Below are positions 1 to 48,533 of a stretch of DNA of 48,533 nt, piece after piece. The stretch's first letter is position 1, and each line of letters opens with the position of its first letter. Source of the stretch: a virus; the IMG/VR virus record IMGVR_UViG_3300031841_002893, positions 1 through 48,533 of that record; one strand, written 5' to 3'. The notes under the pieces were generated by a model that was not told the DNA's origin, searched no databases, and was given only the letters and a program-made list of their open reading frames with translations. Position numbers and translations under genes: made by a program.

Positions 1-651
1 CCAGTTTCTACCAGAAAGTTCTTCGTATTTCTTTTGATTAAGGTATTCCCCTAGCTTAACGTCAGAATAATCCATAACGTTACGACCAAGTACTTCGCTC
101 ATGTTCTCACGAAACTTAACAGCGTTCCAACAATCCTCTGCCAGTTCAAAAGTAAAGTCAACATCATTCCAACAGTACCTGATAATATCTGTCATTTCAT
201 GCTCCTGTAGAACCTTGTCAGGCTTAATAGGTAAATCCTGTACCTTAGACCATCGCTTAGTAAACTCCAACCATTTAAGGGAGGTACTACGAGCCAAATT
301 GTCGTAGTGATTAATTTTGAATAAATCTATTTGGAAAACATGTCTTTGTGATTCCCAAACCATAAATCTTTTTTCCTTACCGCTAAAGATAGAACGCTGA
401 ATCTTCTTCCACCATATAAGTAGAGAAATCTCAGGTGATTCTATAAGCATGTGTAGTACAGGATAATCGTAACCGACATTGTTAAACCCAATAAGCCTAA
501 GACCATCTTGCTTTAAGAACATCAACAGTTCCTTACGTTGGTCTTTCCTTTGAGAAATCTCAAACGTTATTTTTTCTTCTCCATCTGGGAAACTTCTAAA
601 GTTAACGCAAAAGAAATTCTGGTAAAATTCAATGTCGTATACGTAGTCCAT
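1..651 (-). CDS. DNA polymerase, N-terminal 3'-5' exonuclease domain (partial)
   Basis: The start codon is at 651 and the reading frame is open to base 1, so only the first 217 residues are present. They form a DnaQ-like proofreading exonuclease domain: YDIEF near residue 5 supplies the Exo I acidic pair, GFNNVGYDYP (about 59-68) matches Exo II, and YCWNDVDFT near residue 170 fits the Exo III YxxxD motif. The stretch IDLFKINHYD followed by LKWLEF is typical of phage replicative polymerases. The polymerase domain would lie to the left of the window, so family A versus B cannot be decided. The ATG overlaps the stop of the upstream 52-residue gene (TAATG), which suggests translational coupling. 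Transcription is leftward, from the promoter at 825-856. Confidence 0.8.
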   Translation of the reverse strand, partial: MDYVYDIEFYQNFFCVNFRSFPDGEEKITFEISQRKDQRKELLMFLKQDGLRLIGFNNVGYDYPVLHMLIESPEISLLIWWKKIQRSIFSGKEKRFMVWESQRHVFQIDLFKINHYDNLARSTSLKWLEFTKRWSKVQDLPIKPDKVLQEHEMTDIIRYCWNDVDFTFELAEDCWNAVKFRENMSEVLGRNVMDYSDVKLGEYLNQKKYEELSGRNW

Positions 652-809
652 TATAGGAATTTTTCGTTATCATTCTGTTTTTCATCACCATATAACTTTA
701 CCAATGAATCTATGTGACCCAATAGGTGTCGTATTTGGAGTGAGTGCTGTTCTAGTATTACAGTCATAAGACCAACAGCTTTTTCTAAGTCTTCAATTCT
801 TTTTTCCAT
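651..809 (-). CDS. small coiled-coil protein, unknown function
   Basis: This 52-residue ORF begins MEKRIEDLEKAVG and has heptad-like leucine spacing through most of its length, so a short coiled coil is likely. It lies directly behind a good promoter (825-856), and its stop overlaps the polymerase start, so it is the leader gene of the polymerase transcript. No family is recognised. It could be a small polymerase accessory protein, but only its position suggests that. Confidence 0.6.
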   Translation of the reverse strand: MEKRIEDLEKAVGLMTVILEQHSLQIRHLLGHIDSLVKLYGDEKQNDNEKFL

Positions 810-824
810 TTTATTTGATTTTTA

Positions 825-856
825 CAAAGTTACAAAATTATGGGGTAGCGACCAAA
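825..856 (-). promoter_or_regulatory. Bacteroidota-type promoter for the polymerase unit
   Basis: Read leftward, a TTTG -33 box (complement of CAAA at 853-856) is followed after exactly 20 bp by TAACTTTG (complement of 825-832), 16 bp before the ATG at 809. The -33 box lies inside the terminator hairpin of the upstream reductase gene. Confidence 0.75.
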
Positions 857-869
857 AGACCAACTACCC
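841..869 (-). terminator. terminator-like hairpin after the ribonucleotide reductase gene
   Basis: GGGGTAG and CTACCCC form a 7-bp stem around a loop of about 15 nt, followed leftward by ATAATTTTG. It sits between the reductase stop (884) and the next promoter. The tail is only moderately T-rich, so efficiency is uncertain. Confidence 0.6.
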
Positions 870-883
870 CGACTTACCACAGC

Positions 884-2782
884 CTATTTTATTGGGCATC
901 CTCCGATGCCACACGCTCCTAGTTCATCCATATCCTCCTCATTAATGTCTGCTGAGAGAATAGGTTTAACTTTGGCTGCTAGGAACTCATATTGTTCTTC
1001 ACTAATTGGCTCAAAGGGTGCTTGCACAAACCCATGACCTGTATATAGTAAGAAACTTAACGTTTTAAAACTATCGTGCCAGTTTTCTGATAAGTATTTC
1101 TTTAATCTTGGAATATCTTCTTTCTTGTAGTATGCTGTTACTGATACAGAGTTATCTGACCAGTTGGTTTGCATGAACTTAACCATTTCTAATTGGTCGA
1201 TGATGTCTATATCTTCTGCACTTATAGTACCTTCTGGGTACTTGCAAGGAAACTCCGCAATCATACTAGAGTAATCGTTAGAACCATCAAGGTTTTTCTT
1301 ATACTCAACATGGTAACCATGCGACTTAACTACCTCAATAAGAGGAGAATCCGATGCTATTGTTATTCTTCTGATGAAGAACCTACCTGCTGTAGCAGCG
1401 TGAACACCAGACGTACAACCTGCTAACAACGACAGCGTACCTGATGGCTTAACAGTAGTTAATTTAATAGATTCTGGAAAACCCATGTGTTTTGAGTATT
1501 CTTTATCGTATGCTCTAAGGTATTCATAAGCAGGTTTCAACCAACTAAGCTGTTCTTCTGTAGCTTGCATAACGCCTGTAATACCAATACCCATCCTCAT
1601 ATTCTTATTAACAATAGCCTCTGTCTCTTTGTTGTGACACTTTAATGCCAACGAGTGCTTGTTAATTCTGTATAACAATGTCATTACTTTTTTGAACTCC
1701 TTGTATGACTTGATATTTGGTAGATACATTTCTGCTAGACAGCATGTTTCATAGGGATTAAGCGATTGTTCTGCACAAGGGTTATAACCTTCTACGTCAG
1801 GGTCAGGATATTGTGTTTCACCTAAACGTCCTACCTTCCTTGAAAGGTCAAGGTTAATCATACCGTAAGGCTCTCCTTGATTATAAGTCTCCCAGAACTC
1901 TAGCGGTAATGAATCAAAGTCAATAATATCAACAGAGTTATTACTCATTGCCCTCCAATTAGGAACACCACCTAAATCCCATCGTTTAGCCTTAAGGAAA
2001 TCTAAATCATCGTAATCACCAATAGCTATCTGCGCTGAACGTCTAACATTCCCTGCAACCACTATCATGCCTATGATGTTCATAACGTCCAAGCAATCGA
2101 TAGGTCTTATCTGCTGCCCACGTCTGGCATCCAGTACACCACATATAAGTTGCATACCCTCTACAAGAATAGCTGCTCCTGATGCTGTACCACCAAATCC
2201 TTCAATGGGTTCTCCTTTACCACGCACCAGTTGTGTGCTATAAGTAAACCCTACACCAGAGTAGAAATAAGACTTAAGAACTTTACCCAACAGCTTAACC
2301 CATCCTTCCCTTGTATCGGGAACAATATAGTCAGCACTTGCTAGGTTAACGTTCTCTATCTTAACCTTCCTACGCTGAATCTTAGGTAGCTTGTAGACGT
2401 GTTCTCTCTTAATTGAATAACCAACACCAGAACCAAGCATAAGCATGTCCATAGCCCACGTAAATGGTCTTATTGGTGTATCAATTACTGTAAATGCACA
2501 GTTCTGTAAGCTAGGTAGCCCCAACTTATCAACTGTCTTAGTACCCAACTGCCACATAAATCTACCTGCTACAGAGCCAAGCATTTCATGTCGCATGTAT
2601 CTGTAGTATTCTTCTTCTTCTGGGGTAAAGTCTACTTTTAATTGTTTCTTAGCACCTTGTAGTTCTCTTTCCACCGTATCAGAAAAGGATTCTTTTGTGC
2701 CATCTTTTTTCTTTCTTGAATATGTTCGTAGATAGGTTATTAAGCCCAAGTCACCAAAGGCAACCTCTCGTTGTTTAATCAT
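884..2782 (-). CDS. nrdJ: class II (adenosylcobalamin-dependent) ribonucleoside-triphosphate reductase
   Basis: Reduces ribonucleotides to deoxyribonucleotides for phage DNA synthesis. The 632 residues carry the class II signature: a cysteine in SLQNCAF for the N-terminal redox pair, NPCAEQSL with the thiyl-radical cysteine and its Asn and Glu partners, ETCCLAE with the second redox cysteine, KPSGTLSLLAG, and a C-terminal CGIGGC tail that regenerates the active site. The layout matches the monomeric Lactobacillus-type enzyme, somewhat shorter than the usual ~740 residues. No small subunit gene is nearby, as expected for this class. It needs host or environmental B12; no cobalamin riboswitch was recognised upstream. 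It clusters with thyX and a dNMP kinase. Confidence 0.9.
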   Translation of the reverse strand: MIKQREVAFGDLGLITYLRTYSRKKKDGTKESFSDTVERELQGAKKQLKVDFTPEEEEYYRYMRHEMLGSVAGRFMWQLGTKTVDKLGLPSLQNCAFTVIDTPIRPFTWAMDMLMLGSGVGYSIKREHVYKLPKIQRRKVKIENVNLASADYIVPDTREGWVKLLGKVLKSYFYSGVGFTYSTQLVRGKGEPIEGFGGTASGAAILVEGMQLICGVLDARRGQQIRPIDCLDVMNIIGMIVVAGNVRRSAQIAIGDYDDLDFLKAKRWDLGGVPNWRAMSNNSVDIIDFDSLPLEFWETYNQGEPYGMINLDLSRKVGRLGETQYPDPDVEGYNPCAEQSLNPYETCCLAEMYLPNIKSYKEFKKVMTLLYRINKHSLALKCHNKETEAIVNKNMRMGIGITGVMQATEEQLSWLKPAYEYLRAYDKEYSKHMGFPESIKLTTVKPSGTLSLLAGCTSGVHAATAGRFFIRRITIASDSPLIEVVKSHGYHVEYKKNLDGSNDYSSMIAEFPCKYPEGTISAEDIDIIDQLEMVKFMQTNWSDNSVSVTAYYKKEDIPRLKKYLSENWHDSFKTLSFLLYTGHGFVQAPFEPISEEQYEFLAAKVKPILSADINEEDMDELGACGIGGCPIK

Positions 2783-2818
2783 TAATTTATGTGTTTGTTT
2801 AGTTAATAAAAGGGGTTA

Positions 2819-2826
2819 CAAAGATA
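2819..2826 (-). promoter_or_regulatory. -7 box upstream of the reductase gene
   Basis: The complement of CAAAGATA is TATCTTTG, a match to TAnnTTTG, 36 bp before the reductase ATG. An ATTG lies about 19 bp further upstream as a weak -33 element, overlapping the 3' end of the preceding gene. Confidence 0.6.
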
Positions 2827-2837
2827 CGGAAAAGTCT

Positions 2838-3038
2838 TCAATTTACAATGCGCTGTAACTCAGCGATAAAGGATTTATAGCATTCTAGTTTAGTCTCTAA
2901 TCTGGCTCTTTTATCAAAGAAAGGGCGACAGTTTGCAAACACAGTTACCTTGATTAAATATTCATTCTCCTCAATCAGTTCTTCAGTGGTTTCAATTCTT
3001 TTAAGGTAATCTTCAATTAACTGTTCTATTCTATTCAT
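2838..3038 (-). CDS. small coiled-coil protein, unknown
   Basis: A 66-residue, highly charged protein starting MNRIEQLIEDYL, with a glutamate-rich predicted helix and a second helix near the C terminus. Its start overlaps the end of the preceding 90-residue gene by 8 bases, supporting co-translation. No family is recognised. Confidence 0.6.
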   Translation of the reverse strand: MNRIEQLIEDYLKRIETTEELIEENEYLIKVTVFANCRPFFDKRARLETKLECYKSFIAELQRIVN

Positions 3039-3303
3039 ATGAATGTTTTTCTATTAGTGCTTGCATAAGTCCTGCATCATGGTTAAAACCATATCTCTTA
3101 AGAGGACAAAAGTCCTTTAAACTACCTTCGTATAGACCATGCTTGTCATAAAACTTATCTTTTATTCTTGTTAAACAATGGTGATTATCGTACCATATCT
3201 CACCCTTAAACTCTGTAGCTAAGAATAGTGCTACAAGGTAGCATTGTGGTTCATCACCAAAGTATTGTTTAATTAGTTTAATGTGTTCCTCTATCTGTTC
3301 CAT
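3031..3303 (-). CDS. hypothetical protein
   Basis: A 90-residue soluble protein with a CYLVALFLATEF helix and a DNHHC stretch. It overlaps neighbouring frames on both sides (the 48-residue gene ends inside it at 3278), a normal arrangement in this arm. No function is assigned. Confidence 0.6.
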   Translation of the reverse strand: MEQIEEHIKLIKQYFGDEPQCYLVALFLATEFKGEIWYDNHHCLTRIKDKFYDKHGLYEGSLKDFCPLKRYGFNHDAGLMQALIEKHSYE

Positions 3304-3424
3304 AATGTTTGTCTAAATATTCCCTTAAGCATCTCATACACAAGGGGTTAATGTTCTTTTCTCTACAGTCAGACAGATATGCTTCTATGTGACCTTTTGC
3401 TAAATATCGTTCTTGATTTAACAT
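3278..3424 (-). CDS. small protein with CxxC, unknown
   Basis: A 48-residue ORF starting MLNQERYLAK. Its ATG overlaps the thyX stop (TAATG). It contains LCMRCLREYL, a CxxC pair, with one further cysteine upstream, so metal binding is possible. It fills the otherwise empty gap between thyX and the 90-residue gene, although its last 26 bases overlap that gene. Confidence 0.5.
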   Translation of the reverse strand: MLNQERYLAKGHIEAYLSDCREKNINPLCMRCLREYLDKHYGTDRGTH

Positions 3425-4080
3425 TACATAAATCCTCCTTCCTTCCAGTCTAATTCAGCAAGAGGTGGAAACTCTTTCTCTAAGGCTTTACCTATAGCCA
3501 TAGCAACTTCTCTATGTTCTTTTTGAGTACCTGCTTCACAGCGTACATTAAGATACCCTAAGAAATCTCTAAGGTTACCAGTCATGTGTACAACTGTCTT
3601 TGCACACATTGGTAATATACGTCTAGCGCATTCTCTGGCAACACCTTCTCTAATTAGATTATCATACATCTCTTGGGTCTTTTTAATATGTAATTCAATA
3701 GCTTGACTACATGAAACCCCATGACGAGCATATTCGGGGTCAAATACTTCATCACCAACCTGTCTATTAGTTGTGCCTTGCTTACGTAATTCTATAGGCA
3801 TGAACTCCTGTATCACATCATAACGTTGTGATAACTCTTGCCAATGGAAACTTCTGTGTCGCATCATCTGTGCTGATACATCCCTAGCTGTCTCTATGCG
3901 AAACGTAAAGTGTACATGCTCTAGTGGTGACCAATGTTTGTGCTTGATAAGATACTTGATTAGTTTACCTGCATCTTTAATTTCACCATGTCTAGCAACA
4001 GCCTCTACAATTTCATCTGACGTTAGAGACATATATCTCTCAACACCCTCTGTCTTAGTTACTAATTCTACTTTTGTCAT
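3424..4080 (-). CDS. thyX: FAD-dependent thymidylate synthase ThyX
   Basis: Makes dTMP from dUMP using methylene-tetrahydrofolate, FAD and NADPH. The 218-residue length is typical. The ThyX motif RHRx7S is complete at residues 74-84 (RHRSFHWQELS), followed by the Arg-Tyr pair usual for the family, and H55, in the LEHVHFTF strand, is also usual. It overlaps the upstream nuclease-like gene by 4 bases (ATGA) and sits between the reductase and a dNMP kinase, forming a dNTP-supply cluster. Confidence 0.93.
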   Translation of the reverse strand: MTKVELVTKTEGVERYMSLTSDEIVEAVARHGEIKDAGKLIKYLIKHKHWSPLEHVHFTFRIETARDVSAQMMRHRSFHWQELSQRYDVIQEFMPIELRKQGTTNRQVGDEVFDPEYARHGVSCSQAIELHIKKTQEMYDNLIREGVARECARRILPMCAKTVVHMTGNLRDFLGYLNVRCEAGTQKEHREVAMAIGKALEKEFPPLAELDWKEGGFM

Positions 4081-4541
4081 AATATTAATATTGCGTGTTT
4101 AGTTACATCTTCTACTTTTACTTTGATAAGTATATCCTTTCTGCCCTTACGTCTGTAAGGTGTATAGAACATACTCTTGTCGTATTGTGGAGGTACGTTA
4201 GGTAAATGCTCCTTGCACCAATCGTACAGCGTTTGTCTATTGACAACATAAAACTTGTCGTTAAGCCAGAAAGCAATTCTATCTGCTCTGCCCTTCATCC
4301 AACCTTTATTACCCCTGACATTCATAAACTCTAACCAGACAAAATGAAATCCTTTATATCCTTTGACATCGTATGTGATTCCCTTCTCGTCTATAACGTC
4401 TATGTGGTCGTATATGTCTTGCATTTTGCTTGAACGCTTACACTCGATACCACTCTCACGTAACTTCTGCATGAAAAGTTCCTCATACTTCTTACCTTCC
4501 TTAAGGTCGTTTATTATCTTCTTACCTAAGTTATCTACCAT
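4077..4541 (-). CDS. putative PD-(D/E)XK-fold nuclease
   Basis: A 154-residue protein. It has an early acidic helix (YEELFMQKL), then HIDVID followed by YDVKGYK, spaced like the D...(D/E)xK catalytic core of PD-(D/E)XK nucleases, then a WLEF strand and basic residues (KGRADR). This order fits small phage restriction-like or recombination nucleases, but no specific family can be named. It overlaps thyX and the dNMP kinase gene, so it belongs to the same operon. A catalytically inactive fold member is the main alternative. Confidence 0.5.
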   Translation of the reverse strand: MVDNLGKKIINDLKEGKKYEELFMQKLRESGIECKRSSKMQDIYDHIDVIDEKGITYDVKGYKGFHFVWLEFMNVRGNKGWMKGRADRIAFWLNDKFYVVNRQTLYDWCKEHLPNVPPQYDKSMFYTPYRRKGRKDILIKVKVEDVTKHAILIL

Positions 4542-5031
4542 AACTAAGTCCTTTGATTATTTTATGAACCTTCACTCTTAAATCCCACAGGCTACCTGCG
4601 TTAGGGATAACAATGTCTGCATCCACCCAGATGTCTATGTCAAAGCTGTCTTTACCTTCTAATGGTTTTCTAGGGTCGTAAACAGATATAACGTAGTCAA
4701 ATAGGCTCTGTCTTATAGATTCCTTTATCTCTGCGCTAGAACGCATTCCTACGTAGATGTCAGCATGTTCTAAAATACCTTTAGCTAATCTAGCCTTGTC
4801 ATCTTTGTTGTACTCACAAATCATATCGTGCCATTCAGCCCTGTGATTCATTCTGTCCTTAAAGCATTCTTCTGGTGTTTCATAACCATACTTCTCTTTA
4901 AGTTCATCATATATGAATATATCGGCTGCTGCCTGAGAGGATGCTTTATATGTTAATCCAAAGTGCTGACCAATTATTTCCGCTACTGTGTCCTTGCCAT
5001 GTCTTGCATGACCTATAATTAATAACTTCAT
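4531..5031 (-). CDS. deoxynucleoside monophosphate kinase
   Basis: Phosphorylates dNMPs to dNDPs. The 166-residue protein opens with LLIIGHARHGKDTVAEII, a P-loop (GxxxxGKDT, residues 7-15) of the T4 gp1/dNMP kinase type. Later, the VGMRSSAEIKE region and DIDIWVDADI match the lid and base-binding parts of such kinases. Its place after thyX and the reductase supports the role. It overlaps the following nuclease-like gene by 11 bases and the preceding 91-residue gene by 4. Confidence 0.8.
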   Translation of the reverse strand: MKLLIIGHARHGKDTVAEIIGQHFGLTYKASSQAAADIFIYDELKEKYGYETPEECFKDRMNHRAEWHDMICEYNKDDKARLAKGILEHADIYVGMRSSAEIKESIRQSLFDYVISVYDPRKPLEGKDSFDIDIWVDADIVIPNAGSLWDLRVKVHKIIKGLSYGR

Positions 5032-5303
5032 ATTGTAATAGTTTTATATTGGCGTTCCTTTCTTTTTCTTTGGTAGTTCAATTCATCAAAGATAATCTCC
5101 CTTCGGTTTCTTAGAGCATCCTTCTTGGTTGAACAGTATATGTGTACATTTTTCCTACCACTTTCTGAAAGATAATAAGGTCTAACAACAACAAACCTTC
5201 CTTTGATTAACTCACCAGTTTGAAAATCTTTTACTTCATCCCTAAGTTTGTAGTATTTGATAGGGAATTTCTTTTTCAGTTTCTTTAAGAGTTTTACTTT
5301 CAT
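5028..5303 (-). CDS. small basic protein, unknown
   Basis: A 91-residue protein very rich in Lys and Arg at both ends (starts MKVKLLKKLKKKF, ends with a basic RKRKERQYK run). The composition suggests nucleic-acid or nucleotide contacts, but there is no recognisable domain. It overlaps both neighbours by 4 bases (ATGA). Confidence 0.6.
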   Translation of the reverse strand: MKVKLLKKLKKKFPIKYYKLRDEVKDFQTGELIKGRFVVVRPYYLSESGRKNVHIYCSTKKDALRNRREIIFDELNYQRKRKERQYKTITI

Positions 5304-5809
5304 AACTTAATTGCTAGGTTTATTGTTACTGTATGTGACCATCCATCACCTTCACCAAAGCCACCTCTAAATACTGGTTGCCATGAAAGATAAGGGTAAA
5401 AGTTTGCATCCGCAAAAGCAATAAGGTCTAACTGCGCTGTTGGGTAAATGTCTTCCCAGTTCTGATACGCACCACCTGCTCCTATACGAATTGCCATTCT
5501 CTCGTCATAGGTGAATATCTTATACGTTACAAGCATAGATGCTTGATTAAAGGTAGAACCATCAGGCGTGTCTATTAACCCACCCATAAGATAGACTTCT
5601 CTACCATCACCATCTTGTAACTTAGCATAGGTGAAATCTCCTGTCACCCCAAAGTTTCTAGTAAACTCATGGTTTACTTCTGTCTGCATTCCTAGACTTA
5701 CGCCTATAATTCCAGACTGTTCAAATACACCTGCTCCAATAGCGAAACTGGTTTGTGCAAAAATTGCACACGTTGCAAATAACATTGCGATTGTCAATAG
5801 TTTTTTCAT
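5300..5809 (-). CDS. exported outer-membrane beta-barrel-like protein
   Basis: A 169-residue protein with a signal peptide (MKKLLTIAMLFATCAIFAQ, cleavage after FAQ) followed by alternating hydrophobic/polar strands and glycine- and aromatic-rich turns (GAGVFEQSG, GGFGEGDGW), ending in a hydrophobic strand NLAIKL. The pattern fits a small outer-membrane barrel. It is transcribed inside the early nucleotide-metabolism operon, overlapping the next gene by 4 bases, so it is made by the infecting phage. By inference it might mask a receptor or exclude superinfecting phage; no family match identifies it. Confidence 0.6.
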   Translation of the reverse strand: MKKLLTIAMLFATCAIFAQTSFAIGAGVFEQSGIIGVSLGMQTEVNHEFTRNFGVTGDFTYAKLQDGDGREVYLMGGLIDTPDGSTFNQASMLVTYKIFTYDERMAIRIGAGGAYQNWEDIYPTAQLDLIAFADANFYPYLSWQPVFRGGFGEGDGWSHTVTINLAIKL

Positions 5810-5821
5810 AATTCTTCTTCT

Positions 5822-5908
5822 TTAAATGGTAAAAAATATAAACAGCCAAATAAACAGAATGGCAATTAGTACTAATTCAATTTTTGCTTGTAATTTCATG
5901 TTTTTCAT
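5822..5908 (-). CDS. 28-residue single-span membrane peptide
   Basis: The short ORF encodes MKNMKLQAKIEL followed by a hydrophobic helix of about 16 residues ending FFTI. It is preceded by GGAAATAAAGAT, a plausible ribosome-binding site, and lies 12 bases before the beta-barrel gene. Function is unknown. Confidence 0.45.
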   Translation of the reverse strand: MKNMKLQAKIELVLIAILFIWLFIFFTI

Positions 5909-5921
5909 ATCTTTATTTCCT

Positions 5922-6053
5922 TTATGTCTTTAATATTATTCCGTTAAGGGTTAAATCACATTTTACACAGTACACGCAAAAATCCTCTGCATGGTAGCCT
6001 TGTTTAAGCTGATGACTGCAATTCTCTTTGTTAATAAAATCTTGTTTTTCCAT
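5922..6053 (-). CDS. small zinc-finger-like protein
   Basis: A 43-residue ORF with C14, a His, and FCVYCVKC near residues 30-35, a compact cysteine cluster likely to bind zinc. The ATG overlaps the stop of the upstream gene (ATATGATGG). An alternative start three bases upstream is possible. Confidence 0.5.
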   Translation of the reverse strand: MEKQDFINKENCSHQLKQGYHAEDFCVYCVKCDLTLNGIILKT

Positions 6054-6334
6054 CATATCTTTGTCTTTAGGTGTTCTATTGCTTTTTGTAGAAATACTAC
6101 CCTACCTTCTGCGTATTCTGATACTCCATGAATCCATCTTACTCCTTCTTTTATTTCATCTATCTGCCCTTGTATGTGGATGATGGCTAATTTTGATTTT
6201 CTTTTTTCTGCATGAATTGCACAAAACCCACTCAATGAATCGTGTTGATGTTCTTTATCCTCACAATCGCATTCGCAAATATCATCCTTAAACAACTCCC
6301 TTACTTCCTCCGCATACTTTTCGTGGTCTTTCAT
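6053..6334 (-). CDS. small protein of the MKDHEKYAEEV family, copy 1
   Basis: 93 residues when started at the internal ATG at 6334 (MKDHEKYAEEVRELF). This start is preferred over the longer frame because the paralogue ending at 6453 starts identically and because it overlaps the stop of the preceding gene (ATGA). It has a CECDC cluster near residues 20-24 and ends in AIEHLKTKI. The coding start is a perfect 38-bp repeat of the paralogue's start. Function unknown. Confidence 0.6.
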   Translation of the reverse strand: MKDHEKYAEEVRELFKDDICECDCEDKEHQHDSLSGFCAIHAEKRKSKLAIIHIQGQIDEIKEGVRWIHGVSEYAEGRVVFLQKAIEHLKTKI

Positions 6335-6456
6335 ATCTTTGTCTTTAGGTGTTCTAGTTCTTGTTGTACAAAAAATGGTTTGTCTATACAAAATATTCCT
6401 CCATTTCCTAAGCAGTAATAACCGCAATGTGGACAAATAATATCTTCTGCATTCAT
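6331..6456 (-). CDS. 41-residue zinc-ribbon-like protein sharing the EHLKTKI tail
   Basis: The ORF begins MNAEDIICPHCGYYC, a CPxCG zinc-knuckle, has a further cysteine at residue 23, and ends LEHLKTKI, the same tail as both flanking genes. Its start overlaps the stop of the upstream gene and its stop overlaps the start of the downstream one. The shared tail suggests it arose by exchange of N-terminal parts within this repeat cluster. Confidence 0.55.
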   Translation of the reverse strand: MNAEDIICPHCGYYCLGNGGIFCIDKPFFVQQELEHLKTKI

Positions 6457-6659
6457 ATCTTCTGTTTTAGGTGTTCTATTGCTTTTGTAAGTAGCTTATG
6501 TTTTCTAACCACAACCTCTGCCATTGATTGTACTGATATTTCATCCACTAAATCTATCTGCTTTTGAATTACATAGATTGCTAAGTCATCTACCCCACAC
6601 AAAGGGATATTTTTAATGTCATTCTTTACTTCCTCCGCATACTTTTCGTGGTCTTTCAT
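6453..6659 (-). CDS. small protein of the MKDHEKYAEEV family, copy 2
   Basis: 68 residues, starting MKDHEKYAEEVKND and ending AIEHLKQKI. Start and tail match the 93-residue paralogue at 6053-6334, but the middle differs and lacks the CECDC cluster. It is predicted helical and soluble. It lies 11 bases after the primase-helicase stop. Confidence 0.6.
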   Translation of the reverse strand: MKDHEKYAEEVKNDIKNIPLCGVDDLAIYVIQKQIDLVDEISVQSMAEVVVRKHKLLTKAIEHLKQKI

Positions 6660-6670
6660 ATCTCTTACTT

Positions 6671-8626
6671 TTAAAATGCTGTGTTAGGGTCACCTAATGG
6701 AAGGTCACCAGTCATAGTGTCACCTGATGGAAGGTCATCAAGTACCATTGTTTTTTGTGTTCCCACTTTGAAGAATTTAAGCCTCCATTCCGCAAGTGGG
6801 CTTTTCCTAGTCTCAGGGTCAACAAAGTCTGCCTTATGCCAAAATTGCAATTCAACAGCCTCGTCTTCACCTCTCGTTACTTCGCCACCTTCATCGGTGT
6901 CTTTAACTTTATCAACATGCAACTGCGTAATCATCCATGTCTCAGGGTTCTTAACCTGTCTATGGATAACAAAAAAGTCATCACATCGGTTACCCCACAT
7001 AGCACCACCATCAATGTGTGCTTTGAATGGACGTGGAATATCACCGTTATCGTCTATCTTCATACGTCTTGATTCTGTAACCGAGTGAGCATTAACATAC
7101 ACACTACAATGGGTTTCAGAGAAAATACGAATAGCAGATATTGCTTTCATGTGATACTCATAACCTGACAGCCCTTGACCATATTCTTTATAGTCCATCA
7201 TCAACGAGTTGTAAGGGTCAATCATAAATCCTTTAATAGCAGGGTCTTTATCAATCATTACCCTACCAAATTCTAATACGTCATATATACTGTACATCTT
7301 ATCCTTACGAATAAAGTAAAAATGTTCATCAATAAACTTACGAGCCAGTTGTAACTGGGCTTGGCTACATTCTTTAACGCTCTTGCCAAGAACATAGTCC
7401 ATAAGATTTATCTTAATCTTTTCTATCTTGTTTTCTGGTGAATAGATAAGCCATTTCCAACCATGCTTGGCACTAGCAACAGCAGATAACCACCATACAA
7501 GGGTAGATTTACCAACGTTGTCATGTCCAAGAAACACAGAAAAGTTATTCTCCTTCAACCTAAAGTGCTTATCTAGTTCTGGAATACCTATAGGTAGACC
7601 CTGCTGCACACCATTAACGATAATATCCATCATCTTGCGGTCAGTCTCGTTACGGTCAATCAAGAATGTAAACCCTCTGTCCTCGCTCTCGTACTTATCA
7701 CGTAATAGCTGAACTTTAAATTCCTTCTCTATCTGCTCAATCTCATAGATAGGTTTGTGCTTACCTTCCTGTAAGCCATCCTCAATAGTATTGTAAGCCA
7801 TTTCCAAATCAGATGGACTTTTAGCTTTAATCCTATCACGCAACATCTTACGTGCGTCATCCTCTCTAACAAACTTGGATGCAATATAGCCACCCATTAA
7901 ATAGGATGCCTTAATTAAGGTACGGTGTTTATGACCATCCCTTGCACCATCAATCATCTTTGCAGCGATGGACAGCTTTTCAAAATCAGTTAAGCCTGTG
8001 CCTTTCTTAATAGCACCATCATCGGCATCACTCTCATTCTCCACCATGAATTTCTCATAGGGAGTTGCTTGCTTATTTATGTGAATATTAGCGTCATAGC
8101 TTATAAAACATACACGAGATTCATTAACACTAGTGCTGTCTACTTTAAGTCCTAAGCCTTGTAAATCATCAAGGATTGCTCGATAGTAGGCTCTATGCAT
8201 ATCTATGTCTGCAGGTATGCGATAGATAACTTTAAGACCATCACCACTAGGTGAAACGAATACAGAGTAAACGTGTTCATCGGTCATAAAGTGTTTCTTC
8301 CACTTATCTAACTCTGTTAGATGGTCTAAGTCAATTACACACAATCCACTATGCTCTGTAAGGGAGGGGTCATCACGATAGGATAGATACTTATTACCAG
8401 TTGCCCTGTTAACTTTCTCTATCCCATTACCACAATAACCTGCAAAGATAATCGCACCTAACTCTTTTTTAAGTGCTTCACGATTACCATCACCAACCCT
8501 AATTCTTTCTATTAGTTCCTTCAAGCCATTCTCGCCAGTACGGATTCGTTCAAGCACCTTATCTACATTAACTTTAGCAGGAGGTCTTGTTACTTTCTTA
8601 ATGTCTGGGAATACGCTTATATTCAT
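6671..8626 (-). CDS. primase-helicase (VirE-N/AEP-like primase plus RecA-fold helicase)
   Basis: A 651-residue replication protein with two recognisable parts. The N-terminal ~220 residues resemble the VirE/BT4734 N-terminal domain common in Bacteroidota elements, with LCVIDLDHL (a DxD metal motif of archaeo-eukaryotic primases) and VFVSPSGDGLKVIYRI. From about residue 340 a RecA-like ATPase domain follows: Walker A GHDNVGKST (about 366-374), a Walker B-like hydrophobic strand ending GFMIDPYNSL, and VYVNAHSVTESRR as the sensor strand. It probably primes and unwinds at the fork. Its stop/start region overlaps the upstream HD-hydrolase gene by one base. Confidence 0.8.
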   Translation of the reverse strand: MNISVFPDIKKVTRPPAKVNVDKVLERIRTGENGLKELIERIRVGDGNREALKKELGAIIFAGYCGNGIEKVNRATGNKYLSYRDDPSLTEHSGLCVIDLDHLTELDKWKKHFMTDEHVYSVFVSPSGDGLKVIYRIPADIDMHRAYYRAILDDLQGLGLKVDSTSVNESRVCFISYDANIHINKQATPYEKFMVENESDADDGAIKKGTGLTDFEKLSIAAKMIDGARDGHKHRTLIKASYLMGGYIASKFVREDDARKMLRDRIKAKSPSDLEMAYNTIEDGLQEGKHKPIYEIEQIEKEFKVQLLRDKYESEDRGFTFLIDRNETDRKMMDIIVNGVQQGLPIGIPELDKHFRLKENNFSVFLGHDNVGKSTLVWWLSAVASAKHGWKWLIYSPENKIEKIKINLMDYVLGKSVKECSQAQLQLARKFIDEHFYFIRKDKMYSIYDVLEFGRVMIDKDPAIKGFMIDPYNSLMMDYKEYGQGLSGYEYHMKAISAIRIFSETHCSVYVNAHSVTESRRMKIDDNGDIPRPFKAHIDGGAMWGNRCDDFFVIHRQVKNPETWMITQLHVDKVKDTDEGGEVTRGEDEAVELQFWHKADFVDPETRKSPLAEWRLKFFKVGTQKTMVLDDLPSGDTMTGDLPLGDPNTAF

Positions 8627-9099
8627 TATGAATTGATATTTTTAAGGGTTACGTATGCTTGGTGATACTTCTCTAGTCTTTCAATATTTACGTCATCGAA
8701 TGACTTTTGGCGAGTTATATCCATGTTGTGTTTTAGGTCAGCCAACTTAACAATCTTTGCTAAAGGATTGGCTGCTACACGTAGTATGTATTCTCTATAA
8801 GATTCGCTCTGTGGCTTCTTTGTCAATGCTACTACAGCATCAACCACAGTCTCGCTAAACAGCGTTCTAAGCGCACCTTCTGTCCATTCTGGGCAGTCTT
8901 CAAGCAAGTCATGCAGTAATGCTGTGCATTCTATATCCTTGTCATCAACTTGATGTCCATAAGAAATATATCCTCTTGCATTATTTGCAACTGTTACAAG
9001 GTGATTAATGTAAGGTAGACCTGCATTATCGGTCTTACCTGCGAATGCTTTTCTAACAATAATGTTAGCTAATCTACAAGGGTTGTCATCGTAACTCAT
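8626..9099 (-). CDS. HD-domain hydrolase, MESH1/SpoT (p)ppGpp hydrolase-like
   Basis: A 157-residue protein consisting only of an HD domain. Metal-site residues follow the MESH1/SpoT order: H33 in YINHL, H63-D64 in LLHDLLED, E67-D68, then D121 and N125 in KLADLKHNM. It has no synthetase, TGS or ACT domain, so it would be a stand-alone small alarmone hydrolase degrading (p)ppGpp or a related nucleotide. It lies between the replication protein and primase-helicase genes with 1-4 base overlaps, so it is expressed with the replisome. Other nucleotide phosphohydrolase substrates remain possible. Confidence 0.75.
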   Translation of the reverse strand: MSYDDNPCRLANIIVRKAFAGKTDNAGLPYINHLVTVANNARGYISYGHQVDDKDIECTALLHDLLEDCPEWTEGALRTLFSETVVDAVVALTKKPQSESYREYILRVAANPLAKIVKLADLKHNMDITRQKSFDDVNIERLEKYHQAYVTLKNINS

Positions 9100-9716
9100 A
9101 TCTTTTCTTTTAAGTAGTTATTAAGAAATTCTTTTCTGGTATAGCCTGTAGCCATTAACTTCTTGGCTAGCTTATCTGTTTCATCTGTCGCTCCGCTTAT
9201 GCCGTAGGAATTAAGTTCTTTAATTATTTTCTTTTGGTCTGCTGTGCTTACAACTTTCCAATTAGGTTTCTTAACCTCAACCTCAGCTAGATAACGCTTA
9301 AAGTTCGTAGGTCTATAAAGAGTATCTGCTCTTAGATACTTCTCATTCTCACCGTTTACCCATTCCTTATACTTTAAGTATGCAACAGCTTTCAGTTCAT
9401 CTGCTGTGTGTCCGTAGTTTACTCTGGCAGATATTAATTCCAAATAACCTTGTGGAACTTTATCAGGAGTAAACGCCTCTCTTTGTTTAAGTAGTTCGGT
9501 GTAGAGGTACGTTAGTACATCGGCAGCAATCTCAGGATGCTGTTCAACTGGCTTGCGTTCTTTCTTAGCACCTATGTCGAAGATAGTTTTATTGAACGCT
9601 ACTGATTTGGCTACGTTGTAGAAGATTATCTTAGAACAATGGTCGCATACGTGTACTTCAACTCTGTTGATTAAGTGTACAACGTCCGTTTCGCTCTTAC
9701 AAATCTTACATTTCAT
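9096..9716 (-). CDS. replication protein with zinc finger and Phg_2220_C-type domain
   Basis: A 206-residue protein. Residues 3-6 (CKIC) and about 24-27 (CDHC) form an N-terminal zinc ribbon. Residues about 85-145, with NYGHTADELKAV, KEWVNGENEKYLRADTLY and the following NFKRYL, match the conserved phage C-terminal domain (Phg_2220_C) found in DnaD-like replisome organisers and helicase loaders. A role in loading the primase-helicase encoded two genes downstream is a reasonable inference. It overlaps both neighbours by 4 bases (ATGA). Confidence 0.7.
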   Translation of the reverse strand: MKCKICKSETDVVHLINRVEVHVCDHCSKIIFYNVAKSVAFNKTIFDIGAKKERKPVEQHPEIAADVLTYLYTELLKQREAFTPDKVPQGYLELISARVNYGHTADELKAVAYLKYKEWVNGENEKYLRADTLYRPTNFKRYLAEVEVKKPNWKVVSTADQKKIIKELNSYGISGATDETDKLAKKLMATGYTRKEFLNNYLKEKI

Positions 9717-9880
9717 AACTCTATTGATTGTATGTCAGACGTTTTAATCATAAATGAACCATTAAGTTTATCATGGTACACCACTTTGTCTGTTTTGTTT
9801 TCAATGTTTTCTCTCATTGAATCGGCAAGTGCCTCTGTTACTGAATAAGACCTGCCGTCTTTTAGTTTTACTTTGAACAT
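9713..9880 (-). CDS. 55-residue protein, unknown
   Basis: This ORF starts MFKVKLKDGRSYSV and is predicted to form mostly short beta strands. Its stop overlaps the start of the replication protein (ATGA). It begins directly after the ssb terminator, so it is probably reached by read-through or a promoter not recognised here. Confidence 0.55.
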   Translation of the reverse strand: MFKVKLKDGRSYSVTEALADSMRENIENKTDKVVYHDKLNGSFMIKTSDIQSIEL

Positions 9881-9902
9881 ATTAAGTTGAATTTAGAGGT
9901 TA

Positions 9903-9930
9903 AAAAACCCCCACCGTAGTGGTGAGGGTC
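9903..9930 (-). terminator. rho-independent terminator after ssb
   Basis: Read leftward, ACCCTCACC pairs with GGTGGGGGT (8 bp with one mismatch, 5-nt loop), followed by a run of T. It separates ssb from the 55-residue gene. Confidence 0.8.
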
Positions 9931-9952
9931 AATAATTAAGATACGAATTACC

Positions 9953-10291
9953 CTAGAAAGGCAGGTCATCTTCTTCGTCTTCACCTGCAGGTACTGCAGC
10001 CTCTTGACCTTCAAGACCCCACACTTTCCAAGCATTTAAGTCAGTAAAGAATTTGTCATCGTACTCACGACTTTTCACATCGAAGGAAACCTCTACCTTT
10101 TTTCCTACTTTGTTGTACTTAAGGAATTTGTCTACCTTATCAGCACCAAAGATTGTGAACGCTACCGTCTTAGGATATTCACCATCTGTTTCAATGGCGA
10201 AAACTACTTTCGACCATGCACCGTTTGCGGATTCTCCTGTTACGATGTCCATAATTCTGGTTATTGTGCCAGTCACTTTTAAATCACTCAT
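9953..10291 (-). CDS. ssb: single-stranded DNA-binding protein, DUF3127-like OB fold
   Basis: A 112-residue protein with a beta-rich N-terminal domain (LKVTGTITRIMDI, then WSKVVFAIET and TVAFTIFG) like the DUF3127 OB-fold family of Bacteroidota, and an acidic tail EDEEDDLPF that ends in the hydrophobic tip typical of SSB proteins and docks partner proteins. It has its own strong promoter (10316-10347) and terminator, fitting high expression. It probably coats ssDNA at the phage fork and for ERF-mediated annealing. Confidence 0.75.
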   Translation of the reverse strand: MSDLKVTGTITRIMDIVTGESANGAWSKVVFAIETDGEYPKTVAFTIFGADKVDKFLKYNKVGKKVEVSFDVKSREYDDKFFTDLNAWKVWGLEGQEAAVPAGEDEEDDLPF

Positions 10292-10315
10292 AACTTTTAA
10301 ATTTGTTTTAGACTA

Positions 10316-10347
10316 CAAATATACGACACTAATTCGTAATATGCAAA
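10316..10347 (-). promoter_or_regulatory. strong Bacteroidota-type promoter for ssb
   Basis: Leftward TTTG (complement of 10344-10347), 20 bp, TATATTTG (complement of 10316-10323), about 25 bp before the ssb ATG. Confidence 0.85.
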
Positions 10348-10350
10348 TCG

Positions 10351-10767
10351 TTAATTTAATTTAGATTTGTACCGTAGGTACTTTTGATAATAATTAAGTG
10401 TTGCTTTAACTTTGTAACCTCTGTAGATACCACCGTTGTGATTTCTAACAAGGATTTCCTCTGTAGGTTGCTTTCCTGTACGTTTCTCGTACAATTCTGC
10501 TCCCATCTGCATGTACAGGCTTGTTACTTCCTCTGCACACTCGACTCTAAACATCTGGTCATGTGTGTAGTTAGTACCAAAGTACCTGTTTACATCTTGT
10601 ACCGCTCGCCATTGAATTTGCAATACTCCGTAGCTATCTCCATTATCCCCGATTAGTTCGGGTTGGTTGTTGGTTTCTACGTGCTTAAGCACTTCAATAA
10701 TTTCCTTGTACTCATTTGCATTAGCTTTCATTGCTAATAACATGCAAACAATTAAACACTTTCTCAT
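10351..10767 (-). CDS. exported lytic-transglycosylase-like protein
   Basis: A 138-residue protein with an N-terminal signal sequence (MRKCLIVCMLLAMKANA). The mature part resembles the SLT/lysozyme-like fold: a candidate catalytic Glu at residue 31 (HVETNNQP), then GDNGDSYGVLQIQW, equivalent to the GxxYGxxQI signature of soluble lytic transglycosylases, and RNHNGG later. It would cut peptidoglycan in the periplasm. It lies in the early arm, away from the holin-amidase pair at 35.7-37.1 kb, so it may act in entry or wall remodelling, or as a signal-exported endolysin. Confidence 0.65.
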   Translation of the reverse strand: MRKCLIVCMLLAMKANANEYKEIIEVLKHVETNNQPELIGDNGDSYGVLQIQWRAVQDVNRYFGTNYTHDQMFRVECAEEVTSLYMQMGAELYEKRTGKQPTEEILVRNHNGGIYRGYKVKATLNYYQKYLRYKSKLN

Positions 10768-10816
10768 AAAATAGATTTGGTTATCACTTGGGCATAGCCC
10801 CTACCATTACGGCAGC

Positions 10817-11311
10817 TTATCTTGTGTATAAAGGGAATACATAAATTGAACTCCCATACTTTGAAAAATTCCTTTCGCTAATAACAACTTGGATTTTCTC
10901 ACGATGACCTTGCATTAGTAAGTCTAAGAAATCTTGATAGAAGTACATCCCTCCATTTTCACTTGCAAACACTTTATAATGCTCAACAGTTCCATCTTCT
11001 CTTTTAACTTTGATAGTTCCATGTGCGCTTGTGTATGTTAGTGTTGCAGCAGGTGGTGTGGCATAGTCATATACATCTAAACTTCCTTTAAGGTTTGTTT
11101 CGATATTTTCATAGTCAAAATCAACTACAACCTTAGCAGCCGTTTTAGAATTACTAGTTGCGCTATTTGAGAATAGCCCTGTAGTTATTAAACGTAATGC
11201 TTTTTCTCCTGTAGGGTCTCCAAAATCATCTTTGTAGGTTACAGTTTCCCATGTTTGTGCAAATGTCACTGTGGCAAACAGTAAAGCTACTGCCATCATT
11301 AAATTTCTCAT
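10817..11311 (-). CDS. exported protein of unknown function
   Basis: 164 residues with a clear signal peptide (MRNLMMAVALLFATVTFAQ). The mature part is predicted soluble and beta-rich. No lipobox and no enzyme motif were found. A short GGGC/GCCC hairpin lies between it and the following transglycosylase-like gene. Another example of an exported protein in this arm. Confidence 0.6.
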   Translation of the reverse strand: MRNLMMAVALLFATVTFAQTWETVTYKDDFGDPTGEKALRLITTGLFSNSATSNSKTAAKVVVDFDYENIETNLKGSLDVYDYATPPAATLTYTSAHGTIKVKREDGTVEHYKVFASENGGMYFYQDFLDLLMQGHREKIQVVISERNFSKYGSSIYVFPLYTR

Positions 11312-11335
11312 AATTGAATTTGGATTAAATTAATA

Positions 11336-12106
11336 TTAAAGTTCTAAATATTCGTAATATTGTTCTACATTTTCTGTAGGGGTTTGACCGTAGTACATTT
11401 CTAACTTCTCTAAGCCCCACTTAACACGCTCCTCAGCCTGTTGCAGGGTCTCAGGGCTTACATCATATATGCCTAGTCTTCCATTAGATTTGTCAATAAC
11501 ATAGAACCTTACAGGCATCCCAAACAGTTCTTGATATATGTAAGCCTGTGTGTGATAACCATATTGTTTAAAGTTCTTCTTGAATTGTGAGAGTGACCTA
11601 GTTGTTTTAAAATCAGCCACAAACCCAAGAGTGTTATTAATCCTGTCAGCCTTACCTTTAAATTGGTAACCAAACAGTTCGCCTATCATTGGTTCTTCTA
11701 CCTCAAACGGTTTCCTATGGTCTTGAAGACCCTCACGAAAGTCAGGGTTAAGTTCCACCTTACGTGCAAGACCTTCCAACTCTACAATCTCTTTCTTCAA
11801 GAGAAACATAGGTTTTGGAAAGCCATCAATAGTATGCTTTTCTACAATTTCCTTATAAGCTGTTGTGTTTCTGGTAGTTGCATCAACAACAATCATACTG
11901 TCTACATTATCAGGTTCAAGAACTCTAAGGTGTAGCCATTTACCCTTAAGGTAATCAGCATTGTCATCATACTGTATCTTACCATATAGGTCTGGGTTAT
12001 TACATAGCACATTAATGTCTGAATTAGATATGAACCTACTCCCTAGTTCACCGAAATAGTTAGCATCATCACGTAGGAGTTCTATAATCTCATCATGTTC
12101 TTCCAT
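11336..12106 (-). CDS. RecB-like PD-(D/E)XK exonuclease
   Basis: A 256-residue phage exonuclease of the Cas4/RecB-like PD-(D/E)XK superfamily. The core is visible near residues 146-190: GYQFKGKADRI with the metal-binding Asp, VADFKTTRSLSQF (D-x-K) and YGYHTQAYIYQEL, the QxxxY helix typical of the RecB group. It is encoded 5 bp downstream of an ERF annealing protein, the usual pairing for a phage recombination system in which the nuclease resects ends for annealing. Confidence 0.8.
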   Translation of the reverse strand: MEEHDEIIELLRDDANYFGELGSRFISNSDINVLCNNPDLYGKIQYDDNADYLKGKWLHLRVLEPDNVDSMIVVDATTRNTTAYKEIVEKHTIDGFPKPMFLLKKEIVELEGLARKVELNPDFREGLQDHRKPFEVEEPMIGELFGYQFKGKADRINNTLGFVADFKTTRSLSQFKKNFKQYGYHTQAYIYQELFGMPVRFYVIDKSNGRLGIYDVSPETLQQAEERVKWGLEKLEMYYGQTPTENVEQYYEYLEL

Positions 12107-12111
12107 ATCTA

Positions 12112-12741
12112 TTACTTTTTTAGTATACCTGATTTAGCGTCAGCTAATGCCTTTAGAACATCTTCTTTAACCATACTATCTGCATACTTGGGTAGGTATT
12201 TCTCTACCTGTGCAAATTTACCTTCTGCAATAGCCGTATTAAACTTTTTGGCTTCTTCTGGTGTCATAGCCTTAAGTCTCGCAGTTGCAGGCTTGGCAGG
12301 TGCTTTTGCTAAGTCCTTACCATGTGTGTTAGTGCCATCAGGGTCTTTGGTGTCATCCAATAGCAACAGGTTACCTAATGCATACTTCTTAGCATAGCTA
12401 CTCGCTGCCCCTGTACGTTGTGGCATTTGCATACCCTTAGCTTGAAAGTCAATTAATGCTTGACCACTTACAGATAAACTTTCCTCTGTCTCGCAGTCCA
12501 TTATAGTAGCCAATGATTGTATATATACCAATGGAGTATCCACTGCTTCAACAATAGGAATCATAGTATCATTTACTGTAAACAGTACATCATACTTAAG
12601 TTCGTAAGGCTTGATAGCTTCTAATATATCCTCTGCTGAACGGTAGTAATACTTACCAAAAGCATTGTATTGGCTTTTGTTTACTTTAATTTCTTGTTGG
12701 ATTTTAGACAGTTTTTGTCTAATGTTTAACTTGTTTGCCAT
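12112..12741 (-). CDS. erf: ERF-family single-strand annealing protein
   Basis: 209 residues. The N-terminal ~130 residues match the ERF recombinase fold: KYYYRSAEDILEAIKP, then SLATIMDCETEESLSVSG, then the diagnostic GAASSYAKKYALGNLLLLDD. The C-terminal third is a linker with a lysine- and alanine-rich helical tail. It anneals complementary ssDNA, probably with the adjacent exonuclease and the phage SSB. Confidence 0.85.
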   Translation of the reverse strand: MANKLNIRQKLSKIQQEIKVNKSQYNAFGKYYYRSAEDILEAIKPYELKYDVLFTVNDTMIPIVEAVDTPLVYIQSLATIMDCETEESLSVSGQALIDFQAKGMQMPQRTGAASSYAKKYALGNLLLLDDTKDPDGTNTHGKDLAKAPAKPATARLKAMTPEEAKKFNTAIAEGKFAQVEKYLPKYADSMVKEDVLKALADAKSGILKK

Positions 12742-12757
12742 TTGTTATTTTTAAGGG

Positions 12758-13111
12758 TTAAAGAAAATCTTTTGGTGAACCAAATATATCGCCTAGTAAA
12801 TCTGTATCAGGATTACCCTGTTCCATAAATTCAATTAATTCTTCGGGGTCTACAATACCAGAATCAAGGAGTCTCTCCATCTTATATCTAAGGTAACCTG
12901 CCTCTGACGCAGAGTCCATAAATAATGCTACCATTTCACCATGTGTAAAATCCTTGTAGTCATCACACATTTTCTTACTGTCTAAGATTTCATCTACAGT
13001 TAGACCTTTCTTAGATTCTACGATTGCTGCTAGTTTAGCATCAGTCTTGGCTTTATCCACACCTAAGTGTTCAGCCATATCATCTGGTATTTGAAGTTTT
13101 TTTATTTGCAT
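12758..13111 (-). CDS. conserved acidic protein, unknown
   Basis: 117 residues from the ATG at 13111 (MQIKKLQIPDDMAEHLG). A longer frame starting at TTG would begin inside the promoter, so it is rejected. The protein is acidic and helical and ends in SPKDFL. As first gene of the ERF-exonuclease unit it could be a recombination accessory protein, on position only. Confidence 0.6.
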   Translation of the reverse strand: MQIKKLQIPDDMAEHLGVDKAKTDAKLAAIVESKKGLTVDEILDSKKMCDDYKDFTHGEMVALFMDSASEAGYLRYKMERLLDSGIVDPEELIEFMEQGNPDTDLLGDIFGSPKDFL

Positions 13112-13129
13112 AATATTTGATTTAGTGTA

Positions 13130-13161
13130 CAAATGTACGGATTATTATTCTAATTTCCAAA
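13130..13161 (-). promoter_or_regulatory. promoter of the recombination unit
   Basis: Leftward TTTG (complement of 13158-13161), 20 bp, TACATTTG (complement of 13130-13137), 19 bp before the ATG at 13111. Confidence 0.85.
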
Positions 13162-13178
13162 TCGCTTGGATTCGTTAA

Positions 13179-13391
13179 TTATCTAATTATTTTTCTAACC
13201 AATTCTGCTGACCAATCAGCCAGTTCCTCTTTGTATTGTTCCTCGCTTTCAAAGTCTTTCTCAACATAAGGTAGAACCTTACCTATTGCTTCTGCTTTTG
13301 AAGTTGCTTCAACTACTTCCGTGTAATATGCGCTTGCTGATTCTCTACTACAGCCATCGCCTTCCCAAAATACTAAATATAATTTTTCCAT
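13179..13391 (-). CDS. 70-residue protein, unknown
   Basis: Starts MEKLYLVFWEGDGCSRE, a single beta strand followed by acidic helices. It may be a small alpha/beta fold. It follows the 164-residue gene with a 2-base gap and precedes the recombination-unit promoter. Confidence 0.6.
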   Translation of the reverse strand: MEKLYLVFWEGDGCSRESASAYYTEVVEATSKAEAIGKVLPYVEKDFESEEQYKEELADWSAELVRKIIR

Positions 13392-13393
13392 GA

Positions 13394-13888
13394 TTATGAA
13401 TTTAATTTCTCCTCAATAGAGGAAATGTTATCGATTAACTCTAACCTACGTCTACGCCAATGTGTCATAAGAGAATCGTTGCGTTGTTCGTTTGCATTGT
13501 CAATCTTCTTGTTATACTTAGCCAAACGCATTTTGTCTCTAGCTATCTGTTGTGTGTCAACGGCTGCAAGCCATCCCTTCCTTTCAAACAAAGCTATCTC
13601 TGCGTTAGATGCATGCTTGTAGTAGTCAGATGTGTTAGTACGGAACAGTTCATATAGACCTGTCTTTTCTGTGTACTGTATCTTATAGCCACGCCTAAGC
13701 ACAGACTTTTCAACAATCTCTGTCCTATCAGTTTCTGTATTTCGTTGCTTAACAATCATTATCTCCCTTACAGGTGACGTTTTCATAGCGTCCATCCAAA
13801 TATCCATGAGAGTGGTTTGTTTGTCTAATATACGTTGCATAAAGGTATCAGTAAATACCGCTCGTGCCTCTGCCTGTGTCTTAGTCAT
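13394..13888 (-). CDS. conserved helical phage protein, unknown
   Basis: 164 residues, helical, basic and Arg-rich toward the C terminus (MTHWRRRRLELIDN). It overlaps the stop of the upstream gene by one base. No catalytic motif was seen. Co-transcribed with the MoxR-like unit. Confidence 0.6.
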   Translation of the reverse strand: MTKTQAEARAVFTDTFMQRILDKQTTLMDIWMDAMKTSPVREIMIVKQRNTETDRTEIVEKSVLRRGYKIQYTEKTGLYELFRTNTSDYYKHASNAEIALFERKGWLAAVDTQQIARDKMRLAKYNKKIDNANEQRNDSLMTHWRRRRLELIDNISSIEEKLNS

Positions 13889-14241
13889 TAGATTATTTCT
13901 TTTAACTTGATTAAAAACTCTACCAAAGGTCTCATGTTCTCTAATTTCTCACGAAACTTTTCCTCTTTATCCTTTGGTATCTTTATGTCTTGCTCTCTTT
14001 GAGACAGAAATATATCTTTAGACCTAATAAGTCCACCACCAAATAGGTAATCCCTATCTCTAGTGTCCTTGTCCATTTCCATGCAGATACCCCACATAAT
14101 ATCCACCGCAGATTTTAACTGCTCTGGTGTTAGCTTAAGGTCTGATATTTTACCATACCCTGCATAGTCATATCCTTCCTGCTCTTGTTTAGCCTTAGAG
14201 GAAATCTTCGTAAGAAGACTGTCCAGTTCCTTTTTGTCCAT
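13888..14241 (-). CDS. helical protein, unknown (start uncertain)
   Basis: 117 residues from the ATG at 14241 (MDKKELDSLLTKI). The reading frame is open to 14310, but earlier starts would overlap the upstream gene, which ends at 14195, by much more. Even the preferred start overlaps by 47 bases, and 14250 is a near alternative. Highly charged and predicted helical. No recognised domain. Confidence 0.55.
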   Translation of the reverse strand: MDKKELDSLLTKISSKAKQEQEGYDYAGYGKISDLKLTPEQLKSAVDIMWGICMEMDKDTRDRDYLFGGGLIRSKDIFLSQREQDIKIPKDKEEKFREKLENMRPLVEFLIKLKEII

Positions 14242-14683
14242 CTTTCCCATCTTTATCTGTTTTATTATCGTTAACTGCATCTGTATATTCATTGTTGAGT
14301 TCTTCAACATATTCGTTACTAATACCTAGTATGTTACCTACACCCATTGATATTAGGTTGACTGCGTACTTAATAGCAGCAGCTAATCCTTCTTCAAGGT
14401 CACCTTCTAGTTCCCCTTCAATCTCGCCTTGATTTTTTACGATTTGAATCATGTTCATCAAAGCAGAACCTGTTGAGCGCAATAGCCTCAATTTCTCTGC
14501 AAAGATTTCTTTAGGGTTTCTACCCTTTTCGCTTGCAAACGCCAAGCCTGTTGTAAGGGCTAAGGTTAGACCTTTGTAGTCACCTTCGGCATCACATTGA
14601 ATAATCTTTATATTACTCGTGTCCATGCCTTTTTCCTCAGCCTCGTACTCTATTTCTATTACAAATTTAGCTTTTTTCCTCAT
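14195..14683 (-). CDS. acidic helical protein, unknown
   Basis: 162 residues. The N-terminal half begins MRKKAKFVIEIEYEAEE. Then comes a Gly/Glu-rich linker (EGELEGDLEEG) and an alanine-rich helix with NLISMGVGNILGI, followed by a disordered Lys/Asp/Gly tail. It overlaps the upstream 279-residue gene by 4 bases, so it is tied to the MoxR-associated module. Confidence 0.6.
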   Translation of the reverse strand: MRKKAKFVIEIEYEAEEKGMDTSNIKIIQCDAEGDYKGLTLALTTGLAFASEKGRNPKEIFAEKLRLLRSTGSALMNMIQIVKNQGEIEGELEGDLEEGLAAAIKYAVNLISMGVGNILGISNEYVEELNNEYTDAVNDNKTDKDGKDGQKGTGQSSYEDFL

Positions 14684-15519
14684 CTTTGTTGTTTTTGTAA
14701 TTGTTCAGCCACAGCTTCCTTAGCTATAGCTACTGGGTCAATATCCTTCCTGCTATATACATCAGGCATAAATATTACCTGCTCTTGTGGAGGTAGTATT
14801 TTAGTCAATGCTTTGCCCACCTTGTTCTTACCAAACGTACCATCAGGACAACTACCGTACCCTTGTGACCACATGCTTGTAGTCTCTAGCCACTTGAACC
14901 AGAACCTTCTAAAGAAAGCAGGGTTGTAAGCAAACGCTAGGTTGTTAAGCACAAAGCGTTCATCGGTGTCCTTGATGTTTACTAATACCATATTAGTAGT
15001 ATGTTTATTTATGCTATCAAACACACCAACTAACTTTACGTTAAAGGTACGATTTAATATTGCGATGGTTTCTAATATCTTAGAAGTGTACTCCATAGCA
15101 TCCTCACCGCTTACGTCAGCCAAGTATGTTAGCTTGGTATATACAGTCAATGGTGCTTTGTTACGATATGAATCATCGTAGAAAGTTACCATAGTGTCAG
15201 GCACTCCTTGTAAGAAACGCCCGACATCTACGGCATGTCCAACCAGAGAGTGTTCGACATTGATGAGAGTGGAGTCTGTTTGCAGGTAGTCTTGCATGTT
15301 CTTAATACCTGCATCCCAACCATGCTTTGCATATTTGACTGCCGTTTCCCACGTATCTGTGCCAGACCATCCACCTTCCGAGCATTCTTTCTTAGAAGAT
15401 TCTTCTTTGCAATTTTCATGCTTTGGTGTAGTTGTACCAAAATTGATAAACTCACCATATCCAAAGACAGCATATTTAATATCGCCTACGCTTAACATTC
15501 CGTTTTCATCTACAGTCAT
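14680..15519 (-). CDS. MoxR-associated phage protein (DUF7192-like)
   Basis: 279 residues. The central stretch GHAVDVGRFLQGVPDTMVTF, followed by two alternating hydrophobic strands and ILNRTFNVKLVGVFDSI, is the pattern I associate with a phage family (DUF7192, from memory) that regularly sits beside MoxR-type ATPases. An alpha/beta fold resembling a degenerate VWA domain is plausible but not shown. It begins 6 bases after the ATPase gene ends. Confidence 0.55.
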   Translation of the reverse strand: MTVDENGMLSVGDIKYAVFGYGEFINFGTTTPKHENCKEESSKKECSEGGWSGTDTWETAVKYAKHGWDAGIKNMQDYLQTDSTLINVEHSLVGHAVDVGRFLQGVPDTMVTFYDDSYRNKAPLTVYTKLTYLADVSGEDAMEYTSKILETIAILNRTFNVKLVGVFDSINKHTTNMVLVNIKDTDERFVLNNLAFAYNPAFFRRFWFKWLETTSMWSQGYGSCPDGTFGKNKVGKALTKILPPQEQVIFMPDVYSRKDIDPVAIAKEAVAEQLQKQQR

Positions 15520-15525
15520 AATATA

Positions 15526-17157
15526 TTATTTTAAAAGATTACGTTCTTCGTTATTCAGTCCTTTGAAGATTACTAATTCCATAACCTCCGCTTCGGACAC
15601 GCCATTCTCTAACAACTGGCTACCTATAATTGTAGCACGAGGTGAGATAATAGTCCTGATTTTCTTAGATTCTACCTTCCTACGGAACGCTTGGACTTTC
15701 TTACACCATGCTTTATTACCTGCAAGTGCATGCTCTAAGTCTTCATCGTAAGGGAAGTCAATAAATGCAAACCTATCTAACGTGGCTGCATCTATCTTGT
15801 TACGTCCAACATACTCGCTATTAGCACCATGTCCAAACGTGTTACCTGCCATTACACAGATGAAGTCGGAGTGCTTGGAAATCATACCATCTGCAAAGGC
15901 ACAATGCTCATTAGCAGTCGCTTGGTTAAGCGCAGCCAGTACGTTAGGGTTACCTGCATCGAACTCGTCAAGCAGGAAGACACCACCAAATTCGTAAGCA
16001 TCCCTAAACAATGTCCTAACATAGTTACCGTTAGCATCTTGGTAGCCAAAGAACTCATGCGCTCCTGTCTGAGCCGATACCGACTTAGAGTAGAACTTAA
16101 GTTCTAATGCCTCAGCAGCTTTTGCTACCGTAGTGGTCTTACCTGACCCTGCAGCACCTACAAGTGCTACGTTAGTACGTGCCATCATACATTTAAGCAC
16201 TAGGTCATACTTGAAGTGTACCTTACCTACCGATACATGAGGTTTGTTGTTTACAGACACCTCTAGCTGACGTACATTCTTATCAATTCCCCATTGGTTG
16301 AGTAACTTTTCAACTGCGTTGGAAATGTGTTGTCTTGTTTCATGAGTGTCTAAATGCTCATCAACAACTGCAAGGATTTGTGATTCAATACTACTAGTTC
16401 CTGTCATGCTTACGGTTTTACGTTGTTTTGTTTCTGGTGTTTCTGGATTTGCAATAGCATTCCATTGCTCATATGTAAATATAAGTATCTTGTTATCTTC
16501 TTCTGCAAAGTCAAGACTTGCAAAGCCATCTACTTTAGCACTTACATTTGCTACCCTGTATACAGTTTCGGACTCATATACATTCCATTCGTTGATAAAC
16601 TCAGAACTTGTGTAAGTGTTACATATATGTGTAGCATCAGATTTTGTTTCAGCTATTACATAGAACGTCTTAGGTAGTTCCGTAGGTACTGATTCTAAAT
16701 CTGGTACAGTATCTGGTAATGTTTCAAGGTCTACCATTGGCATAGCCCATCCCTTACCTGCAAACCATACGTGTCCACCACCAATCTTAACACCCATGAA
16801 CTTGCCGAACTTGGCTAGTATGTGGGTTCTTGAAGTGCTATCAACTGTGATAACCTCACCAGTACGTACATCTAAGAACTCTTGCCCTGCCACGAAAGTG
16901 AGAGTGTCTAACATTCTCTTAAATTCAGCCTTTACTTGCGATTCCTTCATTAATGTGAACCGACCATGAAATGAAATCGTCTTACCTTTAAGTTCTTCGT
17001 GACCACTAAAGTTAACGTCAAGTATTACATACTTACCTTCTTGATTTACCGATTTAACTCGGTACATTTTGTCTTTTACAAGGTGACCTTCGGTAACAAA
17101 AGACTTTATAAAGCTCCCTGTACCTAAGTTTTCTTGTGCTGTGATTTTGTTTGCCAT
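15526..17157 (-). CDS. MoxR-type AAA+ ATPase
   Basis: 543 residues. The C-terminal half is an AAA+ module: Walker A GAAGSGKTT near residue 330, Walker B GGVFLLDEFDAG near 390, sensor-1 region VMAGNTFGHG, and the DRFAFIDFPYD stretch typical of MoxR/CbbQ ATPases that remodel partner complexes. The N-terminal ~290 residues are a phage-specific extension rich in beta strands. Such ATPases work with a VWA-like partner, and the adjacent 279-residue gene would fill that role. It has its own promoter at 17187-17218. The target is unknown. Confidence 0.8.
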   Translation of the reverse strand: MANKITAQENLGTGSFIKSFVTEGHLVKDKMYRVKSVNQEGKYVILDVNFSGHEELKGKTISFHGRFTLMKESQVKAEFKRMLDTLTFVAGQEFLDVRTGEVITVDSTSRTHILAKFGKFMGVKIGGGHVWFAGKGWAMPMVDLETLPDTVPDLESVPTELPKTFYVIAETKSDATHICNTYTSSEFINEWNVYESETVYRVANVSAKVDGFASLDFAEEDNKILIFTYEQWNAIANPETPETKQRKTVSMTGTSSIESQILAVVDEHLDTHETRQHISNAVEKLLNQWGIDKNVRQLEVSVNNKPHVSVGKVHFKYDLVLKCMMARTNVALVGAAGSGKTTTVAKAAEALELKFYSKSVSAQTGAHEFFGYQDANGNYVRTLFRDAYEFGGVFLLDEFDAGNPNVLAALNQATANEHCAFADGMISKHSDFICVMAGNTFGHGANSEYVGRNKIDAATLDRFAFIDFPYDEDLEHALAGNKAWCKKVQAFRRKVESKKIRTIISPRATIIGSQLLENGVSEAEVMELVIFKGLNNEERNLLK

Positions 17158-17186
17158 TTTTCTCTGGTTTTAATTGGATTCGGTGG

Positions 17187-17218
17187 CAAATGTAGTTCAT
17201 CCACCACCATTATCCAAA
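17187..17218 (-). promoter_or_regulatory. promoter of the MoxR-like unit
   Basis: Leftward TTTG (complement of 17215-17218), 20 bp, TACATTTG (complement of 17187-17194), about 30 bp before the ATPase ATG. Confidence 0.85.
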
Positions 17219-17244
17219 TATTTAACATAATTTTAACATTCTTA

Positions 17245-17628
17245 TTACAGGATGTCTTCTTGTTCGTCTTGTTCGTCTTGTTCTTCTAGAAGTTCCTTAA
17301 GTAGCCCACTAAGTTCGGGCATAGCAGGAGCAGCATTGTCAGACATTCGTCTAGTGCGCTGTTGAATATCAGCCATTACAAACTGCAACAACATTGCATC
17401 TTGTAAGTCTTGTGTGTTGAACGCCTCAAAGAAGATATTCATTGCCTCTGTGGCATCAAAATCTGCATCAAGGTCACCCGATGAAATAATTTCACCCACC
17501 TGCTTACGGACGGCATCATTCACTTTGTCTTGTGTTTCAGACCATAATTCTGGTACAGAATCATCTACGTTAAGGTTAAATTGTTGTTCAAGGTCGTTAC
17601 CTTTGTAATCTTTGTTCAATTTTAACAT
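17245..17628 (-). CDS. acidic protein, unknown
   Basis: 127 residues, helical, ending in a Gln/Asp/Glu repeat (EEQDEQDEQEDIL). The DNA encoding the tail has a short tandem repeat of TTGTTCGTC. No recognised domain. It lies just upstream of the MoxR-unit promoter. Confidence 0.6.
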   Translation of the reverse strand: MLKLNKDYKGNDLEQQFNLNVDDSVPELWSETQDKVNDAVRKQVGEIISSGDLDADFDATEAMNIFFEAFNTQDLQDAMLLQFVMADIQQRTRRMSDNAAPAMPELSGLLKELLEEQDEQDEQEDIL

Positions 17629-17646
17629 AATATTTAATTTTAAGGT

Positions 17647-17865
17647 TTAAAGTTTAAGTTTTTCTGCATAATAGTGGAAAAGACTTGCAACTATTGAAAT
17701 AACACACCCCTTCCATACATACTCTAACGCAGTGTGTAGGAACTCTAGGGTGTTGGTGAGAGTGGTTGATGCGAATGCCGTACATAGCACCAACCCAATT
17801 ATCATTACAAGTCCTATGATACATAGTAATCTAAATATCCGAAACCAAAATCTTGCTTCTCTCAT
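17647..17865 (-). CDS. small membrane protein, two transmembrane segments
   Basis: 72 residues with a basic N terminus, a hydrophobic helix at about 11-33 (IFRLLCIIGLVMIIGLVL) and a second at about 48-64. The start overlaps the stop of the 45-residue gene (ATGA). Confidence 0.6.
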   Translation of the reverse strand: MREARFWFRIFRLLCIIGLVMIIGLVLCTAFASTTLTNTLEFLHTALEYVWKGCVISIVASLFHYYAEKLKL

Positions 17866-17999
17866 ACCAATGGTTTATATTTCTTAATAATAGCACCAAC
17901 AGATGCTTGTAATTCTTCTTTTGTTATTTTCTTTTGGATATAATCCAAGCCTAGTTTCTCTACCTCATAGGTAATTAGGTCTTTAATTTCTTCGTCCAT
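17862..17999 (-). CDS. 45-residue charged helical protein, unknown
   Basis: Starts MDEEIKDLITYEVEKLG. It overlaps the following membrane-protein gene by 4 bases (ATGA) and is preceded by an A-rich leader. Unknown. Confidence 0.5.
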   Translation of the reverse strand: MDEEIKDLITYEVEKLGLDYIQKKITKEELQASVGAIIKKYKPLV

Positions 18000-18003
18000 A
18001 ATT

Positions 18004-18147
18004 TTATTCTTTAGGATATGTTACTGTGTAAGTTGCACCTTCATCATTGTAATCCGTTTCTACTACGAATTTCATAACAATGTTATCAAGTGATTCAACC
18101 TCTTTTTTTGTTAATACTATTTTAACTGTCTTTGTTATATCTGCCAT
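18004..18147 (-). CDS. 47-residue protein, unknown
   Basis: Started at the internal ATG 18147 (MADITKTVKIVLTKKEVESL). The frame extends upstream to 18240 but would run far into the 118-residue gene. It lies 4 bases after that gene's stop. Predicted alpha/beta with a KEVESLDNIV helix. Confidence 0.55.
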   Translation of the reverse strand: MADITKTVKIVLTKKEVESLDNIVMKFVVETDYNDEGATYTVTYPKE

Positions 18148-18151
18148 GAGA

Positions 18152-18508
18152 TTATTGTTTAGGGTTACCACAATTTTCTCTAAGGTATTCATGAGCCTTA
18201 TACTCTGTATCAAAATACATTTGGTTTGGATTTTCAGCATGTATTTCTTCGCTTACGTCATCCCAACAACTCCATACTATTTCATTATCTTCAATAGTCC
18301 AATAGTCATCCCCCTCATCAAAGGGGTATTCTTTGGTATATCTTTCCATGTCATCAGCATATTCGCAAGCCAAATCATATAAGTTATGATTAGTTTGCAC
18401 AATGTCAGCAAAGTTTCCAAACCATTCTAGCTTTGCCTCTAGTTTAGCTATATCGTCATAACAACTAGACAATTTTTCGTATAAAATATCAACCTCTGTT
18501 TTCATCAT
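18152..18508 (-). CDS. EGDDY/WSCWDDVSEE-family protein, copy 1
   Basis: 118 residues: an N-terminal coiled coil, then YPFDEGDDYWTIEDNE, followed by IVWSCWDDVSEEI, shared with the 99-residue protein at 19010-19309. The conserved acidic and tryptophan-rich core suggests a small alpha/beta domain. A 26-bp stretch of DNA is identical between the copies. Function unknown. Confidence 0.6.
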   Translation of the reverse strand: MMKTEVDILYEKLSSCYDDIAKLEAKLEWFGNFADIVQTNHNLYDLACEYADDMERYTKEYPFDEGDDYWTIEDNEIVWSCWDDVSEEIHAENPNQMYFDTEYKAHEYLRENCGNPKQ

Positions 18509-18687
18509 AATTTCGTTACTTTATCTTTCGGACAATGGTATACTCCGAAATTGTTAATATCATTAGGACTTTCATCACCACTTGACCATACTCCGTAGGT
18601 TTTTTCTCCAATACTCAATATTCTACCAGAGTAATCGACCCCGATAATGACTTGAAAAGTCACATTGTCACCTTTTTCTAAAATCAT
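18505..18687 (-). CDS. 60-residue beta-rich protein, unknown
   Basis: Starts MILEKGDNVTFQVIIG, with alternating hydrophobic residues suggesting an SH3-like or OB-like small barrel. Overlaps both neighbours by 4 bases. Confidence 0.55.
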   Translation of the reverse strand: MILEKGDNVTFQVIIGVDYSGRILSIGEKTYGVWSSGDESPNDINNFGVYHCPKDKVTKL

Positions 18688-18974
18688 GATGAGAGTGTTT
18701 TTGTAAAAATTAAACTTGGTTTAAATCCATATTCATCACAAAGTAAATCCTGTAATGAATCCAAAAAGTTAATAAGTCCATCAAGTTTCTCTAATTTCTC
18801 AATTAACCATTGTTTATTCTTAAGGAATTGTTCTTTGCTTGAAAAGAGTTCTTCAAATTTCTTAGCATCGTCTTCCAACCATTCATTCCATTCTTTCTGT
18901 TGGGTTAATAATAATTCCTTTTGGTGAGCAAACCATTCCCAATCAGTACTTTCTGCAAAATCTATTATGTCCAT
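18684..18974 (-). CDS. 96-residue helical protein, unknown
   Basis: A tryptophan-rich N-terminal half (WEWFAHQKELL, then WNEWLEDDAKKF) followed by a leucine-rich helix. Probably a helical bundle. The stop overlaps the next start. No function assigned. Confidence 0.55.
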   Translation of the reverse strand: MDIIDFAESTDWEWFAHQKELLLTQQKEWNEWLEDDAKKFEELFSSKEQFLKNKQWLIEKLEKLDGLINFLDSLQDLLCDEYGFKPSLIFTKTLSS

Positions 18975-19009
18975 AATTTCTATTGTTTAATATATTTTCT
19001 TCATAACTT

Positions 19010-19309
19010 TTAGTTTAATTGATTTTTGTTTATCGTTAATAAATCTTCCTTATACCCAACTGCCTGATAATCATACACTTGGTTAACCTGTAAGCCAAAG
19101 TGCTTACAAAAACGTTCAACAGTTTCTAGTTCATCGAAGTACAATGGTGGGAAACCATCTTGTTTCTCTTGTATTTCATCGTAGATTTCTTCGCTTACGT
19201 CATCCCAACATGACCAGATTATGTTAACCTTGCCGTTGTCTAGGTGTTCTAAGGCGTAATAATCGTCACCTTCTTCGTATGGGTAATTAGATTTTTTATT
19301 GTTTTCCAT
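19010..19309 (-). CDS. EGDDY/WSCWDDVSEE-family protein, copy 2
   Basis: 99 residues with YPYEEGDDYYALEH near the N terminus and IIWSCWDDVSEEIYDE, matching the copy at 18152-18508, but without that protein's N-terminal coiled coil. The two genes are separated by two unrelated small genes, so the duplication is not strictly tandem. Confidence 0.6.
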   Translation of the reverse strand: MENNKKSNYPYEEGDDYYALEHLDNGKVNIIWSCWDDVSEEIYDEIQEKQDGFPPLYFDELETVERFCKHFGLQVNQVYDYQAVGYKEDLLTINKNQLN

Positions 19310-19312
19310 GAT

Positions 19313-19501
19313 TTAATCTATTAATATTAATGATTCGTTTAAATCGATGTCACCGTTGTTCACCCCTATTTCATAGTCGATAGGGCTTAGGATTTCACCA
19401 CATTTTGCACCGATTCTTTTAACTTTTTCCCTGTCTGTGAAGATACCATCTTCAATTAAATGCTCAACACAATCTTGTGGTATTACATATACTTGTTTCA
19501 T
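19313..19501 (-). CDS. 62-residue protein, unknown
   Basis: Starts MKQVYVIPQDCVEHLIEDG. Predicted alpha/beta and acidic. The leader TAGAAATTATG is shared by several neighbouring genes. No family recognised. Confidence 0.55.
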   Translation of the reverse strand: MKQVYVIPQDCVEHLIEDGIFTDREKVKRIGAKCGEILSPIDYEIGVNNGDIDLNESLILID

Positions 19502-19519
19502 AATTTCTATTATTTTAGG

Positions 19520-19639
19520 TTAATATTCCGCTAATTTACATTCCCTTGAACAATAGTCATCATCATATAGACCATTTAGTTCTTTGCCACAACATTTACA
19601 CTTACCGTTTTCTGAAGCGTTTTCGTAATCTGTTTTCAT
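19520..19639 (-). CDS. 39-residue zinc-finger microprotein
   Basis: Contains KCKCCGKEL followed by YCSRECK, a CxCC plus CxxxC pattern like small treble-clef or zinc-ribbon proteins often found in phage genomes. The leader CAATAGAAATTATG matches neighbouring genes, supporting translation. Confidence 0.55.
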   Translation of the reverse strand: MKTDYENASENGKCKCCGKELNGLYDDDYCSRECKLAEY

Positions 19640-19665
19640 AATTTCTATTGTTTTAGGTTAATAAT

Positions 19666-19905
19666 TTATAGGTGACCACCTGTTATTTGTTTCCCTTCTT
19701 CGTCATATACGTCATAGCGGTCTGTGTCTAATGGTTCGCCATCCTCAAATTCTGCCTTATTAAATAACCATTCTTCAAGGGCGTAATCTATGGATTCAAA
19801 TAACGTATCATATAAATCCTCTCCTTTATCTACATCCTCTTTTATTTCTATATCATATGTAATTTCCTTATGATAAGTTCGGTAACTTGTTAATGTTGCT
19901 TTCAT
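19666..19905 (-). CDS. 79-residue acidic protein, unknown
   Basis: Starts MKATLTSYRTYHKEITYDIEI. The beta-rich N terminus is followed by an acidic helix and a DRYDVYDEEGK strand turn. No family recognised. Confidence 0.55.
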   Translation of the reverse strand: MKATLTSYRTYHKEITYDIEIKEDVDKGEDLYDTLFESIDYALEEWLFNKAEFEDGEPLDTDRYDVYDEEGKQITGGHL

Positions 19906-19910
19906 AATTT

Positions 19911-20093
19911 CTATTGTTTTTTACTTATATTAATAATAAATATAGCTACCCCAATGATAACCATCCATGCCCCTACAAACATGATTGCTAGTGCAGATAT
20001 TGTTTTAGGCTCTACACCTGCAACGCTAAGGACTATAAGCACCGCCCACATGATGAGAGTGGTTGCCGAAAATATGTTAATAACTCTATTCAT
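19911..20093 (-). CDS. 60-residue membrane protein, two transmembrane segments
   Basis: Hydrophobic segments at about 5-26 (IFSATTLIMWAVLIVLSVAG) and 34-55, with a lysine-rich C terminus. The start lies 2 bases after the stop of the next membrane peptide gene. Confidence 0.55.
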   Translation of the reverse strand: MNRVINIFSATTLIMWAVLIVLSVAGVEPKTISALAIMFVGAWMVIIGVAIFIINISKKQ

Positions 20094-20095
20094 AA

Positions 20096-20209
20096 CTATG
20101 TATAATTAAAAATTAAATGTCCAAAATAAAATAGCACAGAGTAGATAACGAATAACGCTATCCACCCTGCTAAGTGCCATCTGCTTTTCATATCTTTCTG
20201 ATATGCCAT
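20096..20209 (-). CDS. 37-residue single-span membrane peptide
   Basis: MAYQKDMKSRWHLAG followed by a hydrophobic aromatic helix (WIALFVIYSVLFYFG). It occupies a gap between two larger genes with no other candidate. Confidence 0.45.
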   Translation of the reverse strand: MAYQKDMKSRWHLAGWIALFVIYSVLFYFGHLIFNYT

Positions 20210-20212
20210 GTA

Positions 20213-20440
20213 CTATGTATTAATTAGACACCCTGTGTCTGTTAGAAATTTAATGTGGTCATCTGTTGCAAGGAGCATTTTCTCTATATCGCCTATGCTC
20301 TTTACTTTACCTAACCTCTTTACCTTAATAAGGTAGCCATCCCTAAACGTTAAGTCCTGCTTTGCCAGATTAAAGTTCATTCTGGCTATTGGCAGGACTT
20401 TAGTTGTTGTGGTAGATTCTTTTTGTCTACCCATTACCAT
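20213..20440 (-). CDS. 75-residue basic protein, unknown
   Basis: Starts MVMGRQKESTTTTKV; an ATG two codons downstream is an alternative. Overlaps the stop of the SH3-like gene by 7 bases. Unknown function. Confidence 0.5.
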   Translation of the reverse strand: MVMGRQKESTTTTKVLPIARMNFNLAKQDLTFRDGYLIKVKRLGKVKSIGDIEKMLLATDDHIKFLTDTGCLINT

Positions 20441-20715
20441 TGTAGGTATGTTTTACCCTCCATTTTAATGGATAGTAAAGTGTTAAAGTTTACCATTCGG
20501 TATTCTCTTTTCTGCATATCATATACAGGTATCATTCCTCTAGTTGTTGGTTTCCAAGCAAGACCTTTGCCTGTTAAACCTTTGGTTACTCCTAGTCGAG
20601 CGTTACACGCCCTTACAGTTCCATCTTTTTTACGGAAAGTTACTGTGAAGATTTTTCCTGTTCTTGCTTTAGCAATAAATCCTTGTAATAATAATTCTTT
20701 TTGTAATGCTTGCAT
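20434..20715 (-). CDS. SH3-beta-barrel-like phage protein
   Basis: 93 residues. The pattern VTFRKKDGTVRACNARLGV, then the KGLTGKGLAW stretch, then VYDMQKREYRMVNFNTLLSI matches the small SH3-barrel family common in phages (KxDGxxRxMxxRLGV... VYDxxKxxYRxVNxxT). The biochemical role of that family is not established. The N-terminal helix may be a dimerisation element. Confidence 0.6.
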   Translation of the reverse strand: MQALQKELLLQGFIAKARTGKIFTVTFRKKDGTVRACNARLGVTKGLTGKGLAWKPTTRGMIPVYDMQKREYRMVNFNTLLSIKMEGKTYLQW

Positions 20716-20740
20716 AATATTTAATTTAATTGTTTATATT

Positions 20741-20959
20741 TTATTTTATTATTTCGTATTCAAATGCTTCAAGGGATTGCTTTAGCGTACCTACTCCATC
20801 CTTATGTACGCCCCTAAAGATGAACATACCAGAACCTTCAAGGAATTTTTCCATAGGGGTTTCGGCTTCTATCTTTGTAGCTATGCTACCATCTTTAAAA
20901 TAGTTTTGACGTTTTCTACCTTTTGGTGTTTCTAAAATTCGTACTTTCATAATTTCCAT
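20741..20959 (-). CDS. 72-residue basic protein, unknown
   Basis: Starts MEIMKVRILETPKGRKRQNYF, with a second ATG at codon 4 that may be the real start. Basic N-terminal half. No family recognised. Confidence 0.5.
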   Translation of the reverse strand: MEIMKVRILETPKGRKRQNYFKDGSIATKIEAETPMEKFLEGSGMFIFRGVHKDGVGTLKQSLEAFEYEIIK

Positions 20960-20968
20960 GTTTTAGCT

Positions 20969-21247
20969 TTAATATTCTATGTAATGTTCGTGATAACAAT
21001 GCTCTTGCATTGAATTTATAATTTCATCCATTTCTTCTAGTGAAGAATAAGGCTCAATATCAGTACCTAATTCGCTAAGGTAATTAACCGTTTTAGCTTT
21101 GTGGTTAATGATAATAGCACAACACCCTTGATAGGGTAATTGTGCCGTTGTATTTACAGGTTTATCAAATGTTACATAATCTGTAACAAGTCCATCGGCA
21201 CAACTACCTAGTAGCATTGCCAACAAAATGATGAGAGTGTTTTTCAT
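20969..21247 (-). CDS. phage-encoded lipoprotein
   Basis: 92 residues from the ATG at 21247, chosen because a lipoprotein signal begins there: MKNTLIILLAMLLGSC, with an LGSC lipobox, lipidation at Cys16. The upstream extension of the frame overlaps the preceding gene. The mature part is acidic, with two further Cys in YQGCCAI and His-rich residues near the end. A surface or periplasmic lipoprotein could act in superinfection exclusion; that is inference. Confidence 0.6.
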   Translation of the reverse strand: MKNTLIILLAMLLGSCADGLVTDYVTFDKPVNTTAQLPYQGCCAIIINHKAKTVNYLSELGTDIEPYSSLEEMDEIINSMQEHCYHEHYIEY

Positions 21248-21257
21248 ACTTGTAGTT

Positions 21258-21539
21258 TTACCATGCTTCGTGTCCTGTTTCCACCTTATATGGTTTACCA
21301 TCGTTATCAGGATTAGAGCCATAGCTAAAGCTAGGTACGTGTCCTGTTACTACTACCTTATCTTCATAAGGTGTAAGTTGTCCATCTTCAACGCCATCCA
21401 ATACCATTTTTTGATTCCAACCTTGCCAATCAGTTGGTAATTTGTCTTTAAATGTATTCATACATTTGTTGTTAAGAAACACGTTGTTTCCCATGTCAAT
21501 TCTAACTTTCTTCCCTGCACTATTGATAAATTTAGCCAT
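21258..21539 (-). CDS. 93-residue protein, unknown
   Basis: Starts MAKFINSAGKKVRIDMGNN. It is basic at the N terminus, carries DWQGWNQKMVLDG in the middle and is rich in Gly/Pro toward the end. No recognised domain. Confidence 0.55.
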   Translation of the reverse strand: MAKFINSAGKKVRIDMGNNVFLNNKCMNTFKDKLPTDWQGWNQKMVLDGVEDGQLTPYEDKVVVTGHVPSFSYGSNPDNDGKPYKVETGHEAW

Positions 21540-21540
21540 C

Positions 21541-21747
21541 TTATTTGTTGTTTAAATATTTATTATATAAATCTTTAGCTTGTTGACCGAAGTCATTTTG
21601 TTTTAAGTTTTCCATTATATTTTGGATTTCCTCCGCTTGCCTACAACCACGTTTCCATGCACTGTGGTCATCTGAATACTGGTAATACCAGTCGTGTCGT
21701 TTAAGTTTTTCCTCTAATATTTCTAGGTTATGCTTTGGCTCGTTCAT
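21541..21747 (-). CDS. 68-residue helical protein, unknown
   Basis: Started at MNEPKHNLEILEEKL (21747) because the upstream 58-residue gene ends at 21728. Earlier in-frame ATGs would overlap it much more. Tryptophan- and tyrosine-rich DWYYQYSDDH stretch. Unknown function. Confidence 0.55.
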   Translation of the reverse strand: MNEPKHNLEILEEKLKRHDWYYQYSDDHSAWKRGCRQAEEIQNIMENLKQNDFGQQAKDLYNKYLNNK

Positions 21748-21904
21748 CTTGCATGGTTTTAAGTTGTTGTTCATAATATTTAATATTTGCCTCACAAGTT
21801 TTAGCCTTGTCTGTTTCGTCATTCCAATGATAACGTCTAAGAGCCATCCTTAAATAGTGGACAACACTTTGTAATTCCTTAATAATTAATTCTTCGTATT
21901 CCAT
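21728..21904 (-). CDS. 58-residue helical protein, unknown
   Basis: MEYEELIIKELQSVVHYL. It is amphipathic and helical throughout and overlaps the next gene by 20 bases. It fills a gap that a longer downstream frame would otherwise only partly cover. Confidence 0.5.
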   Translation of the reverse strand: MEYEELIIKELQSVVHYLRMALRRYHWNDETDKAKTCEANIKYYEQQLKTMQDERAKA

Positions 21905-21915
21905 GATGATAGTGT

Positions 21916-22140
21916 TTATTGTTTATATTTTAGTAGCACTCCATGAGTTTCCTCTGTTAATTGACAACCGAATTCAATACTAATGTGAATAAGTTCTTCA
22001 GTTGTTAGATATGTTTGCACCTCCAATAGGTCAATCGGTGTATAATCTAGGTTATACAACAACGTAGCGCATTTGTCGGTATCTTTGTACCCAATTTTAG
22101 CAATACGTTGTAACTGCCATACTTTCAATTCTTTGTTCAT
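21916..22140 (-). CDS. 74-residue protein, unknown
   Basis: MNKELKVWQLQRIAKIGY, followed by DYTPIDLLEVQTYL and an amphipathic helix. Possibly helix-turn-helix-like, but no confident match. Confidence 0.5.
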   Translation of the reverse strand: MNKELKVWQLQRIAKIGYKDTDKCATLLYNLDYTPIDLLEVQTYLTTEELIHISIEFGCQLTEETHGVLLKYKQ

Positions 22141-22152
22141 AATTTCTATGGT

Positions 22153-22878
22153 TTAATGTTCCATTATCTTAACATCCTTACTACCTTTGCCCTTTAGTCC
22201 AGAGCATAAGCCACACGTAGCGCAGTTAGATTTAAAGCCTGCTTCATTAGATGCAGGGCAAACCACTGCGTCTTCAGTGCCATCTTTGGTAGCTATAAAG
22301 CTACGATAGTTTAATTTTTTAGCTACGTCAGATTGGAATTGACTGTGGGTTGATGCCATAAAATAGTCACCATATCCTTCAGCCCAATCCTTTTTCCATT
22401 GGTGAGTATATCCTGTATAGCTATCGCTATAAGAAGCCATTTCCTCGACCAATGACAAGGGTAATAGACTTGGCTCACCATAAGTACCGAACCTTACATA
22501 CGTGCCGTAACACATATCGATAATTTCCATTCTTTTCTCATAATCCAAAGGAGTTAAATGGAATGGTTTTATGCTTCTTAGCATACTTAGAAACCCTACA
22601 TACTGGTTAAACTTGTGGGTATAACATCCTCCTTCGCCTTGATTTCCGCTAAAAGGACAATCCAAACAGTTACTTGCATCTAAGCTAAAGAATACTTTCA
22701 TTCCAAATCCTTCATGATTTGTAGCTAAAGTCCATTGCTCCATTGAAAATGTATACGTTTGAACCAACGGTTTACCATCGGTAATTTTCTTGTTGCTAGT
22801 TTTACCTTTCCATACAACAAATACATTTCCATTGTCTAACCATACAACTTTGTTGCTCTTTCGTTTTGAATTTCCCAT
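22153..22878 (-). CDS. cysteine-rich conserved phage protein, possible Fe-S protein
   Basis: 241 residues from the ATG at 22878 (MGNSKRKSNKVVWL). Two cysteine groups stand out: NCLDCPFSGNQGEGGCYTH near residue 68 and CPASNEAGF with CATCGLCSG near the C terminus. VRFGTYGEPSLLP in between recalls the GEP-containing strand of radical SAM proteins, but the canonical CxxxCxxC is absent. It resembles a widespread phage/plasmid family with an NCxxCPL...GCY motif (DUF7227-like, from memory). Metal or Fe-S binding is likely; the reaction is unknown. Confidence 0.55.
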   Translation of the reverse strand: MGNSKRKSNKVVWLDNGNVFVVWKGKTSNKKITDGKPLVQTYTFSMEQWTLATNHEGFGMKVFFSLDASNCLDCPFSGNQGEGGCYTHKFNQYVGFLSMLRSIKPFHLTPLDYEKRMEIIDMCYGTYVRFGTYGEPSLLPLSLVEEMASYSDSYTGYTHQWKKDWAEGYGDYFMASTHSQFQSDVAKKLNYRSFIATKDGTEDAVVCPASNEAGFKSNCATCGLCSGLKGKGSKDVKIMEH

Positions 22879-22880
22879 GA

Positions 22881-22964
22881 TTATTGTTTTAGTTCTTTGT
22901 ATGCTACCCATACTACGTGTGCTACTATTACTGCAAATGCAGTATAAAATATTATTTCGTACAT
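22881..22964 (-). CDS. 27-residue membrane peptide
   Basis: MYEIIFYTAFAVIVAHVVWVAY then KELKQ, a single hydrophobic span. It lies directly behind the promoter at 22986-23016, and its stop is 3 bases before the next ATG. Confidence 0.5.
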   Translation of the reverse strand: MYEIIFYTAFAVIVAHVVWVAYKELKQ

Positions 22965-22985
22965 AATTTCTACGATTTTGTTTGA

Positions 22986-23016
22986 CAAATGTATGCCTTT
23001 ACTTTAAGCCATCCAA
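22986..23016 (-). promoter_or_regulatory. promoter, Bacteroidota type
   Basis: Leftward TACATTTG (complement of 22986-22993), preceded after 20 bp by TTG (complement of 23014-23016). It would drive the membrane peptide and the Cys-rich gene. Confidence 0.65.
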
Positions 23017-23121
23017 TTATTTTCGACAAACTGCACGAAAATATCGGTAAACTGCATAACCTAGTGCTATAAGTACTACATAAGTACCCAATGCCATGTA
23101 ATAATCTACGATTGTATCCAT
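23017..23121 (-). CDS. 34-residue membrane peptide
   Basis: Started at the internal ATG 23121 (MDTIVDYYMALGTYVVLIALG), a single hydrophobic span with a basic C terminus (YRYFRAVCRK). The longer open frame upstream would overlap the preceding gene and lacks a plausible start. Confidence 0.45.
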   Translation of the reverse strand: MDTIVDYYMALGTYVVLIALGYAVYRYFRAVCRK

Positions 23122-23174
23122 TGTTTTTGTTTTATGGGCGCACCGTAGCACGCCCTGATGAGAGTGTTTTTTGT

Positions 23175-23426
23175 TTAATCTTCCCAAACGATTGCCACCG
23201 CAGGATTTTGCCATTCAAACCATAACCCTGCTTCCGCTAGGATTTCATTTAGCTTCTCGCTTCCCCACTTATTGCCATAATAATCCAGATTTTCTGTGGT
23301 ATCGTCTGTCAATCCTTCAGTCCATATCCAAAAGATTCCTCTATCTTCGTGTCCATCGATTGATTCTCGGACGGCAATATTCCTGTGCTTCAATTTATTG
23401 AATGCTCTTCTTTGTTTTTTGTTCAT
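23175..23426 (-). CDS. 83-residue protein, unknown
   Basis: MNKKQRRAFNKLKHRN, basic N terminus, then GIFWIWTEGLTDD and an acidic/aromatic C-terminal half. The start overlaps the stop of the 47-residue gene by 4 bases (ATGA). Confidence 0.55.
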   Translation of the reverse strand: MNKKQRRAFNKLKHRNIAVRESIDGHEDRGIFWIWTEGLTDDTTENLDYYGNKWGSEKLNEILAEAGLWFEWQNPAVAIVWED

Positions 23427-23566
23427 ATACTTAGATTTTTGGCACGCTCCTTTAGAACATCTGCCATTTTTTGCTTTGTTGCTTCGTAGGTTTCACCTAA
23501 CTGTGGTTTATATTCTTGCATAGCAAGATTAATCCATACTAAGTCTTGTATCGTTAGTTTTTCCAT
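23423..23566 (-). CDS. 47-residue helical protein, unknown
   Basis: MEKLTIQDLVWINLAMQEY, followed by a lysine-rich helix. It lies 3 bases after the RHH-like gene stop and overlaps the next start by 4 bases. Confidence 0.5.
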   Translation of the reverse strand: MEKLTIQDLVWINLAMQEYKPQLGETYEATKQKMADVLKERAKNLSI

Positions 23567-23569
23567 CGT

Positions 23570-23722
23570 TTATACTTTTGCTAATTCGTCCTCTAATTGG
23601 ATTAGTTTTATTGCTCTGTCTACGGAAATCCCCAATTCTTTGGCTCGTAATTTCCCTAGTTCATGTAACGGATTCCTCTCCCATCTAAGGGCTACTGTGG
23701 TATATATTCTCTTGCGTGCCAT
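23570..23722 (-). CDS. 50-residue possible ribbon-helix-helix DNA-binding protein
   Basis: Starts MARKRIYTTVALRWERN, a basic strand with alternating residues, then two helices (LHELGKLRAKELG, SVDRAIKLIQLEDEL). Strand-helix-helix in 50 residues is the layout of Arc/MetJ-type RHH repressors. It is the second gene of the leftward unit beside the iteron array, so it is a candidate binder of those repeats. No conserved RHH signature could be confirmed. Confidence 0.45.
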   Translation of the reverse strand: MARKRIYTTVALRWERNPLHELGKLRAKELGISVDRAIKLIQLEDELAKV

Positions 23723-23724
23723 AA

Positions 23725-23925
23725 TTATGCTTGATTATATCTAATTATATTAGATGTTATTTTTTTGGCTTCACCCAAACTTTTGGCGCAATAGCTTACC
23801 CTGTGCGCACCGTCTACATATTTGTGGACTAATGCCACGTAATTACTCGCTTGCGCTAGTGTAGTTTTTACCTCAATAAATTCTCCGAAGTTGTTTACAA
23901 CTTTTCTGTCTAAATTTAAGTCCAT
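23725..23925 (-). CDS. 66-residue protein, first gene of the left arm
   Basis: MDLNLDRKVVNNFGEFIEV, followed by a helix with a YVALVHKYVDG segment. Predicted alpha/beta. It is the first protein-coding gene left of the noncoding region. No family recognised. Confidence 0.55.
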   Translation of the reverse strand: MDLNLDRKVVNNFGEFIEVKTTLAQASNYVALVHKYVDGAHRVSYCAKSLGEAKKITSNIIRYNQA

Positions 23926-23944
23926 TTTGCTTATTTTTATGGAT

Positions 23945-24480
23945 TAATAGAGCCTATCCTAGTTCCGATGTTTAACCGCATAACGGTAGGTTACCGAAGG
24001 TAAAGTTTACCTCCATAGGCTGTGGTAATATGTAATATCCCAGTTTTTCTTGCTTAATACGATTCTTTTCCCTTACCTCGTTTTGATGACATTTCACCCC
24101 TCACCTTTTGCGCCCTATGATACCATATTGCTATTTTTCTTGGAGTGTTAACAGGTAATTATCCCCTGTTACCGTAGATGCCACGAAGGTACTCCTTGCG
24201 TGCTTACTCAACTGCGATTTCATTCTAATAAATTAGAACAATTTCTTTGTTTTTGCCATTTACATAATTTCCAAAAGGGTAGACCTATCTATGAATTATG
24301 TATGGATTTTGCGTACTTTGGATTCTGCTAGCTTATTCGCCCGCTCCATTTCCACGTAGGTATCACTTTGTCAACAACCTACTCTTAGACAGGGATTACT
24401 TCAGGGCAATCCCATACACCCTTGCATATCTATGACTATGCAACTCAGATTTAATATAGTAGCTAGTTTACTCTAGCAAA
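23945..24480 (-). ncRNA. candidate large structured RNA
   Basis: About 540 bases without a convincing ORF but packed with inverted repeats. Examples (plus coordinates): GCTAG/CTAGC 24463-24478, GCATA/TATGC 24424-24441, GGGATT/AATCCC 24393-24414, GTAGGT/ACCTAC about 24357-24382, TACATAATT/AATTATGTA about 24261-24303, TTCTAA/TTAGAA about 24223-24238, TAACAGG/CCTGTTA about 24149-24171 nested in GGAGT/ACTCC, and an AGCCTAT/ATAGGCT closing stem (23951-24020) around ACCG/CGGT and TTACC/GGTAA hairpins. Leftward transcription is suggested by TATGTTTG boxes at 24490-24497 and 24727-24734. Phage-borne giant RNAs such as ROOL and GOLLD are a possible comparison; no family is recognised. Confidence 0.45.
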
Positions 24481-24489
24481 TCAACAGTA

Positions 24490-24757
24490 CAAACATACAA
24501 ACTATTTTTCTAATTTCCTAATTTTTTCGATGAAATACACTTTTTATCGTTAAACTGCTTAAAAGCTAACTTTTACGGACGGTTACTAAGATATGACCTA
24601 CTATATTCGGGTTATCCTTTCACGTTGTCACACTACTTGTTAAGGTAGTCATAGTCAAGCTATGATAAAAAGGTAATAAAGAAATGATTAAGAACGTGTG
24701 TTAAACAGTATTTCGTTTGAACAGTACAAACATACGGCAAAGATTTGACATACCAAA
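24490..24757 (-). promoter_or_regulatory. two leftward -7 boxes in a duplicated 15-bp element
   Basis: ACAGTACAAACATAC occurs at 24484-24498 and again at about 24720-24734. On the minus strand each holds TATGTTTG. The right copy has a TTTG -33 box (complement of 24754-24757) 19 bp upstream; the left copy lacks one. They could drive the candidate RNA and the left arm. Confidence 0.5.
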
Positions 24758-25257
24758 ACGCTGATAATCAAGGAGTTAACGATATCAAAAAGGTATAAAA
24801 CCCTGATTTTAAGGGAGTTACAAGGCTGGAACAAATCCAAAAGTACATTCGATAAAATGCACAAATAATCGATGAAATGCACATTATTCGACGAAATGCA
24901 TGGTTTTATCGATAAACGACAGCCTAAGAATTGTTATATAAATGTAAGAATTGTTATAAATGTAACACAAATGTTATAAATGTAACAATATAAGGTAGTT
25001 AGACTATGCAGTTAATCGATGAAATGATACAGTTAATCGATACATGCATGTTAATACTAGGTAATAGGATACACGTGATAACCTATTCATTCGACAATAC
25101 CAAATATATTCGATGAACTGCACGATAAAAACGTTCAAATACATGATAACTGAACATTTCACCTGTTTAAAGGTAGTTTAACGATATTAGTTAACCGTTT
25201 ATCGATGAAAATAGCTAATTATCGTTGAAATGTACGATTTATCCGATGAAATGCAAC
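24526..25257. repeat. iteron array, consensus ATCGATGAAATGCAC (candidate origin or operator array)
   Basis: About ten degenerate copies of a 15-16 bp motif in the same orientation: 24526-24540, 24847-24862, 24867-24882, 24886-24901, 24906-24920, 25014-25030, 25035-25049, 25108-25123, 25199-25214, 25221-25235 and 25241-25257. The best copies differ at 1-2 positions. Between them are three TTGTTATA(TA)AATGTAA repeats (24926-24985). The stretch is very AT-rich, has no genes and lies where the two arms diverge, as expected for a replication origin or a regulator-binding array. Confidence 0.7.
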
Positions 25258-25398
25258 ATGGGGGTACTTCTAAATTCGGTTTTCGTATCGACCCACCCGA
25301 CTCGGAATATTATATGCAGCCTTCTCTCTCTTATTATCTAACTGGTTTAAGCGATATCGTGATAATCGCATGGGGGGTACTTTATATAGAGGGTACTT
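25258..25398. other. gene-free stretch with GGGTACTT repeats
   Basis: CATGGGGGTACTT at 25257-25268 recurs as CATGGGGGGTACTT at 25369-25382, and GGGTACTT again at 25391-25398. A GCGAT/ATCGC hairpin lies near 25352-25370. A 33-codon leftward ORF (25270-25371) has no ribosome-binding site and is not called a gene. Confidence 0.5.
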
Positions 25399-25399
25399 A

Positions 25400-25640
25400 A
25401 ATATAGGTAAGTTTTATTATACAGCTATACTCGACTGTAAGGGAGAGGGTATATTCATTCACAGTTTGCCACCCCTAGTCAATTTGTGTTGTGTTAGCTA
25501 TTCACTTGTTAGCTGTTGTACTGGGAAGTTTGAATGATACTGGTGGCTCGAATTGACTTAAAGGATATCGCAATTTCTTCACAGATTTAATATTGCTCGT
25601 TCCAAGTGTCGTAGTTACACAAGTTTTGGATTATCTGACC
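25400..25640. other. second structured noncoding block with possible pseudoknot
   Basis: No ORF is convincing. Inverted repeats: TACAG/CTGTA 25420-25439, AGCTA/TAGCT about 25495-25513, GTGT/ACAC about 25607-25620. Two longer pairings cross each other: GCCACC 25468-25473 with GGTGGC 25542-25547, and AGTCAATT 25477-25484 with AATTGACT 25551-25558. A leftward TATCTTTG box is at 25648-25655. This could be an RNA, or DNA structure at the origin. Confidence 0.4.
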
Positions 25641-25721
25641 ACTGGTACAAAGATAAGGAAAAGTAATTTAACTTTTAGTGTAAAAATATAACACTTTGTT
25701 ACAAATATAACAATTTAATGA

Positions 25722-25753
25722 TTTGCAGTTTATGATATTATTTCGTACCTTTG
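25722..25753 (+). promoter_or_regulatory. rightward promoter of the right arm
   Basis: TTTG at 25722-25725, 20 bp, TACCTTTG at 25746-25753. It starts the chain of plus-strand microgenes. The first ATG (25759) is only 5 bases downstream, so that message would be nearly leaderless. Confidence 0.85.
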
Positions 25754-25758
25754 TGCGT

Positions 25759-25902
25759 ATGCACAGACGGACTGGTATTATAATAAAAGACTCCTATGAA
25801 GTAAGTGCGTCTGAAATAGTATGGACGCAGTGGTATGAAGACCCTGATACTGGTGAAATCTTTCGAGTAGTTATAGAGGATGAAAAATGGACGGAGATAT
25901 GA
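25759..25902 (+). CDS. 47-residue protein, unknown
   Basis: MHRRTGIIIKDSYEVSASEI, then a WTQWYEDPDTGEIF hairpin-like segment. Predicted beta-rich. It follows the promoter without room for a normal leader, so it is either leaderless or not translated. Its end overlaps the next gene. Confidence 0.45.
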   Translation: MHRRTGIIIKDSYEVSASEIVWTQWYEDPDTGEIFRVVIEDEKWTEI

Positions 25903-26009
25903 TAGCGATAATAACAGTAATGGGGTGTAGTATATGTTTCCTTTGTGGGATACTGTTCCATAGGAATTGGCTACAATACCAAAAACACAAGAAGAATGAC
26001 AGACGATGA
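25887..26009 (+). CDS. 40-residue single-span membrane protein
   Basis: MDGDMIAIITVMGCSICFLCG then a basic tail (HKKNDRR). The ATG at 25887 is preceded by GAGGATGAAA, a plausible binding site; 25899 is an alternative start that overlaps the upstream stop (ATGA). Confidence 0.5.
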   Translation: MDGDMIAIITVMGCSICFLCGILFHRNWLQYQKHKKNDRR

Positions 26010-26118
26010 ATTAATCAGGATGCATTACCTATCTGAAAGAGGGTTGATTGTTTACGACCCTAGATATTACTTTACAACCCCTCCCCCAATAGATGATTGC
26101 GAAGAAATAGAGATATGA
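25996..26118 (+). CDS. 40-residue acidic protein, unknown
   Basis: MTDDELIRMHYLSERGL, followed by YDPRYYFTTPPP. It overlaps both neighbours by a few bases, consistent with coupled translation in the microgene chain. Confidence 0.5.
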   Translation: MTDDELIRMHYLSERGLIVYDPRYYFTTPPPIDDCEEIEI

Positions 26119-26240
26119 AGAAGATTATCCGTACAAGAGAGGAAGAATTAGATGCTACTAGACCAAATGTCTATCGTAACAGGAAGAAATATACCAGAAA
26201 AACAAAACATGAAAAAAGAAGTAACGATATCTTGGAGTAA
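26115..26240 (+). CDS. 41-residue basic protein, unknown
   Basis: MKKIIRTREEELDATRP, then an Arg/Lys-rich region (NRKKYTRKTKHEKR). The composition suggests nucleic-acid binding. Starts at an ATGA overlap and overlaps the next gene by 32 bases. Confidence 0.45.
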   Translation: MKKIIRTREEELDATRPNVYRNRKKYTRKTKHEKRSNDILE

Positions 26241-26331
26241 ATTCAAGGAATTACACAAAATGGGTTGGATTGACCCAAGCGTGGTGTATAATGTGTACCA
26301 CGATAACTCAGAAAAACTAGAAAAATCATGA
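26209..26331 (+). CDS. 40-residue protein, unknown
   Basis: MKKEVTISWSKFKELHKMG, then WIDPSVVYNVY. Overlaps the next start by 4 bases (ATGA), which favours it being real. Confidence 0.45.
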   Translation: MKKEVTISWSKFKELHKMGWIDPSVVYNVYHDNSEKLEKS

Positions 26332-26432
26332 AGAAATTATTTTTAAGAATAGTATTACCGTTGTGTTTGATTCTTTTCATAGCAGTGGGATTTTGGTATT
26401 TGGTATCAACACTAATATTGGGTAAAATATAA
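26328..26432 (+). CDS. 34-residue membrane peptide
   Basis: MKKLFLRIVLPLCLILFIAV and a continuing hydrophobic span. Possibly a signal-anchored microprotein. Starts at an ATGA overlap. Confidence 0.5.
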   Translation: MKKLFLRIVLPLCLILFIAVGFWYLVSTLILGKI

Positions 26433-26439
26433 CTAGAAA

Positions 26440-27066
26440 ATGAAGTGGATTAAATTTATATCGTATCAATTAGCTAAACTTATAATGTATCCCTATGGAC
26501 TTATAGTATATCCTTTGGCATACGTGTTACGTAAGGTAATACGTAAGTATAAGAAGGTGTTTTTTATATTATGGGTGGTATTAGACGATGAAGAAGACTA
26601 TGGTGAGCCATTTTTTATGGTAGGGAGGAAGAAAAACTTCTGGACATCCTATCAATGGGCTGCAATTCGCAATAATTGTTGGAATTTCCACTCATTATTC
26701 TCAAAAAAAGTGGCTGCACCTCATGTTTTCCCTACAAAACGACTTAAATGGGAGTATAGAGAGCCTGTTAAGACTACGGAGTACATAGGTTATGGGTATA
26801 GATGGGTAGATGGATGGACAGTTAACAAAGGTGAACGTCTTTCAGAACGTTATAGCACGCTTGGATGGGATAACAGAGATATTATATGTCTGGATTCTTG
26901 GGGAAACGAAGTAAAGCTGTGGACTATCTCCTATGCAGGTAGATGGAAATGGTTTTTAATCAATATAAAGCTAGGTTGGAACGACTTAGGTCAGCAAATT
27001 ATAGAATTTAAGGTAAAAATTTATAAAAAGTATTATACTAATCATTGGGAAAACCCTTTACACTAA
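26440..27066 (+). CDS. conserved phage protein with N-terminal hydrophobic segments (DUF7338-like)
   Basis: 208 residues, unusually rich in Trp and Tyr. An N-terminal amphipathic/hydrophobic region (about 1-50, IMYPYGLIVYPLAYVL, then VFFILWVVL) may associate with the membrane. Then come DDEEDYGEPFFMVGRKKNFW and AIRNNCWNFHS, a pattern resembling a widespread phage family (DUF7338, from memory) of unknown function. It follows the microgene chain with a 7-base gap. Confidence 0.55.
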   Translation: MKWIKFISYQLAKLIMYPYGLIVYPLAYVLRKVIRKYKKVFFILWVVLDDEEDYGEPFFMVGRKKNFWTSYQWAAIRNNCWNFHSLFSKKVAAPHVFPTKRLKWEYREPVKTTEYIGYGYRWVDGWTVNKGERLSERYSTLGWDNRDIICLDSWGNEVKLWTISYAGRWKWFLINIKLGWNDLGQQIIEFKVKIYKKYYTNHWENPLH

Positions 27067-27070
27067 AAAA

Positions 27071-27283
27071 ATGAAAGAATTAATTAAATTACTAGGAAAT
27101 GAGACACTTATTGTTACAGATAAGGCTACAATAGACAAATTATTCAATACTTTAGAAGAACAGGGGGGTTATCATGGTAAATATACACCTCAACCTAACT
27201 TACCAAACTCTCGTGGGATAAATATTGATGGGAAAGCGGTATATTTTGTCGATATTGAAGAAGTTGACATAGATTTAGTGTAA
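27071..27283 (+). CDS. 70-residue protein, unknown
   Basis: MKELIKLLGNETLIVTDKA, alpha/beta, ending VYFVDIEEVDIDLV. Starts 4 bases after the previous stop. No family recognised. Confidence 0.5.
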   Translation: MKELIKLLGNETLIVTDKATIDKLFNTLEEQGGYHGKYTPQPNLPNSRGINIDGKAVYFVDIEEVDIDLV

Positions 27284-27284
27284 A

Positions 27285-27491
27285 ATGATACAGTCAAAAA
27301 CAAAAGGTAGCTGCGGAAGCTGCGGTAATGACGTTTTTAAGTTATATACCAATGACGAAACAAAAAATATAATGGTTCAATGTCAGGGCTGTCAAGAATT
27401 ATCACATATTGTTATAAAATCCCTAACTTATATGGATATTGTACCTGACGATTCATCAATAGGGATGTTAGATTTTCCAGATGAGGGATAA
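27285..27491 (+). CDS. zinc-ribbon protein
   Basis: 68 residues with CGSCG at about 10-14 and CQGC at about 33-36, a classic two-knuckle zinc ribbon separated by beta strands, followed by an acidic tail. Likely nucleic-acid or protein binding. One-base gap from the upstream gene. Confidence 0.6.
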   Translation: MIQSKTKGSCGSCGNDVFKLYTNDETKNIMVQCQGCQELSHIVIKSLTYMDIVPDDSSIGMLDFPDEG

Positions 27492-27492
27492 A

Positions 27493-27576
27493 ATGAATTG
27501 GGATGACGAAACAGATGGGTTAGGTGATTGGGATGAAGTACCACCTAAGAGACCATCTATAATAATAGAAGATTAA
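27493..27576 (+). CDS. 27-residue acidic peptide
   Basis: MNWDDETDGLGDWDEVPPKR, very acidic, ending SIIIED. One base after the zinc-ribbon stop and two before the next ATG, so it fills the gap exactly. Confidence 0.45.
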   Translation: MNWDDETDGLGDWDEVPPKRPSIIIED

Positions 27577-27578
27577 TT

Positions 27579-27779
27579 ATGAAATGGATATATTCAGCAT
27601 TAGCGAGTGACGTAATCGAAGATGTGTACTTTTTAGAGGGTACAGTAAAGGAAGAACACGTAAATGGCTCATTTGGGAGTGGAATTTGGCTTAGGGTACA
27701 TAAAGGTGGTTATATTATAGTAGATATGACCCCAGAATATCATGAGGTAATTGCTCAAAATGTTCACTTTTTGGATTAA
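27579..27779 (+). CDS. 66-residue beta-rich protein, unknown
   Basis: MKWIYSALASDVIEDVYFLEG with alternating strands, possibly an SH3-like barrel. The integrase promoter overlaps its last codons. Confidence 0.5.
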   Translation: MKWIYSALASDVIEDVYFLEGTVKEEHVNGSFGSGIWLRVHKGGYIIVDMTPEYHEVIAQNVHFLD

Positions 27780-27801
27780 CGGAATATTTGTCATATCTTT
27801 G
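27770..27801 (+). promoter_or_regulatory. promoter of the tyrosine recombinase gene
   Basis: TTTG 27770-27773, 20 bp, TATCTTTG 27794-27801, two bases before the first ATG of the recombinase. Confidence 0.85.
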
Positions 27802-27803
27802 CC

Positions 27804-28364
27804 ATGAATTTAAAATTAAATGATATGGTAATTGAAGGAAGTAAAGTAATCGACTACGACATGGCAACCACTAGAGGAATGCACCTCATTAGGAGTGGAC
27901 ACAACAAAACTTTAGGGCTTTTAATCCTATGTGGGGTTAATTTCGGTTTGAGAATCACCGACTTGTTGGGCATCTCGTATGACCAACTAAAATCGGGTGA
28001 GTTTGTGGTGAATGAGCAGAAGACTGGGAAACGAAGGGTAATTAGGGTTAATCAAACTATTAAGGTGGCATTAAGGCACATGATAGATGAACCTAGATAT
28101 CAACTCGGAGGGATGGTGTTTGTATCGCAGAAAGGAAGTGTATATTCACCTCAACACGTAAATAGGCTGTTAAAGAAGGTATTTGGTGAAGGTTATTCTA
28201 GTCATGGACTACGTAAAGGCTTTGGAAGGAGACTATACGAAAAAAAGGATAAGGACTTAGCCATAGTCCAAATGCAACTACAGCACAACAACCCTGCCGA
28301 TACTTTACGATATATTGGCGTTACCCAAGAGAAATTAGACGAATGTTTCGATGATTTGATATGA
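27804..28364 (+). CDS. short tyrosine recombinase (integrase family)
   Basis: 186 residues comprising essentially only the catalytic domain. All expected active-site residues are present: R50 (GLRITD), K76 (TGKRR), H134 and R137 (SSHGLRKGF), H161 (LQHNN) and the nucleophile Y170 (LRYIGV). The usual N-terminal core-binding domain is missing. Because the promoter ends two bases before 27804, translation may really start at the ATG at 27825 (MVIEGSKVID). Its role could be integration or resolution of genome multimers; no attachment site was found. Confidence 0.8.
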   Translation: MNLKLNDMVIEGSKVIDYDMATTRGMHLIRSGHNKTLGLLILCGVNFGLRITDLLGISYDQLKSGEFVVNEQKTGKRRVIRVNQTIKVALRHMIDEPRYQLGGMVFVSQKGSVYSPQHVNRLLKKVFGEGYSSHGLRKGFGRRLYEKKDKDLAIVQMQLQHNNPADTLRYIGVTQEKLDECFDDLI

Positions 28365-28366
28365 TA

Positions 28367-28870
28367 TTATAACTTCGCCTTAAATGTGTTGACAATATGC
28401 TGTTCAGCACCCATGCCCCTTATCACAGCTAAATCATGTTGTGATGTGGGGTTCATTAAGTTTATACCCTTTCCATCAGTATGTTTTAGTCCTTGTGAGT
28501 GTCCTACCTCATGGGCTAGTACTATTAGTACAAAATCATCCTTTTCTTCTTTAGTCATTTTAGCGTATAAAGGAAACTGTATATAGTAGCTGATTATAAC
28601 AATATTTGTTGTTGGAGACCAGAGTCCTTGAATACCGTACTTAAGCGGTAGTATCTCTGCAGCATCTATCTTACTCCAATCTACATTAAGATTATTCTCC
28701 TTAACTATTTTATATAACCTAATAAGATAAGGTTTAAGCTGTTCATCTACTTTAATGTGTTTGATACTTTTTGGGGATGATTCTGCCAAAATGTTTTGGT
28801 CTTGAACATCTGTGTGTGATATAATAGCTGTTGAGAACAGTACTGCGAACGTCATTATTATCTTCTTCAT
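28367..28870 (-). CDS. exported metzincin-like zinc metalloprotease
   Basis: 167 residues with a signal sequence (MKKIIMTFAVLFSTAIIS). The zinc site HEVGHSQGLKH at 120-130 is the extended HExxHxxGxxH metzincin motif, followed by a candidate Met-turn in NLMNPTS. That places it among matrixin/archaemetzincin-type proteases, here with a minimal catalytic domain. It is the only minus-strand gene in its neighbourhood, convergent with the recombinase, so it has its own regulation. It would act in the periplasm or outside the cell; the substrate is unknown. Confidence 0.75.
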   Translation of the reverse strand: MKKIIMTFAVLFSTAIISHTDVQDQNILAESSPKSIKHIKVDEQLKPYLIRLYKIVKENNLNVDWSKIDAAEILPLKYGIQGLWSPTTNIVIISYYIQFPLYAKMTKEEKDDFVLIVLAHEVGHSQGLKHTDGKGINLMNPTSQHDLAVIRGMGAEQHIVNTFKAKL

Positions 28871-29090
28871 TATTTCTCTTGTTTTAGGTTATAAACAATA
28901 AAGATACAAAAAAGAGAGAATTAAAAAAGGGGTGCTGCTTTCAGTACATAGCTATCCTTGCAACATGGTAGCTTTGTAGTTGTTTGCACCTGCGTGCAAA
29001 TGTTTTAAAGATTTTTGGATAACCTCCTTAACAAAGGTTTGGCAAAGTTACAGGAAATTTCTGGATAAAACAAATCGTTGATTTTAATCC
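28871..29090. other. noncoding gap with hairpins between divergent genes
   Basis: Holds the leader of the protease gene (a weak TATCTTTA-like box on the minus strand near 28905) and, to its right, hairpins TTTGCAC/GTGCAAA at 28983-29000, GCTA/TAGC near 28950-28972 and AACCT/AGGTT near 29024-29042. No ORF is convincing. It could include a short RNA or leader; not assigned. Confidence 0.4.
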
Positions 29091-29122
29091 TTTGGAATCT
29101 TGGATATATTTTCGTACCTTTG
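29091..29122 (+). promoter_or_regulatory. rightward promoter
   Basis: TTTG 29091-29094, 20 bp, TACCTTTG 29115-29122, 21 bases before the ATG at 29144. Confidence 0.85.
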
Positions 29123-29143
29123 ATTAAACTAAAATCTAATATT

Positions 29144-29407
29144 ATGAAATACAATGTAGTCTTAAAGGGAATTAAAGAGTTACATCACCTTGCAGAAACA
29201 ATGGGAACAGTAGCTTTTGGACATGATGAATCAACATACTTATATTTTCCATTTTGGATAAAAGTAGATAAAGATGGTTCTCAGGAATTAATTAGGTTTG
29301 AACATCTGCCCACCAGTTTAAAAGCAGATATTAAAGAAAGGAGGGAGCAACTAGTAACGCCACCAGAGGCACTAAATATGGAAGTAGATGCCGAAGAAGT
29401 CAAATAA
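29144..29407 (+). CDS. 87-residue protein, unknown
   Basis: Started at 29144 (MKYNVVLKGIKELHHLA) rather than 29078, because the promoter lies between the two. Alpha/beta, acidic C terminus. Overlaps the next gene by 20 bases. Confidence 0.6.
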   Translation: MKYNVVLKGIKELHHLAETMGTVAFGHDESTYLYFPFWIKVDKDGSQELIRFEHLPTSLKADIKERREQLVTPPEALNMEVDAEEVK

Positions 29408-29645
29408 AATAGAAAACCCAGTAATGAGGAAATGTGATTGTTGGTTAGAAATTGGAACATGTTTTTGCGATTTAAACCCAGAAGAAAGGGCATCAACCAG
29501 ATACAGCGTACTAGACTTAAAAGGAGAAGTACACAGTAGATGGGAGACAATCAATGAAGCATTAAATGATGGACGCAAAAGGTTGAATGGAAAGTTCAAT
29601 GTATTTGATAACCTTGAAAAAAGAATTGTTATAAATTATGAATAA
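29388..29645 (+). CDS. 85-residue Cys-containing protein, unknown
   Basis: Contains RKCDCWLEIGTCFCDLNPEE, two CxC pairs likely to bind a metal, followed by a beta hairpin and a basic helix. Overlaps both neighbours by short stretches. Confidence 0.55.
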   Translation: MPKKSNKIENPVMRKCDCWLEIGTCFCDLNPEERASTRYSVLDLKGEVHSRWETINEALNDGRKRLNGKFNVFDNLEKRIVINYE

Positions 29646-29916
29646 TGATGATGAACCAATAGATAAGAGATACTTTGTTGTACACTTCTCAGGAATGACA
29701 GAACAAAATATTATCAAGAAGGGTAAGATACACATGTTTACAGACAATGGCTGTTATGTCAATGAAAATCATATACACACAACCATTAAATCAGAGTTTG
29801 GACTAACAGACCCTTACGTATCAAGAGTAGAGGAACTATGCGAAGAAGACTTTCTGGACTTTATCTCAATAGATAACGAACCAAATACTACAACAGACCA
29901 CACAGAGTTTTTATAA
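29638..29916 (+). CDS. 92-residue acidic protein, unknown
   Basis: MNNDDEPIDKRYFVVHFSG, strands followed by an acidic C-terminal half. No family recognised. Last gene of its unit. Confidence 0.55.
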   Translation: MNNDDEPIDKRYFVVHFSGMTEQNIIKKGKIHMFTDNGCYVNENHIHTTIKSEFGLTDPYVSRVEELCEEDFLDFISIDNEPNTTTDHTEFL

Positions 29917-29922
29917 TCTTCG

Positions 29923-29930
29923 TATATTTG
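29923..29930 (+). promoter_or_regulatory. -7 box before the lysine-rich gene
   Basis: TATATTTG, 20 bases before the ATG at 29951. No good TTTG -33 box is present, so it is weaker than other promoters here. Confidence 0.5.
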
Positions 29931-29950
29931 TACAAACAAAATAAAAAATC

Positions 29951-30178
29951 ATGCCAGACAAGAAGAAAAAGGGAAATACAACTCCAAAGCCATCTGCTTT
30001 TGTTCAAGTAGCGTCAGACGGTGCATCAATTAATGTGAAAGAAAGTAGTGCAAAGGGAAAGATGGCTGCTAAAGCTAAGAAGCTAATGAAGATGAAGGAA
30101 GCAGGTAAGAAACTTCTACAGAGTGAGAAGAACATTATCAAAAAGTATTGGAATCCCACTAAGAAAAGAAAAAAGTAA
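29951..30178 (+). CDS. 75-residue lysine-rich protein, possible DNA-binding or packaged protein
   Basis: Basic at both ends (MPDKKKKGNTTPKPS ... NPTKKRKK), with a helical lysine/alanine middle (AKAKKLMKMKEAGKKLL). It resembles histone-like or internal head proteins by composition only. It has its own promoter and is followed by two terminator-like hairpins. Confidence 0.55.
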   Translation: MPDKKKKGNTTPKPSAFVQVASDGASINVKESSAKGKMAAKAKKLMKMKEAGKKLLQSEKNIIKKYWNPTKKRKK

Positions 30179-30182
30179 CAGT

Positions 30183-30260
30183 ACTCTTTACGCCTCTGAC
30201 AGTAAGCGTACCAGAAAGAGTCTTTTGTTAAAAACCTCATTGATGCATCGGTGGGGTTTT
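30183..30260 (+). terminator. tandem terminator hairpins before groEL
   Basis: The first hairpin pairs ACTCTTT (30183-30189) with AAAGAGT (30215-30221) around an inner ACGC/GCGT, followed by CTTTT. The second pairs AAAACCTCA (30231-30239) with TGGGGTTTT (30252-30260), 9 bp with one wobble. The T run of the second overlaps the groEL -33 box. Confidence 0.75.
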
Positions 30261-30289
30261 GTTTATACAAATATTTATTCGTATCTTTG
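30258..30289 (+). promoter_or_regulatory. promoter of groEL-groES
   Basis: TTTG 30258-30261, 20 bp, TATCTTTG 30282-30289, 26 bases before the ATG. Confidence 0.9.
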
Positions 30290-30315
30290 TTTAATAATTA
30301 AAATAAAATATAACT

Positions 30316-31950
30316 ATGCAAGGAATGCAAGCACCTATTAGGGTGACAGAAACCGTTTATGGTGAAGAATCACAAGAAGGGTTATTACAAGGGGTTAAAA
30401 TACTACATGACCCAGTAGCTTCAACACTTGGAGCATCAGGAAGAACAGTAATTATAGAAGACCAATTCGGTCAACCGCAACCTACAAAGGATGGTGTTAC
30501 CGTAGCTAAGGCTATTGTACCACTCGATTCTATTGAACGTATGGGCTGTGAGATTATAAAACAAGCCTCTTTGAATACAGCGAAAGAGGCAGGTGATGGT
30601 ACAACTACCTCAACAATTCTAGCTAAGGCTATTATTGAAGCAGGTCTCGAATCTATGAAGGATAAGAGCGTGAACTATACCGACTTTAATCGAGGAATGC
30701 AATTAGCAGTAGAATACATTTCAAAGCAACTCGATGAAAAAGCGCAGAAGGTCAACCTCAATAACATTGAAAGTGTAGCTACTATTTCAGCTAACAACGA
30801 TGGCGAACTGGGTGGGAAGATAGCAGATGCGTTTAAAAAAGCAGGTGAACACGGAGTGGTGCTGATGGAGAAATCTGAGACTGCAGATACTTATATATCT
30901 GTCTCGGAAGGTTTTGAATTAGAGAAAGGCTATGGGTCAGACGTTTTTGTTACAGACAAGGAGACAAATCGTGTTGAGTATAGGGATGCGTTGGTATTGG
31001 TTTCCAATGCAAAGATTGAAAGACTTTCTCAGGTTGAACCTTTCGCTGAGTTTGCCATCACCTTTGGTAACAAAGCATTAGTCGTAGTGGCTGATGTTGA
31101 TGATAGTGTTATGGCTGCATTAGCCATGAACAAAGTAAATGGTAACCTTAAGAGTGTTGTAATAGCACCTAGTCACTTTGGTGTAAGGCGTAAGGATATC
31201 TTAAATGACTTGGCTATATCTACAGGTGGGGCTATGATTGATGAACAGACTGGTGACAACTTTGACCAGTTTGCAATACCTGTAGACCCAGAGGCTAGGG
31301 ATTTGGCTTTTGAAACTATTGCTCACACATTGGGTAATACAGAAAAGATTATAGTTGACAGGAGTAAAACTGTCTTCTTTAATGAAGTTACAGATACTGT
31401 TGAAGAATATGTAGCTATATTAAAACAACAAGTAGAAAACGAAAAGAACAAAGGTGAGAAGAAGTTCCTTGAAGAAAGGATAGCTAAAATCTCATCTGCC
31501 GTATCTACAGTACACGTAGGAGCATCTAGTTCATCTGAGCAATCAGAGAAAGCCGATAGGGTAGATGATGCAATACACGCCACTAGAGCAGCTTTAGCAG
31601 AAGGTATTGTAGCAGGTGGAGGTGTAGCATTACATAACTCTGCTGCATTCGCACAGCTTATGTATGAAGATACTAACCCTGCTGTTGATGCAGGTTTTAT
31701 GTGTGTAGCACAGGCATGTACAAAACCAGTAGAGGTTATTCTTTCAAATGGTGATATTGTTTATATCCCTGCTGAGTTCACAACACCTAATCATGGTATT
31801 AACGTTAAGACAGGTAAACGAGGTGATATGATTAAGATGAAGATTATTGACCCAGTTAAGGTTACTAAGTCTGCACTACGTAATGGAGTGTCGGCTGCAT
31901 CTACGCTGTTGTCAACAACTACAACTATCGTTAATTTAAGACGAGCGTAA
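30316..31950 (+). CDS. groEL: GroEL-family chaperonin
   Basis: 544 residues, close to the usual ~548. Diagnostic motifs: TLGASGRTV, DGVTVAKAI (59-67, ATP site), GDGTTTSTILA (93-103), NNDGELGGKIADAF, and DAIHATRAALAEGIVAGGGVAL, with the Asp that acts in ATP hydrolysis. The C terminus lacks the GGM-repeat tail and the apical region is diverged. It forms a folding chamber, probably for phage structural proteins, with the GroES encoded 84 bases downstream. A phage carrying both subunits could function without host chaperonin. Confidence 0.9.
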   Translation: MQGMQAPIRVTETVYGEESQEGLLQGVKILHDPVASTLGASGRTVIIEDQFGQPQPTKDGVTVAKAIVPLDSIERMGCEIIKQASLNTAKEAGDGTTTSTILAKAIIEAGLESMKDKSVNYTDFNRGMQLAVEYISKQLDEKAQKVNLNNIESVATISANNDGELGGKIADAFKKAGEHGVVLMEKSETADTYISVSEGFELEKGYGSDVFVTDKETNRVEYRDALVLVSNAKIERLSQVEPFAEFAITFGNKALVVVADVDDSVMAALAMNKVNGNLKSVVIAPSHFGVRRKDILNDLAISTGGAMIDEQTGDNFDQFAIPVDPEARDLAFETIAHTLGNTEKIIVDRSKTVFFNEVTDTVEEYVAILKQQVENEKNKGEKKFLEERIAKISSAVSTVHVGASSSSEQSEKADRVDDAIHATRAALAEGIVAGGGVALHNSAAFAQLMYEDTNPAVDAGFMCVAQACTKPVEVILSNGDIVYIPAEFTTPNHGINVKTGKRGDMIKMKIIDPVKVTKSALRNGVSAASTLLSTTTTIVNLRRA

Positions 31951-32096
31951 TGAGTAGAAGAAAGTTTAAAAGGAAAATGATAAAAGAACTAGGTGTAGAG
32001 AAATTCTCTGACCAAATTAAAAGAAAATTAAAAGATGCAAGCAGTAGGAGGATATGTGCTGATACAGCACCTAGTGGGTCAAACGAGGAAGCGTAG
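31950..32096 (+). CDS. 48-residue basic ORF between groEL and groES
   Basis: MSRRKFKRKMIKELGVEKF. Its ATG overlaps the groEL stop (TAATG), but its last 62 bases lie inside groES in another frame. The first half, in the intergenic gap, looks protein-like. It may be real or a leader that couples groES translation. Confidence 0.35.
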   Translation: MSRRKFKRKMIKELGVEKFSDQIKRKLKDASSRRICADTAPSGSNEEA

Positions 32097-32310
32097 TAGT
32101 GGACTTGAAGTACCAACAGAATTGGCTGATAGGTTTCTAAGGGGAACTGTAATATCAGCCTCTGAGGAAATAGGGAAAAAGGAGTTTGGTCTGCAAGCAG
32201 GTCAAGATGTTCTTTATGATAAAATGGCAGGTCACGAGATAAAAGGAATTGATGGACAAGAATACAAAGTAATAACAGTAAGAGATATCGCTGTTATTTT
32301 GGATAATTGA
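32035..32310 (+). CDS. groES: GroES-family co-chaperonin
   Basis: 91 residues, typical size. VGGYVLIQHLVGQTRKRSSGLEVP has the GroES mobile-loop position, then GTVISASEEIG, AGQDVLYDKMAGHEIK and DGQEYKVITVRDIAVIL match the C-terminal GroES barrel. It caps the phage GroEL ring. The next gene starts behind its own promoter. Confidence 0.88.
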   Translation: MQAVGGYVLIQHLVGQTRKRSSGLEVPTELADRFLRGTVISASEEIGKKEFGLQAGQDVLYDKMAGHEIKGIDGQEYKVITVRDIAVILDN

Positions 32311-32329
32311 AAGTTTATTCGTATATTTG
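32298..32329 (+). promoter_or_regulatory. promoter of the exported protein gene
   Basis: TTTG 32298-32301 (inside the last groES codons), 20 bp, TATATTTG 32322-32329. Confidence 0.85.
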
Positions 32330-32357
32330 CACTCAATATTAACTTAAATAAATAATT

Positions 32358-32918
32358 ATGAAAAAAGTACTTTTATCTATGTTGTTCTTATTGGCAGCAT
32401 CAACATTATTAGTAGGATTCACACCTGCATCTGATTCACCAGAATTTAGTGAAAGCGATTATTTCGGACACTGTGTTAGCGAAACAGAGTATTGGATTGA
32501 ATCGTTTTATTGGAAAGATGGCTCTCCAACGGCAACTGTCTTTAGGAGATTAAAGAACCCAGATGGTAGTTATGGTGATGCTCAAATGTTAACCACAACA
32601 ACAGCAATAGCTTTACAAGTATGTGCAGGGTTATCACCTGCAGGGGATTTATCGTCTTCTGATGATGCTTTTGATATTGCCTCCTCTGACGAGTTAGCAG
32701 GTTTCATTACAGATGATGAAAACCTTACTAGCGATGGTGTATTTGGTGGATGTATGTATGTAACAGGAACTATGTTAACATCAATTACATGGAACACCCT
32801 TACAAACACAGCAACTGTTACTATCTATGAGAATGGAGAGTACACAGATTATCAAACAACTGCAACAGTAGCACAAGCAGACTGTGCAGCACATGCAGGG
32901 ATTGAACCTCCTGAGTAA
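32358..32918 (+). CDS. exported protein of unknown function
   Basis: 186 residues with a signal sequence (MKKVLLSMLFLLAASTLLVG). Mature part acidic, with four Cys spaced through it (HCVSE, QVCAG, GGCMY, ADCAA) that could form two disulfides, and two similar segments: SFYWKDGSPTATVF and SITWNTLTNTATVTIY, suggesting an internal duplication of about 95 residues. No enzyme motif. Confidence 0.65.
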   Translation: MKKVLLSMLFLLAASTLLVGFTPASDSPEFSESDYFGHCVSETEYWIESFYWKDGSPTATVFRRLKNPDGSYGDAQMLTTTTAIALQVCAGLSPAGDLSSSDDAFDIASSDELAGFITDDENLTSDGVFGGCMYVTGTMLTSITWNTLTNTATVTIYENGEYTDYQTTATVAQADCAAHAGIEPPE

Positions 32919-32942
32919 AAATAATTTATGTATCTTTACAGT

Positions 32943-33023
32943 ATGAAAACAAAAGCAACATATAGTTTCTGGTCGAATTGTTCACAATCGTGTAACGAAG
33001 GAAACTGTGTGTGTAAAACTTAA
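32943..33023 (+). CDS. 26-residue cysteine-rich microprotein
   Basis: MKTKATYSFWSNCSQSC followed by NEGNCVCKT; four cysteines in the last half could bind a metal. A TATCTTTA box lies 5 bases before it, and a strong terminator follows at 33048-33074, so it could instead be a leader in a short attenuator transcript before the tRNA. Confidence 0.4.
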   Translation: MKTKATYSFWSNCSQSCNEGNCVCKT

Positions 33024-33047
33024 AGAAAATATTAAGTTCTTCCAAAG

Positions 33048-33074
33048 ACCCTTCGTGAAAGCGAGGGGTTTTTT
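33048..33074 (+). terminator. strong rho-independent terminator
   Basis: ACCCTTCG (33048-33055) pairs fully with CGAGGGGT (33062-33069), one T-G wobble, loop TGAAAG, followed by six T. It lies 6 bases before the tRNA. Confidence 0.85.
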
Positions 33075-33079
33075 CGTTT

Positions 33080-33151
33080 GGCTCAGTAGCTCAGGGGTAG
33101 AGCGATTGACTGTTAATCAATTTGTCGTAGGTTCAAATCCTACCTGAGCCT
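33080..33151 (+). tRNA. tRNA-Asn, anticodon GTT
   Basis: Complete 72-nt cloverleaf: acceptor GGCTCAG/CTGAGCC, D-stem GCTC/GAGC, anticodon stem ATTGA/TCAAT with loop CTGTTAA, T-stem GTAGG/CCTAC with loop TTCAAAT, discriminator T. The CCA end is not encoded. It is the only tRNA I could fold in the window. Confidence 0.95.
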
Positions 33152-33168
33152 CAATTATATATATTTCG

Positions 33169-33176
33169 TACCTTTG
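33169..33176 (+). promoter_or_regulatory. -7 box after the tRNA
   Basis: TACCTTTG, 5 bases before the ATG at 33182. No clear TTTG at the -33 position. Confidence 0.45.
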
Positions 33177-33181
33177 TTATT

Positions 33182-33289
33182 ATGAAATCACTTCGATATT
33201 GTAAAAAACATGGAGATACTGAATTTGTCAGGAGGCGTAAAAACCTCATTGGTAAAAAGATATGGAAATGTAAAAAATGTAAAAAATAA
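33182..33289 (+). CDS. 35-residue basic zinc-knuckle protein
   Basis: MKSLRYCKKHGDTEFV, then an Arg/Lys-rich middle and WKCKKCKK. Cys and His are placed for a small zinc site. The stop overlaps the start of the next gene (TAATG). Confidence 0.5.
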   Translation: MKSLRYCKKHGDTEFVRRRKNLIGKKIWKCKKCKK

Positions 33290-34056
33290 TGGCATTATTC
33301 TCCGACCACCAAGCAACAGTTAAAATACAAAAAGAGTACAATGTCAGGGCAGTACCTTGCGGTGAACATTTTTATACCTATGGTCATAATATAGATTTAG
33401 ATGCAGGTGGGTTTGAACAAGTATGGCATTACGGAGGTGTTGAAGTTCTCGCAACTGCTAATACTATCGATACCATTTCTTCTTCCAATGCATCCGACAC
33501 AGAAGTAATAAAGATTATAGGTAGGATAATAAATGCAGATGGAGATTTTGTAGCGGTAACACAAACAGCTACCCTTAATGGACAAAATAAAGTTGTACTA
33601 ACCACACCTCTTGCTAGAGTAATGGATATATATAATAATAATGGTTCTAGTTTACTGGGTGATGTATATATCTATGAAGATGATACTATTGTTCTAGGTG
33701 TACCACAAACAGCAGCTTTGGTACATGGTATGATAACTGTTGGGGATAATCAAGGAGCAAATTCATTATTAACCACAGAGGGTGATAAGTTTTTTGCAAT
33801 AACCCAATTAGTTATTAGTGTTGGTACTAAAACCAATGCTTCGGCTGAATTTTTACTTCAAGTTAAAAATCAAGGTAAAGTTTGGAGAACTATATTTAAT
33901 ACAAGTGTTCCAACTACAGGGGGTTCTTTTGAATTCGACCTTACTGTTCCTTATATAGTTCCACCAAATGCTGATATTAGACTATTATCAGAAACCACAG
34001 GTAATAACGTAGAAGTTTCTGCTGCAGTAGGAGGAACTTGCTTCTTGAAAGTATAG
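33289..34056 (+). CDS. putative virion structural protein
   Basis: 255 residues, Thr/Val/Asn-rich with long beta-strand patterns and a C-terminal ~90-residue beta-sandwich-like part (FFAITQLVISVGTKTNASAEF). Composition and the following structural genes suggest a decoration, head-fibre or receptor-binding component. No family recognised. Its start overlaps the zinc-knuckle gene. Confidence 0.5.
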   Translation: MALFSDHQATVKIQKEYNVRAVPCGEHFYTYGHNIDLDAGGFEQVWHYGGVEVLATANTIDTISSSNASDTEVIKIIGRIINADGDFVAVTQTATLNGQNKVVLTTPLARVMDIYNNNGSSLLGDVYIYEDDTIVLGVPQTAALVHGMITVGDNQGANSLLTTEGDKFFAITQLVISVGTKTNASAEFLLQVKNQGKVWRTIFNTSVPTTGGSFEFDLTVPYIVPPNADIRLLSETTGNNVEVSAAVGGTCFLKV

Positions 34057-34058
34057 GG

Positions 34059-34089
34059 TTGCAATACTAAATAATTTATCGTATCTTTG
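34059..34089 (+). promoter_or_regulatory. promoter of the tandem small structural genes
   Basis: TTG 34059-34061, 20 bp, TATCTTTG 34082-34089. The leader contains a TACGG/CCGTA hairpin with an AGAGA loop (34097-34111), which may stabilise the message. Confidence 0.7.
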
Positions 34090-34138
34090 CAGTAAGTACG
34101 GAGAGACCGTATGATTTTAAACCATTAATTTTTTAACA

Positions 34139-34420
34139 ATGGATAAATTTATCAAAATTACTGTAGGTTCTGACCCAAGATTGGTTAGGGTTTCAGATGT
34201 AGCTAAAGTAGTAGCCACATCAGGAACAGTTACCACTATTACATATTTGGATGGTGTAACTGCAGCCTTAACTCACGCAACAGCTTCTGGTAATGCTGCT
34301 GCAGCAGAGTATGCAGCCCTTATCGAAAAGGCTCTTGTAACTGGATGGCAAAACCCAGTTTTAGACGCACAATCAGGCACAGCAGATGCCCCAAGTTATG
34401 CAGTTTCTGCCATTGCTTAA
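34139..34420 (+). CDS. small MDKFIK-family protein, copy 1 (probable virion protein)
   Basis: 93 residues: a strand-rich N terminus (MDKFIKITVGSDPRLVRV), TTITYLDGVTAALTHA, then an alanine-rich helix and the conserved ALIEKAL. About half the positions match the next gene, so this is a tandem duplication. Its own promoter, long leader with hairpin and compact size suggest an abundant protein, for example a capsid or decoration component, but this is inferred. Confidence 0.6.
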   Translation: MDKFIKITVGSDPRLVRVSDVAKVVATSGTVTTITYLDGVTAALTHATASGNAAAAEYAALIEKALVTGWQNPVLDAQSGTADAPSYAVSAIA

Positions 34421-34435
34421 TAAGCAAAACACAAG

Positions 34436-34452
34436 ATAGAGAGAATCTCTAT
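34436..34452 (+). other. hairpin between the paralogous genes
   Basis: ATAGAGA (34436-34442) pairs with TCTCTAT (34446-34452) around a GAA loop in the leader of copy 2. Without a T run it is more likely an mRNA stabiliser or processing site than a terminator. Confidence 0.5.
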
Positions 34453-34480
34453 TTAACTAACCCATTAAAACTTTTTTAAA

Positions 34481-34759
34481 ATGGACAAGTTTATCAAAAT
34501 CCCAGTAGGTGCAAATGAAAAGCTAATCAGAGTTTCTGGTGTGCTTAAAGTTGTATCTACAAGTACTATTCTTACTACTATTACGTATTTGAATGGTGCA
34601 TCGGCAGCGTTAAGTCATGCTGCTGCAACTGGTGAAGAAAATGTTGTGCAGGTAGAAGCCCTTATCGAAAAGGCTTTAACTAAATCATGGCAAGTTCCAG
34701 TTTATGATGCTACAGGAGCAATCGATGCGATTCCGAAAGTTATTACATCAATAGCGTAG
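34481..34759 (+). CDS. small MDKFIK-family protein, copy 2
   Basis: 92 residues, MDKFIKIPVGANEKLIRV, with TTITYLNGASAALSHA and ALIEKAL shared with copy 1; the C-terminal part differs most. Probably the product of a local duplication with partial specialisation. Ends just before the strong terminator at 34781. Confidence 0.6.
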   Translation: MDKFIKIPVGANEKLIRVSGVLKVVSTSTILTTITYLNGASAALSHAAATGEENVVQVEALIEKALTKSWQVPVYDATGAIDAIPKVITSIA

Positions 34760-34780
34760 TATAGTAAAACAACCAAATAT

Positions 34781-34813
34781 AAAGGGTTTCCTATTAGCGG
34801 AGACCCTTTTTTT
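34781..34813 (+). terminator. strong terminator, likely bidirectional
   Basis: AAAGGGTTTCC (34781-34791) pairs with GGAGACCCTTT (34799-34809), 11 bp with one wobble and a 7-nt loop. A T run follows rightward and an AT-rich tail leftward, separating the plus-strand unit from the convergent wHTH gene. Confidence 0.85.
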
Positions 34814-35321
34814 ATATCCCTAATTCTTTGTTACGTTCCGCTATTATGCGCTTCTCACGCTCCGCATTCATTCTACGGATAGCTTTTCTATACATTTTAT
34901 CTGCATAGTTATCACCCTTGAAGATTGGGTTGTTAATCTTGTTTTCTGGAATATGTTCTTCTTGAAGTAATTTCTTGTAAATTGTTGTTACAATTCGCTT
35001 GGCAGCTATAGACAGCGTATAAAGTTTAGCTTGTCTTCTAGTAGCATCTTCCCTCCATTGCACTATATAACCTTTGTCACGCAGAGTATTAAATCTGGTC
35101 TTATCCCATGATAACAATCCTTCAAATTCTTTGAATTGTTTTCGTGTGAATAATTCTATGTCGGAAAGATATAATAAAATCTCTAAATCAGAATCTGTTA
35201 TGCTGTATTTGCGCCTAGCCCAATATCTAACAACTCTCCAATGTTTTAAGAAGTTCTGTCTTGGTCTAGCCTGTTTTGCTAAGGTTTTCCCTTTCGCTTC
35301 GTAGACTACTACCCTTTTCAT
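34812..35321 (-). CDS. winged-helix DNA-binding protein, putative regulator
   Basis: 169 residues. Residues about 38-115 (YSITDSDLEILLYLSDIELF, then LSWDKTRFNTLRDKGYIVQWR and AKLYTLSIAAKRIV) match a MarR-like winged helix: a recognition helix followed by a wing. Long Arg/Lys-rich ends surround it. It is encoded opposite to the structural genes with its own promoter, so it is a good candidate for a transcriptional regulator of late genes. Confidence 0.7.
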   Translation of the reverse strand: MKRVVVYEAKGKTLAKQARPRQNFLKHWRVVRYWARRKYSITDSDLEILLYLSDIELFTRKQFKEFEGLLSWDKTRFNTLRDKGYIVQWREDATRRQAKLYTLSIAAKRIVTTIYKKLLQEEHIPENKINNPIFKGDNYADKMYRKAIRRMNAEREKRIIAERNKELGI

Positions 35322-35326
35322 ATATT

Positions 35327-35590
35327 TTATTTAGATTTCTTGTACTTCCTACCACCTTCTCCTTTTCTACCTCTGTTGGTCTTTGTTTTCACAAATCCAC
35401 CTACAGCGTGGTCGTAGTCTTTTCCATTTACATTCTTACCATTGGCTTTAGCTTTTCTCCTTGCTCTGTTGGACTCAACACGCTTTTTAACCTGTTCGGG
35501 TCTCTTATTGAGTTCAGCATCATAGGCTTGCTTCTTTTTGGCTGCCCTTCTGTTTTTTCTGTAAAATTTTGCACTCTTACTTAAAGCCAT
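35327..35590 (-). CDS. basic conserved phage protein, possible DNA-binding
   Basis: 87 residues, about a third Lys/Arg. MALSKSAKFYRKNRRAAKKKQAYD, then KDYDHAVGG and NRGRKGEGG resemble a basic protein common in marine phages, whose role is unclear (DNA-binding or virion-associated). Starts just left of the divergent promoter pair and ends 5 bases before the winged-helix gene. Confidence 0.55.
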   Translation of the reverse strand: MALSKSAKFYRKNRRAAKKKQAYDAELNKRPEQVKKRVESNRARRKAKANGKNVNGKDYDHAVGGFVKTKTNRGRKGEGGRKYKKSK

Positions 35591-35611
35591 GTAAATGTTT
35601 TATTTATTTGT

Positions 35612-35629
35612 TACCTTTGTACAAAGATA
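35612..35629. promoter_or_regulatory. overlapping divergent -7 boxes
   Basis: TACCTTTG (35612-35619) faces right and, two bases on, CAAAGATA (35622-35629) gives TATCTTTG facing left; together they form a near-palindrome. Neither has a TTTG -33 box at 20 bp. They would serve the holin-fibre unit and the basic-protein/winged-helix unit. Confidence 0.6.
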
Positions 35630-35681
35630 CAGAATTATAAACAAAGACTTTACTTTACAGGAAAGCGATTTTTTAAAAGCT

Positions 35682-36173
35682 ATGGGAGATTGGATGATGA
35701 ATGCATCAAGCAAAGTAACATATTGGTTTGAAGCAGCAAAAATGTTTGTCTACGGTATGTTTGTTTTCTTGGACATAAATGTAGATACAGTTAAGATACT
35801 AGGGGCATTAATGGCAATAGATACCATTTTTGGTATAATTAAAGCAATAAAGCTAAAACATAAACTTAGTTTTAAATTATTAATGTGGGGGTTGGTAACA
35901 AAAACATCGGTATTGATTATACCAATGGTGTTAGCCCTGACAGCAAAAGCATTGAGTTTTGACTTTACGTGGTTTGTAACAGCCATACTGAATATAGTTG
36001 TTGTGGCAGAGGCATTCTCTATAGTAAATAATATTATTAGTATTAAAGAAGGAAAAGAAGCAGAAAACGAAGATATAATAACCAGATTGTTACATGCAGT
36101 AAGAAATGGACTGAGTACAATTATAGATAAACTTTTTAAAACAATTAACCCAGAAGATAAAGGAAATGATTAA
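35682..36173 (+). CDS. phage holin (holin_4-like)
   Basis: 163 residues from the ATG at 35682 (MGDWMMNASSKVTYWF); an open frame extends left to 35595, but that would precede the promoter, so the later start is used. Three or four hydrophobic segments (KMFVYGMFVFL, ILGALMAIDTIFGII, LLMWGLVTKTSVLII, AILNIVVVAEAF) and a charged C terminus match the TcdE/holin_4 family. It would permeabilise the inner membrane so that the amidase encoded 350 bases downstream reaches the wall. Confidence 0.75.
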   Translation: MGDWMMNASSKVTYWFEAAKMFVYGMFVFLDINVDTVKILGALMAIDTIFGIIKAIKLKHKLSFKLLMWGLVTKTSVLIIPMVLALTAKALSFDFTWFVTAILNIVVVAEAFSIVNNIISIKEGKEAENEDIITRLLHAVRNGLSTIIDKLFKTINPEDKGND

Positions 36174-36528
36174 ATCAAACATCAGAATAGCTGAAAGTGC
36201 AGCCAGAACAGCTACGGAAACATTTACAGTTAATGATAATAACTTATCAAATGGTAAGTTTATTGTTAATATTACAGCAGGCGCAGGTGTAGCAACAGTT
36301 ACAATAACAATAGATGGTTATGATGCAGCAAGTGGAAGTTGGTATAATATTCTAACGTCAGCAGCTTTAGCAGCAAACGCTCTTACTACATATACTGTTG
36401 GTGATTACACCCCTGCAGCAGCCAATGTTTCAGCAGAAGATTTCTTACCAGATACGTTTAGAGTTGTAGCTACCAAGAATAACGGTACAGCAGTTACTTA
36501 TTCAATAGGAGTGAACCTATCTGATTAG
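36166..36528 (+). CDS. small beta-rich structural protein
   Basis: 120 residues, Thr/Ala/Asn-rich, with VATVTITIDGYDAASGSWYNIL, resembling small Ig-like or decoration proteins. It sits between holin and amidase and overlaps both (8 bases and 1 base). Unknown function. Confidence 0.5.
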   Translation: MIKSNIRIAESAARTATETFTVNDNNLSNGKFIVNITAGAGVATVTITIDGYDAASGSWYNILTSAALAANALTTYTVGDYTPAAANVSAEDFLPDTFRVVATKNNGTAVTYSIGVNLSD

Positions 36529-37133
36529 TGATTAAAAACGTAGTCCTCGACTTCGGACATGGTGGTATAGACGAGGATGGAAACTACACCACAGCACCTA
36601 AAAAGATGCACACCTATGACGATGGTACAGTCGCTCATGAGGGTGTGCTTAATCGTCAAATAGGGGAGCAAATATATAATTGCCTTAAAGAACATCCAAA
36701 TCTTAATGTTGTCTTAACTGTCGGAGTAGATGAGTCTACAGACCTTTCATTGAAAAAAAGAGTTGAGATAGCCAACGAACTTGACCCAAAAAGTACTATC
36801 TTTGTATCTGTGCATTGTAACGCATCTCCATCTCATAACGCAGGTGGGTTTGAGATATTTACGAGCGTAGGAGAAACAGAAAGTGATAAACTTGCAGGAG
36901 AAGTTAGAACAATGGCTAGATTAGCTGTACACCGAGCAGGAATGCGAGATAGGGGTTTAAAAGAATCTAATTTCTTCGTACTACGTAATACAAATTGCAC
37001 AGCAATATTGATTGAGTGTGGTTTTTTTGATTTCAAACCTGATTTCGTTAAACTTAAAGACCCTCGCTTTCAAGGAGACTTAGGTTCGATGATATATACT
37101 GGAATCATAAACTACATTAATGGCAAGAATTGA
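36528..37133 (+). CDS. N-acetylmuramoyl-L-alanine amidase (endolysin)
   Basis: 201 residues, Amidase_3 fold. Zinc ligands H11 (DFGHGG), E38 (HEGVLN) and H96 (SVHCNA) and the catalytic Glu163 (LIECGFF) are all present. Translation starts at a GTG overlapping the previous stop (TAGTG). No signal peptide, so it depends on the upstream holin for access. It cleaves the amide bond between MurNAc and the stem peptide at lysis. Confidence 0.88.
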   Translation: MIKNVVLDFGHGGIDEDGNYTTAPKKMHTYDDGTVAHEGVLNRQIGEQIYNCLKEHPNLNVVLTVGVDESTDLSLKKRVEIANELDPKSTIFVSVHCNASPSHNAGGFEIFTSVGETESDKLAGEVRTMARLAVHRAGMRDRGLKESNFFVLRNTNCTAILIECGFFDFKPDFVKLKDPRFQGDLGSMIYTGIINYINGKN

Positions 37134-40100
37134 AACATACGCATTTGATAGCAACCTAAGTCTTGATGACTTTGTAATTGGTTCAGATGCAGATAACATA
37201 AACGTTACAAGGAACTACCCTTTAGGTAGTATTTTCTCTACATTCAAAACTGGACTTAACCTAGCATCTATAGAGTATACTTTCTCAGATGCTACAGACC
37301 CAGACTTAGATGAATTTGATGCAGGCTATTTTGTTACCAATGGTAATCAAACCGCAGCAACAGCCATTACTTCTATTACATTAAACACACTTGATGGAAA
37401 CGGTATTGATATTACATCTTTACTGGAAGTAATCGATGACCAACCAACTAGTTTTGTACTTAGAGTATTTAAAGCATCTGTCGTAGGACAGGTATTTTAC
37501 TTTGCAATATCAAGTATTGTAGATAACCTAGATGACACATTCACAATAAACGTTACCAACTTTGTAGGTGGTAACTCTTTAATTGATGCCACTACATATA
37601 GTATGGTATTTGACCTTGCAGGTGTACCTTCTATTTACACAGAGACAGACCCTATCTTTACAGCATCAGATGCTTTTGCTATTACATCATCTCAAATAAC
37701 AAACTGGAACACAGCCTTTGGGTGGGGAGACCATTCAAGCGCAGGGTACTTGACAGCATCAGACAATGTTACCATTACAGGAACTTGGAGTTTCGATTCT
37801 GTAAACCAGATACAATTTAACAATACAACCCCTGTACACAGCGAAGGACTAGTCTTCTACGATAATACAAACAATGCCCTTAGTTATTACAACGATGAGC
37901 CAGAGATTACCTTACAAATTGGACAGGAGAACTATATTGCTGTAAGAAACACTACAGGAGTTACAATCCCTAACGGTACAGCAGTATATGTTACTGGTGC
38001 TGTTGGTTTTAGAACAACTGTTGCTCCTGCACAAGCAAACGGTGGTACAACCTCTAGGTGTATTGGTCTCACAACACACGATATAGAAAACAATACAAAT
38101 GGTTACGTTACTACACTTGGTACTGTAAACGACATTGATACTTCTGCCTTTACAGCAGGTGATGAACTGTATCTATCCTCTACCGTTACAGGTAGTTATC
38201 AAAACACTCGACCCACAGGTACGGATGAGGTAGTATCTATTGGGGTCTGTCTTGTATCAAATCCTGCTAATGGTAGTATAAAAGTTATAGCAAGGGCAGA
38301 TTCTGAGACCGCATTAAAGGATATAGCACAGACTGTTACAGGGGCATGGACGTTTAACGAACCACTTGTTGTAGAAGGTTTTAGTATTACATCTGTTAAG
38401 GCTACCACATGGGATTTAGCATATACATGGGGTAACCATGCTGTGGCAGGGTATCTTACCGCAGAGACAGACCCAGTATTTATTGCATCTGACGTATTTG
38501 GTGTTACTACAGCAGATATAAACTCATGGGATTCTGCTTATCAATGGGGTGACCATGATGGGTTATACCTACCTATAGGTGGTGGTACAATGACAGGTAA
38601 TATCAACATGAATGGGTTTGAAATACAACAAGCGTCAAGAGTTGATATAAGGAATACCGTATACGCAGGTACTGATACAATGACTTTTGATTGGGATAGC
38701 ATTAATGACTTCTCTCTTAGGTTATTTGGTGGACAGGGTATTACTTACTCAATTAGTGCAGATAAATGGTTTTACAAAGGTTCGGAGTTAATGAATCTAG
38801 GGAGTACTCAAACAGTATTAGGGGCTATAACCTTTAGTCTAGATGTTACTGTACCTGACGAAGTTTATGGAGTAGGTTGGAATGCATCCTTAGAAGTACC
38901 AACAAAGAATGCTTTATATGATAAGATAGAAACTATAGTACCCACCCTAGAGATGCTATCAACAGGTCTTAATTCTGGTGGAGTATTAAGTATTAATGTA
39001 GATACTACTAAGTTTGACATATCAGCAGGTACTGGTATAATTGTAGACCACAGTACATCACCTCCTACTACCACAAGTGTATCTTGGGGAGCATTTACAG
39101 CCCAAACAGTTACTAACCTAGCCACTCAATTTGCAACAGATATTGCTATCAATGCTGCAGGTGCTATAGTACAGCAGACTAGTTTTACAAACGAAGAATT
39201 AAGAAGTCTTATATTCTTAGGTGGATTAGACCATTCAAATAAAACAAATATTGGTGGTGCATTCTCTATTACAATACCAACTAAAGCTATTGGTTCTGGA
39301 CTTAAAGAATTATCTAAGGCTATAGGTGACTTAAATATAAGTGGTAATATATATTCACCTAATGGAGTAAACCTAAACCTAAACAAAAGTGCAGGTAGTG
39401 TATTTTCTTATGGAAGAAACTTCACGACCAATGTTGATTCCCCTCATGTATTTGCCACAGCAATAGATACTGGTCTTACATTCAATTATGTTTATAATAA
39501 TGGAAGCGGTATCGGTTCTTTTGATGCAGCAACCACAGTAATAAACCCAAATAGTTATGATGTTGGTACAGGTACACTAGCCTCTGTAACCGCAAATAGA
39601 TATACAATACAGAGATTATTACTATTTGGAAACTCTAATAAGACTTTTATACAGTATGGTACTGCCCAGTATGTAAGATTTGAGGATGCACTAGATGCTG
39701 TGCCTAGAGCGCAATTTGAAGCATTAGCAGGTATTAGAAGTGCTATAGTTAGGGGATATCTTATAGTACAACAAGGAGAGACAGACTTAAATAATGCTAC
39801 ATTTCTATCAGCCAATAGATTTGGTTTAGTAGCACCATTAGCAGCAGGTGTTGCTCAAACATTCGATGCACTTACAGATACTAACTTTACGGCAGTTGCC
39901 AAAGGAGATGTTGCTGTGTTTGATGGTACTTCTTGGGTAGACCTTACCGTTGGTGCAAACGATACCGTACTCACAGCCGATAGCGCAACATCCACAGGAG
40001 TTAAGTGGGCAACCTCAATAGCAACCTTAGACGGTCTCACAGATACAACAATCACAGGTGCAGTTAAGGGAGACATATTAGTATACAATGGGTCTGCTTG

Positions 40101-42726
40101 GGTAGACCTTACAGTAGGAACAAACACTCATCTCCTTACAGCAAACTCTGCTACAGCAACAGGACTTGAATGGACAGCCCCACCTACAAGCGCAGTATGG
40201 GGTTCAATTACAGGTACACTATCATCACAGACAGACCTACAATCTGCCTTAGATGCTAAGGTTGACCTTGCAGGTGATACTATGACTGGTGACCTTATCA
40301 TTGATAATGGGGTTACTCAGGAGAATTTAATCCTTGAGCATGGTTTTGTATCTGCTAAAAATGATGCTAATACATGGAGAACAATACTAGGAAATTCCTC
40401 TAGTGCTAGAAATTACTTAGTAGGTGGTAGTAGCATAGATTCAGTCAATACATTAGATACATACCTTAGAATAAGGAGTATTGCAGATGGGGATTTAATT
40501 TTTCAAGAGAATAGCCTAGCACATAAGATATATCACGAGGGAAACCTTACACCTTCTGACTATGTACTAAAAGCAGGTGACACTATGACTGGTGCATTAA
40601 GTTGGACGGTTGCAACTAATTTAGAGTTAAATCAGAATATCACTACTGCTGCTGTGGATGAACAGAAATGGGATTCAGTATTCACCACAACAGGAGTATT
40701 GTCTCATAGGGTAGTAAATGATGCCAACACTGTTGCAACCAGTTACATGGTAGTTAATAGGACAGGAATTACTGTTGACAGTATTGCTTTGAATGCAACT
40801 GATTTGACAACTAGTGGTAATTTTACAGCCACAGGTGATATCAGTGCGTCAGGTAGCTACTACTATGGAGATAGTAAGAGTATGTTCCAATACACAGATG
40901 CATGGCTAAGGCTTAACCCTTCTAATGACTTTACAAATGGGATTTACTGTGGTTCTGGTGTACTCAGGACAGATGGAGAATTACAAGTAGGAGCAAGTGG
41001 AACTAGTTTCAAAGTCACAGCAAGTGGTGCAATGACTGTCTTAGGTACGTCAGTCTTAACAGGACTACTTACAGCAAATGCAGGAGTTGGAACAACATTT
41101 ATAGGATTAGACAGAGGGTCAAGTGTATCAGATGCAACTACTGTCTTCTCTGGGGTATCTGCACCTGCAAACTCTATTGTAGTAGCCTCAAATACCACAG
41201 GCTCAACAGGCTATCCTTCTGCATTTGGTCAAGGAATGTATGTTAGAGGTGCAAGTGAGCCAAGAGACTTTGCATTTTGGAGAAACAACTCAGACAATAA
41301 CTCTGGTCTTTATGCAGGTCATAAGAGTGGTTCAACATGGGTCTGGAACAAACTATGGCACGCAGGAAATGATGGAATAGGCAGTGGTCTGGATGCAGAC
41401 AAGATTCATAACTTTGGGCGTACCGCTTCAGGAGACAGGTGGGGAAATTTCGTAATAAATGAAACAAGTGGGGTTATAGAGATAGGTAGGTATATTGATT
41501 TCCATAATACAGATGGAGATACCTCAGACAATACAGGAAGATTAGATAACAACGCAAATGGTGTATTAAGATGGACATCAACTAGTGCCACAGACATGAT
41601 AGAGGTGTATAATTCCAGTACTGAATATGCACAATTAGCAGCCAATGCCTCTGGTGGGTATTTAATTCTATCAGATGATGCATTAACTAATACTATTATA
41701 AGAGGTTATGGAGACTCAGAATTTTATGGTGGTGGAGTATATACAAAGGGTTCACTTGGTGGCATAGGTACAGAGCACACAATAGGCTCATCCTTTCAAT
41801 TATTCTCAGTAGGTGGTGGAAATTACCACTCAACAGGGTCTTCAGTTACAGGTACTATAAGGGTAAGAATACCTACAGCAGCAAGGAATACAAATGACAT
41901 GGTGCAATTTAGTGTCATGATTAATGACTATGCAGGTGGAGATGGTGGTGGTGAAACAGTATCTGTTGATATAATAGGCTATGCTCATGCATCTGGGTGG
42001 GCAAATACTAATGCTACAGTACACACAACCAGAGATGACAGAGACTATGATGTCAGGTTTGCTTATGATGGCTCTTATCATTATGTAGAGATAGGCACAA
42101 TTAGTCAAACATGGGCATATCCACAGGTTTATATTTACAATGTATTTGCAGGATATACAGCTGACATAACTGACTGGGAGCAAGGATGGCAGATTACTGT
42201 TCAGTCCTTCGCATCTGGTACAACAGACCATACAGTAACTGACAATTATCCAACAGCAGGGAGACTTTCAACCAGAGCAGGAAATTTATACTCCACTACC
42301 TCCACTACATACTGGGATATGGACGCTGATAAAGATTTACTTATCAGGGATGTGACTACAACTAGGTTCACATTTGATGTATCTCTGGGTAGATTAACTG
42401 CCACAGAGGATATGTACGCAGTGGATTTTAATCTGTCATCTGATGAGAGACTGAAAAAGAACATTAAACCATTAGAGGACTATAAGGTCACAACCAACTG
42501 GGTTGAGTATGACTGGATTAAAGATGACAAGCATGATATAGGGCTAATAGCACAGGACTTAGAGAAGACAAACCCTGAGTTTGTTAAGACTGCTGAGGAT
42601 GGATATAAGTCAGTCAACTATACCAAGCTATTAATAGCTAAGAACATACAGTTAGAGAATAAAGTTAAAGAACTTGAAGCTAGAATGGACAGATTAGAAA
42701 CATTATTAACTATAGGATTAAATTAA
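37120..42726 (+). CDS. giant tail-fibre-type protein with S74 intramolecular chaperone
   Basis: 1868 residues. The N terminus (MARIETYAFDSNLSLDDFVIG) matches that of the 654-residue protein at 43166, a probable virion anchor. The long middle holds tandem motifs: an ETDPIF...SWxxAYxWGDH unit at residues about 173-217 and 427-480, and a KGDxxVxxGxxWVDLTVG unit repeated at about 912-1024. The last ~100 residues are a Peptidase_S74 chaperone: SSDERLKKNIKPL (about 1772-1785), YDWIKDDKHDIGLIAQDLE and a C-terminal coiled coil; it trimerises the fibre and then cuts itself off. Overlaps the amidase by 14 bases. Confidence 0.85.
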   Translation: MARIETYAFDSNLSLDDFVIGSDADNINVTRNYPLGSIFSTFKTGLNLASIEYTFSDATDPDLDEFDAGYFVTNGNQTAATAITSITLNTLDGNGIDITSLLEVIDDQPTSFVLRVFKASVVGQVFYFAISSIVDNLDDTFTINVTNFVGGNSLIDATTYSMVFDLAGVPSIYTETDPIFTASDAFAITSSQITNWNTAFGWGDHSSAGYLTASDNVTITGTWSFDSVNQIQFNNTTPVHSEGLVFYDNTNNALSYYNDEPEITLQIGQENYIAVRNTTGVTIPNGTAVYVTGAVGFRTTVAPAQANGGTTSRCIGLTTHDIENNTNGYVTTLGTVNDIDTSAFTAGDELYLSSTVTGSYQNTRPTGTDEVVSIGVCLVSNPANGSIKVIARADSETALKDIAQTVTGAWTFNEPLVVEGFSITSVKATTWDLAYTWGNHAVAGYLTAETDPVFIASDVFGVTTADINSWDSAYQWGDHDGLYLPIGGGTMTGNINMNGFEIQQASRVDIRNTVYAGTDTMTFDWDSINDFSLRLFGGQGITYSISADKWFYKGSELMNLGSTQTVLGAITFSLDVTVPDEVYGVGWNASLEVPTKNALYDKIETIVPTLEMLSTGLNSGGVLSINVDTTKFDISAGTGIIVDHSTSPPTTTSVSWGAFTAQTVTNLATQFATDIAINAAGAIVQQTSFTNEELRSLIFLGGLDHSNKTNIGGAFSITIPTKAIGSGLKELSKAIGDLNISGNIYSPNGVNLNLNKSAGSVFSYGRNFTTNVDSPHVFATAIDTGLTFNYVYNNGSGIGSFDAATTVINPNSYDVGTGTLASVTANRYTIQRLLLFGNSNKTFIQYGTAQYVRFEDALDAVPRAQFEALAGIRSAIVRGYLIVQQGETDLNNATFLSANRFGLVAPLAAGVAQTFDALTDTNFTAVAKGDVAVFDGTSWVDLTVGANDTVLTADSATSTGVKWATSIATLDGLTDTTITGAVKGDILVYNGSAWVDLTVGTNTHLLTANSATATGLEWTAPPTSAVWGSITGTLSSQTDLQSALDAKVDLAGDTMTGDLIIDNGVTQENLILEHGFVSAKNDANTWRTILGNSSSARNYLVGGSSIDSVNTLDTYLRIRSIADGDLIFQENSLAHKIYHEGNLTPSDYVLKAGDTMTGALSWTVATNLELNQNITTAAVDEQKWDSVFTTTGVLSHRVVNDANTVATSYMVVNRTGITVDSIALNATDLTTSGNFTATGDISASGSYYYGDSKSMFQYTDAWLRLNPSNDFTNGIYCGSGVLRTDGELQVGASGTSFKVTASGAMTVLGTSVLTGLLTANAGVGTTFIGLDRGSSVSDATTVFSGVSAPANSIVVASNTTGSTGYPSAFGQGMYVRGASEPRDFAFWRNNSDNNSGLYAGHKSGSTWVWNKLWHAGNDGIGSGLDADKIHNFGRTASGDRWGNFVINETSGVIEIGRYIDFHNTDGDTSDNTGRLDNNANGVLRWTSTSATDMIEVYNSSTEYAQLAANASGGYLILSDDALTNTIIRGYGDSEFYGGGVYTKGSLGGIGTEHTIGSSFQLFSVGGGNYHSTGSSVTGTIRVRIPTAARNTNDMVQFSVMINDYAGGDGGGETVSVDIIGYAHASGWANTNATVHTTRDDRDYDVRFAYDGSYHYVEIGTISQTWAYPQVYIYNVFAGYTADITDWEQGWQITVQSFASGTTDHTVTDNYPTAGRLSTRAGNLYSTTSTTYWDMDADKDLLIRDVTTTRFTFDVSLGRLTATEDMYAVDFNLSSDERLKKNIKPLEDYKVTTNWVEYDWIKDDKHDIGLIAQDLEKTNPEFVKTAEDGYKSVNYTKLLIAKNIQLENKVKELEARMDRLETLLTIGLN

Positions 42727-42727
42727 T

Positions 42728-43141
42728 ATGCCAGTACCAGATACATTTACATTTAGCTTACAAGACGTAGTGACTGAGATAGGCTCAGGGAGTAGCTTAG
42801 TAAACTGCTTTGCTAATGCTAAGGTTACAGGGTTTGACCCTCTCTATGGCTCATCTACCTCAACTAAATTACAGGCATTTAGAAACTATGACCATAGTGT
42901 TGCAGTACCATTTGCACAGGAGTTAGGATTTAATGCTAGTAGTTCCACAAATGCATGTTCAGCCACGCCTAGTACTTACTGGACAAATGAGGGTACTACA
43001 TTTTTAGATAGTACTGATATATGGGATGATGAACTAGGTACTAGTCACGCAGCTGCAGGATTTTATTCTAATGGTGCAAAATATAGAGAGTGGAATGGTG
43101 CTGCGTGGGTATCATCAGGACTCTGCGGTGGTGGTGCATAA
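42728..43141 (+). CDS. small tail/fibre-associated protein
   Basis: 137 residues. MPVPDTFTFSLQDVVTEIG, then LVNCFANAKVTGFDPLYG and FRNYDHS form a pattern common in small proteins near tail-fibre genes of Bacteroidota phages. The second half is Ser/Thr/Gly/Trp-rich and ends LCGGGA. It starts one base after the fibre stop, so it is co-translated. Confidence 0.6.
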   Translation: MPVPDTFTFSLQDVVTEIGSGSSLVNCFANAKVTGFDPLYGSSTSTKLQAFRNYDHSVAVPFAQELGFNASSSTNACSATPSTYWTNEGTTFLDSTDIWDDELGTSHAAAGFYSNGAKYREWNGAAWVSSGLCGGGA

Positions 43142-43165
43142 TAATTAATAACTTAAAACTTTAAA

Positions 43166-45130
43166 ATGGCAAGAATAGAAACATATAATTTTGACACAGC
43201 AGTATCAGTAAACGATTATGTAATCGGTACAGATGGTGACTCTCTGAATGCAACAAAGAATTATAAGGTTCTTACATTCTTAGATTATCTAGGTACTCAA
43301 TATAATCTAAACTCAACAGACTTGTTATTTAATTACAATGATGTAGTAAGTACTGCTGTTGGGGATGGAGAGGTGTCTACCAACAATTACGCAGATGGTA
43401 CTATACTTATGTCTGGCGTTACTAATATATATGTTTCTAAACTGACAGCTTTTGGACAACTTGTTGATGATATAATAAACACCATAGGTACAAACACCCT
43501 ATCTATTATGTTTGCCGACATGGGTAATAGAAATAACTTAGGGTTATTTAATGTAGTAAGCACAGCAGACGTAGATGCAAATACTATTAATATTACTGTA
43601 ACAGTCACAACCTCATCTGGTTCATTAACTGCAGGTAAAGTAATGGGGGTTCGTATTGTAGGTGAAGGTGGTGGAGGTGCTGTTGATTCTGTTTTTGGGA
43701 GAACTGGCGCAGTAACTGCCGAAGTTGGTGATTATAGTGCTTTCTATGGTCAATTAGGGGCAACAAATACTTGGACTGGTACAAACAACTTTGAAGGCTT
43801 TACAATATTTAAAAACATAGTTCAAATAAATCATCCATCAAATGATGATTTGAATATTATAAGTTTTCTACCAATAACAACAATGCCTACTGGTACTGAT
43901 AGCGGTGGCGCAGCTACAGAACTTAAAGCAGGTACAGGTGGTGAATTAGTGTGGGAGAGTATAACAGGCAATGGAGCAACAATAATAGACCCTTCTAATT
44001 TAACAGTAGCTAGAACTTTTGCATTACCAGATAGCGATGGTACTATTGCATTAACATCTGATTTAGGAAATTATGTAGATAAGACATCAACTGAAACAGT
44101 GGGTGGTCTTAAATCATTTAGTTCTTCTATACATGCACAGGCAGGTAGAATTATATTTAATGATGATACAGCTACTATTGGATACGCATCAGGAGGCTCT
44201 ATGGGGTATCTTGGACTTAGTCAATACTACTTTCATCAAGACCATGTAACTGTAGCACAAGCTGCAGGTATATTAGATTTTGATAGTCTTACAGTAGATA
44301 GAATATTTACATTTCCAGACACAGCTGGTACTGTAGCTTTAGAAGGAAGTTTTGTAGAGCTTACTGGTAATCAAAGTGTAGGAGGAGCCAAAACATTTAC
44401 TTCTTCTTGTGTATTTGATGCTACTATAAGAATGCCTATTTCTACTAAAGCAGGGGGAGTTACAGGTGTAGGAGGTCTAGGATACATAGCAACTGACCAG
44501 TATATTTTTTATAAAGATGCTGAGGGCAGGGGAATGATATTTGATTTCAGTCTTGTTAGCTCAGGAGCTATTGATAGAACATATACTTTTCAAAATGCAA
44601 ATGGTACTTTAGCATTTACTTCTGATATACCAACAATAAGTGATGTTGCCTATGATGCTACAACATGGAATGCTAACACAGATGGTGCTAGTAAGAACGC
44701 TATAAGGGATAAAATTGTAACAATAGAAGCATCAATAGGGGAGACCTTATCTGTAGCAACTGGTACTTTCACAGACCCTAGTTTTACAGGGGCAGACCCA
44801 GAAATAACTTTAGTAGCAGCACAAGGAGCAGGAAAAATAATACTGGTGAAAGAGTTTGTTGTTACTGCGTCAAACTATACTTGTACAACAGAACCCATTG
44901 ATGTTTCATTTGAATATGGAGGCACTAATGGATTTAGAGGGATGACAGCACCACAAGCCACAAATGGGGATTGGATAGGAGCAGCATCTCTTGGTCTAAA
45001 TGAGCCAGTATCTGTTGTAAACCAATCTGTCACAGTTAGATTATACAGAAACTTAGCTACATCAGAAACAACAACAGGGGATTGGGGAATACAAATAAGA
45101 TACGAAGTAATAGATTTTCCTATAGCATAA
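43166..45130 (+). CDS. second tail-fibre-type protein
   Basis: 654 residues with the same N-terminal anchor as the giant fibre (MARIETYNFDTAVSVNDYVIG). VDSVFGRTGAVTAEVGDYS is a motif common in phage fibres and collagen-free tail proteins. The middle holds repeated YVDKTSTETVGGLKSF / VELTGNQSVGGAKTF units. It ends in a beta-rich domain without S74 signature, possibly the receptor-binding tip. Confidence 0.7.
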   Translation: MARIETYNFDTAVSVNDYVIGTDGDSLNATKNYKVLTFLDYLGTQYNLNSTDLLFNYNDVVSTAVGDGEVSTNNYADGTILMSGVTNIYVSKLTAFGQLVDDIINTIGTNTLSIMFADMGNRNNLGLFNVVSTADVDANTINITVTVTTSSGSLTAGKVMGVRIVGEGGGGAVDSVFGRTGAVTAEVGDYSAFYGQLGATNTWTGTNNFEGFTIFKNIVQINHPSNDDLNIISFLPITTMPTGTDSGGAATELKAGTGGELVWESITGNGATIIDPSNLTVARTFALPDSDGTIALTSDLGNYVDKTSTETVGGLKSFSSSIHAQAGRIIFNDDTATIGYASGGSMGYLGLSQYYFHQDHVTVAQAAGILDFDSLTVDRIFTFPDTAGTVALEGSFVELTGNQSVGGAKTFTSSCVFDATIRMPISTKAGGVTGVGGLGYIATDQYIFYKDAEGRGMIFDFSLVSSGAIDRTYTFQNANGTLAFTSDIPTISDVAYDATTWNANTDGASKNAIRDKIVTIEASIGETLSVATGTFTDPSFTGADPEITLVAAQGAGKIILVKEFVVTASNYTCTTEPIDVSFEYGGTNGFRGMTAPQATNGDWIGAASLGLNEPVSVVNQSVTVRLYRNLATSETTTGDWGIQIRYEVIDFPIA

Positions 45131-45138
45131 GAACGTAG

Positions 45139-45170
45139 TTTGACATATTAAAATATTTATTGTATCTTTG
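45139..45170 (+). promoter_or_regulatory. promoter
   Basis: TTTG 45139-45142, 20 bp, TATCTTTG 45163-45170, 38 bases before the ATG at 45209. Confidence 0.88.
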
Positions 45171-45208
45171 TAATCAATTTAAACGTTTAATCTTAAATAT
45201 AATTGTAA

Positions 45209-45481
45209 ATGGAACATTTAGAAAGACTTTCAAAAGTAGTTCGTTACGCAGGTCTAAACCTGACACCTCAAATCTTAAGTGTATTACTGGACGAGAACGT
45301 CCGTAATTTGGTTGATAAATTGGATGCCTCTTTAAAGGCTAATCCTAATACCGACCTTGACACCGTTGATGCTATCATCAATGAGATTCAAGAAGCTGCT
45401 GTGAAGCAACAAGAGGCTGAGGCTAAGAAAGCTAAGACTAAGGAAGCAAGCGAAAAGAAGCCTACATTAGAAAAAGCATAG
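45209..45481 (+). CDS. 90-residue coiled-coil protein, unknown
   Basis: MEHLERLSKVVRYAGLNL, then an alanine/glutamate/lysine-rich C-terminal helix (EAAVKQQEAEAKKAKTKEA). The last base overlaps the GTG start of the next gene. Confidence 0.6.
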   Translation: MEHLERLSKVVRYAGLNLTPQILSVLLDENVRNLVDKLDASLKANPNTDLDTVDAIINEIQEAAVKQQEAEAKKAKTKEASEKKPTLEKA

Positions 45482-46074
45482 TGAAAAGGCTTGGAACATA
45501 TGTAATAATTGCCCTCATTGCATTAGCTGTGGGGGCTATTGCTTCATCAAAACTGTTCAAGCCAGAACCAGAGATAGTTACAGTTACCAAAACTGATACT
45601 ATTATAAACACACAAATTAAAGAATCTCCAATCAAGTTTGTGGATAGATGGCATAAGGCAGAGCCAATTATAATCAATGTACCAGATGGAACTACAATAG
45701 AACCTACAGACAGTATTTCTGTAGCAACTACAAAGTATGTAGGGAAAGAAGTATTGGATAATGGTACTATAGATTATGAAATCTACGCTGACAGCCTACG
45801 TGCTACTAAATTTACATTAACTACAAACGATACGGTAATCAATACCGTAACAACTATTACCAAAACACTTCCAAGCAAATCCCGACTGTTTATAACAGGT
45901 GGGGTAGAGGGCGCACTTTTTAACAAGGGATTGCCCCAAGCTGCATCACTAGGTCTTATGTATAACAGGAGACAGAAATGGGGAGTTGGTGTTGAGGTAA
46001 GACAAGACTTCACAGGGTTACTCCCACCAGAAAAAGCAACTACAGTAGGTGTGAGAGTGTACATCGGACTTTAA
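45481..46074 (+). CDS. membrane-anchored protein with beta-rich C-terminal domain, unknown
   Basis: 197 residues from a GTG overlapping the previous stop. One N-terminal transmembrane helix (about 5-23, YVIIALIALAVGAIAS) is followed by an acidic, periplasm-exposed linker and a C-terminal part (RLFITGGVEGALFNKG ... VGVRVYIGL) with membrane-barrel-like strands. It could be a spanin-like or tail-associated protein; neither can be shown. Confidence 0.55.
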   Translation: MKRLGTYVIIALIALAVGAIASSKLFKPEPEIVTVTKTDTIINTQIKESPIKFVDRWHKAEPIIINVPDGTTIEPTDSISVATTKYVGKEVLDNGTIDYEIYADSLRATKFTLTTNDTVINTVTTITKTLPSKSRLFITGGVEGALFNKGLPQAASLGLMYNRRQKWGVGVEVRQDFTGLLPPEKATTVGVRVYIGL

Positions 46075-46089
46075 GAAATAAATAATCCT

Positions 46090-46097
46090 TATCTTTG
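46090..46097 (+). promoter_or_regulatory. -7 box before the terminase unit
   Basis: TATCTTTG, 30 bases before the ATG at 46128. The -33 position has no TTTG. Confidence 0.5.
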
Positions 46098-46127
46098 CAA
46101 TAGTATAAATAACTAAAATCTATTGTA

Positions 46128-46343
46128 ATGATTAGAAAAATATCAATAGGCATTGATTATAAAGATGCAATGCACTATACAGTCGGTCAGAGTTTTGGAA
46201 ACATGACTATTGACACAATACTTCAAGTAAATCCAAACTATTACGAAATCTGGGTAAAGAACAGCGATAATGAACTTTCCGTATGGAAAACAATCATTAA
46301 TATGCCGTTGGTTATTGAGAACGACCAAAAAGCGTTTGGATAA
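46128..46343 (+). CDS. 71-residue protein, unknown
   Basis: MIRKISIGIDYKDAMHYTVG, mostly beta strands, with YYEIWVKN in the middle. Last base overlaps the start of the next gene. Possibly a small barrel; no family recognised. Confidence 0.55.
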   Translation: MIRKISIGIDYKDAMHYTVGQSFGNMTIDTILQVNPNYYEIWVKNSDNELSVWKTIINMPLVIENDQKAFG

Positions 46344-46900
46344 TGCAAGCACCGCAGAGTTTTATAGTAACTCCTAAGAATAAGCGGTACAAGTCAGGTA
46401 AGAAAATGGGAAATGTCAATTTTGAGACAGTTACTTCCATTGAGGATGCCAAAGACGTATCGAAGGAGGCTATAGTCGTAGCAGTACCCCTAAACTACAC
46501 AGGGGAAATAGAGGTTGGTGATGAAGTCATAATACACCACAATATCTTTAGAATGTACTTTGACCAAAGAGGTAACATGAGATATTCTCGTGCTTATTTG
46601 TACGATGATAAATATCATGCTATCCCAGAAGAAGTATTTCTATACAAGAAGGGTGATGAGTGGAAAGCTAGTGACGATTCTTGCTTTATAGAGCCAGTTA
46701 CCGAAGACAATATATCAATATTAGAAGGGCAACAGCTACCACACGCAGGTATAGTATTTGCATCAAATGTACACCCAAAAGGAATGGAGATTGGTTTCAC
46801 ACCAGAATCTGAGTATGAAATATGGGTGGATGGTAAGATGTATTACCGCATGCGTAATGTGGATGTATGTATATATGAAAGATTTGAAATGACAGGATAA
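46343..46900 (+). CDS. GroES-like barrel protein, putative second co-chaperonin
   Basis: 185 residues. The N-terminal ~125 residues look like a GroES/gp31-type barrel: APQSFIVTPKNKRYKSGKK, AIVVAVPLNYTGEIEVGDEVIIHH and LYDDKYHAIPEEVFLYK occupy the positions of the GroES VxVGD...V and C-terminal strands. A further ~60 residues follow (EIWVDGKMYYRMRNVD). It sits directly before the terminase. It may be a capsid-folding co-chaperonin, or a head protein with a similar fold. Confidence 0.4.
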   Translation: MQAPQSFIVTPKNKRYKSGKKMGNVNFETVTSIEDAKDVSKEAIVVAVPLNYTGEIEVGDEVIIHHNIFRMYFDQRGNMRYSRAYLYDDKYHAIPEEVFLYKKGDEWKASDDSCFIEPVTEDNISILEGQQLPHAGIVFASNVHPKGMEIGFTPESEYEIWVDGKMYYRMRNVDVCIYERFEMTG

Positions 46901-48533
46901 ATGATAGGATTAAGTGGTGACATAGAATTAGCTGTAAAGACCATTCTTGATGGACTTGAACTTGAAATCATAATCGATGATATCGAAGATGACAAGATAA
47001 AGAAAGTCATGGATTCAAAGGTGGATTCATTTAAGTACTCTAAAGAACTGCTTGACAAGTGGGTGAATAGCCCTAACGCTCCCTCTGACGATACTTTACG
47101 AGAATATATAGTAAGACTAGTTGAAGCAGGAGATAATTCGTTAGATACGCTTAGAAAGGCTCTAAGAAAGAAGATTGATTATGAAGAATTGGATTCATCC
47201 AAGTATGCAATGGCTATCGCTGCCAAATCAACAATTCTACAGTACATTAATTCTCTTGAAAGCAATCTTATGGAGTTGCGTGTCCAGATGGAGGCTGATA
47301 ACTTCTCTCTGGCAGACAGGGAATTTAAGTTAGGCTTTCCAGAAAGATTCGCTAAAGGTGATTTTTATCCATTAAAAAAGTATCATATTCAATGGCATAA
47401 TGAAGACCAAGATGCTGTTATGTTATGTCCTAAAGGAACTAAGGGTGAAATCGTAGAACTTGATGGTCTTAAAATACAATTACCAAAGAAACCAAAGAAA
47501 TCAGAGATATTATTCTCAGACCTACCCAAAGCAGAACAATACTGGCGTAGGCAAGAAGAACCTGATGGATTAAACCCAGACAGCGAAGAAGCGTTCTCCG
47601 AGTATATTTACGAACAATATAGAATTAGACGTGAAGGTATATGGTTTATGAACAATGGAAAGGCTGTGTACCTTACAGGAGAAGCATGGTTTGCATTGCA
47701 GAACTGTAAGATGCGTGACGATGGGGGATATATGGATTTCAGATATGCACAGCTTAATATGTTCTATTTTGCTAAGGCTTGTCTGTTAGACCCTAGATGC
47801 TTAGGACAGTTGTTTATAAAGTCTAGGCGTACAGGGTTTACCTATATAATCCTTGCAATCATGTTGTATTACGCAACATCCACACAAAATGTTAACATTG
47901 GTCTAACATCCCAGAATGATGACGATGCTAAGAAAGCATTTATGAAGTTCTCGTATATGTTTAGAAACTTACCTTTCTACTTTAGACCAGTTGTTAGAGG
48001 TGCGCTCGATTCTGACAAGAAACTTGAATTTGCGCTCCCTTCTGATAAATCTAAGGCTAGTAAGCTAGCACGTAAGAACAAGGGTAAGGACTACCTTAAT
48101 ACTATTGTTGATTACCAAGCTACAAAGGATGGCTCTTATGATGGACAGAAGATGTTTATATACTTAGGTGACGAGGCATCAAAATGGAAGAAACCTGCTA
48201 ACTACGAAAATCATTGGGGTCGTATCTCACCAACCTTCGATGAAGGTGGTGTTATTGTAGGTAAAGCCTTTATTGGTTCTACAGTAAACCCTATGAGACA
48301 AGGTGGTGAAGAATTTAAAGGTATTTATCACCAGTCTATTATAACTAAACGAGACCCTATTACAGAACGTACACCTTCTGGGCTGTATAGCTATTTCTTA
48401 CCTGCACATAAGAACATGACCAAGTTTACTGATAAATATGGTGTATGTTGGGAAGAAAAACCAGAAAAGAAAACATTAAACATACATGGTAGGGAAATTA
48501 AAGGTGGTAGTATAGGATTCTTAGAAGCCAGAC
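46901..48533 (+). CDS. terL: terminase large subunit (partial)
   Basis: Starts at the ATG at 46901 immediately after the previous stop and is open to the window end (544 residues). It has a ~280-residue N-terminal extension, then the ATPase domain: FIKSRRTGFTYIILAI is the Walker A-like motif, and MFIYLGDEASKW carries Walker B with the catalytic Glu. This is the motor that packages DNA into the prohead. The nuclease domain and probably portal and capsid genes lie beyond the right edge. Confidence 0.88.
   Translation, partial: MIGLSGDIELAVKTILDGLELEIIIDDIEDDKIKKVMDSKVDSFKYSKELLDKWVNSPNAPSDDTLREYIVRLVEAGDNSLDTLRKALRKKIDYEELDSSKYAMAIAAKSTILQYINSLESNLMELRVQMEADNFSLADREFKLGFPERFAKGDFYPLKKYHIQWHNEDQDAVMLCPKGTKGEIVELDGLKIQLPKKPKKSEILFSDLPKAEQYWRRQEEPDGLNPDSEEAFSEYIYEQYRIRREGIWFMNNGKAVYLTGEAWFALQNCKMRDDGGYMDFRYAQLNMFYFAKACLLDPRCLGQLFIKSRRTGFTYIILAIMLYYATSTQNVNIGLTSQNDDDAKKAFMKFSYMFRNLPFYFRPVVRGALDSDKKLEFALPSDKSKASKLARKNKGKDYLNTIVDYQATKDGSYDGQKMFIYLGDEASKWKKPANYENHWGRISPTFDEGGVIVGKAFIGSTVNPMRQGGEEFKGIYHQSIITKRDPITERTPSGLYSYFLPAHKNMTKFTDKYGVCWEEKPEKKTLNIHGREIKGGSIGFLEAR

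Follow-up and report, generated by a model that had tools for sequence, protein, structure and literature searches.

A predicted large structured RNA ahead of the early genes in a marine flavobacterial phage and its relatives

Genome context and nearest relatives

What occupies the roughly 540 nt ahead of the first early gene at the centre of this phage genome, where no convincing gene is apparent? A first-pass annotation, made from the letters alone, had proposed one large ornate non-coding RNA at 23945-24480, possibly akin to the giant phage RNAs ROOL and GOLLD. The window, by which we mean the whole stretch of DNA analysed, is a 48.5-kb virus record (IMGVR_UViG_3300031841_002893) and a marine flavobacterial phage genome, with two arms transcribed outward from a central gap (23926-26440). 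The leftward arm encodes a B12-type ribonucleotide reductase, thymidylate synthase, primase, replication initiator and exonuclease, and the rightward arm an integrase, a chaperonin and structural genes.

Maribacter phage Panino (PP540027), the closest phage described so far, has the same gene order and is 79%, 66% and 61% identical to the window in ribonucleotide reductase, primase and chaperonin, respectively. A scan of bacterial genomes with a reductase alignment located a second relative, L075, a 78.9-kb phage-like contig binned in a Lacinutrix metagenome-assembled genome (MAG), again with the gene order of the window (reductase 81%, chaperonin 63-64% identity). A short tyrosine recombinase of 186 aa (27804-28364, plus strand) is present in all three; Panino has been reported as virulent despite this gene (PMC11590407). 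The leftward arm also encodes a 252-aa protein without assigned function (22153-22911, minus strand), which has relatives of 46-71% identity at 43 loci, many in otherwise unlike phages, and distant relatives in mycobacterial and Gordonia phages.

A hairpin-rich gap with little coding capacity

The abundance of inverted repeats reported for 23945-24480 holds up against chance: there are 16 perfect stems of at least 5 bp (loop 3-20), compared with 8.1 +/- 2.8 in dinucleotide shuffles, a count reached in none of 200, and six stems of at least 6 bp compared with 1.9 (reached in 2 of 200). The folding energy of the gap is ordinary (z = -1.2 on the leftward strand, -0.3 on the opposite strand), so hairpins or single-sequence folding alone could not have proved a structured RNA.

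Coding capacity is slight, as the first reading had it, the leftward strand offering only two small ORFs, neither of them conserved:

24131-24223, minus strand: small ORF of 30 aa, without counterpart in L075
23972-24097, minus strand: small ORF of 41 aa with a GTG start, without counterpart in L075

Panino 470-1150 likewise holds no convincing plus-strand gene. The five small ORFs annotated there lie on the opposite strand (PP540027.1 501-1147, minus strand), over the conserved RNA, and are probably spurious. Such ORFs, in the window and in Panino, are what might be expected if the stretch were no RNA at all, consisting rather of diverged remains of small genes or of repeats that matter as DNA. 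However, the ORFs within the RNAs of the three phages lie at different positions, have different sequences and are not common to the phages. Protein-like conservation of one frame had been named beforehand as one outcome that would count against an RNA; no reading frame is conserved across the three.

Tandem promoters and a homologous block in three phages

Flavobacterial promoters of the form TTG-N19-20-TAnnTTTG are readily visible in the window genome. The first-pass annotation had placed the gap downstream of leftward -7 boxes, and this proved correct, with TATGTTTG at 24497-24490 and a full promoter at 24756-24727 both reading in:

24727-24756, minus strand: promoter P1, TTG-N19-TATGTTTG, with equivalents at Panino ~213-243 and L075 ~12209-12179
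24490-24497, minus strand: -7 box TATGTTTG of promoter P2, whose -33 element is degenerate in the window and TTG-N20 in Panino and L075
24590-24616, minus strand: hairpin with loop CGAATATAGTA in the block between P1 and P2, which would be read only from P1; covariation across the three phages
24526-25256, plus strand: ~11 copies of the iteron-like ATCGATGAAATGCAC, upstream of the RNA and between the leftward and rightward promoters
23951-24484, minus strand: predicted structured RNA of ~535 nt in its P2 form, with covariation and no Rfam match; homologous blocks at Panino 706-1250 and L075 11985-11377 (minus strand)

The 5' end of the RNA was placed ~6 nt after the P2 -7 box, and its 3' end was taken as the closing helix. 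Panino 573-1266 aligns with L075 12107-11360 (minus strand) at an E value of 7e-65 and 65% identity, and the window aligns with Panino in collinear blocks (E 2e-4 to 4e-3) that correspond to the promoter boxes, ACAACGTGAAAGNNNAACCC, CATCTACGGT and GGGGTGANATGNNANNAAAACGAGG. At the P2 -7 box, GTATGTTTGTAC is identical across the three phages. The order is the same in each, namely P1, a short block, P2, the RNA, and early small ORFs including a conserved 50-aa protein, and the conserved unit reaches upstream into the P1-P2 block (~24720-24500). The comparison draws on three homologues in total, and the 5' part of the window RNA is supported by synteny and short similarity.

Further homologues were sought by several routes. 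Among 50,697 phage records, DNA similarity to the gap brought up only the neighbouring 50-aa gene of Panino, and the 43 loci with a relative of the 252-aa protein have no DNA in common with the gap. The 66-aa ORF that follows the RNA, a 208-aa protein and an AAA protein yielded no syntenic relative when used as queries, while the chaperonin yielded one near relative (L047), ending short of the gap. Two DNA patterns drawn from the conserved blocks matched only at chance sites in unrelated phages. In the Panino paper (PMC11590407) the words non-coding, noncoding and ncRNA are absent.

The ATCGATGAAATGCAC array is a candidate replication origin or operator array, and the GC skew changes sign there, at ~25 kb. 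It could be, then, that the RNA is tied to an origin, as a replication primer or regulator whose transcription leads away from the array; the repeats lie just upstream of it in the window, and four iteron-like sites lie upstream of the RNA in L075. Panino, however, has the RNA, and the iteron motif was not found in that phage, and we consider an origin-linked RNA quite improbable.

Covariation and strand

Covariation among homologues had been set in advance as a test of the proposed RNA, and it is present in the junction domain, the closing helix and the P1-P2 hairpin. The domains, from 5' to 3', are:

24463-24476, minus strand: 5' hairpin CTAGAG-TAAA-CTAG just after P2, where L075 has CTAGAGTTTAACTAG; alignment only, no covariation
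24070-24190, minus strand: three-way-junction domain with covariation; equivalent at Panino 1020-1101
23951-24021, minus strand: 3' domain with covariation, in which a closing helix (24021-24015 with 23957-23951) surrounds inner hairpins

In the junction domain, 59 of 60 cells are paired and 9 of 20 pairs are changed on both sides (0 of 500 shuffles); these counts come from an alignment fitted to the structure, with a plain MAFFT alignment, 94.9% are paired and the number of doubly changed pairs is again nine. When partners were slid by one to three columns, only 0-2 doubly changed pairs resulted, compared with nine. The domain carries the conserved motifs UCUACGG, a UAAU loop, UGAAAU and AAACGAGGYAA, with an insertion of ~36 nt within one arm in the window. 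The pattern is clearest in the six-pair hairpin around the UAAU loop, which reads CAUAAU/AUUAUG in Panino, CGUAUG/CAUACG in L075 and AACAGG/CCUGUU in the window. Two junction positions hold G-U pairs on the leftward strand that would be C-A on the opposite strand, so the pairing fits only the leftward strand. Paired changes confined to the proposed register argue against gene remains or DNA repeats, an explanation that we disfavour as exceedingly improbable.

The AGCCTAT/ATAGGCT closing helix noted at first reading is real. Its counterparts are GTCTACGG/CCGTAGAC in Panino and GCCTGTGT/ACACAGGC in L075, with four of eight pairs changed on both sides across the three phages (reached in 12 of 500 shuffles); some of the hand-drawn helices of the 3' domain depend on the register chosen. 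The P1-P2 hairpin has three of six pairs so changed; its covariation score is reached in 20 of 500 shuffles, a weaker support. The middle part of the window RNA does not align with either relative. Panino and L075 have four helices in common in the middle of their RNAs, with seven double changes. Two of the four, one of them without any variation, are proposed to form an H-type pseudoknot.

A covariance model trained on the Panino and L075 sequences only (R3) finds the window at 24190-24070 (minus strand) with 57.9 bits and an E value of 1.4e-11, its sole match in 404 kb; the search was near-blind, being blind for letters and not wholly for structure, since the base-pair annotation came from the three-sequence analysis that included the window. 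Model R1, run over ~790 Flavobacteriaceae/Flavobacteriales genomes, found only the MAG already known.

The proposal of one large, structured, leftward RNA is thus supported by homologues in the same place, by covariation, by G-U pairs that suit only the leftward strand and by conserved promoters. Comparison of the three genomes shows a conserved non-coding block, with a predicted structure on its leftward strand, between the conserved promoters and the early genes.

Early genes downstream of the RNA

The closing helix ends 26 nt before the ATG (23925) of the first of two small early ORFs:

23725-23925, minus strand: first early ORF, 66 aa, no relative found
23570-23722, minus strand: second gene downstream, a 50-aa ORF conserved in L075 and Panino (PANI_CDS0012)

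The 50-aa ORF is matched in L075 by tblastn at 69% over 48 aa (E 7e-19), and by eye is a candidate ribbon-helix-helix-like protein. The first ORF after the RNA differs in each of the three phages while the RNA is retained, which argues against control of one gene. This bears on the possibility that the RNA is a 5' UTR whose working part is the closing helix by the start codon and which governs translation or RNA stability of the first small early ORF. The short distance from helix to ATG and a conserved CTAAT/ACTAAYC stretch after the closing helix in the relatives fit such a role; yet that ORF is not conserved between phages and the bulk of the conserved structure is found 150-240 nt before the start codon, and we regard the explanation as improbable.

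No intrinsic terminator was found between the RNA and the early genes. The RNA would on this account be at least a leader of the early operon, and its release would need processing, none of which was seen.

Comparison with known RNAs

The put elements of phage HK022 are short stem-loops working in both of its early arms, where they act in cis against pausing and termination. Like HK022 put, a nascent RNA element (PMC9378689), the gap RNA is a structured RNA in a phage early-operon leader without a protein gene of its own, and it differs in being several times longer, in lying in one arm only and in having no match. The main rival to our favoured reading is that the RNA is a cis-acting leader which stays with RNA polymerase as nascent RNA in the manner of put, or protects the transcript, and so serves readthrough or stability of the operon. 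Its place at the head of the operon, immediately behind the promoters and not separated from the genes by a terminator, its retention although first ORFs differ, and a structured element right before the first early ORF in a second group of phages, whose early arm is a different one, are all consistent with this. Against it, a candidate ATG follows the rightward promoter (25723-25753) within ~10 nt and leaves no room for a leader, so that put-like elements in both arms were not found, and 535 nt far exceeds the size needed; we hold a cis-acting leader to be possible, if on balance unlikely.

The suggested kinship to ROOL or GOLLD was not supported. In Rfam cmscan searches of the window at gathering thresholds, and of 22900-26440 at E values up to 5, the gap RNA had no match to ROOL, GOLLD or any other family, and Rfam searches of Panino and 16 loci returned nothing relevant, with neither ROOL nor GOLLD in Panino. 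ROOL and GOLLD frequently lie close to tRNA islands, and GOLLD is reported to increase in the course of lysis (PMC12286853). The only tRNA found is a tRNA-Asn at 33080, 8.6 kb away, and the tRNA islands of Panino lie ~24 kb and 10 kb from its RNA; no tRNA island is adjacent in the window. The likeness to GOLLD is that both are large structured phage RNAs, GOLLD being often over 800 nt and of unsettled function, whereas the gap RNA lacks an Rfam match, does not stand beside tRNA genes and heads an early operon. A further trait of GOLLD is its RNA-only multimer, a nanocage. With ROOL it has in common its size class, several domains, a possible pseudoknot and a phage origin, and it differs in the same lack of a match, in its distance from any tRNA island and in being continuous with the early operon. 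OLE RNA, also a large structured RNA, is co-transcribed with neighbouring protein genes and is known from extremophilic bacteria rather than phages; the gap RNA has no Rfam match, is phage-encoded and has other gene neighbours. ARAGORN found no tmRNA in the window, L048, L049 or L075, and Rfam gave no tmRNA match. An annotated tmRNA in Panino (PP540027.1 27557-27889; L082 7558-7890) is probably spurious; two tRNA annotations (Asp, Thr) overlap with it.

With a structure conserved by covariation, no coding function and a phage genome as carrier, the gap RNA belongs to the large structured phage RNAs in general, and among them it makes up a new family whose location is unusual. We hypothesize that at the onset of infection host RNA polymerase would start at the tandem flavobacterial promoters P1 and P2 and read leftward, and that the first ~535 nt (from P2) or ~770 nt (from P1) would fold into several domains, in the order 5' hairpin region, variable middle, conserved three-way junction and 3' domain closed by AGCCTAT/ATAGGCT, with the early genes following 26 nt after. 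As OLE, ROOL or GOLLD do, the RNA may then work as an RNA on its own account, whether it is freed from the early transcript or stays at its head, and not as regulator of one gene. We favour this reading, at a probability of about one half, because of the size of the RNA, its several domains and its indifference to the downstream gene; transcription, the strand used in vivo, release and action in trans are what we infer for it from sequence.

The functions of large phage RNAs are unsettled, and the new family has a cultured member in Panino, which grows on M. halichondriae, so that transcript mapping, deletion and pull-downs are possible. Position at the head of an early operon points to the first minutes of infection, unlike the lysis-associated GOLLD. 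Gaps in Bacteroidota phages that look empty, or that carry too many annotated ORFs, can conceal structured RNA.

A related junction in a second phage group

Seven further loci (L026, L031, L032, L034, L035, L042 and L043) form a second group, with a relative of the 252-aa protein and a divergent chaperonin. Directly before their first early ORF is a three-way junction in which 12 of 16 pairs covary (alignment A11, which includes Panino). A model of this junction built from group members only (R2) has as its top leader matches Panino 1205-1260 (E 1.4e-4) and L075 11366-11419 (E 6e-5), the next being 14 bits lower; chance matches of R2 in whole genomes score 25-28 bits. R2 misses the 3' domain of the window, so the two phage groups are linked through Panino and L075 only, and a 3' domain common to both groups is plausible, not proved. 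Run over the ~790 genomes, R2 gave three weak matches that were judged chance, having broken pairs, loss of an arm or an overlapping ORF.

It is tempting to speculate that large structured RNAs of one widespread class stand at the start of early transcripts in Bacteroidota phages, with a related 3' three-way junction, differing upstream domains and a role in the first steps of host takeover, although we think this broader generalization doubtful.

Upstream of the junction, some leaders of the second group also carry a T-arm-like hairpin (e.g. GGTGGTTCGATTCCATC) enclosed by a stem of 5-6 bp, after which comes a conserved stretch resembling TATATAAGCGNGGTG:

L031 6540: T-arm-like hairpin
L028 8929: T-arm-like hairpin
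L032 8224: T-arm-like hairpin
L042 9141: T-arm-like hairpin
L043 8081: T-arm-like hairpin

Between early genes of L031 (6824-6888, plus strand), and by eye also in L028 and L032, there is an element resembling a hammerhead ribozyme. In L031 it reads CUGANGAG...CGAAAC...GUC with stem I GGUUAA/UUAACC, and it scores 26.7 bits (E 0.065, below gathering) as a RAGATH-1 hammerhead; such an element could mean that early transcripts of these phages cleave themselves.
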